A DNA stretch of 36,711 nt from Candidatus Hydrothermarchaeota archaeon (GTDB lineage Archaea > Hydrothermarchaeota > Hydrothermarchaeia > Hydrothermarchaeales > BMS3B), in contig WANW01000094.1 in assembly GCA_015521615.1 (NCBI GenBank), forward strand, positions 1 to 36,711, in the 5' to 3' direction. The position numbers were made by a program, and so were the translations under genes. This document shows positions 1 to 36,711 of the stretch, piece by piece (position 1 is the first letter of the stretch; each line of letters begins with the position of its first letter). The notes under the pieces were generated by a model. It had not been told where the DNA came from. It did no database searches and saw only the letters and a program-made list of their open reading frames with translations.

Positions 1-1
1 A

Positions 2-145
2 GTGATGGAACTGTTCCTGAAAATTAACCAAAATATGGGTAAAACATTCATAATGGTAACTCATAACCCTCAACTCGCTAAAAAAACTAATACCACCCTG
101 AAAATGGAAAACGGACGCATCATCGCGAGAGAAGAGCATGAGTAA
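2..145 (+). CDS. ABC transporter ATP-binding protein, C-terminal fragment (window edge)
   Basis: An open frame enters from the window edge and gives 47 residues before TAA. It contains the switch/H-loop type stretch FIMVTHNPQLAKK followed by a K-M-ENGRI strand and a short charged tail. This is the usual C-terminal end of LolD/MacB-type ABC ATPases that drive lipoprotein or peptide export permeases. The Walker motifs lie outside the window, so the exact subfamily cannot be read. The region is clearly more AT-rich than the bulk of the window. No cognate permease follows. Confidence 0.75.
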   Translation: MMELFLKINQNMGKTFIMVTHNPQLAKKTNTTLKMENGRIIAREEHE

Positions 146-270
146 ACCAAAGCCTGCCCCTATCTTATTCGACCTTCTATGTATTTTTCTATGCATTTCC
201 TGTATAAGATTGCTTCTTTTCACGGGGTATCATCGTGGATATCTGATAATGGCTGGTCAAATGCGATGAA
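139..270 (+). CDS. possible 43-residue hydrophobic peptide, or truncated permease start
   Basis: An ATG overlaps the end of the ABC ATPase (ATGAGTAA arrangement) and opens a 43-codon frame with one hydrophobic, cysteine-containing segment at about residues 9-30. In intact LolD/MacB-type operons a permease would begin here, so this may be the remnant of such a gene. There is no recognisable domain, and the frame is short enough to be chance. I do not recognise it. Confidence 0.25.
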
Positions 271-331
271 AATAACCAAAATGAGGCTTTGATATTGTTG
301 GCAACGTTAAGGTAGGCTCAAGCTCCTGACT

Positions 332-405
332 GGGGCCGTAGGGTAGCCTGGTCATCCTCGTGGCTTTGGGAGCCATGGACTCCGGTTCGAATCCGGGCGG
401 CCCCA
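332..405 (+). tRNA. tRNA-Pro (UGG)
   Basis: A full cloverleaf can be folded. The acceptor stem is GGGGCCG (332-338) with CGGCCCC (398-404) and discriminator A405. The anticodon stem is 360-364 with 372-376, around loop TTTGGGA, giving anticodon TGG at 367-369 with G at position 37, as is usual for tRNA-Pro. The T-arm contains GGTTCGAATCC. No intron is visible and CCA is not encoded. It separates the ABC fragment from a decayed toxin-antitoxin locus, and tRNA genes are common insertion points. Confidence 0.95.
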
Positions 406-477
406 TAAATTTTAAAAGCCCTGGAATTTAGCATATTTATTTGATATGGTAACTTTTATTTTTAGAATGTGGTTCAT

Positions 478-703
478 ATGACAGAAATAGTTGTAAAAAT
501 TCCTGATGAATTTGCATCCGAGAAATCTTTTTGAGAAGAAAATGAAAATTATGATAGAATCTGAGATTAAACATGGAAGACTTATCAAGCTTATAGACAA
601 AATTATGGAAAGTGTAAATCAGCTAAATGATGAAGAACTGATAAAGCTTGGAGATGAATTTAAAGAAGCAGGAGTTAAAGAGCTGAGAATAAAGGGATTT
701 TGA
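478..703 (+). pseudogene. frameshifted antitoxin (partner of the PIN toxin remnant)
   Basis: The ATG at 478 opens with MTEIVVKIPDEF, the typical N-terminal beta strand of small archaeal VapB-like antitoxins. It stops at TGA 532-534 just after a run of T. The remainder continues in the frame two bases on (from about 527) as a charged helical stretch rich in E and K, ending in LRIKGF at 703. Joining the frames at the T-run gives about 75 residues, normal for such antitoxins. The gene is followed one base later by a PIN-domain remnant, as in intact VapBC-type pairs. A sequencing error in the homopolymer could also explain the shift. Confidence 0.6.
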
Positions 704-704
704 T

Positions 705-1045
705 ATGAGGCTTGTTGTTGATGCGAATATTCTATATTCTCCAGAATTTATTTTAAAAGAGATTAAAAGTATAAGAGTGAAATAATGGATAAGTTTTCCC
801 TTACCGAAACTCAGTACCTATTCGTCCTTAATATTGCTAGAGAATTTATTGTTTTCGTCCCTATAAGCGAGTTTATTGATAAAATTAGGGAAGTGGTAGA
901 GGCATCTCCTGTACAGTATCTGGCTCTCGCCATGAAGTATGGAATACCCATATGGAGTAATGATAAGAGGCTAAAGGAGCAATCGATTGTCAAGGTATTT
1001 TCTACAGAAGAACTTATACGCTTTATAGAGTACGCCACGAACCTT
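705..1045 (+). pseudogene. decayed PIN-domain toxin (VapC-like)
   Basis: The first frame (705-785) starts MRLVVDANIL, the PIN motif with the first catalytic Asp, then moves early into YSPEFILKEI, so residues usually found between the two are missing. It stops at TAA 783-785. A frame starting in that stop (785) carries the C-terminal PIN half: YLALAMKYGIPIWSNDKRL and a terminal VKVFSTEEL strand. In related toxins an Asp stands before the YLALA motif; here the residues are SPVQ, so a catalytic acid seems lost. The native stop is gone and the frame runs on into antisense of the protease gene. This is a broken RNase toxin, AT-rich like its antitoxin. Confidence 0.7.
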
Positions 1046-1048
1046 TTT

Positions 1049-1726
1049 CTATATCTCCACCCCCATATAACTCAGCAGAAATGTCGTCGAATTTATCACC
1101 GTGTGCGCAACTATAACAAGGGTGAGGGAGCGCATTCTTGCGTAGGCGGCGGCGAGGATAACCCCGAGGATGAAGATGGAGAAGAAGGCTCTGGCGTCGA
1201 GGTGTGCCGCTGCAAAGTAGGCACTGCTCAGCACAATGCCAGCTCTCTCTCCGAATCTTCCCGCAAGGGCGGGAAGCATGTAGCCCCTGAAGTAAACCTC
1301 CTCGCTCAGCGGTGCAAGGATGGCGCCCACCAGCAGCATGACCGCGAGCCCCTGCTCGCTTTTAGCAGCTTCCATGAGAGCGCGCTGAAGCTGACTTTCA
1401 CCGATGTAGTCGTGGAGAAAGTGATAACTCACCCTTTCAATAAGGAACATCGCCAAACCAAGGGCTGTGCCAGCAGCGACTATCCTGGAGCTAGCCCCGA
1501 AACCGAAATCAGCAGGGTGCCAGCCCTGCCTCCTGGCGATAATAAGGGTGAGCAGGAGCAGCGATATTGAAAAAGTGCCCTGCACAAGGATAAACAGTGG
1601 AGAGGTGAGATACTCAGTCAGAGTGTAGTTCTGCGGTGTCTGCAGCAGGTAGCCGGTGAGGAAGCTCATGAAGTAGGCAATGATGAGAATCACAAACCCG
1701 AGCTTTATGCTGAGCCTTCTGGTCAT
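1049..1726 (-). CDS. CPBP/CAAX-type intramembrane metalloprotease
   Basis: A 225-residue protein with about six to seven hydrophobic helices. It carries the family motifs in order: a Glu-Glu pair followed by xxxR (PLSEEVYFRGYM, near residues 138-149), a His in a helix (AAHLDA), and a C-terminal AHTVIN. These residues form the metal-dependent glutamyl protease site of the CPBP (ABI/Rce1) family, which acts inside the membrane on CAAX or other small membrane substrates. The substrate cannot be told. The start is ATG with a T-rich TATA-like element about 29 bases upstream, so the mRNA is probably nearly leaderless. It is divergent from cbiL. Confidence 0.85.
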   Translation of the reverse strand: MTRRLSIKLGFVILIIAYFMSFLTGYLLQTPQNYTLTEYLTSPLFILVQGTFSISLLLLTLIIARRQGWHPADFGFGASSRIVAAGTALGLAMFLIERVSYHFLHDYIGESQLQRALMEAAKSEQGLAVMLLVGAILAPLSEEVYFRGYMLPALAGRFGERAGIVLSSAYFAAAHLDARAFFSIFILGVILAAAYARMRSLTLVIVAHTVINSTTFLLSYMGVEI

Positions 1727-1803
1727 AAAATACCCTCTGCCTTATATGCATAAAAATGTAGGTGTGTTGTGACGATGCCCGCTTTTTAAGCTCACGAGAA
1801 AGG

Positions 1804-1812
1804 ATATAAATA
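1804..1812 (+). promoter_or_regulatory. TATA box of cbiL-cbiF
   Basis: The sequence ATATAAATA is centred about 25 bases before the cbiL ATG at 1833. With normal archaeal spacing, transcription would begin at or next to the start codon, so the message is probably leaderless. No room is left for a cobalamin riboswitch on the transcript. Confidence 0.6.
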
Positions 1813-1832
1813 CCACCAGACCTTCTTAAATC

Positions 1833-2534
1833 ATGACCGGAAAGCTCTACGGTGTTGGCGTTGGTCCAGGTGACCCTGAGCTCATGACAATTAAGGCGAG
1901 GAGGGTGCTCGAGAGCGTTGACGTCGTCTGTGCCCCGGACTCGGGAAGAGAGGGCAGGGCTCTGGAGATTGTGAAGAAAGCGGTTGATCGCGATTTTAAT
2001 GTGCTGAGGCCCCATTTTCCAATGACAAAAAAACGCGAAGTTCTTGAAAAAGCCTGGGGTGAGGCGGCGGAGGCGATATACAGGGAGCTGAAGAAAGATA
2101 AGGATGTGGCCTTTGTCACCATAGGCGATCCCACCTTCTACTCCACCTTTGCCTACGTGATGGAGAGGATTAAAGCCGCGCACCCCGAGGTTGAGATAGA
2201 GGTTGTGCCCGGTGTTACCTCTGTAACAGCATGCGCCGCTAGCCTAGGCATTCCCCTCGTCTCAGGCGGGGAGAGCCTCGCCGTGGTGCCGGCTGCTTAC
2301 GGTATTGATAATCTGGAGCTTCTCGCCCAGAACTTCGACACAGTGGTGCTGATGAAGGTGTCGCGCAGCTTCGACGCCATCGCTGAGAGGATAGAGCGTG
2401 CAGGGCTGAGTGGCAGAGCCGTGTTCGTGGCGCGTTGCGGGAGCGAGGCTTTCTTCTCCAGCGACCTGGAATCGCTTAAGGGCAGAGAGGTGGATTATCT
2501 CTCCATGATACTGCTGAGGGGGCTCCGCAGGTGA
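1833..2534 (+). CDS. cbiL: cobalt-factor II / precorrin-2 C20-methyltransferase
   Basis: A 233-residue protein of the class III (tetrapyrrole) methyltransferase family. The N-terminal strand-loop YGVGVGPGDPELMTIKA marks the CobI/CbiL group. The middle part contains a GDPTFYST loop and VVPGVTSVTACAA, both typical of SAM and tetrapyrrole binding in this fold. It transfers a methyl group from SAM to C20 of the corrin precursor in the anaerobic (early cobalt) cobalamin or related corrinoid pathway. Length is normal for the family. It overlaps cbiF by four bases (GTGA), so the two are translated together. Confidence 0.93.
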   Translation: MTGKLYGVGVGPGDPELMTIKARRVLESVDVVCAPDSGREGRALEIVKKAVDRDFNVLRPHFPMTKKREVLEKAWGEAAEAIYRELKKDKDVAFVTIGDPTFYSTFAYVMERIKAAHPEVEIEVVPGVTSVTACAASLGIPLVSGGESLAVVPAAYGIDNLELLAQNFDTVVLMKVSRSFDAIAERIERAGLSGRAVFVARCGSEAFFSSDLESLKGREVDYLSMILLRGLRR

Positions 2535-3283
2535 AGGTGTACTTCGTGGGTGCTGGACCTGGGGATCCGGAGCTTCTTACAATTAAAGCAAAGCGTCTTC
2601 TGGAGAGCGCAGACGTGGTGGTATACGCGGGTTCGCTGGTTAATCCCGAGGTGCTCAGGTTTGCGAAGCGGGCGGAGCTGCACAACAGCGCAGGCATGAG
2701 CCTTGAGGAGATAGTGGAGGTTATGGAGCGGGCGGCAAGGCAGGAGAAGCGCGTGGTACGCCTCCACAGCGGCGACCCGAGCATATACGGCGCCATAGCA
2801 GAGCAGATCCGCGAGCTTCGGAAGCGGGGCATAGTATGCGAGGTTGTGCCCGGGGTCAGCTCATTTCTGGCTGCGGCTGCCCGTCTGGGCGTGGAGTACA
2901 CAGTGCCGGAGGTGAGCCAGACCGTTATACTGACCCGAATCTCCGGGCGCACTCCGGTGCCTGAGAAGGAGGACTTAGCGAAGCTGGCGGAGCACAGGGC
3001 GAGCATGGCGATATTCCTCAGCGCCTCGAGGGTGGAGGAGGTGGTGGAGAAGCTGCTTTCTGGCTACGATGAGAGCACGCCCGCAGCGGTGCTGTACCGC
3101 GTTACCTGGGAGGATGAGAGGGTAATCAGGTGTACTCTCGGCGAGCTCGCGACTAGGGTAAAGGAGGCAGGTATAGAGAAGACGGCGCTAATTCTAGTGG
3201 GGGATTTTCTTGAGGAGCACGGCAGTAGCTCCAGGCTATACGACAGGGAGTTTGCCCACGGCTACAGGAAAGCGTTAAAATAA
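2531..3283 (+). CDS. cbiF: cobalt-precorrin-4 C11-methyltransferase
   Basis: A 250-residue class III methyltransferase starting at GTG inside the cbiL stop (GTGA). Recognisable motifs are VYFVGAGPGDPELLTIKA at the N-terminus, YAGSLVNPE (distinctive for CbiF/CobM), LHSGDPSIYGAI, and VVPGVSSFLAAAA. It methylates C11 of the corrin ring after ring contraction steps encoded elsewhere. Only these two pathway genes lie here; cbiH, cbiG, cbiE/T and others are not in the window. The T-rich stretch after the stop (3283-3300) is a plausible terminator. Confidence 0.93.
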   Translation: MKVYFVGAGPGDPELLTIKAKRLLESADVVVYAGSLVNPEVLRFAKRAELHNSAGMSLEEIVEVMERAARQEKRVVRLHSGDPSIYGAIAEQIRELRKRGIVCEVVPGVSSFLAAAARLGVEYTVPEVSQTVILTRISGRTPVPEKEDLAKLAEHRASMAIFLSASRVEEVVEKLLSGYDESTPAAVLYRVTWEDERVIRCTLGELATRVKEAGIEKTALILVGDFLEEHGSSSRLYDREFAHGYRKALK

Positions 3284-3302
3284 ATTTTAATTTTACTTTG
3301 CG

Positions 3303-3315
3303 AAAATTATAAATA
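3303..3315 (+). promoter_or_regulatory. TATA box of the HgdB-like gene
   Basis: AAAATTATAAATA lies about 40 bases before the ATG at 3351. That ATG has the ribosome site AGGTGGT at 3340-3346. An in-frame upstream ATG at 3315 sits inside the TATA box and is therefore an unlikely start. Confidence 0.55.
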
Positions 3316-3350
3316 TGTTTAAGAAACAAGTAGATTTACAGGTGGTAGGC

Positions 3351-4538
3351 ATGCTTTCGAGGACCGCACTTTCTGTGGATGAAAAGCTGATGCCCTTATA
3401 CAGTGATATTAGGGAGCTTGAGGGGATAAAGAAGCTTTATCAGTACAATGCCAGCGTCTGGGACCGCTGGGCAAAGCATATAAAGAAGGGGGGCAAGGTT
3501 GTAGGCACGCTCTCAAATTCGCCCATGGAGATTTTCCGCGCTGCGGACGTCTTCACTGTCATATACAAGCGCCGCGAGGACCTGAACCGCAGGATTATAG
3601 AGGGCAGGCATGACATGTACAGGTATATATACCACTTTGGCGTGGGCGAGTGTGTTTGCAGGTACATCGCCGGCGGTGCCGGTTCGCCGATTCTGGGCGC
3701 CTGCCCCGGCTACGACTGGGTTGTTACGGACTTTGCGCCAAAGCATGAAGAGTGGATTAGGCTGCTCAAGGACGTGGGAAGTGAGTGGGACTTTGACTTC
3801 ATAGAGATTGAAGCCGGACTGCCCATGAAGGAGCGCGTTGAAGCAATATACCAGCGCCTGCTCTTTCTTAAGGAGAAGCTGGAGAGGCTTACCGGCGAGA
3901 GGATAACCGAGGAGAAGCTGAAGCGCAGCATTGAGCTCACCAACGAGGTGACGCGGATATTTGCGAAGATAGACGAGCTGGTGAAGGTGGAGCCCCACCC
4001 GCTGAAGAGCTTCGACATCTACAACCTCAAGGTAATATGCACCGACTACATAGGGGGTATTACCGAGGAGCTGCTCGGCGTTATGTATCTGCTGGAGCGC
4101 GAGCTTCGTGAGCGCGTGGAGCGCGGCGAGGGATACGAGGGCAAGAAGATTCTGCTTGCTGGCGGCTTCAGGAGCGAGTTTCTGCCGGCGATAGAGAACA
4201 GTGGGGGAATAGTCACCTCAGCCTGGCCCTTCCAGAGGTTCACCGCCCACATGGAGGAGATAAAGCTGGGCAGGGATCTGCTGCGCAGCCTCGCGGAGTG
4301 GTATGCAACGCATCCAGGCCTGGGTACTGCCGAGGAAGATGCGGAACTCTTCAGGAGGCTGGTGAAACACTACGATATTGATGCTGTCATATACCACCGC
4401 CAGGACCCCTTCGGGCATGCGTGCACATATACCAGCTACGAGGCGATTCGTGAGGCGGTGGACGTACCCTTCCTGACTATAGAGGCCTCTGAGAGCTACC
4501 CGGATAAGCCCATAGCAGAGTTCCTCAGAAGCCTGTAG
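3351..4538 (+). CDS. HgdB/BcrC-like 2-hydroxyacyl-CoA dehydratase / benzoyl-CoA reductase family protein
   Basis: A 395-residue protein from the ATG with the GGTGGT site. It has the two-domain layout of the HGD-D family: an N-terminal SNSPMEIFRAADV segment, a cysteine-containing GECVCRY...ACPGYDWVVTDF region, a long helical middle, and a C-terminal half with KILLAGGFRSEF and AVIYHRQDPFGHACTY. Family members hold a [4Fe-4S] or double-cubane cluster and perform low-potential reductions fed by an ATP-driven activase. No second subunit and no activase gene is adjacent, and the usual C-terminal GQxxTRxEAF motif is replaced by DKPIAEF. The substrate is unknown; an aromatic or hydroxyacyl-CoA role is only one possibility. 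Confidence 0.75.
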   Translation: MLSRTALSVDEKLMPLYSDIRELEGIKKLYQYNASVWDRWAKHIKKGGKVVGTLSNSPMEIFRAADVFTVIYKRREDLNRRIIEGRHDMYRYIYHFGVGECVCRYIAGGAGSPILGACPGYDWVVTDFAPKHEEWIRLLKDVGSEWDFDFIEIEAGLPMKERVEAIYQRLLFLKEKLERLTGERITEEKLKRSIELTNEVTRIFAKIDELVKVEPHPLKSFDIYNLKVICTDYIGGITEELLGVMYLLERELRERVERGEGYEGKKILLAGGFRSEFLPAIENSGGIVTSAWPFQRFTAHMEEIKLGRDLLRSLAEWYATHPGLGTAEEDAELFRRLVKHYDIDAVIYHRQDPFGHACTYTSYEAIREAVDVPFLTIEASESYPDKPIAEFLRSL

Positions 4539-4574
4539 TTTTGTTTTTATTTTGAAAAACCAAAAAAAGAAAAA
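4539..4574. terminator. bidirectional T-run terminator between convergent genes
   Basis: A T-rich tract (4539-4553) follows the HgdB-like stop on the plus strand. An A-rich tract (4555-4574) gives the equivalent T-run after cooS on the minus strand. Archaeal RNA polymerase terminates on such U-tracts. Confidence 0.55.
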
Positions 4575-4576
4575 GA

Positions 4577-6523
4577 CTAGGCGGGTAGCTCGAGCTTTCT
4601 GCGTTTCTCCAGTATTACCTGCTCCAGCATGTCTGCGCTTTCCTTTGGATCTGGGCTGTGAATGAACTTCGCACCCAGAAGCTGTTCTGCTTCCTTTGTC
4701 AGGAGGTTGGTTACAACCTCGCTGCCCATTATGCGCGGGAGCGGGTTGACGTGCGTGGTTACCCCCAGCGCCACCGCCCAGGTGCCTATGCTCAGCGCCT
4801 TTTCTGTGTTGTACTCCGGCGCACTCGCCGCCACGGGCAGGTCCTTTATGGCAACGCCGAGCTTCTCGGCAAGAGCCTTGAGCAGCTGGCTAATTCTCGA
4901 GTTGTCCACGCAGGAGCCGAAGTGCAGCACGGGCGGGAGAGCCTCTAAGCCAGCCGCCTCACCCAGAGCCTTCAGCACGCGCTGCAGGCGCTCTCCTGCC
5001 ATCGACGCGCCGTCCGGCTTCATAAGCCCTGCTTTCGCATGCGCATGAGCCGCGCAGCCCGTGGCAAGCACCAGTATGTCCCGCTTAACCAGCTCCTTGG
5101 CAAGCTCCACGTGCATGAGATCGTGAGGCACGCGCGGGTTGTTGCAGCCCACAATAGCGACTGCGCCTTTAATATCGCCCTTTGCAATGCTGTCCACAAG
5201 CGGGGCTAGCGGGTCCTCGCTGTTTATCTTCGAGAGCACCTCCAGCAGGGCTTCAACGCTGAAGCCGGCAAGGAGTTCCTCCTCAAACTTCGGGATGTGC
5301 ACCTTGCTCGGGTCGCGTTGCTTGAAGTTCTCTATTGCGCGCTTAACAATCTCCCTGGCGACCTCATCTGCTCTGCGCTCATCAAACTCTATGTGCTCCG
5401 CACCCGGAATCTTAACTATGGGTGCGGTGGTGATTATTTTCGTGTGGAAGCACTGCGCCGCCGGCACGAGGGCCGGGAAGATGCACTGGTAGTCCACCAC
5501 CATCGCATCTAGGGCGCCTGTGGCGATAACCAACTCCGAGTTGAGCTCATTACCAACCTGGGGTATGCCCTGCCTCTCCAGGATTTCATTGCCGGTGCAA
5601 CAAATCCCAACGACGTTTATCCCCTTTGCACCTGCCTTCTTGGCCTCCTCCTGCAGAGCCTCCGCAGCCTCCACGATCTTCTCGCTGAGTATCGGCACGT
5701 GCCCGTGGCAGGCGATGTTCACATACTCTGCATCGAGCACACCCATTCCAGCCTTGCTGAATTTGGGTTTGGGCGTGCCGAAGAGCACATCCTGCAGGTC
5801 AGTGCTCAGGTGCAGACCATAGAATCCGTCTGCAAGGCCAGCTTTTATGCACCCGAGAATGAGGTTCACCGGGTCTGCATCGTTGCCCATGCTGGTGCGG
5901 TGCATGCCCTCAAGCACCGGGAGCATTCCACCCTCCGGAAGCACGCCCAGCTTTGACCAGGTTTCAATCCGCTCCTGCGTGGCATGCATCCTGAGCCATG
6001 TACTGCCGTTTGCGTGCGTGGCTCCTATCTCCTCAAGCGCGTGCATTGCAACGCGCTCCGCAAGCTCATTAACCTCCATGCTCTCAGCATTGGCAATGCC
6101 CAGCATGGCTCCGAGTCTGCGAAGCTTTGCCTCGTCCTTAATCTGGTAAGGCGCCTCTCCGCGCGCGGTATGGAGTAGCGTCAGCGCAACATGCCTTGCG
6201 TGGTCAACATGCGAAGCGGTGCCTCCCAGGATGTTCCTGAGCAGACCCCGAGCTACCATCACATCGCCGGTGGCGCCGCACACTCCGCGGTCTGCCTTGG
6301 CGGTTATCCTGCACGGCCCCATGGCACAGTTCCTGCAGCTCAAGCCAGAGAAGCAGTACGGGCACTTGGGCTCCTGTCTCACAACGCGGTCAAAGGCGGT
6401 CTCAACCCCCGCCTTTCTGGCAACCTCAAACATCTCGAGATTTGCGGGATCAATTGTTTTGTCTGAATCGCCCCTCGCCTCTATCTCGCGCTTCTCTTTT
6501 GTAACCAAGCTCTCCACTTTCAA
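4577..6523 (-). CDS. cooS: Ni-containing carbon monoxide dehydrogenase, monofunctional CooS type
   Basis: A 648-residue protein that interconverts CO and CO2 at a NiFeS C-cluster. The C-cluster ligands are all present at a constant offset from the well studied bacterial enzyme: H275, C309, C347, C460, C490, C538, plus catalytic K575. B-cluster cysteines are C63, C66, C71 and C82. The D-cluster site at the dimer interface is unusual: C54 and C57 form CX2C, and the position of the second classical ligand is S62. The start is TTG, chosen because GGGAGGTG lies about seven bases upstream. No CooF, CooC or acetyl-CoA synthase genes flank it, so it seems to act alone or with ferredoxin. Confidence 0.95.
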   Translation of the reverse strand: MKVESLVTKEKREIEARGDSDKTIDPANLEMFEVARKAGVETAFDRVVRQEPKCPYCFSGLSCRNCAMGPCRITAKADRGVCGATGDVMVARGLLRNILGGTASHVDHARHVALTLLHTARGEAPYQIKDEAKLRRLGAMLGIANAESMEVNELAERVAMHALEEIGATHANGSTWLRMHATQERIETWSKLGVLPEGGMLPVLEGMHRTSMGNDADPVNLILGCIKAGLADGFYGLHLSTDLQDVLFGTPKPKFSKAGMGVLDAEYVNIACHGHVPILSEKIVEAAEALQEEAKKAGAKGINVVGICCTGNEILERQGIPQVGNELNSELVIATGALDAMVVDYQCIFPALVPAAQCFHTKIITTAPIVKIPGAEHIEFDERRADEVAREIVKRAIENFKQRDPSKVHIPKFEEELLAGFSVEALLEVLSKINSEDPLAPLVDSIAKGDIKGAVAIVGCNNPRVPHDLMHVELAKELVKRDILVLATGCAAHAHAKAGLMKPDGASMAGERLQRVLKALGEAAGLEALPPVLHFGSCVDNSRISQLLKALAEKLGVAIKDLPVAASAPEYNTEKALSIGTWAVALGVTTHVNPLPRIMGSEVVTNLLTKEAEQLLGAKFIHSPDPKESADMLEQVILEKRRKLELPA

Positions 6524-6639
6524 TTCCCTTCACCTCCCAATCATAATATTATCTTCAAACAATAAATACTTTCTCTTCCACATTTGAGCAACTTATTTAA
6601 GTGAGAGCTTCGAATATATCATAAAAGGAGGGAGAAGTA

Positions 6640-7056
6640 TTGGACAGAGAAAAGATAATAGAGCTTCTGAATCAGGACCTGAGCGGTGAAATTGAGGCGA
6701 TTCTTGTTTATATGCGCAACGCCACTGTGGCTCTCCCAGAAAACTGCGAAGCCGGGCACGAGATGGAGGAGATAGCCTTTGACGAGATGAGGCATGCGGA
6801 GTGGCTGTCTGACCTCATAGTAAAGCTCGGTGGCAAGCCGAGCATGACCCACAGGGAGCTGGACTTTGGCGGCAGCTCGGCGAAGGACTTCGTACGCCGC
6901 GTGGTAGAGCTCGAGAGGGAGGCGATTGCCATGTACAAGGAGCACATAGCCGCAATAGACAATGAGGAGGTGAGAGAGAAGCTTCAGCACATCCTGCGGG
7001 AGGAGGAGTGGCACCTTGCAGAGTTCGAGGAACTCCTCGAGGAGTTAGGGTCTTAG
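6640..7056 (+). CDS. ferritin-like diiron protein (bacterioferritin/DPSL type)
   Basis: A 138-residue four-helix-bundle protein starting at TTG after a strong GGAGGGAG site. Each helix pair gives the carboxylate-bridged diiron pattern: Glu in SGEIEAILVY, then DEMRHAEW (ExxH), then Glu in LEREAIAMYKEH, then REEEWHLAEF (ExxH). It is probably an iron-storage or peroxide-consuming protein of the cytoplasm, useful beside an oxygen-sensitive CO dehydrogenase from which it diverges. A rubredoxin domain is absent, so it is not a full rubrerythrin. Which member of the ferritin-like group it is cannot be fixed. Confidence 0.85.
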   Translation: MDREKIIELLNQDLSGEIEAILVYMRNATVALPENCEAGHEMEEIAFDEMRHAEWLSDLIVKLGGKPSMTHRELDFGGSSAKDFVRRVVELEREAIAMYKEHIAAIDNEEVREKLQHILREEEWHLAEFEELLEELGS

Positions 7057-7728
7057 AATTTTAACCCCCTCCCTCGTTCCTAGATGCACCTCGCTCACCA
7101 TTCTGCTTGGAAAAATTCCGTTCTCCAGCACGCCAACGATGCGGTTTATCTCCTGCTCCAGTCTCTCCGGCTGGGCAACCTCACCGAAGTCGGCATCTAT
7201 TATGTAGTTTCCGTTGTCGGTCAGTAGGGGACCCACCTTACCCCTGCAGCTGCGCAGGTTCGTAGCACCTGCTCCAATTTTAACCAGCCACCTCTCCGCC
7301 ACGCGCCACGCAAAGGGGAGGACCTCAACCGGCACGGGCATGCTAAGCCTCTCAACCAGCTTGCTCTCATCGGCAATAACTATGAAGCGCCTCGCGTTGC
7401 TCGCCACCACCTTCTCACGGAAGAGCGCACCTCCTCCGCCCTTTATTAGCTCCAGCTTTCTGCTTATCTGGTCGGCGCCGTCTATGGCTATATCAACCTG
7501 CTCAAACTCCTCGAAGGTGGTTGTGGGTATCCCAAACTTCAAAGCATGGATGCGCGTGTCGGCGCTGGTTGGAATTGCCTTTATCCTGAGACCCTCCCTC
7601 TTTATCCTCTCGCCAAGCGCGCGGATCGCAAAGTAAGCCGTCGAACCAGTGCCAAGGCCGACGATGTCGCCGTCCTTCACAAGCTCAACGGCGCTCTCTG
7701 CAGCGATGCGTTTCAGCTCGGAGCTCAT
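7045..7728 (-). CDS. rpiA: ribose-5-phosphate isomerase A
   Basis: A 227-residue RpiA of normal length. It shows GLGTGSTAYFAI near residue 25, DGADQI with the catalytic Asp pair, and KGGGGALFREKV with the active-site Lys and Glu region. It interconverts ribose 5-phosphate and ribulose 5-phosphate; in archaea lacking the oxidative pentose pathway this works with the RuMP-type route. Its 3' end overlaps the convergent ferritin-like gene by 12 bases. It follows the PHP gene with one base between stop and start, so the two form an operon. Confidence 0.95.
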   Translation of the reverse strand: MSSELKRIAAESAVELVKDGDIVGLGTGSTAYFAIRALGERIKREGLRIKAIPTSADTRIHALKFGIPTTTFEEFEQVDIAIDGADQISRKLELIKGGGGALFREKVVASNARRFIVIADESKLVERLSMPVPVEVLPFAWRVAERWLVKIGAGATNLRSCRGKVGPLLTDNGNYIIDADFGEVAQPERLEQEINRIVGVLENGIFPSRMVSEVHLGTREGVKILRP

Positions 7729-7729
7729 G

Positions 7730-8356
7730 CTATCCCTTTCCCCCCAGCGTCTTATAAATCTTTGTTTTTATCAGCTCCAGAAAGCTCGCGGGGGTGCCGA
7801 AGACCTCAACCCTGCCCCTGGCGATGTCCTCAACACTCTCCACCACAACGCCAGCGCTGCCGATCTCCGCATACGTGTGCGCATCGCTTCCGGCTGTGAA
7901 CTTCAGCCCGTGCTCCAGAGCAAAGTGCAGCGCCTTCCTGTTGGCGCCCTGCATGGCGCAGCGGGAGTTGAAGACCTCCACCGCATCCACATAGGTGTGA
8001 AGCTCTTCCAGACCGCGGAGGCGGTATATGCGGAAGATGTCAAAGGGGTGGGGCACCGCCACAAAGCCGCCCTGGGCGCGGATTTCGTCTACAACCTCGA
8101 AGAACTCCCGTGATTTAATCTCCTCCTGCAGAAAGTAGCCCAGCACCTCCCCGCGATCGGTTCTTATCTCGGCGCCGGCGATCACCACAAAGTCCTCGCT
8201 GCTCAGCTTTCTCGCCTTAAGCGCGCCACGTGCGGTGCCGTGGTCGGTTATGGCTACGCCGTCCAAGCCCTTTGCCTTCGCCCGCTTGACTATCTCCTCC
8301 AGCTCCATGCTTGAGTCCTTCGAGTACACAGAATGAATGTGCAGGTCGATCTTCAT
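7730..8356 (-). CDS. PHP-domain metal-dependent phosphoesterase
   Basis: A 208-residue protein with the four PHP motifs in order: DLHIHSVYSKDS at the N-terminus, GVAITDHGT, VPHPFD and GSDAHTYAEIG. These supply the His/Asp ligands of a trinuclear metal site. Stand-alone PHP proteins hydrolyse phosphoesters such as nucleoside phosphates or histidinol phosphate; the substrate here is not visible. It is the first gene of the operon with rpiA. The TATA-like AGTTTTATC on the minus strand near 8384 is about 28 bases from the ATG, consistent with a leaderless start. Confidence 0.88.
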   Translation of the reverse strand: MKIDLHIHSVYSKDSSMELEEIVKRAKAKGLDGVAITDHGTARGALKARKLSSEDFVVIAGAEIRTDRGEVLGYFLQEEIKSREFFEVVDEIRAQGGFVAVPHPFDIFRIYRLRGLEELHTYVDAVEVFNSRCAMQGANRKALHFALEHGLKFTAGSDAHTYAEIGSAGVVVESVEDIARGRVEVFGTPASFLELIKTKIYKTLGGKG

Positions 8357-8438
8357 GGAGATTAAATTCGAGGGGGGATAGATAAAACTTAGCCCGGGAA
8401 AGTTTTAACAGGTTCTTGGCGAAATATAGGACATAGAG

Positions 8439-8660
8439 ATGAGCATGGACGTGGGCATTATAATAGAAAGGCTCAGGGACAGGAACCGTGAGCTGGAGGA
8501 GGAGATTGAGAAGAACCATGAGATAATCGCAGCCCTCGAGGACTTCGCGACAGGGGGCATAAGCAGGGAGGAGCTCATTCGGGAGCTCCGCAGAATAGCC
8601 GAGCGGTATGGCGATGAGCTCAGCTTGCGGATAATTGAGATGCTCGAGGTGCAGGAATGA
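8439..8660 (+). CDS. small coiled-coil protein of unknown function
   Basis: A 73-residue, highly charged protein. Residues 7-32 form a strong coiled coil (IIERLRDRNRELEEEIEKN), and the rest is helical and rich in Arg and Glu. No family is recognised. It overlaps the next gene by four bases (ATGA), so the two are co-translated and probably act together. A second ATG lies two codons on; the first is kept. The upstream AAAGTTTTAAC (8399-8409) is a plausible promoter. Confidence 0.65.
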   Translation: MSMDVGIIIERLRDRNRELEEEIEKNHEIIAALEDFATGGISREELIRELRRIAERYGDELSLRIIEMLEVQE

Positions 8661-9436
8661 AGCTCGGAGCGATGAACAGCCCTGGCGAGGAGGTGGTGAC
8701 GCAGCTCAGCTTTATCGCTGGCGCAGGCTTCGAATATGTGGAGCTTGCAATTGAGGCACCTAAAGCGGGGCCTGAGACGCTCAGGCGAAAGGAGGGGGAG
8801 ATAAGGGACATAATCGAGAGCTACGGCTTGGAGGTGGTAGCGCACCTCCCCTGGTACTTTGAGATTGCGCATCCCTATGCGAGGGTGAGGGACGCCTTTC
8901 TCGAGGAAGTGCGCTCCGCCATTGAGGTTGCTGCAGCCTTCGACGCAGAGCTTGCCGGTATTCACATGCACCGCCTGCCCAAGTTCTTCAGGGAAGAGCT
9001 GCTCGAGCTCCACATCCCTGCGCTTCGCAGGGCACTGGACTTTGCGGAGGATGCCGGCATAAAGCTGTGCGTTGAAAACTCGGACCTTCGCAGCTTCTCC
9101 GCTGAGGATATAGAGAGGCTGCTGGAGGCACTGCCGGAGCTCGGGCTGGTGCTCGACGTGGGGCATGCGCACATAGGCGCAGCCCGGGAGGAGGTGCTGG
9201 AGTTCATCCGTACATTCAGGCACAGCATTCAGCACATGCATGTCCACGACAACAACCTGAGAGACGACCTCCACCTGCCGATAGGCGCAGGTGCCATAGA
9301 GTGGGAGCAAATTCTGCCGGAGATTAAGTGCTTCTATAACGGAAAGATTACGCTGGAGGTGCACTCCCGCGATCAGGACTATCTGTTGGTAAGCAGGGAG
9401 AAGTTCATGAAGCTCTGGAATCAGGCAAAAAGCTGA
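8657..9436 (+). CDS. TIM-barrel sugar-phosphate isomerase/epimerase or endonuclease-IV-like protein
   Basis: A 259-residue protein of the AP endonuclease 2 / xylose isomerase-like TIM-barrel family. Metal-site strands can be followed round the barrel: AHLPWYFEIAHP, GIHMHRLPKF, KLCVENSD (Glu), LVLDVGHAHIG, MHVHDNN with a downstream HLPIGAG, and TLEVHSRD. The Glu-Asp-His-Glu pattern suits a sugar isomerase or epimerase, or a nuclease; the substrate is not clear. It is co-translated with the coiled-coil protein upstream. A T-rich tract (9437-9456) follows its stop. Confidence 0.8.
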   Translation: MKLGAMNSPGEEVVTQLSFIAGAGFEYVELAIEAPKAGPETLRRKEGEIRDIIESYGLEVVAHLPWYFEIAHPYARVRDAFLEEVRSAIEVAAAFDAELAGIHMHRLPKFFREELLELHIPALRRALDFAEDAGIKLCVENSDLRSFSAEDIERLLEALPELGLVLDVGHAHIGAAREEVLEFIRTFRHSIQHMHVHDNNLRDDLHLPIGAGAIEWEQILPEIKCFYNGKITLEVHSRDQDYLLVSREKFMKLWNQAKS

Positions 9437-9491
9437 TTTTAATTTTATTTATTGACATCAGGCTTACCGGAACTGGCAACATGGCGACAAC

Positions 9492-9575
9492 GCGGGGGTA
9501 CCCGAGAGGCCAAAGGGGGCAGACTTAAGATCTGCTGGCTAAGTGCCTGCGTGGGTTCGAATCCCACCCCCCGCA
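9492..9575 (+). tRNA. tRNA-Leu (UAA)
   Basis: A class II cloverleaf with acceptor GCGGGGG (9492-9498) and CCCCCGC (9568-9574), discriminator A9575. The anticodon stem is 9519-9523 with 9531-9535, loop CTTAAGA, anticodon TAA at 9526-9528. A long variable arm occupies about 9536-9550 and the T-arm is GTGGG/CCCAC. No intron is seen and CCA is not encoded. Confidence 0.95.
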
Positions 9576-9594
9576 TGAGGCTTTTGAAATAATT

Positions 9595-9617
9595 GCGGTA
9601 TAGCTTGTCTATACCGC
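9595..9617. repeat. perfect hairpin after tRNA-Leu
   Basis: GCGGTATAG (9595-9603) and CTATACCGC (9609-9617) form a perfect nine-pair stem with a five-base loop, 20 bases after the tRNA. It could be a processing or termination structure, or a recombination arm. No T-run follows directly. Confidence 0.7.
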
Positions 9618-9625
9618 GATATGTT

Positions 9626-9649
9626 GATGCAACTGACTGCAGTTGCGTC
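9626..9649. repeat. second hairpin after tRNA-Leu
   Basis: GATGCAACTG (9626-9635) pairs with CAGTTGCGTC (9640-9649) through ten pairs including one T-G, with a four-base loop. It is immediately followed by GAATCCCCCCGCAT (9651-9664), which resembles the 3' end of the upstream tRNA-Leu with three bases missing. Confidence 0.65.
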
Positions 9650-9821
9650 TGAATCCCCCCGCATAAATTCGGTTAATAATATTGCTGCTTTCTTTTTCAT
9701 AAACTCTTCGATGCCAATAGCCACATTGTGCACAGACAGTTGTGCATTTGATTTCAATTCTGTGCAACGAAAGTCAAACTTTATATACTAAAAGATAAAG
9801 AGAATTTAAACAGGTGGGAAG

Positions 9822-9992
9822 GTGATTGGCGGCTTTTTAGAGATGCTTGCGGAAATAAGTGGTGAGAATCCCACGCTTTATGGAATAATAGTGGTGGCAA
9901 CAATACTCGTAGAGGGGTTGCTGCTTGCGCTGTTTATGGAGCTGGTGTTCAGGGTACTGGGCATAGAAGTGAAGGAAATTCCCCATCATTAA
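9822..9992 (+). CDS. 56-residue single-span membrane peptide
   Basis: A GTG start after AGGTGGG opens a 56-codon frame ending at TAA 9990-9992, nine bases before the TauE-fusion ATG. It has a short amphipathic N-terminus, one strongly hydrophobic helix at about residues 21-47 (GIIVVATILVEGLLLALF then LVFRVLG), and a polar tail ending in two His. A TATA box (TTTATATA at about 9780-9787) precedes it, so it is the first gene of the operon. No family is recognised; a small partner subunit of the transporter is the simplest reading. Confidence 0.65.
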   Translation: MIGGFLEMLAEISGENPTLYGIIVVATILVEGLLLALFMELVFRVLGIEVKEIPHH

Positions 9993-10001
9993 GGTGATGC
10001 C

Positions 10002-11843
10002 ATGTATCTTCCCCTGGCTGGAGTGGAGATAAGCGTCTGGCTGCTCCTTGCGATAGGCTTCTGCGTAGGCGTGCTTGCCGGCTTCTTTGGTATTGGGGGC
10101 GGGTTCATTGTCACACCTGCGCTCAATATCTTCGGCTTTCCTATGGCCTATGCGATAGGTACAGACCTGTCGCAGATAATGGGCAACTCTATCGTGGCGA
10201 CCTTCAAGCACAGGAAGCTGGGTAATGTGGATCTGCGTCTGGGATTCTTTATGATTATAGGCACCGCTATAGGCGTGGAGGCTGGAAAGGAAGTGGTGCT
10301 CTATCTGGAGGAGATTGGCGCGGTGGGCAGTGTTGTGAGGGCTATCTACATCCTCCTCCTGGGTGGAACAGGCGCCTACATGCTCTTCGATTACTGGAAG
10401 TTTAAGAAGGAAGAGGAGGTGGGAGAGGAGAAGAAGGTGGTGACTGAGCGCGTGGGTAGCAGACTCTCTGAGATGGTGCATCGCATTAATCTACCTCCAA
10501 AGGTTGCACTACCAACGTCTAAGATAGAGTCCATCTCTGTGTGGGCGATTCTGCTGGTGGGTTTTATCACCGGCTTCCTTGCGGGCTTCCTAGGCGTAGG
10601 GGGCGGATTTATACGCATGCCTGCGATGATCTATGCCCTCGGGGTACCCACAACCATAGCGATAGGCACAGATTTGTTTGAGATAATATTCTCCTCTGCT
10701 ATCGGCGCTTTTCTGTATGCCACCGAGGGCAGGGTGGAGATAGTCGCTGCAGTGGTGATGGTGTGTGGCTCAGCGATAGGAGCGCAGATAGGTGCCCTGG
10801 CTACAAGGTATGTGCGTGGCATGAAGATACGCTTCTACTTTGCATTAACAATACTGCTTGCAGCGCTGAGCGTGGTGCTTAAGCAGCTTGCGGTCAGCCT
10901 CTCAATGCCTGTGCTCAGCACCTACGCTGGGTACCTCATTTTGTCAGTTGCAGGCTTAATGACGCTGAATATCACTCTTAGCACAGTTAAGGGTGTAATT
11001 GAAGAGAGGGCGGTATATCCCGCGGTGAAGCGCAGGCTTCGCATACTTCTTGCCACGGGTGGCTCGCACCACGCTCTGCGTGCTGTTCGCTTAGGGGCAC
11101 GCATTGCAAAGGGCTACGGTGCAGAGGTGACCCTGCTGGTGGTTAGGGACCCGAAGGAGGAGATACCCGTCGCTGAAGTGCAGCGCAGCGCCGGCAAAGT
11201 GCTGAAGGAGTTTGGTGTAAGGGCGGAGCTAACAGTAAGACGTGGGAACCCGGCAAAGGAGATACTTAAGGAGAGTAAGGACTATGACCTTCTGGTTATA
11301 GGCTCCCACGGCACCCGTAGTGTGACAGAGCATCTGCTTGGCGACAACGCAACGCGTATAGTGGAGAACATGCGCACTTCAACGCTGGTGGTTAAGAGGA
11401 AGGCGGAGGTTAACAAGATTCTGGCCTGCGTTAATCTGCCCCGCTACCGTGAGGCGGTGGTTATGCGCGCAATAGAGCTGGCAAAGATACTCAATGTGCC
11501 CCTTGAGTTTCTTTATGTGCTGCCAGAGCCGCTAATGTACCCCATCCGCCGCCTTCATCTGAGCAGTGAGGAGATTATGGAACTCTACCCGGAGAAGCGT
11601 GAGGCAGCGGAGGAGCTTATTGAGATGGCCAGAAGGGAGGGTGTCAATGCGAGTGTAAAGTTCAGGGAGGGTATACCGGAGGAGGAAATACTGCTCGAGA
11701 AGCGTAAAATCGGCGCTGATCTGGTTATACTGGGCGACTCCGGCTGGCGTGGAATACTCGGCGAGCTCATAGGCTCCCTCTCCGGGCACATAGTAAAGCA
11801 CGCCCGCGTATCAGTGCTGGTGGTGCATCGCAAGGCCTCTTAG
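10002..11843 (+). CDS. TauE/SafE-family transporter fused to two UspA domains
   Basis: A 613-residue protein. Residues about 1-345 are the TauE/SafE membrane domain, built from two half repeats each marked by a glycine-rich loop (AGFFGIGGGFIVTPAL and AGFLGVGGGFIRMPAM), with eight or so spans. Two cytoplasmic UspA-like domains follow. The first (about 346-465) keeps a nucleotide loop GSHGTRSVTEHLLG; the second (about 468-613) has GDSGWRGILG and GSLSGHIVKHA. TauE proteins export or import sulfite, sulfoacetate and other small anions, and UspA domains often bind ATP or AMP, so transport may be gated by energy state. The start has AGGTGATG just upstream. Confidence 0.88.
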   Translation: MYLPLAGVEISVWLLLAIGFCVGVLAGFFGIGGGFIVTPALNIFGFPMAYAIGTDLSQIMGNSIVATFKHRKLGNVDLRLGFFMIIGTAIGVEAGKEVVLYLEEIGAVGSVVRAIYILLLGGTGAYMLFDYWKFKKEEEVGEEKKVVTERVGSRLSEMVHRINLPPKVALPTSKIESISVWAILLVGFITGFLAGFLGVGGGFIRMPAMIYALGVPTTIAIGTDLFEIIFSSAIGAFLYATEGRVEIVAAVVMVCGSAIGAQIGALATRYVRGMKIRFYFALTILLAALSVVLKQLAVSLSMPVLSTYAGYLILSVAGLMTLNITLSTVKGVIEERAVYPAVKRRLRILLATGGSHHALRAVRLGARIAKGYGAEVTLLVVRDPKEEIPVAEVQRSAGKVLKEFGVRAELTVRRGNPAKEILKESKDYDLLVIGSHGTRSVTEHLLGDNATRIVENMRTSTLVVKRKAEVNKILACVNLPRYREAVVMRAIELAKILNVPLEFLYVLPEPLMYPIRRLHLSSEEIMELYPEKREAAEELIEMARREGVNASVKFREGIPEEEILLEKRKIGADLVILGDSGWRGILGELIGSLSGHIVKHARVSVLVVHRKAS

Positions 11844-11852
11844 GTGGTGCAC

Positions 11853-12158
11853 ATGGGGGTTGACAGGGCTATTAGGCATGAGGACGGGGGAACCCTTTTA
11901 GATATTATTGTTACTCCAAATGCCAGGGCCACTGAAATCGCGGGCTACGATGCGTGGAGACGAAGGCTGAGTGTGAGGGTGGCTGCAAGGCCAAAGGGAG
12001 GTGAGGCAAATCGCACTCTGATAGCCTTTTTTGCCACCCTGTTTGGAGTTTCCAAGGGTGATGTTAATATTGTAAGGGGTGATAACTCCCGGGAGAAGAC
12101 GCTACGCATAAATCTCCCGAGGGATAAGGTGCTTGAGGTTATAAGCAAGAGGATATGA
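11853..12158 (+). CDS. DUF167 (YggU) family protein
   Basis: A 101-residue protein with the DUF167 core: an N-terminal strand with VTPNARATEIAGYD, then LSVRVAARPKGGEANRTLI and a C-terminal stretch VNIVRGDNSREKTLRI. The family is widespread and of unsettled function. The start is taken at the ATG at 11853, with GGTGGT five bases upstream overlapping the TauE stop; in-frame GTG codons at 11844 and 11847 are less likely. It overlaps the Toprim gene by four bases. Confidence 0.85.
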   Translation: MGVDRAIRHEDGGTLLDIIVTPNARATEIAGYDAWRRRLSVRVAARPKGGEANRTLIAFFATLFGVSKGDVNIVRGDNSREKTLRINLPRDKVLEVISKRI

Positions 12159-12547
12159 ACCGGGAAGAGTTTGAGAGAATAATGGAGGAGATAGAAGAAC
12201 TCCGCGAGGAGGCGCTGACCACACCTATCCTCGTGGAAGGCAGGCGGGATATTCTCGCCCTCGAAAAGCTCGGGATAAGTGGAGAATTCTATTGTGCGTG
12301 CAGCGGCAAGCCACTTTATGAAACCTGCGAGGAGATAAGCAGTGCGCACAAACGGGTTATACTGCTCATCGATCTGGACAGCGCTGGCATTGCCATAGGC
12401 AAGAAAGCCAAGCACTACCTCTCACAACTCGGTGTGCAGGTGGTTGAGAGGCACCGCCTCACCCTGCTAAAGAAGCTCGATACGCATCAGGTGGAGCACC
12501 TCGCCACGCGAGTTGAGAGGATAAAGCGCGAGTTATTTCGCTGGTAG
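12155..12547 (+). CDS. small Toprim-domain protein (UPF0292-like)
   Basis: A 130-residue protein that is essentially one Toprim domain. It has the catalytic Glu strand TPILVEGRRDILAL near residue 26 and the DxD strand VILLIDLDSAGIAIGKK near residue 70. Toprim domains bind Mg2+ and serve in primases, topoisomerases and RNase M5-like nucleases. Short archaeal proteins of this type have no agreed role but may act on rRNA or DNA. It is the last gene of the TauE operon, co-translated with DUF167 through an ATGA overlap. Confidence 0.82.
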   Translation: MNREEFERIMEEIEELREEALTTPILVEGRRDILALEKLGISGEFYCACSGKPLYETCEEISSAHKRVILLIDLDSAGIAIGKKAKHYLSQLGVQVVERHRLTLLKKLDTHQVEHLATRVERIKRELFRW

Positions 12548-12561
12548 CTAACACCCTAAAA

Positions 12562-12569
12562 TTTTTATA
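12562..12569 (+). promoter_or_regulatory. TATA box of the aIF5A-agmatinase operon
   Basis: TTTTTATA follows AAAA, giving a BRE/TATA-like element about 50 bases before the aIF5A ATG. The message has a short leader with GAGGAGGA at 12603-12610. Confidence 0.6.
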
Positions 12570-12615
12570 CTGCCTTCTCTCTAATTCGCACATAAAAGCC
12601 TAGAGGAGGAAAAGA

Positions 12616-13014
12616 ATGAGCACAAGAACAGGAGAGGTAAGGGAAATCAAGGTTGGCAAGTATGTGGTCATCGATGGCGAGCCCTGTAAGGTGGTCAGCT
12701 ATACCACCGCAAAGACAGGCAAACACGGGCATGCGAAGGCAAACGTGGTGGGTATCGGAATATTCGATGGAGTCAAACGTACTATTGTTGCACCAGTTGA
12801 TGCTAAGGTTGAGTTCCCAATAATAGACAAGCGCGTTGGCCAGGTGCTTGCAATAATGGGCGATACTGTGCAGATAATGGACATGGAGACCTATGAGACT
12901 TTTGAAACCAAGATGCCGGCTCCAGACGACATAGAAGGTGAGCTACGGGAAGGTGTGGAGGTAGAGTACATCGTGGCAATGGGGAGGCGCAAGTTGACGA
13001 GGGTGCGAGGTTGA
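12616..13014 (+). CDS. eif5A: translation initiation factor aIF5A (hypusine-containing)
   Basis: A 132-residue protein with the SH3-like N-terminal domain and OB-fold C-terminal domain of aIF5A. The modification loop TGKHGHAK places the hypusine lysine at K36. The factor binds the ribosomal E site and relieves stalling, for example on polyproline. A strong GGAGG site stands five bases before the ATG. The gene overlaps the downstream agmatinase-family gene by four bases (TTGA), which ties that enzyme to hypusine formation rather than to general polyamine supply. Confidence 0.96.
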
Positions 13015-13871
13015 TTTACTCTCTTCCTTTTACTTTCGGGAGGAGGGAACTCAGCGTAGAAGAGGCGAGCTACGTTGTAGCTGGCGTACCCTTTGACTCC
13101 AGTGAGAGCTATCGTTCTGGCTCAAGGGAGGCCCCTCATGCTATACGTGAAGCTTCACGGGAGATTGAAGACTATGACATGCTTGAGGATTTTGATCTGC
13201 TGGAGCTGGCGATAGCAGATATTGGTGACATAGAGGTTTCCTTTGGAAGCAATCGGGAGACAAGAAAGCGGGTCTTTGAAACTGTGAAGTTTATTATTGA
13301 TAATAATGCCGTACCGGTGCTTCTTGGGGGAGAGCATACAATCTCAGCCTTTGCGATTGAGGCTTTTCCAGAAGATACCCTGTTTTTAAGCTTTGATGCC
13401 CACCTGGATTTTAGAGATGAATATCTGAACAACCGCTACTCTCATGCGTGTGTGCTCCGTCGTGCGGCGGAGCACGTGGGCCATGAGAATGTGTTCTCCA
13501 TAGGTGTTAGAAGCGCGTGTAGAGAGGAGCTGGAGGATGCAAAGAGACTCGAAGTTAGCTTTATCCCCTTCGATAAGTGCTATGACCTGGAGGCGCTTGA
13601 GACCAGGCTGAGGAGGGCTGTTGAGGGGAGAAATATATACCTCTCCATAGATATGGATGTCTTTGACCCTAAGGATGCGAGAGGTGTGGCGAATCCAGAG
13701 CCGCCTGGCTTCTTCTTCTTTGACTTTCTGAAGATTCTGGATTTTATAAAGGGCGCAAATCTTGTGGGTCTGGATGTAACTGAGGTTGTGCCCCGCTATG
13801 ACGCCTATACTCCAGTGCTCGCGGCAAAGCTGATCTTCAAGATACTCACAAGGTATGAAAAAAGTAAATAA
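13011..13871 (+). CDS. speB: agmatinase-family ureohydrolase
   Basis: A 286-residue protein starting at TTG within the aIF5A stop. The binuclear manganese site is complete: H109 in GGEHT, D129/H131/D133 in DAHLDFRD, H145 in the following YSHA, and D214/D216 in SIDMDVFDP. The enzyme removes urea from a guanidino group, classically agmatine to putrescine. In haloarchaea a related enzyme has been proposed to act on an agmatine-derived group attached to aIF5A during hypusine synthesis; the overlap with the aIF5A gene suggests the same here. Free agmatine as substrate remains possible. Confidence 0.9.
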
Positions 13872-13894
13872 ATCTCTTCACCTATGTCACAAAA

Positions 13895-13904
13895 TTTTTA
13901 TACT
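13895..13904 (+). promoter_or_regulatory. TATA box of the YeiH-kinase operon
   Basis: AAAATTTTTATACTT gives a BRE/TATA-like element with the box at 13895-13904. The ATG at 13951 follows a GGGGG-containing ribosome site about six bases upstream. Confidence 0.55.
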
Positions 13905-13950
13905 TAAACCACGTAAGGGTTGCTGTCAAAAGTGAAAGCAGGGGGCACAG

Positions 13951-14919
13951 ATGCTCACAGGGGGCTCCGAAAATGTAGGAGAGGTGGCCAAGGGCGCAAC
14001 TGTAGGCATGCTCCTAGCGCTTATTGCATACCTCATATCCTACTACTATCCCTCGCTGGATGCCCTGTTCCTGGCGCTGTTCTTTGGCATGGGCACACGC
14101 GCTCTTATAGGCGGGGAGGCTATCAGCAAGGATGCGGTGGATAAGAGCATAAGATTTTTTATTCCTGCTGGAATAATACTCTATTCCGCCAACATACCAT
14201 TTTACGTATTTGGAATGACCAGCTCTTTAAGGGTTATTGAGATATTCTGGGTTATTGCTCTTTATTTTGTGATTATTATGGCTCTGGGCTCGGTTCTGAA
14301 AATGGAAAAGAGGCTGACAGCACTCCTCGCCACAGGCTCTGCGATATGCGGAGCCTCGGCGATAGCAATCCTCTCCCCGCTTATAAAGGCGAGGCGCGAG
14401 GATACGTCGATTGCTATAATGGTAATAACCGCCGTTGGCCTGACAGGTGCTATGATTTATCCCATCCTCAGAGACCTGCTGCATATCAGCGACATGAGCT
14501 ATGCCTTCCTGTGCGGTGCTACACTGCACCAGACAGGTCTTGTTAAAATTGCGAGCTCCTATGCAGGAGAAGCTGTGTTGAGCTCTGCGCTTGCCTTTAA
14601 GGGTGTCAGGATAAGCATGATTGCAGTCGCTGCTGTGGCGGTGCCATACTTTCTGGAGAGAAAGCCAGCCTTCCCGCTATTCATCGCAGGTTTTCTGATT
14701 CTCTCCGTCCTTTTCTCCTTTGTAGAGGGGTTAAAGAGTGTTGCGGTGCTGATCTCACCCTTTGCCACCTATGCATTCGCAGTGGCTATGGCAAGCATAG
14801 GACTGAGCATCGATATGCAGAGCCTGCACAGGGCAAGGCTCAGGTATCTAAATGTTGCCTATGCAGCATGGCTTGTGGTGCTGACACTTGTGCTTCTCAG
14901 CGAGGGGGTGATGTATTGA
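13951..14919 (+). CDS. YeiH/UPF0324-family membrane transporter (putative sulfate/anion exporter)
   Basis: A 322-residue protein with about ten hydrophobic spans. The family signatures are GSAICGASAIAILSPLIKA, then VGLTGAMIYPIL, and CGATLHQTGLVKIAS, equivalent to the conserved loops of YeiH proteins. The group is annotated as sulfate exporters on limited evidence. It lies 4 kb from the TauE-UspA fusion, another putative sulfur-oxyanion transporter. It overlaps the histidine kinase gene by four bases (TTGA), so a sensor is made along with the transporter. Confidence 0.85.
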   Translation: MLTGGSENVGEVAKGATVGMLLALIAYLISYYYPSLDALFLALFFGMGTRALIGGEAISKDAVDKSIRFFIPAGIILYSANIPFYVFGMTSSLRVIEIFWVIALYFVIIMALGSVLKMEKRLTALLATGSAICGASAIAILSPLIKARREDTSIAIMVITAVGLTGAMIYPILRDLLHISDMSYAFLCGATLHQTGLVKIASSYAGEAVLSSALAFKGVRISMIAVAAVAVPYFLERKPAFPLFIAGFLILSVLFSFVEGLKSVAVLISPFATYAFAVAMASIGLSIDMQSLHRARLRYLNVAYAAWLVVLTLVLLSEGVMY

Positions 14920-15989
14920 AGCTAAAGCTCAGACTCTTTCACAAGGCATTCATACTTTTCCTTCTGCTCTCCATTCTACCCCTGTTAGTGGTGGGTACTA
15001 GGATAACACTTCTCAACTTCAGGACACTGGAGCAGATATCCCGGGAGATGGGTATCCCCTCAGAAGTATTTCAGCCGATGTTTGAGAGAACTCTGCATGA
15101 GGGCATAACCTACTCCTTCTATGTGATAATCATCGTGGTTATTGTGGCAATTTTCTTCACCGCCAGTATAGTTGGGCCGGTTGAGAGACTCAGAGAAGCT
15201 ACGCGAAGGCTCAGCGAAGGCGATTACACCAGTATACCCGAGGTGAACACCGGGGACGAACTTGAGGAGCTGGCGGAGGCATTTAAGGACATGGCAGAGA
15301 AGCTTCAATGTACAATGCAGGAGCTTGAACTTGCAAACAACCAGAAGAGGGTTTTTCTTGACATAATGTGTCATGACCTCTCCAACTATCTTTCGATTAT
15401 TGGAGGATTTACATCCCTTCTTATGGAAAGGGAGGATGAGGAAGATAAAAGGGAGATACTGAAAATAATTAACAAGAATGTCATGAAAATAGAGGATGTG
15501 CTGGAGAATGCAAGAAGGCTTGCAAAGCTGGAGAAGGGAGCCGCTCTGAAACTGGAAAAACGGGACATTAAGGAGATTCTGTTTTCTGTGCGTGAGGTTT
15601 TCTCTCAGAACAATGAGGGAAGCAGGGTAAAGCTGAACCTTCCAGAGGACGCGCTCATGGCTGAGGTGGATGAGCTTATAAAAGATGTTTTTCTGAATTT
15701 AATCTCAAATGCGCTAAAGTACTCCAAGGATGAGGTTGTTGTTGAGGCAGTAGACCTGGGCGAAAAGGTAAGAGTGAGTGTCAGTGACTATGGCCCCGGG
15801 ATACCGGACGAGCACAAGCAGGCTATTTTTGAAAGATTCTGCAGGCTGGATAAGAGCGGCGTTAAGGGCACTGGCCTGGGCCTGGCAATAGCGAAGAGCA
15901 TAGTGGAACTCCACAATGGCAGGATATGGGTGGAGGACAACTCACCACGGGGGAGTATTTTTATAGTTGAGATTCCGAAGCGTCAGTAA
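14916..15989 (+). CDS. membrane-bound sensor histidine kinase with HAMP domain
   Basis: A 357-residue kinase read from the TTG that overlaps the YeiH stop and follows GAGGGGGTGA. It has TM1 at residues 11-34, a short extracytoplasmic loop of about 30 residues, TM2 at 67-86, a HAMP linker at about 87-130, and a HisKA helix with phospho-acceptor H153 (IMCHDLSNYLS). The ATPase domain shows the N box NLISNALKYSK, G1 DYGPGIPD, F box IFERFC and G2 GTGLGLAIAKS. The small loop suggests sensing in the membrane or through the transporter. No response regulator lies nearby. Confidence 0.92.
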   Translation: MKLKLRLFHKAFILFLLLSILPLLVVGTRITLLNFRTLEQISREMGIPSEVFQPMFERTLHEGITYSFYVIIIVVIVAIFFTASIVGPVERLREATRRLSEGDYTSIPEVNTGDELEELAEAFKDMAEKLQCTMQELELANNQKRVFLDIMCHDLSNYLSIIGGFTSLLMEREDEEDKREILKIINKNVMKIEDVLENARRLAKLEKGAALKLEKRDIKEILFSVREVFSQNNEGSRVKLNLPEDALMAEVDELIKDVFLNLISNALKYSKDEVVVEAVDLGEKVRVSVSDYGPGIPDEHKQAIFERFCRLDKSGVKGTGLGLAIAKSIVELHNGRIWVEDNSPRGSIFIVEIPKRQ

Positions 15990-16027
15990 TTCAATAGGAC
16001 ACCGTCTCCTATGCCTCAGCTATCTCC

Positions 16028-16723
16028 TCACTTGGCAGAGATGAGGAATATGCTGTGACATCCCTTCAGGGAGCATGTGTTCTCTGATATAACCCCTATT
16101 GCCTCCCTGGCAGCTTCGAGGTCATTTGCCTCCAGTGCCTTTTCTAGGTTCTCCACATATTCGTCCTTCATCCTCTCTTCGGTAAGCTCCGGCAGAAACT
16201 TCGCCACCTGCTGCTTACTTTCAAAATAGTATCTCTTGAACTCCGGGAAGTGCTTCTTCGCTTTTTCTATGTCACCCTCACGCAGCGCATTCTTTATTTC
16301 GCTGTACTCGTACTCCAGGTTTGCCATTGCACCGCCGCTGCGCTCATGGCAAACACTGACGCCACAGCTCCCGGCGATGTTTGAAATCACCTGCTCGGCG
16401 CCTATGAAATCCTGCGCCTCAATATAGCTGCCCAGCCTCTGAAGGTCGTCCTCTGCCACCATGAACCTGAGGTGCTGCTCCCCTGCCTTCTTTTTTGCAC
16501 GCTCATATACCTTGAGCAAAGCGGTGTAGTGCTCCTCCGCAGCGTGCGCGTCTCCTGCAAGTATCGCCTCCTTCAGCGCAGAGTATTCCTCCTCAAAGCT
16601 GCTCTGTATTTCCTTTGCCTCTATAATCCTCTCTTTCTCTGGCTTAGCCTCTTCAGCAGGCTGAGCACAGCCTGAGAGAAATATTCCGACAAGAAGCATG
16701 GGGATGAGCTTTTTGAGATTCAT
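16028..16723 (-). CDS. lipoprotein with a duplicated helical domain, each copy ending in CX4CH
   Basis: A 231-residue exported protein. The signal peptide ends in the lipobox LSGC with lipid-modified C19. Two helical repeats follow (about 43-126 and 136-223). They align through EEYSALKEAILAGD and YEYSEIKNALREGD, and each ends in a CX4CH motif: C120/C125/H126 and C217/C222/H223. CX4CH is a known variant of the c-type heme attachment site. The layout, a four-helix bundle with the site at the end of the last helix, recalls cytochrome c'. I infer a membrane-anchored di-heme protein for electron transfer or gas sensing, though a disulfide or metal site cannot be excluded. Confidence 0.7.
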   Translation of the reverse strand: MNLKKLIPMLLVGIFLSGCAQPAEEAKPEKERIIEAKEIQSSFEEEYSALKEAILAGDAHAAEEHYTALLKVYERAKKKAGEQHLRFMVAEDDLQRLGSYIEAQDFIGAEQVISNIAGSCGVSVCHERSGGAMANLEYEYSEIKNALREGDIEKAKKHFPEFKRYYFESKQQVAKFLPELTEERMKDEYVENLEKALEANDLEAAREAIGVISENTCSLKGCHSIFLISAK

Positions 16724-16781
16724 GCCATACCTCCTATCCTACCATATTCACATCCTAACAATTTTAAAATGTACGGGTAAA

Positions 16782-17768
16782 CTATCTCCTGTACAGCGCC
16801 ACCCGTTGGGTGAACCTCTCCTCCCCGTAAATCCTGTACCCAAACTCCAGCCTCACCTCGCGCAGCCTCTCAAAGCCCGCGCTGCTCAGCACCCCGTGGA
16901 GCACCTCGCGGGAGAAGCCCTCATCCGCAGAGGGACGCCAGATTGCCAGCTCCCACAGATCCTGGGGGTAGAAGCTCACCTCTCTCATGCTCTCAATCGG
17001 CTCCAGCAGGATGAGCCTGCCTCCCCGCCTAACCAGCATGGCCAGGTTTCTAAGCGCTTCATCGGCGTTTTCCACGTACTCCAGGAGCGCATCCACCACC
17101 ACCCAGTCGCAGCTCCCGCTGCAAAGCGGAATGCGCTCAACATCGTAGGCGAGGAAGCTCCCATAGCCCAGCCAGTCTCTCACCCGCCTTAATATTGTGG
17201 TGGAGAGGTTCCCGCAAACCAGCACAGCGTTGCTCCGCCTGACCTTCTGCAGGTAGCTTTTTATGCCGCCGGCGGCGTCGAAAACAAGCTCACCCTGCTT
17301 TGGGGTGAGCACTTCCTCAATTGCTTTAATTCTGCGCATCGCAAGCGTGTCGGGCTCGCTCCTCCTCCCGCGGCTCTCCTCTGCGGGGATGCTGCGTCTC
17401 TCAAAGAGCTCGTAGAAGCGCTTCCAGGGCACAATCCTGAGGGAGTACCTCAGCTTCTCCGAGAGCTTCGCCGCCCTGCCCCGGTTGTCCAGCTCCAGCG
17501 TGAACCTCTCCTGCCCGGAGGAGAACACCACCTCCAGCTTTTCGCCCTGTGGATTGAGCTTCGAAATCCTGTACTCCCTGCCCCTTTCAACCCTCGGCAT
17601 AACAACAACGTAGGCGCTCCCCTCGCGAAGCTCGCCACCGGTGTAGCTGCCCAGCCTCTCGCCGGAGTATAGCTTCAGAAGTGCATACTCGCGCTCACCG
17701 AGCCTCTCTACCTCTACGGGAATGTGCAATGCTCTCTTTTTGCCCCTGCGCAGCGCCACCAGCTTCAT
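16782..17768 (-). CDS. class I SAM-dependent methyltransferase with an N-terminal extra domain
   Basis: A 328-residue protein. Residues 1-120 form a beta-rich domain I do not recognise. From about 150 a Rossmann methyltransferase fold follows: GELVFDAAGG as a motif I equivalent, then YDVERIPLCSGSCDWVVVDALLEYV, and RGGRLILLEPI. The SAM-binding glycine loop is slightly unusual (DAAGGIKSY). It is the last gene of a six-gene operon and overlaps the FmdE-like gene by four bases (ATGA). The context suggests methylation of a C1-carrier cofactor or of a protein of that pathway; no substrate can be read from the sequence. Confidence 0.72.
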   Translation of the reverse strand: MKLVALRRGKKRALHIPVEVERLGEREYALLKLYSGERLGSYTGGELREGSAYVVVMPRVERGREYRISKLNPQGEKLEVVFSSGQERFTLELDNRGRAAKLSEKLRYSLRIVPWKRFYELFERRSIPAEESRGRRSEPDTLAMRRIKAIEEVLTPKQGELVFDAAGGIKSYLQKVRRSNAVLVCGNLSTTILRRVRDWLGYGSFLAYDVERIPLCSGSCDWVVVDALLEYVENADEALRNLAMLVRRGGRLILLEPIESMREVSFYPQDLWELAIWRPSADEGFSREVLHGVLSSAGFERLREVRLEFGYRIYGEERFTQRVALYRR

Positions 17769-18490
17769 ATCTCCACTTTTTCCAGCTCTATGATCTCAAA
17801 GTCGCCGCTGCACAGCCTGCAAACCCCGTTCTTGAGCCTGCTCGCCTCTGTGAGTTCGTCACAGACAGAGCACCGCTGGGGCAAGGCGATGTACTGCACC
17901 TCCAGCGGGTACATGAGCTTGGAGAGGTCAACCTCAACGCGGGTTACTATGAAGAGCTCGGAGTCGCTCATCCCGTGCCACTTTAGTATGAGCTCCCTCT
18001 CTACCTCTTGGAGCCGTTTTCGCTCTGCCATTGCCTTCTCCAGGTCGCCCTTTGCATAGATTCTGTAGAACCTCTCCAGCTGCCTTCCATAGGCGATGTG
18101 CTCCTCGTCCACGCCTGGGGTGCACTTTATTCTCAGCGCCTCCCCGGTTGCGAGGTTCCCAAAGATTGCGGCGAACTTCCCGTGGTCGAGGAACACCAGC
18201 CTGCCGCTGCCAAAGCTGCACTGTGTGGCTGCGGCTATGCCATCGGCGGCGCAGGTCAGAATCTCAACCGCAGCCACCAGGTCGCGCTTTCTCTTCAGAG
18301 TTAGCAGGCGCACCGCAAGGTGCCCCATCCTCGTGCCTAGGTAGCTGGCGGTGCATATATGTCCGTGCACCTTGGGCACAGTTTCAAGCGCCTCGCGCAG
18401 CGACGGGTAGCGGGGTGCGCCCTTCCCGAGGCCGCGCTTCTTCATGCTGGGCAGCAGGTCTTCTATCTCAAAATCGGGTGTATAGTTCAT
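17765..18490 (-). CDS. fmdE: FmdE-like protein (formylmethanofuran dehydrogenase subunit E family) with C-terminal zinc ribbon
   Basis: A 241-residue protein. The FmdE domain (residues 28-160) has VHGHICTASYLGTRMG with the conserved His/Cys pair near 42-46, and EILTCAADGIAAATQCSFGSGRL with its Cys residues. The C-terminus has a zinc ribbon of two CxxC pairs (about 209-229). FmdE proteins accompany tungsten/molybdenum formylmethanofuran dehydrogenase, but their role is poorly defined. The usual HGHxCPG reads HGHICTA here. It sits in an operon with methanofuran synthase MfnB, not with fwd/fmd catalytic genes, and overlaps both neighbours by four bases. Confidence 0.88.
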   Translation of the reverse strand: MNYTPDFEIEDLLPSMKKRGLGKGAPRYPSLREALETVPKVHGHICTASYLGTRMGHLAVRLLTLKRKRDLVAAVEILTCAADGIAAATQCSFGSGRLVFLDHGKFAAIFGNLATGEALRIKCTPGVDEEHIAYGRQLERFYRIYAKGDLEKAMAERKRLQEVERELILKWHGMSDSELFIVTRVEVDLSKLMYPLEVQYIALPQRCSVCDELTEASRLKNGVCRLCSGDFEIIELEKVEI

Positions 18491-19830
18491 CCGGTAGCCT
18501 CCTTTTCAATGGCTATGCTCCTGAAGGAGCGCCTCTCCACACCGGGCAGCACCCTCAGCATCGCGGGCGCATCTCCGGCAGGAGCTACATTGGGCACTTC
18601 AACCTTATAAAGCCTCGCAAGGGCGTCAAAGAGCAGCGTGCGGAGCTCCTCAACAGAGAAGTGGCGGGTTTCAACCACCGGGTTTAGGTGGTGGAACTCC
18701 CACCAGTTGCAGGAGTGCAGCCTCATCCCGAGCTCTGAGGCGTGCCTGAACAGGTAGGTGTCGGGGTAAGGGGTCTGAACAGCAAAGGTGGCCTCCCCGC
18801 CTAGGGAGCGCACCTCCTCAGCCAAGCGCACAGTTGCCTCGACGCTCTCCTTTGTGTCCCAGGGGTGGCCTATCATGAAGCCACAAACCGGCGTTATCCC
18901 CTCGCGCACAAACCTGCGAACAACGTCGAGCAGGTTCTTTATGGCGATGCCCTTCTTTATCGCATTCACCACCTCCTGGGAGCCGCTCTCGATGCCAAAG
19001 CGCACCACCTGACAGCCCGCCTCGGCGAGGGCTTTAATAAGCTCCTCATCCACGTGGTCGAGGCGGAGCTCCGCATACCACTGCATTCCCAGCTTGGAAA
19101 CGAGGGAGCATATCCTCAGCGCACGCTCCCTGCTGTAGGCGAAGTTCGGGTCTATGACAAAGAAGGACCTCAGCCCCAGGCTGCGAAGCTGCTCCACCTC
19201 GGCGGCAACGCTCTCGGGGGAGCGCATCCTAAGCTTTCCAGACATCGCGCGGGATGAGCAGTAAACGCAGGAGTAGGCGCAGCCCCGTGAAGTGGCTATT
19301 GCTCCCGGCAGATCGTAGCGCCTCAGGTCGAGCAGGTGCCTCGCCGGAAGAGGAAGCGCGTCCAGGTCGCGAACCCGCCACACGCCGTTGCTCTTTGCTC
19401 TGCCGTTGCTCAGATAAGCTATGCCCCTCACGCCGCGCACATCTCTGCCCTGCTCAAGGCGTGATACAAGCTCAGCGAAGGCAAGCTCACCCTCGCCGCG
19501 TACCGCAAAGTCGAAACCGTGCCCCAGGACTTCCCTGTAGCGGAAGGTGGCGTGCACACCGCCTATCACTGCAGACTTTCCCTGCTCCTTTGCGGTTTCG
19601 AGCACCGCGAGCGCAAAGGGGTAGTTCTGGGTGTAGCTGGATATGCCCACCACCTGGGCCTCCTCCACCCGCCGCTCCAGCTCTGCGCTGTCAATGTTCA
19701 TGTCCACTATCTCAACACTGTGCCCCCGCTGCTCCAGCACCGCCGCTATGTACGCCAGCCCCAGCGGAGGCGTTGCCGCCCGCCTCTCAGAAACGCTGCC
19801 GTGGGGCACCTCTACGAGAAGCACATCCAA
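18487..19830 (-). CDS. B12-binding radical SAM protein
   Basis: A 447-residue protein starting at TTG. Residues 1-150 form a cobalamin-binding Rossmann domain (PPLGLAYIAAVLEQRGHSVEIVD, VVGISSYTQN, VIGGVHATF, VRGEGE). The radical SAM core follows with the cluster motif C184-x3-C188-x2-C191 (SRGCAYSCVYC), GIESGS, and CGFMIGHPWDT. Such class B enzymes methylate unactivated carbons or make other radical changes. The gene overlaps a PqqD-like gene by 19 bases. PqqD proteins bind peptides and present them to radical SAM enzymes, so the substrate may be a peptide or protein, although a cofactor is equally compatible with the MfnB/FmdE neighbours. Confidence 0.93.
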   Translation of the reverse strand: MDVLLVEVPHGSVSERRAATPPLGLAYIAAVLEQRGHSVEIVDMNIDSAELERRVEEAQVVGISSYTQNYPFALAVLETAKEQGKSAVIGGVHATFRYREVLGHGFDFAVRGEGELAFAELVSRLEQGRDVRGVRGIAYLSNGRAKSNGVWRVRDLDALPLPARHLLDLRRYDLPGAIATSRGCAYSCVYCSSRAMSGKLRMRSPESVAAEVEQLRSLGLRSFFVIDPNFAYSRERALRICSLVSKLGMQWYAELRLDHVDEELIKALAEAGCQVVRFGIESGSQEVVNAIKKGIAIKNLLDVVRRFVREGITPVCGFMIGHPWDTKESVEATVRLAEEVRSLGGEATFAVQTPYPDTYLFRHASELGMRLHSCNWWEFHHLNPVVETRHFSVEELRTLLFDALARLYKVEVPNVAPAGDAPAMLRVLPGVERRSFRSIAIEKEATG

Positions 19831-20072
19831 GGCACTTCCTCCACAAAGCCCTTCTCCAGCCAGAGGTTCAGCAGCTGCTCGGCCTCCTCTCTGTGCTCCG
19901 GGAACTCCCGCTCTATAAGCTTTCTGACCTCCTCTCTGCTCTTCCCGTGCACCATCTCCCAGAGCCTTCCCGCCGCCTCGTTGAGCACATATATTCCATC
20001 CCTTGCCATGAGTATTACCCTGCTACCGTCACGCTTCCACACCATGTTGGCCCTCATGAGCCTGAGCTCCAT
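19812..20072 (-). CDS. PqqD-family peptide-recognition protein
   Basis: An 86-residue protein with the PqqD winged-helix pattern: N-terminal strands with VILMARDGIYVLNEAAGRLWEMV, followed by the helix SREEVRKLIEREFPE and a closing helix. PqqD-like domains (RiPP recognition elements) bind a precursor peptide leader and hand it to a radical SAM enzyme. The start is the ATG at 20070-20072, one base after the mfnB stop and preceded by GGGAGGA; a longer upstream frame would run into mfnB and is unlikely. No precursor peptide gene is seen within the operon. Confidence 0.85.
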   Translation of the reverse strand: MELRLMRANMVWKRDGSRVILMARDGIYVLNEAAGRLWEMVHGKSREEVRKLIEREFPEHREEAEQLLNLWLEKGFVEEVPWMCFS

Positions 20073-20073
20073 T

Positions 20074-20766
20074 CTAAATCCTCCCGAGTGCGCGGAGCAG
20101 CTCCTCAACACGCTCTCGCTTCACCACACCGCCCTCGCAGGCCGCGCCGCGGAAGCCCAGGATGTCGCTTCCTATGCTCATCGCCTGCCCCAGGTGCGGT
20201 ATCCTGAGCGAGCCCGAGATGCAGGTATCCATGCCGTGCTCGTGGGCAAGCTCGACGAACTCGCGGAGCTTCTCCACGGGGGCGAAGTCCAGGATGTTCT
20301 TCCCGTCCTTCACGGCGGTGTCCAGCATTACGACGTCGCAGCTCACCCGCTTAACGAACTCGAAGGGGTTGGCGCTGCCTGTGCGCCAGTAGTCAGCATA
20401 GCCCGAGATTATAAGCTTTGCCCCGCTGCCTTCCTCGACGAGCGCACGCTTGAGAGCTCGTGAAAGTTTCTCCGCCTGCTCTGTGGTCTTGACACCGTAG
20501 AAGGATGCCACAACGTAATCCACGCCCAGGCGTGCGACGCCATACGCGGCCAAGCTTGCGGTACCCGGCTTATATGTGAGGTCGCCTATGCTCGCCGCAA
20601 CCTCTATGCCGGGTGGAAGGAGCTGCATTACCTCCCTTATCACCCAGGGCTTATTTGCCCCCAGCGTGCCCTCGCCCGGGTTTTTAATGTCCAGAATGTC
20701 CACGCCTCCCGCTGCCAGCACCTCCCGCGCTTCCTCCGCGTCCTTAATGCTTATCAGCACCCTCAT
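20074..20766 (-). CDS. mfnB: (5-formylfuran-3-yl)methyl phosphate synthase, methanofuran biosynthesis
   Basis: A 230-residue TIM-barrel enzyme. It begins MRVLISIKDAEEAREVL and shows DILDIKNPGEGTLGANKPWVI near residue 24-44, the hallmark of MfnB with its active-site Lys. Further conserved parts are AASIGDLTYKPG, VDYVVASFYG and MLDTAVKDGKN. It condenses two glyceraldehyde-3-phosphates to the furan precursor of methanofuran, the C1 acceptor of methanogenesis-type pathways. It overlaps the upstream gene by four bases and is followed one base later by the PqqD-like gene. Confidence 0.95.
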   Translation of the reverse strand: MRVLISIKDAEEAREVLAAGGVDILDIKNPGEGTLGANKPWVIREVMQLLPPGIEVAASIGDLTYKPGTASLAAYGVARLGVDYVVASFYGVKTTEQAEKLSRALKRALVEEGSGAKLIISGYADYWRTGSANPFEFVKRVSCDVVMLDTAVKDGKNILDFAPVEKLREFVELAHEHGMDTCISGSLRIPHLGQAMSIGSDILGFRGAACEGGVVKRERVEELLRALGRI

Positions 20767-21278
20767 CTCTCCATCCCCAGCACAGTCAGAGCCTTGCTCA
20801 CATCGTAGGCGGAGATTCGCATCCCCCTGCGCAGCTCAGCCACAGCACTGCGGTATCTTCTGTAATCCTCCGGGCTAAACCTCAGCTTTGGCGTTGAGAA
20901 CAGCGCCGTCCAGGCGAAGCGGTTGAGAAAAGGCAGGTTCTCCGGGTCTAGGAGACTGAGAACCAGCGATGCCACCCTAACGTCCACGCCGCTAAGACCG
21001 AGAAGCTTTTGCACAGCCTGCTCCGCGGGCAGCGCAAGCGCCTCCTCGGTGGTGTGCTTCAGAATGTTGGGCTCATTTGCGCTGGCATACGCCGCCAGCT
21101 GGGCATCCACAAAGGCGGCGATGCGCACCAGCTCGAAGTAAGTGAGGTACTTTGGCTCGCGCTCCGCAAGCACACGTGAGATTTTGAGCATTGCCTCTTC
21201 CCGCTGGTAGGCTCTGCGCCCCATGCTGAAGCGCTCCGCAAGGTCGCGCAGTTCGGCCTCGCTCATCTGCTGAAGCAA
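20763..21278 (-). CDS. helical protein of unknown function, first gene of the mfnB operon
   Basis: A 171-residue, mostly helical protein starting at TTG with GAGGG six bases upstream. The segment from about 85 (AVQKLLGLSGVDVRVASLVLSLLDP) followed by LPFLNRFAWTALF resembles the helix-hairpin-helix and following helix of HhH-GPD DNA glycosylase-like proteins, but the catalytic Lys/Asp pattern is not evident. I do not assign a function. It leads an operon devoted to methanofuran-related and radical SAM genes and overlaps mfnB by four bases. Confidence 0.65.
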   Translation of the reverse strand: MLQQMSEAELRDLAERFSMGRRAYQREEAMLKISRVLAEREPKYLTYFELVRIAAFVDAQLAAYASANEPNILKHTTEEALALPAEQAVQKLLGLSGVDVRVASLVLSLLDPENLPFLNRFAWTALFSTPKLRFSPEDYRRYRSAVAELRRGMRISAYDVSKALTVLGMER

Positions 21279-21293
21279 TTTAAACCCTCGTGA

Positions 21294-21303
21294 AATTTTT
21301 ATT
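21294..21303 (+). promoter_or_regulatory. TATA box of the zinc-ribbon gene
   Basis: TTTTTATTTA is centred about 27 bases before the ATG at 21326, indicating a leaderless message. The 47-base gap to the divergent operon must also hold that operon's promoter. Confidence 0.5.
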
Positions 21304-21325
21304 TAACGCCGCGCCATAACATGCT

Positions 21326-21487
21326 ATGGCAATCTGGAAATGCCCCCGCTGCGGCGCGGAAAAGCAGGTGGTGTGCCCGGTGTGCGGCGCGGACAAGCGC
21401 GCGGGCGAGACCTGCAATTACTGCGGCAGCGAGTTCTCCTTCACCCTGTGCCCGAAGTGCGGGTATGAGCAGAGGCACGACAGATAA
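21326..21487 (+). CDS. 53-residue double zinc-ribbon protein
   Basis: A short frame with four CxxC knuckles: C6/C9, C17/C20, C30/C33 and C42/C45, each followed by Gly. This makes two zinc ribbons in a protein of only 53 residues. Such archaeal mini zinc-ribbon proteins may bind nucleic acid or other proteins; nothing further can be read. Regular spacing of the knuckles and a TATA box at leaderless distance make it a real gene. It lies between the mfnB operon and livG. Confidence 0.82.
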   Translation: MAIWKCPRCGAEKQVVCPVCGADKRAGETCNYCGSEFSFTLCPKCGYEQRHDR

Positions 21488-21497
21488 AATTTTTATA
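21487..21497 (+). promoter_or_regulatory. TATA box of livG
   Basis: AAAATTTTTATAC lies about 25-30 bases before the ATG at 21520. That placement favours the ATG over an in-frame GTG at 21499, which would abut the box. Confidence 0.5.
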
Positions 21498-21519
21498 CGT
21501 GCTACGCGAGGATACGCTG

Positions 21520-22257
21520 ATGGCGCTGCTTCAAATTCAGAACATAAGCAAGAGCTTCTCTGGGCTGGTTGCGCTGAAGAATGTGAATTTTGAGGTGCAA
21601 GAAGGTGAGATTCTTGGCCTGGTCGGCCCCAACGGAGCCGGCAAGTCAACACTTATAAACATAATCTCCGGCATATACCGCCCTGACAGCGGCAGTGTTG
21701 TGTTCAGGGGGAAGAATATAACAGGCATGCCGCCTCACAGGATATGCCGCCTTGGCATCACCAGAACCTTCCAGAATGTGGAGATCTTTCCGGAACTCAA
21801 CGCTATAGAGAATGTGCTTGTTGGCGCACTCTTCGGAAAGAGAGACGGCTCCCGCGAGGAGGCGCTCAGCCGCGCAGAGGAGGTGCTGCGCTTTGTGAAT
21901 TTCCCGCAGGAGAAGCTGGAGGTGAAGGTGAAGAACCTGAATGTGGGCGAGCTCAAGAAGCTGCAGCTTGCGCGTGCGCTTGCAACAGAGCCGAAACTGC
22001 TGCTGCTCGATGAGGTCACCACGGGCTTGAACCCGAAGGAGAGCAAGGATGCCGTGAAGATGATCAAGAAGATAAGGGACAGCGGAATCACAATACTCAT
22101 GGTGGAGCACATAATGAGGATAATCATGGGGGTGAGCGACCGCATAGTGGTCCTGAACTACGGGGAAAAGATAGCCGAGGGTACCCCCAAGGAGGTCGCG
22201 AGCAACCCCCGCGTAATTGAGTCCTACCTGGGCGAGGCATACAGGTTTGAGGGATAG
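21520..22257 (+). CDS. livG: LivG-type ABC transporter ATP-binding protein
   Basis: A 245-residue ATPase with Walker A GPNGAGKST, a LivG-type GITRTFQNVEIFPEL segment after the Q-loop, a degenerate signature LNVGELKKLQ, Walker B LLLLDEVTTGL and H-loop MVEH. The C-terminal EKIAEGTPKEV stretch is usual for LivG. The family powers branched-chain amino-acid, urea or related uptake with LivF, LivH, LivM and a binding protein. Only LivF follows; the permeases and binding protein are absent from the window. Confidence 0.9.
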   Translation: MALLQIQNISKSFSGLVALKNVNFEVQEGEILGLVGPNGAGKSTLINIISGIYRPDSGSVVFRGKNITGMPPHRICRLGITRTFQNVEIFPELNAIENVLVGALFGKRDGSREEALSRAEEVLRFVNFPQEKLEVKVKNLNVGELKKLQLARALATEPKLLLLDEVTTGLNPKESKDAVKMIKKIRDSGITILMVEHIMRIIMGVSDRIVVLNYGEKIAEGTPKEVASNPRVIESYLGEAYRFEG

Positions 22258-22259
22258 AG

Positions 22260-22964
22260 ATGCTGCGCGTTGAGAAGGTAAGCGCTGGTTACGGCTCACT
22301 TCAGGTGCTGTGGGATGTTAGCTTTGAGGTGAAAGAGGGGGAGATAGTAACAATAATCGGCTCCAACGGTGCCGGTAAGACGACAATAGCGAACGTAATC
22401 ACGGGGCTCCTGAAGCCGCTCTCGGGCAGTGTTACCTTCAACGGCGAGGAAATCACCACCCTGCCTGCGAATGAGCGCGTCAGGCGTGGAATCGCTCTTG
22501 TGCCCGAGGGAAGGGAGATTTTCCCCAAAATGACAGTGCTGGACAACCTGCTGCTGGGTGCATATACGGTCAAAGATAGGAGAGAGGTGGAGGAGAGGCT
22601 CAGGTGGGTTTACGATATCTTTCCGAAGCTTAAGGAGCGCGAGAGGCAGATTGCAGGAACATTAAGCGGCGGGGAACAGCAGATGCTCGCTATAGCTCGA
22701 AGTTTAATGACTAACCCCAAGCTCCTGATCCTGGACGAGCCATCTCTGGGCCTTGCGCCGATAGTTGTGATAAAGGTGTTTGAGATTATAGAGAGGCTTA
22801 ACCGCGAGGGCGTTACCATACTGCTCTCGGCACAGAATGTTTACCGCGCCCTGGAGATAGCCTCCCGTGCATACGTACTGGAGACGGGCAGGATAACCCT
22901 TGCGGGCAGGGGCAGGGAGCTGCTGGAGAATCCGTACGTCAAGGAAGCCTACTTGGGAGTTTAG
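22260..22964 (+). CDS. livF: LivF-type ABC transporter ATP-binding protein
   Basis: A 234-residue ATPase with Walker A GSNGAGKTT, a canonical signature LSGGEQQMLAIARSL, Walker B LLILDEPSLGL and the LivF landmark VPEGREIFPKMTV. The usual LVEQN after the D-loop reads LLSAQN. It starts two bases after the livG stop, and the geranylgeranyl-reductase family gene follows two bases after its own stop, so the three genes are one transcript. Confidence 0.9.
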   Translation: MLRVEKVSAGYGSLQVLWDVSFEVKEGEIVTIIGSNGAGKTTIANVITGLLKPLSGSVTFNGEEITTLPANERVRRGIALVPEGREIFPKMTVLDNLLLGAYTVKDRREVEERLRWVYDIFPKLKERERQIAGTLSGGEQQMLAIARSLMTNPKLLILDEPSLGLAPIVVIKVFEIIERLNREGVTILLSAQNVYRALEIASRAYVLETGRITLAGRGRELLENPYVKEAYLGV

Positions 22965-22966
22965 CC

Positions 22967-23992
22967 ATGCATGATGTATGCATTCTCGGCGCAGGTCCAG
23001 CCGGTGCAAGCGCTGCGACAGAGCTTGAGAGGCTTGGCATAGATTACCTGCTCATAGACAGGGCACAGTTTCCCAGGAGCAAGCCCTGCGGTGGCGTTCT
23101 GCCGTGGCGCGTGGTGGAAGACCTTCGTTTTCCTGAGGAGGTGGTGGAGCGCCCTCTTAAGGGCTACCGCATCTTCTCCCCGTCGCTGGAGGTTGTGGAG
23201 AGCCGCTTTCCTTCTCCAGGTGCTGTGGTGCGCCGCTCCACCTTTGATGCCTTCCTGCTGCGCTCCATAAGCGAGAGGCCAACCTGCGCCAGGGTTTCTG
23301 GGGTAAAGGAGCGCGACGACGCGGTTGAGCTACTCACCGACAGTGGCAGGTTAAGCGCCCGCTACCTCATCGCCGCCGACGGGGCGAACAGCGTGACGAG
23401 GCGCTGCCTGGGGATAAGGTATGAAAAGCTTGCTCTTGCCTGCCAGTATGTCGTTGCTCTCCCTGATGGAGCGATAGAGGAGCGAATCGGTGAGTGGTTC
23501 GAGGTATACTACTTCTTCTCCCGCGGCTACGGCTGGCTCACCCCGCTGCGCGGTGCAGTTAAGGCTGGAATAGGTGGCCTGGGTAGTGCCTTCTCACGAC
23601 GCGCGCTGGAGAGCTTTATCAAAGCCCCTCCTGTGGCTGAGAAGCTGAAGGGCGGGAAAATAATCCGATACGAGGCGCACCGGATACCAATGCAGGGACC
23701 CATCGAAAAGCTCGCAACGCGGCGCGTTGCCCTTGCAGGCGATGCTGGTGGCTTCGTTTTCCCGGGCACGGGAGAGGGCATCTACTACGCTATCAAAAGC
23801 GGCGTTGCCGCGGCGCGGGCGGTTGCGGAGGCAATGCAGGACAAGGTGCTTGCGGAGGTTTACGAGAGGGAGCTGCAGAAGGAGGGTCTGCTCTCACTCC
23901 GGGAGGTGGATTTTCTCGACAGCAAGCTTGCCTCACCAGAGCACGCGGAGCGCTACGTGCGAAGGCTGAAGAAGCTCGCGCATTTCCAATAA
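22967..23992 (+). CDS. geranylgeranyl reductase family FAD-dependent oxidoreductase
   Basis: A 341-residue flavoprotein. The dinucleotide fold starts CILGAGPAGASAATEL at residue 5. The family loop KPCGGVLP lies near residue 38, YLIAADGANSVTR near 125, and the second FAD motif ALAGDAGGFVFPGTGEGIYYA near 250. Relatives saturate double bonds in archaeal isoprenoid lipids or related polyprenyl groups. It is shorter than typical lipid reductases and could act on another substrate, such as a quinone or polyprenol. It is co-transcribed with livG-livF, an odd pairing. Confidence 0.85.
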   Translation: MHDVCILGAGPAGASAATELERLGIDYLLIDRAQFPRSKPCGGVLPWRVVEDLRFPEEVVERPLKGYRIFSPSLEVVESRFPSPGAVVRRSTFDAFLLRSISERPTCARVSGVKERDDAVELLTDSGRLSARYLIAADGANSVTRRCLGIRYEKLALACQYVVALPDGAIEERIGEWFEVYYFFSRGYGWLTPLRGAVKAGIGGLGSAFSRRALESFIKAPPVAEKLKGGKIIRYEAHRIPMQGPIEKLATRRVALAGDAGGFVFPGTGEGIYYAIKSGVAAARAVAEAMQDKVLAEVYERELQKEGLLSLREVDFLDSKLASPEHAERYVRRLKKLAHFQ

Positions 23993-24039
23993 GTCTTGCA
24001 GTAGTCCTCTTTTTGGATGCAGGCATTGTTGGTGATATT

Positions 24040-25248
24040 TTGAAATTTGAAGAATTGGAACTTAAAGAAGAAGTTATGAGAGCAATCGCTGATTTTGGTT
24101 TTTCTGAAACCACCTCAATTCAAGCGCGAGTTATACCTCCGGCGCTTGAGGGCAGGGACGTAATAGGAGAAGCTCCAACCGGCTCAGGCAAGACCCTGGC
24201 CTTTGCAATACCTATAGCCGAGAAGATCAATGGCAACGGTGGCGTCCAAGCCCTGGTGGTAACTCCTACCAGAGAGCTTACACTCCAGGTTAGCGAGGTG
24301 CTCGCGCAGACAACCCGCTTCCTCGGCGTGCGTGTTGCCACAATCTACGGCGGCGTCGCAATAGAGCCCCAGGTCCGCGAGCTGAAAAGCGCGGGCATAG
24401 TGGTGGGCACCCCGGGAAGGCTGCTGGACCACCTGCGCAGAGGCACTCTCAGGCTTGGAAAGGTGAAGGTGCTGGTGCTGGACGAGGCCGACCGCATGCT
24501 GGACATGGGCTTCATCGACGACGTCAGGCGAATAATTCGGAGTACGCCGCGCAGCAGGCAAACACTGCTGTTCTCTGCCACCATACCTCCGGAGATAAAG
24601 CGCCTTGCCTCGCGCTTTATGCGTGACCACAGGCACATTCGCAATGGAGAGGAGGACAAGCCGGAGATTGAGGAGTGCTTTATTGAGGTTCGTGAGGGTG
24701 AGAAGTTTCAGCTCCTCCTGGCACTTTTAGAAGCTGAAAAGCCGGAATCGGCAATAGTATTTTGCAACACAAAGGTGGTTGCAAGCGTTGTTGCTGCAAA
24801 TCTGGCAAAGTTTGGAGAGGGTGTTGCAGCTATACACGGCGATCTGTCGCAGGCTAAACGAGAGCGTGTGATGGCAGATTTCCGCTCAGGTAGGCTGCGC
24901 ATACTCGTTGCTACAGATGTTGCCGCACGCGGCATCGACATACCTGCGGTCAGCCACGTGTTCAACTACGACATCCCGGCAAGCGCTGACGACTACACCC
25001 ACAGGATAGGCAGAACCGCACGCGGAGGAGCGAAGGGTAGAGCACTGTGCCTGCTCTCCCCAAAGCAGCATGACAACATGCGCCGTGTGCACCGCAGCTT
25101 TCCCCACATAGCGCGCAGGGAGTTCGACGCAGAACTCTCCCGCTACCCCGCACTGGATCACCGGCTGGGCAGGCTTCCACGTAGGGGGCGCTCTCGCTTC
25201 CAGGCGCGCCCACCCAGGCGTGGTGGCAGGGACAGGAAGCGCAAGTAG
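24040..25248 (+). CDS. DEAD-box RNA helicase
   Basis: A protein of about 402 residues with all helicase motifs: Q motif TSIQARVIP, motif I PTGSGKT, Ia TPTREL, Ib TPGRLLD, II DEAD, III SAT, IV IVFCNT, V ATDVAARGID and VI HRIGRTARGG. The tail is rich in Arg and Pro-Arg repeats, probably for RNA binding. It unwinds RNA with ATP, in ribosome assembly or mRNA turnover. The start is uncertain: TTG at 24040 (preceded by GGTGA and giving MKFEEL) is preferred over TTG at 24013. Confidence 0.93.
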   Translation: MKFEELELKEEVMRAIADFGFSETTSIQARVIPPALEGRDVIGEAPTGSGKTLAFAIPIAEKINGNGGVQALVVTPTRELTLQVSEVLAQTTRFLGVRVATIYGGVAIEPQVRELKSAGIVVGTPGRLLDHLRRGTLRLGKVKVLVLDEADRMLDMGFIDDVRRIIRSTPRSRQTLLFSATIPPEIKRLASRFMRDHRHIRNGEEDKPEIEECFIEVREGEKFQLLLALLEAEKPESAIVFCNTKVVASVVAANLAKFGEGVAAIHGDLSQAKRERVMADFRSGRLRILVATDVAARGIDIPAVSHVFNYDIPASADDYTHRIGRTARGGAKGRALCLLSPKQHDNMRRVHRSFPHIARREFDAELSRYPALDHRLGRLPRRGRSRFQARPPRRGGRDRKRK

Positions 25249-25599
25249 CTATTCCTGGCTCACTATCTCGACTATCGCACTCACGGGCAGGCGGAGCGTT
25301 TTCCCCTTCTCCTCGCCCTTCTCCACCCTGAATACCGCCGTTCCATGCTCCCCCTCGGGAAAGTCGATTCTGTGGGTAATGTAATCCTTCTCCTCTTTTC
25401 TGTGTTTCACCTTCACCCTGAAGGCAACGCCGCGGTAGCCTTCGATGTATTCGATGTCCTCGAAGCCAAAGCTTTCGCTGGTTATTTTGCCACCCTCGCA
25501 GAGTAGCATTATAGTGGCGATGTGCTTTCCCTGCCTCAGGCAGACATCGAGGATGCCCATGCTTGTGGCGCAAGGGCTAACTTCAGCAACCTTGCCCAC
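25249..25599 (-). CDS. conserved-looking archaeal protein of unknown function
   Basis: A 116-residue soluble protein, rich in beta strands, with three Cys (in SPCAT, DVCLR and LLCEGG) and a middle part alternating charged and hydrophobic residues (FRVKVKHRKEEKDYITHRI). I do not recognise the family with confidence. The frame starts at GTG 25599; an ATG at 25560 is an alternative and leaves more room for the promoter. It is convergent with the helicase gene, ending at the adjoining base, and divergent from the FrhB-like gene. Confidence 0.6.
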   Translation of the reverse strand: MGKVAEVSPCATSMGILDVCLRQGKHIATIMLLCEGGKITSESFGFEDIEYIEGYRGVAFRVKVKHRKEEKDYITHRIDFPEGEHGTAVFRVEKGEEKGKTLRLPVSAIVEIVSQE

Positions 25600-25605
25600 G
25601 GAAAA

Positions 25606-25619
25606 GTTTATATTATATG
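25606..25619. promoter_or_regulatory. AT-rich promoter element between divergent genes
   Basis: GTTTATATTATATG (about 25606-25619) reads as a TATA element for the FrhB-like gene, whose ATG at 25659 has AGGTGGT at 25649-25655. Its complement could serve the minus-strand gene if that begins at 25560. Confidence 0.4.
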
Positions 25620-25658
25620 ATAAATCATGATAATTTACCTCAGTGAGCAGGTGGTATC

Positions 25659-27122
25659 ATGTTGCTCAAGGACTTTCTAAGGCCGAGCCTTGAGGCTCTC
25701 ATCGAGGAGAGCAATGTTGTTAAGGAGGATAAGCCCCTCAAGAGCCTTGCGTACGTGGGCATGCCCTGCCAGATTCAGGCGGTAAGGAAGGCCCAGTTTT
25801 TTGAGGCCAAGTCCAGGCAGGAGTGGCCCCGCAGGATAAAGGTTACTCTCGGGCTCTTCTGTGCTGAGAGCTTTCCCTACCGCGAGCTGGTCAAGCTCGT
25901 GGAGAGCAAGGGAATGAGCATGGCGAAGATCAAGAAGTGGGACATAAAGGGCAAGCTTTTGGGCTACCACGATGGCGGAGTGCTCAAGATCCCCCTGAAG
26001 GAGGCGAAGAAGTATGCGCGGGAGAACTGCCACTACTGCCTCGACTACACCGCAGAGCTTGCGGACATAAGCGTAGGTGCAGTTGGCTCCCCCAGAGGGT
26101 GGAACACCGTCATCACCAGGACGCCGATGGGTCTGGCGATAGTTGAGGGAGCAATACGCGAGGGCTACCTCGAAACGCAGGAGGTCAATGAGGGCGAGGG
26201 CGGCCTTGCCCTGCTGAGGAAGCTCTCAAAGCGGAAGTTTAAGGGCGCCTGGAAGAACAAGGCCAAGAAGGAGGAGAAGGGCGCAAAGGTGATGCACTTA
26301 GACACGACCCATGAGCACGATATGGAGAAGCTGCTCTCACATATGACGGTGGAGCACCGCATAGACGAGCTCCTCCGCGATGTGGTCGAACCAGGGCTGT
26401 GCGTGACCTGCGGCGCCTGTGAGGCAAGCTGTGCGGAGAAGATTATCAAGATAGACGAGGATGGCATGCCCCAGAAGCTTAAGGATTGCGAGTCCACCGA
26501 CTGCGGGCGGTGCTATGCTCTCTGCCCGCGCACCACCCTGCCCATAGATTTGATTGAGGAGCACCTCTTCGGGAGCAGGCGCTACCAGTTTGAGAAGCGC
26601 ATCCTGGGGCAGTACATAGCAATATTCACCTGCCGCGCGGCGAGCGGGAGTATAAGGAAGCGCGGTCAGGACGGCGGTGTGGCGACAGCTCTTCTCAAGT
26701 ACATGCTGGACCACGGCATTGTGGATGCCGCAATAAGCGTTACTCAGGGTGAGAAGCCCTGGTATCCGGTTAACTACGTCTCCACCACCAGCGAGGACCT
26801 GTTCAGGAGCGCCGGCACGATATACAGCACCGCTCCAACGATAGTGGCAGCGAAGAGGGCACTGACACAGCACGAGGAGTTCTCGAAGTACTACAGCTTC
26901 CTGGTGGCGAAGGGTTTCCTGCCAGAGCTGCAGATCGCCATGGAGGAGGCGGCGAAGGCAAAGAAGGGCGAGGAAGTGGTTGAGATAGACGAGGAGGAGC
27001 TCAGGCGCAGGAAGGCGAAGATAGAGGCGGTGCTGCAGCGCATCTCCAAGCCGGCGGTAAAGATGATGATAGAGCAGGGCAAGTATGAAAAGGCAATAGA
27101 GATGCTGGTGAAGGAGAAGTGA
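25659..27122 (+). CDS. FrhB/FpoF-type F420 oxidoreductase with swapped domain order
   Basis: A 487-residue iron-sulfur flavoprotein of the coenzyme F420 hydrogenase/dehydrogenase beta family. Residues 28-158 match what is normally the C-terminal part: YVGMPCQIQAVRK (C37), GLFCAESFPYREL, CHYCLDYTAELADISVG and GSPRGWNTVITRT. After a charged linker, residues 244-365 match what is normally the N-terminal part: a cluster motif C248/C251/C254/C258, then C282/C285/C289, then GQDGGVATALLKYMLDHGIVDAAI; YSTAPTIVAAKRAL follows later. A helical tail of about 100 residues closes it. It should bind FAD, F420H2 and one or two [4Fe-4S] clusters. mtd follows directly, so the two likely share F420H2. Confidence 0.85.
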   Translation: MLLKDFLRPSLEALIEESNVVKEDKPLKSLAYVGMPCQIQAVRKAQFFEAKSRQEWPRRIKVTLGLFCAESFPYRELVKLVESKGMSMAKIKKWDIKGKLLGYHDGGVLKIPLKEAKKYARENCHYCLDYTAELADISVGAVGSPRGWNTVITRTPMGLAIVEGAIREGYLETQEVNEGEGGLALLRKLSKRKFKGAWKNKAKKEEKGAKVMHLDTTHEHDMEKLLSHMTVEHRIDELLRDVVEPGLCVTCGACEASCAEKIIKIDEDGMPQKLKDCESTDCGRCYALCPRTTLPIDLIEEHLFGSRRYQFEKRILGQYIAIFTCRAASGSIRKRGQDGGVATALLKYMLDHGIVDAAISVTQGEKPWYPVNYVSTTSEDLFRSAGTIYSTAPTIVAAKRALTQHEEFSKYYSFLVAKGFLPELQIAMEEAAKAKKGEEVVEIDEEELRRRKAKIEAVLQRISKPAVKMMIEQGKYEKAIEMLVKEK

Positions 27123-27124
27123 GT

Positions 27125-27940
27125 ATGAGGATAGGGGTGCTCAAAACAGGAAACATCGCAACCTCGCTGGTGCTGGAGCTTCTGCTGGATGAGCGTGCCG
27201 ACCGCGAGGACATAAGCGTTGAGGTGTTCTCCACGGGCGCGAAGATGCAGCCGAAAGATGCGGAGGAGCTGCTCTCCCGTGTTGACCTGAGCGAATACGA
27301 CTTAATCCTATACACCACACCCAACCCCAGCGCAAAGGGGCCGAGGAAGGTTATAGAGGCGCTCAAGGGCAGACGTGCCGTAGTGATAGGCGATTCCCCC
27401 GGGGTCAAGATGAAGGACGAGCTAGAGGAGCTGGGCCTGGGGTACATTTTTGTGCTTGCAGATTCAATGATAGGCGCCAGGCGGGAGTTTCTTGACCCCA
27501 CGGAGATGGTGCTCTTCAACGCCGACATGCTGAAGGTGCTCGCCGCCACGGGTGCGCTTCGCCTGGTGCAGGATGAGATTGACCTCGCCATAGAGGCTGC
27601 TAGGAAGGGCGAGGACTACCTGCCCCGCGTTGTGGTGAACGGCGCGAAGGCAACCGCAAGGGGCAGGTTCGCGAACCCCTACGCGCGAGCTAAGGCGCGC
27701 GCCGCCTACGAGGCCGCTTGCTTGGTGGGCGAGCTGAACGTCAAGGGATGCTTTATGGTGAAGGAGGCGGAGAAGTACATACCCCTCGTCGCGAGCGCCC
27801 ACGAGCTTTTGAGAAGCGCCGCTAAGCTCTGCGACGAGGCCAGGGAGCTGGAGAAGGGCGGGGACAGCGTGGCGAGAACGCCCCACGCGAGGAGCGGAGA
27901 AGTGCTGAGCAAGCGCAAGCTTCTGGAGAAGCCGGAGTAG
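27125..27940 (+). CDS. mtd: F420-dependent methylenetetrahydromethanopterin dehydrogenase
   Basis: A 271-residue Mtd of normal length. It starts MRIGVLKTGNIATSLVLELLLDERADR and shows YTTPNPSAKGPRKV, VIGDSPGVKMKDELEE, YIFVLADSMIGARREFLDPTEM and PYARAKARAAYEAA. It transfers hydride between methylene-H4MPT and F420, an inner step of methanogenesis or its reverse. The ATG at 27125 is preferred because GGAG lies eight bases upstream; a GTG at 27119 overlaps the previous stop. The six-base offset means translation is coupled to the FrhB-like gene. Confidence 0.96.
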   Translation: MRIGVLKTGNIATSLVLELLLDERADREDISVEVFSTGAKMQPKDAEELLSRVDLSEYDLILYTTPNPSAKGPRKVIEALKGRRAVVIGDSPGVKMKDELEELGLGYIFVLADSMIGARREFLDPTEMVLFNADMLKVLAATGALRLVQDEIDLAIEAARKGEDYLPRVVVNGAKATARGRFANPYARAKARAAYEAACLVGELNVKGCFMVKEAEKYIPLVASAHELLRSAAKLCDEARELEKGGDSVARTPHARSGEVLSKRKLLEKPE

Positions 27941-27952
27941 CAGGGAAAAGAG

Positions 27953-28231
27953 ATGAGTGCAGTAGTTGAAATAAGCAAAAAGCTCGGTATTCCGGAAAAA
28001 GAGCTTGTTTTGAAGGGTATTATATCCTTTATCTAGAAGGAGATTAGGCTGTCTGAAGAAGAGATAGCCGATCTAAGGGAAAAGTATGATGTCGCAACAA
28101 AGGAGGAGCTCTATGAAAAGATTAAATCAAAAGATGTAGAAAGCCATCCCGCCTGGGAAGATTATATAACTTGGAAAAATAAGGAAAAATACATCGAAGA
28201 ACTTAAAGACTATCTTAAAAACCTCGGGTGA
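27953..28231 (+). pseudogene. antitoxin-like gene interrupted by an in-frame TAG
   Basis: The ATG at 27953 gives 27 residues and then TAG at 28034-28036. The same frame resumes at once with a helical, Glu/Lys-rich stretch that contains HPAWEDYITWKN and ends at TGA 28229-28231. The whole would be about 92 residues and looks like the antitoxin partner of DUF6516/TumE-type toxins. The next frame, three bases on, is a TumE remnant. The two genes are AT-rich unlike their neighbours. TAG is used as an ordinary stop by neighbouring genes, so readthrough is not expected. Confidence 0.6.
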
Positions 28232-28234
28232 TTC

Positions 28235-28426
28235 ATGTCTCTGCTCGAAATTTATCTAAAGCTCAAACGCATCGCTGAAAGAGATTATTCATATCACTGG
28301 GAGAGTACATTGCAGACGGGGATGATTCATCGCTGGGATAATGCCCCTGATCATCCTGAGATTGCCACATTTCCAAAACATTTTCATGAAGGTGCACAAC
28401 AAAGGGTGAGAAGCGCGGCTAATTAA
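28235..28426 (+). pseudogene. internally deleted TumE-like (DUF6516) toxin remnant
   Basis: A 63-residue frame. It joins an N-terminal LLEIYLKLKRIAERD helix directly to the C-terminal part YSYHWES...IHRWDNAPDHPEIATFPKHFHEG, which is the signature of the TumE/DUF6516 family. The beta-rich middle of a normal toxin of about 110 residues, and its tail, are missing. Its end overlaps the stop of the minus-strand DUF61 gene. Together with the interrupted antitoxin upstream it represents a dead toxin-antitoxin locus. Confidence 0.65.
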
Positions 28427-28836
28427 TCCATCACCGTTGTGAACATGTACTGCGTCGTCGTGGGGAGCTCCCTGCGCAGTATCCTGATCTCGGGCTTGTA
28501 GATGAAGAGCTCCTCGCCCTCGCAGCTCTTTTCCAGGATTCTGGCGACGACGATGCACTCCGCTCTGCCAGAGATTCGAGCGGTGCCCTTCCCGAACCTG
28601 TCGCTGCTGAGCTCTATATAAATCGGCAAACGCAGCGTGGCATGCATATGCTCGGGCAGGAGCTTTGCCAGTTTCTCCAGCTCAGCCCTCTTGAAGCGGT
28701 GGAGCTCGCCATCCCTGAGCCTTATTGCGGGCTTCTCCTCGCTGAGAAGCTCTCTCAGGGAGCGCTTCTCTATGGCAAGGTGCCTGTTGAGCGAGCGTAT
28801 GTGCTTTGCGAGAAGGCGGAAGGTCCTGTCTTCCAT
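28423..28836 (-). CDS. UPF0216/DUF61 family archaeal protein
   Basis: A 137-residue protein with the family pattern: KHIRSLNRHLAIEKRSLRELL at the N-terminus, IRLRDGELHRFKRAELEKLA, LRLPIYIELS, and the closing ELFIYKPEIRILRRELPTTTQY. DUF61 is confined to archaea and has no established role. The start is ATG at 28836. It shares four bases with the 3' end of the TumE remnant on the other strand, suggesting that the toxin remnant inserted or decayed up to this gene's end. Confidence 0.82.
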   Translation of the reverse strand: MEDRTFRLLAKHIRSLNRHLAIEKRSLRELLSEEKPAIRLRDGELHRFKRAELEKLAKLLPEHMHATLRLPIYIELSSDRFGKGTARISGRAECIVVARILEKSCEGEELFIYKPEIRILRRELPTTTQYMFTTVMD

Positions 28837-28871
28837 GCTTTAAGCGGAGAGGATAACAAAGGCGGGCATAA

Positions 28872-29399
28872 TTAGAGCACCTCGTCCGGCAGAAGAGGCA
28901 CAGTTTCCCAGTAGAGCGACGCCTCCTCGCCGCTCATGCACCGCCAGCTCTTCTCCCCGCCCGCGGCGAGGAAAACGCACACCTCACCCACGCACGCTAA
29001 AGCGCCGCGCTCGTGCCCTGGGTAGAGCAGGACGTAGCGGTGCCCCCTGCTCCCCTGCCAGGAGAGCAGTGCCTCGCTGGCATTGCCCCCGCCTCCGTAG
29101 AGGTTCTCCGCTATGCTCTCGTAGGGTATACCGTACTCCTTCGCGTAGTGGCTCACACAGTAGCCCTCTGGGGTAACGTGGTCGAAGTAGCCTCTAGTGA
29201 GCATGTCCTGCGCCCTGAAGCGCGCGAGGCGGTAAAAGCGCTCGTCAAAGGCTATCTCTCCCCTGCCGTAGCTCTTGCGGAGGGCGTTTATCTCCTCAAA
29301 GGCGGCAAGCTCCTCATCGCTTGGGCGCGGGGTGGAGTAGTACCTCCACGCCACAGAGGCCAAGACGAGGATGAGGAGCAGGACGAGAATTCGCTTCAT
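28872..29399 (-). CDS. secreted or membrane-anchored CAP/SCP-domain protein
   Basis: A 175-residue protein. Residues 1-18 form an N-terminal hydrophobic segment (signal peptide or anchor). A CAP domain follows: INALRKSYGRGEIAFDERFYRLARFRAQDM, GYFDHVTPEG, SIAENLYGGGG and a WQGSRGHRYVLL stretch. It keeps the His residues of the family cleft (in YFDHV and in RGHR) and the Glu in AEN. Prokaryotic CAP proteins act outside the cell, with roles from peptidase-like activity to binding of lipids. Four Cys near the C-terminus may form disulfides. It is divergent from the secreted protein at 29488. Confidence 0.85.
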   Translation of the reverse strand: MKRILVLLLILVLASVAWRYYSTPRPSDEELAAFEEINALRKSYGRGEIAFDERFYRLARFRAQDMLTRGYFDHVTPEGYCVSHYAKEYGIPYESIAENLYGGGGNASEALLSWQGSRGHRYVLLYPGHERGALACVGEVCVFLAAGGEKSWRCMSGEEASLYWETVPLLPDEVL

Positions 29400-29416
29400 A
29401 GAAAATTATCCATTAA

Positions 29417-29432
29417 GCTAACATTTGTTAAC
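29417..29432. promoter_or_regulatory. palindromic operator copy 1
   Basis: GCTAACATTTGTTAAC is an imperfect palindrome 15 bases before the TATA box (TTTATA, 29447-29452) of the gene at 29488. The same 16-base element, differing at two positions, stands at 30658-30673 before the CbtB-like gene at nearly the same distance from its TATA box. Confidence 0.65.
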
Positions 29433-29487
29433 AAAAAGGTAAAGTATTTATACACATCATAAATCTGAGGATGTATGAGGTTACGAG

Positions 29488-30042
29488 ATGAATATTGTTT
29501 ATGTGTTGCTGATGCTTTCTGTGCTATTTAGTCCAGATGTGTTTGCCGCTTCCGATAAAGTTACTGTAAACTTTTACACAGAACCAGCTCAACCTCATAA
29601 CTTCCAGCCCTTCTTCGCAGAAAATCAGCCTGCGAAGTTAACAGTAGAGGTGAGGGATACGGAGGGTAAGCCAGTAAAAAATGTAAAAATTAGGATAAAT
29701 ATAGAGCACATCAAGGGGCTTAGCAGCGGTAAGGTTTTGAATACTGGTTTTCCCTATCTCGAAGGAAAAGACGTACTTGGAGGAGAGTTTTTCTCGAGAG
29801 ATGGAAAGCTCGAATTCAGCTATATATTTCCCATAAGGGGCAATTACAGGGTTGATGTTAAGGTTTCTCCAACTAGCGCCTCCTCTGTGACATTCGAACC
29901 CTTTTCAGAGGAGTTCAACGTGCAGGTTAATGAGTGGGGATATGAGATACGCAATGCCATCCTACTGGTGCTCATTATGTTGGGCTTTGGGATTGCGCTG
30001 GGCGTGATCTTTGGGAGGGCAAGCCTGAGGTTGAGTTCATGA
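29488..30042 (+). CDS. exported Ig-like protein with C-terminal membrane anchor
   Basis: A 184-residue protein with a signal peptide (residues 1-20, cut near VFAAS), a beta-sandwich-like region (about 24-150) with AKLTVEVRDTEGKPVKNVKIRI and a later NYRVDVKVSP strand, and one TM helix at about 157-177. The pattern resembles YtkA/DUF4198-type domains that accompany metal transport. It overlaps a 34-residue membrane peptide by four bases, and a shorter paralogous protein follows at 30153. A role as extracytoplasmic part of a metal (cobalt/nickel) uptake system is inferred from the CbtB-like gene sharing the same operator. Confidence 0.65.
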   Translation: MNIVYVLLMLSVLFSPDVFAASDKVTVNFYTEPAQPHNFQPFFAENQPAKLTVEVRDTEGKPVKNVKIRINIEHIKGLSSGKVLNTGFPYLEGKDVLGGEFFSRDGKLEFSYIFPIRGNYRVDVKVSPTSASSVTFEPFSEEFNVQVNEWGYEIRNAILLVLIMLGFGIALGVIFGRASLRLSS

Positions 30043-30143
30043 GAGCTGCAAAAGAAATGTGGATTGTAACCCTGGCGTTCCTTGCAGTACTCCTTGCCTT
30101 CAGCCTCTTCCTGAAATACGGGTGGAAATACGGATTAAAGTGA
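30039..30143 (+). CDS. 34-residue single-span membrane peptide
   Basis: An ATG inside the previous stop (ATGA) opens a 34-codon frame: a short basic N-terminus, one hydrophobic helix at residues 8-25 (WIVTLAFLAVLLAFSLFL), and a Lys/Tyr/Gly/Trp tail. The translational overlap and the GGTGGT site for the next gene right after its stop make it a likely real subunit of a small membrane complex. No family is recognised. Confidence 0.6.
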   Translation: MRAAKEMWIVTLAFLAVLLAFSLFLKYGWKYGLK

Positions 30144-30152
30144 GGTGGTAAA

Positions 30153-30635
30153 ATGAGAAAGGGTCTAGCTATCTGCCTGCTTCTGCTCATATATATCATA
30201 CCGGTCTCCGCTTTAGAACAAGGTGATGTAAATGTTGATCTCTCTATTGAGCCGAAACCAAAGGTGGGCATGCCCTCAGAGCTAAGGATAATTGTAACCA
30301 ATGCCACCACTGGAGTGCCTATCAAAGATGTATATATATCGGTGGAAATACTCATCGCCGAGGAAGGGGTGAAGCTTTTCTCGGGCGACTTCTACTCTCC
30401 TGATGGCACGCTTAAAATGCTGTATCACTTCCAGGATGCGAGCGAGCACGAAATAAATCTTAAAATATCCCCTGCCGGTAAGGCTAAACAGGTATCAAGG
30501 ACTTTCCGCGTGGGGGTAGATATGCCTGACCCGCCCACCCGAGTATGGTTTAAAACATGGATGTTTCTTATGGGAATCCTAATACTTGGCATTGCGATAG
30601 GCTTCTTTGCAGTAAAGTTCAAAAATGGTGTTTGA
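30153..30635 (+). CDS. exported Ig-like protein with C-terminal membrane anchor, paralogue of the gene at 29488
   Basis: A 160-residue protein with a signal peptide (residues 1-20, ending VSALE), a single beta-sandwich-like region with SELRIIVTNATTGVPIKDVYISVEI and FSGDFYSPDGTLKMLYHF, and a TM helix at about 134-154 followed by a short basic tail. The order strand, GxPxKxVxI, then FxSxDGxLxxxYxF is the same as in the protein at 29488, so the two arose by duplication. Start ATG with AGGTGGT six bases upstream. Function unknown; see the linked CbtB-like gene. Confidence 0.65.
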   Translation: MRKGLAICLLLLIYIIPVSALEQGDVNVDLSIEPKPKVGMPSELRIIVTNATTGVPIKDVYISVEILIAEEGVKLFSGDFYSPDGTLKMLYHFQDASEHEINLKISPAGKAKQVSRTFRVGVDMPDPPTRVWFKTWMFLMGILILGIAIGFFAVKFKNGV

Positions 30636-30657
30636 ATTTCTCAGTATTACCCAATGG

Positions 30658-30673
30658 GCTAACATTCATTAAC
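30658..30673. promoter_or_regulatory. palindromic operator copy 2
   Basis: GCTAACATTCATTAAC lies at the centre of a longer 26-base dyad (30653-30678) with outer arms AATGGG and CCCATT. It ends 13 bases before the TATA box TTTATATAA (30686-30694) of the CbtB-like gene. Placement over the likely BRE region suits a repressor or metal-responsive regulator. Confidence 0.65.
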
Positions 30674-30726
30674 CCATTCGACAGGTTTATATAATCTTTT
30701 AGTTAAGGATGGATCAGGTGGGTTAA

Positions 30727-30903
30727 ATGGGAGAAAATGTCTATTCCAAATTCAGAATTGACATGAGTTTGCTGGCTCAGCTTTGGGTGATAATGACTCT
30801 GACGGGCGCTGTATTGTGGTTAATGTTTTTCACTCCTATTCCGAATACTCACGATTTCTTTCACGCTGCGCGGCATTCAATAGCAATACTGGCATGCCAT
30901 TAA
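30727..30903 (+). CDS. CbtB-like small metal-transport membrane protein
   Basis: A 58-residue protein with one TM helix (about residues 17-36) and a metal-ligand-rich C-terminus: H42, H46, H50, C57, H58 in the pattern HDFFHAARHxxxxxACH. This matches the CbtB family, single-span proteins with a His-rich tail found beside the cobalt transporter CbtA. CbtA is not next to it here; the ATP synthase operon follows on the other strand. A SD-like GGTGGG precedes the ATG. The window's corrin methyltransferases fit a need for cobalt. Confidence 0.6.
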   Translation: MGENVYSKFRIDMSLLAQLWVIMTLTGAVLWLMFFTPIPNTHDFFHAARHSIAILACH

Positions 30904-30970
30904 ACTAAGGCGGTCAACTCCTGCTATTTCCACAACGGCAGAAATGCTCGGTCTGTTCTGAAAGAGACTC

Positions 30971-31609
30971 TCACCTCGCCTCCATAATCGCCTTGATGCG
31001 CTTGAGTTTGAAGAAATTCTCCCTTTCCATCTCGTCCAGGCGCATCTTTATGTACTTCACAGTAGCCTCAAGGCGGGGGATGAGCACATTCTCCAGCGCA
31101 TTAACGCGGCGCTTTGTGCTCTCTATCTCCTTTGCCAGAAGCTTTATGCTGCGCTCCACCTCGGCGAGCTGAACCACTGCAGCCAGAGCTTCCTCGAATC
31201 GCGCTGCCGCCTCGTCCAGCTGGGAGGTGGTGTCGGCCAAACCGTAGCCGCGCTCAATAACAGAGCGCGAGGTCTCCTGGAGCTCCAGCACCGGCACGCG
31301 CACGCCCATGATGCTCCTCGTGTAGGTTTCTATTCCCGGAGTCTCCTTCGCCGCGTAGGCGCACTGGGTAACCTTCAGCACACCCATGCTAGCCTGAGCC
31401 AATATTAAGGCATGGAAGGCCTCGCTGAGCCTGGCTTCTGCCTGGCGGCGCGCCCCTTTTGCCTCTTCCAGAATATTGAAAAACTCCATTATAAGGGCGT
31501 CCCGTTTTTCTTTAAGCAGGCGGTGTCCCTTCTTGGCGAGCTTCACCTTGGTCTTGAGCTTCAACAGCTCCATTCGCGTCGGGTTGACGCCCTCAATAAG
31601 GTCTGCCAT
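30971..31609 (-). CDS. atpD: A/V-type ATP synthase subunit D
   Basis: A 212-residue coiled-coil protein, the central-stalk rotor subunit. It shows the family N-terminus [31 protein letters not shown] and the C-terminal [20 protein letters not shown]. The ATG at 31609 is preferred because GGTGG precedes it by five bases; an in-frame GTG lies at 31618. It is the last gene of the operon. Confidence 0.93.
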
Positions 31610-31619
31610 CGCCGCCACC

Positions 31620-33017
31620 CTAGCCGCTGCGATACTTGGGGTGGTACTTCTGGATGAACTCGTCCTTAATGCGCTTCAGCTCACGCTCCGGCAGAATGCT
31701 CAGCAGGTCCCAGCCTATCTCCAGAGTACGCTCTATGTCGCGGTCCTCATCCCTGCCCTGTGCCACGAACTCGCGCTCAAAGCGGTCCGCGAACTCCAGG
31801 TACTTCTTGTCCTTCTCCGTAAGCGCCTCTTCACCCACCACGGCCACAAGGTCGCGGAGGTCTCTGCCCTCTGCATAGGCACTGTAAAGCTGGTCGCTCA
31901 CATTGGCATGGTCCTCTCTTGTCCTTCCCTCGCCTATTCCGCCCTTCATCAGGCGCGAGAGCGAGGGCAGCACATCCACGGGTGGGTAAATACCCTTGCG
32001 GAAGAGCTCACGGGATAGGACGATCTGCCCTTCGGTGATGTAACCTGTGAGGTCAGGTATTGGATGCGTAATATCGTCGTCCGGCATTGTGAGTATGGGC
32101 ATCTGGGTTATTGAGCCCTTTGCTCCTCGCACTCTGCCAGCGCGCTCGTAGATCGTTGCTAGGTCGGTGTACATGTAGCCTGGATAACCTCTTCTTCCGG
32201 GCACCTCACCACGGGCGGCGGCTATCTCGCGAAGAGCCTCGCAGTAGTTTGTCATGTCGGTAAGAATAACCAGAACGTGCATTCCCTGCTCGTAGGCGAA
32301 GTACTCTGCTGTGGTCAGCGCCATTCTCGGTGTAATTATCCTCTCAATCGCAGGGTCGTCGGCAAGATTCAGGAAAGCTGTAACCTTCTCCAGAGCACCG
32401 GTACGCTCAAAGTCGCGCATGAAAAAGCTCGCTTCCTCTGAGGTTATACCCATGGCAGCGAACACCACGGCGAACTCTTCCTCCTCGCCGAGCACTCTTG
32501 CCTGGCGCGCTATCTGCGCCGCAAGCTCATTGTGGGGCAAACCAGAGCCTGAGAAAATGGGCAGCTTCTGTCCACGCACAAGGGTATTCATCCCGTCTAT
32601 GGTGGAGATGCCCGTCTGTATGAAGTCCCTGGGAAACTCCCTCGCCGCTGGATTAATCGGATAGCCGTGGATATCAAGCTCATCCTCAGGAATAATCTCC
32701 GGCCCCTTATCTATTGGCCTGCCTGTGCCGTCGAATATCCTGCCCAGCATGTCCATGCTCACCGGCAGCTTAACAGTTTCACCGGTGAAGCGCACCTTTG
32801 TGCGGGAGGTGTCTATTCCGCGGGTGCCCTCGAATACCTGCACCACCGCCTTGCCCATGTGAGCCTCAAGCACCTGACCGCGGCGCTTCTCTCCTAGAGG
32901 GGTCTCTATCTCTACCACTTCGCCGTAGCCTACGCCCTCTACACCTTCAACAACCATCAGCGGGCCTGCGACCTCAGTTACAGAGGTGTACTCCTTAATT
33001 GTGCTCTTCGCCGCCAT
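31620..33017 (-). CDS. atpB: A/V-type ATP synthase subunit B
   Basis: A 465-residue non-catalytic partner of subunit A in the hexameric head. It has the family N-terminus ([19 protein letters not shown]), [19 protein letters not shown], the degenerate P-loop region [16 protein letters not shown], and the closing QKYHPKY. The start ATG follows GGAGGAGAGG, and its first base adjoins the subunit A stop. Confidence 0.96.
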
Positions 33018-34781
33018 TTACCTCTCCTCCTTAGCAACGAGCGCCTCTATCTGGGCCTTCATCTTGCTCCGTATCTCGGCTATTGCTTCATCCACCTTCT
33101 CCTCGGGTACATACTTCAGGCGAGCGATGTCGTCCTTAACCTCAAGCTCAGCTATCTCCTTCGCAGCAACCCCGCGGGAAACAGCATCATTCGCCAGGTC
33201 ATAAAACTCCAGCATGACCTCAAGCATTTTGTACTGCTTGCTGGCGCTACAGTAGGTATCCACGTCGTGGAAGGCGTTCTGCTGCAGGAAGTCCTCACGA
33301 ATCACGCGGGCGCCTTCGAGCACAATGCGCTCCTTCTCAGGCAGCGCATCAGGTCCAACGAGCTGCACGATCTCCTGCAGCTCTGCCTCCTTCTGAAGCA
33401 GTGCCATTGCCTTGTTTCTCAGCTCAAGCCAGTTCTCACCCACGTTGTCCTTCCACCAGGTGGAGATACTGTCCAGGTAAAGCGAATAGCTGCGCAGCCA
33501 GTTTATCGCAGGGAAGTGCCTGCGGTCAGCGAGGCTTGCATCAAGCGCCCAGAACACCTTGGTTATGCGAAGCGTGTTCTGGGTAACTGGCTCCGAGAAG
33601 TCACCACCTGGTGGCGAGACCGCGCCAATAACTGTCAGGCTGCCTATGCGTTCGTTACTTCCTAATGTTATAACCCTGCCCGCGCGCTCATAGAAGTTTG
33701 CCAAGCGCGATGCGAGGTAAGCGGGATAACCCTCTTCGCCGGGCATCTCTTCGAGTCTACCCGAGATTTCTCTCATGGCCTCTGCCCATCGCGATGTGGA
33801 GTCCGCCATAAGCGCGACGCTGTAGCCCATGTCGCGGTAGTACTCGCCCAGGGTTATGCCGGTGTAAACACTGGCATCGCGAGCAGCGACGGGCATGTTG
33901 CTGGTGTTTGCGATGAGCACAGTGCGCTCCATCAGCGGCTTGCCGGTCTTCGGGTCCTCCAGATGCGGGAACTCCTCAAGCACTTCTGTCATCTCATTCC
34001 CGCGCTCACCGCAGCCTATGTAAATGAACACGTGGGCATCGCTCCACTTCGCCAGCTGATGTCCCATCACAGTTTTGCCAGCACCGAATGGTCCGGGTAT
34101 TGAAGCGGTACCACCCTTCGCCACGGGGAAGAAGGTGTCAATGATGCGCTGTCCTGAGAGCAGGGGCTCGCTTGGGTCAAGCTTCTCCTTGAAGGGTCTG
34201 CCCCTGCGCACCGGCCAGCGCTGCATCAGCTTTACTTCTTTCTTTCCTTCGGCGGTCTTAATCACGGCGATGGTCTCTTCAACAGTATATTTGCCCTCCT
34301 TGGCGATCTCCACTACCTCACCGCTTATCCCGGGAGGCACCATTATCTTGTGCATTATAAGCTCAGTTTCGGGCACCTCGCCTAGGAAATCACCCTCTAC
34401 CACGCGGTCGCCCTTCTTCACCAGAGGGGTGAAATCCCACTTCTTCTCTCTATCCAAGCTGGGCACATCAACACCGCGCTTTATGAAGGTGCCAGTCTCG
34501 TCCCTTATAACCTCCAGGGGGCGCTGCACACCGTCGTACATCTGCTTCAGTATCCCCGGGCCGAGCTCCACACTGAGCTGGGCGCCTGTTCCCTTCACCG
34601 GCTCTCCCGGCTTAAGGCCTGCGGTTTCCTCATAAACCTGAATCGTCGCCTTATCGCCCTCGAGCTCTATAATCTCCCCCATGAGCCTCTCTTCGCCAAC
34701 TCGTACCACTTCGTACATCATGCTTCCGCGCATTCCCTCGGCTACCACCACAGGACCGGCGATTTTGATTATTTTTCCCAT
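33018..34781 (-). CDS. atpA: A/V-type ATP synthase catalytic subunit A
   Basis: A 587-residue catalytic subunit of normal length, with the bulge domain after about residue 110, Walker [18 protein letters not shown], the catalytic Glu region CGERGNEM, and the [16 protein letters not shown] segment. The usual GPFGSGKT reads GPFGAGKT. No intein interrupts the P-loop region. It makes or hydrolyses ATP in the head of the enzyme. ATG with GGTGGT upstream. Confidence 0.97.
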
Positions 34782-34801
34782 AACCTACCACCTCATGACC
34801 A

Positions 34802-35122
34802 TTATTCTATTTTTATGTCCACGCCCACGGCGCGGCGCACAAGCTCCTTAAGCGGGTCCACCTTCTTCTCTATGGGCCCAGCTTTGTCAGGTATCTCCAC
34901 CAGAAGTGGGAAGCTCTTCTTCTCCAGCAGCTTCTCCACGTCACCACGTATCTTATCAACGAGGCGCTCTGTTATGATCACAAGCCCCACGTCTTCTTTC
35001 TTAACCAGTTCGCGCAGCCTCTCCAGCGCCTCCTCCGGTGAATTTACAGCATACCCCTGCTTAACTCCAGCCAGCCGAAATCCCACGACGGTGTCAAAAT
35101 CTGCGATAACGCTTATCTTCAT
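34802..35122 (-). CDS. atpF: A/V-type ATP synthase subunit F
   Basis: A 106-residue protein with the CheY-like fold of the rotor subunit F: ISVIADFDTVVGFRLAGVK, EDVGLVIITERLVDKI and FPLLVEIPDKAGP. It joins subunit D on the central stalk. The start is ATG with AGGTGA seven bases upstream. Subunit C, which usually precedes F, is missing between E and F. Confidence 0.93.
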   Translation of the reverse strand: MKISVIADFDTVVGFRLAGVKQGYAVNSPEEALERLRELVKKEDVGLVIITERLVDKIRGDVEKLLEKKSFPLLVEIPDKAGPIEKKVDPLKELVRRAVGVDIKIE

Positions 35123-35130
35123 TGCATCAC

Positions 35131-35748
35131 CTACTTGAAGAGCACCTTTGCAACGCTGCTTCGAAGTTCTGCACTTATACGCTCCAGGCGGGTCTCAAAG
35201 GTGTTGTCCACCTCAGCGCTGCCATCCTTGCTTCGAACCACCACTCCGCCTATGCTGGAGATGGTGTCCTTTGCCAGGGTGACCTTCACCTTTGCCTCTC
35301 TGGCAATCTCCTGAAGGAACGACTTTGAGAGAATCTTCTTGTCCTCCTTTCTCGCGAGTATCTCCACGTCACCACCTAATGTTTCTATAGCCTCCAAAAT
35401 AAGCTTTTTGAGAATCTCAGGGTAGCGCTCCTCCTTGGCAACATCGGCGAGAGCCTTCTCGGCACGTGAGAAAGCCTCCTTAATGACTTCCTCCTTGGCG
35501 TCGAGGAGAGCCTTTCTTGCCCTCAGCTTGGCGTTTGCAACTATTCTTGCGCGCTCCTGCTCAGCTTCACGCTTTCCGCGGGAGATTATCTCCGCCTTTC
35601 TGGCCTGTGCCTTCGCCTCGGCTTCTTTTCTTATCCCCTCAGCCTGTGCCTTCGCCTCGCTGAGTATCCTCTCCGCCTCCGCCCTGGCATCCTCCTCAAT
35701 TTTGGCGATAATCTTCTCAACCTTCTCCTTCTGAACGGCGATCGCCAT
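35131..35748 (-). CDS. atpE: A/V-type ATP synthase subunit E
   Basis: A 205-residue peripheral-stalk protein. The N-terminal half is a long right-handed-type coiled coil (residues 8-100) rich in Ala, Glu and Lys. The C-terminal globular part carries SIGGVVVRSKDGSAEVDNTFETRLERI, the family hallmark. The ATG at 35748 is chosen because GAGGAGG stands nine bases upstream; the frame is open further 5' but that part overlaps the ribosome site. Confidence 0.93.
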   Translation of the reverse strand: MAIAVQKEKVEKIIAKIEEDARAEAERILSEAKAQAEGIRKEAEAKAQARKAEIISRGKREAEQERARIVANAKLRARKALLDAKEEVIKEAFSRAEKALADVAKEERYPEILKKLILEAIETLGGDVEILARKEDKKILSKSFLQEIAREAKVKVTLAKDTISSIGGVVVRSKDGSAEVDNTFETRLERISAELRSSVAKVLFK

Positions 35749-35773
35749 AATACAAAACCTCCTCTCTTGCGGG

Positions 35774-36088
35774 CTACTCTCCAAGCACCCGGGCAACTAT
35801 CAGCTCGACAGCCTTATTAACGCGTTTCTTGGCTTTCTTCTTCTCCTCCGCAGCTTTTTTCTCACTTTCGGAGATAATCTTCTTGGCTTCTTCCTCTCCC
35901 TCTTTCCTTGCAGCCTCTATCTCCTTTTTAACCTCTTCTCTGGCCTCGGCCTCTGCGTCCTCTATAAGCTTTCTCGCCTTTTCCCTCTCCTCTTCCACAA
36001 GCTTTTTTGCATCCTCTTCTGCCTTTTTAATCATCTCCTCAGCTTTTTGCTCAGCCTTTTGTATCTCGGCTATGGCTTCGATAACCAT
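35774..36088 (-). CDS. ahaH: A-type ATP synthase subunit H
   Basis: A 104-residue, almost entirely coiled-coil protein built of Ala/Glu/Lys heptads, ending VNKAVELIVARVLGE. It pairs with subunit E in the peripheral stalks. It is the first gene of the operon, with GAGGTGAAAGG directly before the ATG. The upstream leader on the minus strand appears to be about 80 bases, with a TTTTAAAG element near 36191-36205. In most archaea the genes for subunits I and K come next; here subunit E follows directly. Confidence 0.9.
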   Translation of the reverse strand: MVIEAIAEIQKAEQKAEEMIKKAEEDAKKLVEEEREKARKLIEDAEAEAREEVKKEIEAARKEGEEEAKKIISESEKKAAEEKKKAKKRVNKAVELIVARVLGE

Positions 36089-36324
36089 CCTTTCACCTCT
36101 TTAATGTCTTGGTCAGCTCCCCCCTCACACTGAAAAGAACCCTTCAGAAGGCTCTCCCGATATACACCACCTACGCACATGCCATAACCTCTTTAAAAGA
36201 AATTTCCAACTCACAAGCCATTCCAGTGGTGGGCAGTTGTATTATTTAAATTTTTCGATGGTTCCGGTTTTTCTGTGTTATCTGCCAAACATTTCGCTTG
36301 TGCGGTATTAGGCACGAGCGTTTG
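36089..36324. other. intergenic region between the ATP synthase operon and the transposase gene
   Basis: About 236 bases without a convincing gene. It contains the minus-strand leader and TATA-like element of the ATP synthase operon (near 36191-36205) and a plus-strand TATTTAAATTTTT (about 36242-36256) that could drive the transposase. No tRNA, clear hairpin or repeat is seen. Confidence 0.5.
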
Positions 36325-36711
36325 ATGAAGCTGAGTCAGGATGATGTAGAGAAGATCGTGGTGCGGGTGGTGGATTATGGCTTAAGCACCGCCTTTGTTG
36401 CGGGGCAGTTTGGCATTACTCAGCGCAGGGTTCAGCAGCTGGTGAAGCATTACAGGGAGACTGGCGAGTTTCCTGTACTCAGAAGACCAGGGAGGAAGCC
36501 TTATGCTAAGCATCCAGAGAATCTCCGGGATGAGGTATTGTGGGCGAAGGCAAAGCTGAAGTGCTCGGCTACTGGCATAGCTGCATATTTGAGGAAAAAC
36601 AGAGGTATAAGGGTTGATAACAACCTTGTGCACCAAATACTCCTTGAGGAGGGTTTAGCCGTGGAGGAGCCGAACAAGAAGGGCAGAAAGCGCCCGTGGG
36701 TGAGGTATGAG
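36325..36711 (+). mobile_element. 5' part of a transposase/integrase gene (window edge)
   Basis: An ATG at 36325 opens 129 codons to the window end. The N-terminus is a helix-turn-helix (STAFVAGQFGITQRRVQQLV), followed by a second winged-helix-like part (GIAAYLRKNRGIRVDNNLVHQIL) and the basic stretch KKGRKRPWVRYE. This is the layout before a DDE (rve) integrase core in IS481-like archaeal transposases; the core lies beyond the window. The stretch 36240-36324 holds an AT-rich promoter-like TATTTAAATTTTT and may contain the element's left end, though no terminal repeat can be shown from one side. Confidence 0.75.

Follow-up and report, generated by a model that had tools for sequence, protein, structure and literature searches.

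The gene directly upstream of mtd in the 36,711-nucleotide stretch of Candidatus Hydrothermarchaeota DNA analysed here (the window) raises the question of whether it encodes an FrhB-family protein with its two halves exchanged, and, if so, which enzyme such a protein would serve. FrhB-type modules let archaeal ferredoxin enzymes use F420, and structures of FrhB-type coupling to CODH and Fwd were not available before 2024. The permuted branch described below lies beside pyruvate oxidoreductase, Nap, glutamate synthase and Mtd, and thereby widens the range of enzymes that are probably linked to F420; in the lineages concerned, annotations as "FrhB" have been taken as hydrogenase.

Domain order and cofactor motifs

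The gene (25659..27122, + strand, as are all features whose coordinates are written in this form) is an ORF of 487 residues. A preliminary description had placed the C-terminal half of FrhB ahead of the ferredoxin cysteines and the N-terminal half, the reverse of the usual superfamily order (N before C), and searches with Pfam and phmmer bore this out. FrhB_FdhB_C (PF04432, E 2e-44, 151.4 bits against a cut-off of 23.3) matched residues 28–178, and FrhB_FdhB_N (PF04422, E 5e-23, 81.4 bits against a cut-off of 22) matched residues 323–395, behind the Fer4 region. Alignment to the solved FrhB proteins 6qgr_B and 3zfs_C set the C-terminal half at residues 28–209 (25740..26285) and the N-terminal half, aligned to FrhB residues 2–92, at residues 312–402 (26592..26864); between them lie a junction linker, in which the original C-terminus meets the original N-terminus (residues 210–241, 26286..26381), and a 2x[4Fe-4S] ferredoxin domain (residues 242–292, 26382..26534). 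This last domain was recognized by Fer4_9 with a score slightly under the Pfam cut-off (E 2e-5) and by its eight aligned cysteines (C248, C251, C254, C258, C277, C282, C285 and C289). With phmmer, 3zfs_C split in the swapped order, its residues 2–92 matching query residues 315–405 and its residues 95–277 matching query residues 28–209; for 6qgr_B each swapped segment had its own E-value (2e-16 and 8e-40), and as these are independent a chance match is excluded.

The motifs named in the preliminary description were found where it had put them. The [4Fe-4S] ligands of FrhB are Cys104, 134, 192 and 195 (PMC3591093), and all four are kept, as C37, C68, C124 and C127; the QDGG motif of the FrhB FAD site, whose FAD loops are residues 23–30 and 71–77 (PMC3930138), is kept as Q337–G340. 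The KGK loop is at residues 97–99 and a GTIYST loop at residues 386–391, in which Ile388 takes the place of the lysine of GTKYT in FrhB. An AlphaFold2 model built with only six close homologues as input had a pLDDT of 41. Judged by its sequence, the gene is a genuine FrhB-family enzyme with its two halves swapped.

The swapped order as such is already known: the legend to Fig. 9 of a 2013 eLife paper (PMC3591093) records, for a subunit of the F420-dependent glutamate synthase of M. marburgensis, that the N-terminal 182 residues align with the FrhB C-terminus and the C-terminal 83 residues with the FrhB N-terminus. The same glutamate synthase is described in two further papers, in passages that do not remark on the order (PMC3448663, PMC3087415). 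FrhB paralogs beside PFOR and CODH are on record for ANME-1 (PMC9012536), and an F420-reducing hydrogenase beta subunit was noted earlier in the MAGs considered here (PMC6775978), which probably corresponds to these permuted or FrhB-type proteins. We found no paper in the open-access literature that followed up the permuted branch or its link to por or mtd; what is new here is the conserved mtd pairing and the shared C-terminal tail, both described below.

Among known systems the closest likeness is to the F420-interacting subunit of FGltS, a putative F420-dependent glutamate synthase (M. marburgensis GS, ADL58239), whose architecture the window protein shares: C half, ferredoxin domain and N half in a single chain. 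The partner in the window, however, is mtd, with no adjacent glutamate synthase genes, and the FGltS type lacks the tail and forms a separate clade (100/100). The zeta subunit of ethanotroph CODH (8RIU) and FwdI (8RJA), which the window protein matches in sequence, likewise combine a 2x[4Fe-4S] domain with an F420-reductase domain and couple a ferredoxin-type enzyme to F420 (PMC11493965), but in the canonical order Fd-N-C. FpoF and FqoF have the same modules, again in the canonical order and with a membrane complex as partner; the window protein scored 135–137 bits against cut-offs of 444–475, missing that of the NCBIfam FpoF model (135.4 against 475 bits). FrhB of F420-reducing hydrogenase has the fold family, ligands and FAD motif in common with the window protein, but has no ferredoxin domain of its own, keeps the canonical order and has FrhA and FrhG as its partners.

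Spread and origin of the permuted order

The preliminary description had allowed that the window might join two partial genes by misassembly, and the window genome is indeed a draft (100 contigs, 94% complete). The same order is nevertheless seen in at least eight related MAGs; full-length orthologues with the same order and junction occur in Hydrothermarchaeota MAGs at 63–97% identity, and the order recurs in single-contig genomes of another phylum. This recurrence in independent assemblies rules out misassembly, and we regard an artefact as having a negligible probability. The same result removes the singularity that the preliminary description had attached to the gene, as its closest relatives have the same order, one of the two findings that the description itself had named as refuting.

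Among the loci fetched, 60 proteins (that of the window and 59 others) had the order C-N and 53 the order N-C, with no intermediates. Apart from the full-length orthologues, the swapped order is found in shorter proteins (about 345–390 aa, the tail absent). These are spread across the whole class and also occur in G044, the one genome of its phylum, in one of 57 genomes of the order of G028 (the other relatives inspected in the phylum of G028 being canonical) and nearly throughout the phylum of G023, where over 120 of 150 genomes have them; this phylum is taken to be Methanobacteriales-like from synteny and the literature. In this last set the permuted gene adjoins glutamate synthase, with a subset having no such neighbour in the fetched stretch. 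Apparent permuted matches in the phylum of G031 were rejected, as they came from reading through a stop, which joined a pair of neighbouring canonical genes. Taken on these sequences, the permuted form is a widespread subfamily found over several archaeal phyla.

In the window genome itself the FrhB C domain occurs in five proteins: three are permuted (on contigs C94, that of the window, C23 and C89) and two canonical (C27 and C44). Permuted copies in Hydrothermarchaeota adjoin porGDAB, Nap or mtd. We counted 12 por-linked loci; nine mtd-linked loci (seven genomes of the window's family together with G014 and G019); and four Nap-type loci, all in the window's genus, with NapA-like, NapG, NapH and NapD genes followed by the permuted gene. 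In one por-linked locus (G044:C104; L034:1477-3108, L058:5036-6667) the permuted F420 reductase and PorB are fused into a single frame within porG-porD-porA, which suggests an F420-linked pyruvate oxidoreductase. At the Nap-type loci (L043, L047, L143, L144) the permuted gene lies between the Nap cluster and a predicted c-type cytochrome, an arrangement that suggests F420H2-fed reduction of nitrate or a similar compound; their NapA-like protein scores under the NapA cut-off.

How the order arose was also addressed in the preliminary description, which had proposed a tandem duplication followed by trimming. The junction supports such an origin: it keeps the canonical C-terminal helix and, behind it, the N-terminal stretch that canonical proteins have ahead of the ferredoxin cysteines (97.5% and 95.5% in hhalign), and the survival of both canonical termini is the remnant expected of a tandem Fd-N-C fusion that was then trimmed. 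As a side observation, large genomes of another phylum carry paired adjacent canonical F420-reductase genes near long HdrA-like proteins (L140:5628-8261, L142:5591-8221), a tandem layout of the sort from which a permuted gene could arise. In an IQ-TREE tree, for which both halves of all proteins were set in the same order, the permuted proteins of Hydrothermarchaeota and G028 cluster together (94/89), and those of the glutamate-synthase type form the separate clade mentioned above. A single origin of the permutation was not rejected (AU p 0.187 with all proteins, 0.52 without that of G044); one origin is thus compatible with these sequences, not proven by them.

Pairing with mtd and the C-terminal tail

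The downstream gene (27119..27940) encodes the F420-dependent methylene-H4MPT dehydrogenase Mtd (PF01993, E 3e-113), and its product passes the curated model for the F420-dependent enzyme (NF002162, 378 bits against a cut-off of 297). Its GTG start at 27119 overlaps the end of the permuted gene (stop codon 27120–27122) by 4 nt; an alternative ATG start lies at 27125, where the MTD profile begins. Within the limits that contig ends set on these locus contexts, mtd is kept as the neighbour in all seven testable genomes of the window's family, and the pairing also occurs in G014 and G019, of another family, whose permuted proteins are without the tail. The spacing to mtd, from a 4-nt overlap to 7 nt, is conserved across 63–97% protein identity. 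The coupling to mtd claimed in the preliminary description is therefore real, a two-gene unit conserved in relatives, and the same order beside mtd, which it had advised looking for, was found both in the family and in the two genomes elsewhere. For the mtd genes of the remaining families of the class we found no link to a permuted gene. The gene context makes the further proposal of a dedicated Mtd-F420H2 module plausible.

Upstream of the gene, the promoter-like element and GGTGGT site of the preliminary description are present and conserved. The TATA-like element (TTTATATTA, 25607..25615) is found in all six aligned relatives, the most distant having one gap after TTTATATTA, and directly behind it a 17-nt block (ATGATAAATCATGATAA, 25617..25633) is identical in all six although the flanks diverge, which makes it a possible operator or start region; the ribosome-binding-site-like GGTGGT (25650..25655) is kept in five of the six. 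Behind mtd, two small genes that are intact in JdFR-16 (L048:10547-11213) appear degraded in the window (27974–28423), the first having an in-frame stop and the second looking truncated.

Residues 405–487 of the window protein had no Pfam match, and its last part (residues 439–487, 26973..27119) proved in profile comparisons to be a tail of about 45–48 residues in which the fwd-operon ferredoxin and KorB likewise end. Searching relatives with the tail gave matches to the fwd-operon ferredoxin (best E 4e-7) and to KorB of G021 (E 2e-5), and when all 23 genomes of the class were searched with a profile of it, at least 26 hits were better than 1e-7; the hits that could be assigned were mtd-linked permuted FrhB proteins, fwd ferredoxins or KorB. 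In the tail proteins that were extracted the match lay at most eight residues from the C-terminus. Independently built C-terminal profiles of the three families matched one another in hhalign at 97.2%, 96.4% and 94.2%, that of the permuted FrhB tail matching fwd ferredoxin at 97.2% and KorB at 96.4%, against at most 1.1% in 18 of 18 control comparisons with the C-termini of PorB, FwdD, Mtd and KorA. Among permuted branches the tail is limited to the mtd-linked branch of the window's family.

Two other tail matches were rejected. One, to an HflX-like GTPase (G011:C121, E 4e-4), was judged to be chance because it lies at residues 30–61; chance matches near 4e-4 thus do occur, and a lone hit around 1e-4 is no proof. 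Each KorB match in the window's genus is therefore weak when taken by itself, and the case for KorB is carried by the orthologues and the profile comparison. The other, to an engineered repeat protein in the PDB (E 8e-7), was the sum of weak repeats, none significant alone; the PDB search gave no convincing match to the tail. With neither a Pfam nor a PDB counterpart, a portable docking tail is plausible. The fwd-operon ferredoxins themselves (about 220–250 aa; L180:1609-2286 on G000:C38, L181:2277-2954, L184:1177-1830) have a winged-helix-like segment (HTH_24, E 7e-6) between the Fer4 motifs and the tail, which is odd for a ferredoxin.

Likely function and its alternatives

The reading that best joins these results, to which we give a probability of roughly 0.6, is that the gene product is a soluble F420:ferredoxin oxidoreductase belonging to the permuted FrhB subfamily, of fusion origin and equipped with a docking tail, that would serve the F420H2 pool of Mtd. 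The cofactor set of FrhB is complete in the sequence (one [4Fe-4S] cluster, the FAD site and the F420 channel loop), with the 2x[4Fe-4S] domain in addition. Hydride would be exchanged between F420(H2) and FAD, and single electrons would pass along three clusters, that of FrhB and the two of the ferredoxin domain, to ferredoxin or a ferredoxin-type subunit; the F420H2 would be used or made by Mtd. The tail may dock the protein to a partner common to the ferredoxin of formylmethanofuran dehydrogenase and the 2-oxoacid oxidoreductase subunit KorB, and the permutation would have arisen earlier than the pairing with mtd, when tandem copies of a canonical Fd-N-C protein were fused end to end and then trimmed. 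This reading is favoured by the permuted paralogs that adjoin ferredoxin-dependent enzymes, among them the por operons at 12 loci, and has structural precedent in the FrhB-type subunits that couple CODH and Fwd to F420 (PMC11493965). A search for [NiFe] large subunits in the window's genus found no FrhA; the sole clear large subunit is HysA/NiFeSe-like (75 bits against a cut-off of 392.5 for the frhA model TIGR03295), so F420 is probably reduced by modules of the present kind. Against the reading stands the loss of the GTKYT lysine at Ile388. Mtd itself lacks FeS clusters and gives its hydride straight to F420, so that the two genes may be paired for nothing more than co-expression.

The alternatives differ in the weight they give to mtd. 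That the protein is a general F420:ferredoxin equilibrating enzyme, beside mtd merely because both handle F420, is less probable but still a substantial contender: its F420 and ferredoxin modules are complete and the neighbours of its permuted paralogs vary (por, Nap, glutamate synthase), yet mtd is kept in every testable genome of the family, and the tail is found only in that branch. At the other extreme, the protein would bind Mtd physically and hand over F420H2 directly in a substrate-channelling complex. The tight spacing kept over 63–97% identity and the presence of the pairing in two branches of the tree agree with such a complex, which we still think rather unlikely, as the Mtd of other class members is unlinked to such a gene and the two mtd-linked sets, though apart on the best tree, could be joined in one clade without rejection (AU p 0.10), so the pairing may have arisen once only.

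In a further alternative the true partner of the protein would be formylmethanofuran dehydrogenase or 2-oxoacid oxidoreductase, recruited by way of the tail, with mtd incidental. The tail held in common with fwd ferredoxin and KorB and the precedent of FwdI, an FrhB-type subunit on Fwd (8RJA, PMC11493965), speak for such a partner; the gene, however, lies outside the fwd and kor operons and the tail might instead attach to some third protein shared by all of them, and we hold this alternative to be improbable. We also speculate, as a tentative reading that we doubt more than we believe, that a lineage-specific docking tail gathers the fwd ferredoxin, KorB and the mtd-paired permuted F420 reductase, proteins linked to ferredoxin but not otherwise related, on one partner. 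If so, the ferredoxin- and F420-dependent Wood-Ljungdahl steps would be wired into one electron-transfer hub. The common tail offers a testable handle on how these steps may be arranged physically.

Some further loci are of note in their own right. In the window genome, the permuted paralog beside por (G000:C23; L042, 7959-9122) has lost several ferredoxin cysteines (CISCGTCVAVA...MPNAYLACPR), so that probably just one of its two clusters is left. On G012:C9 (L053:7958-9085) a divergent member of the permuted subfamily has glycosyltransferase-like and radical-SAM-like neighbours and no adjacent redox partner. Behind mtd in G006 (L049:10278-11033) comes a protein that combines 4Fe-4S motifs with an FeS domain and a stretch resembling CdhD (PF03599, E 5e-10). 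The window genome also has a canonical F420-reductase module directly upstream of cdhA (G000:C27; L044:5202-8699), an arrangement that resembles the F420-coupled CODH of ethanotrophs.
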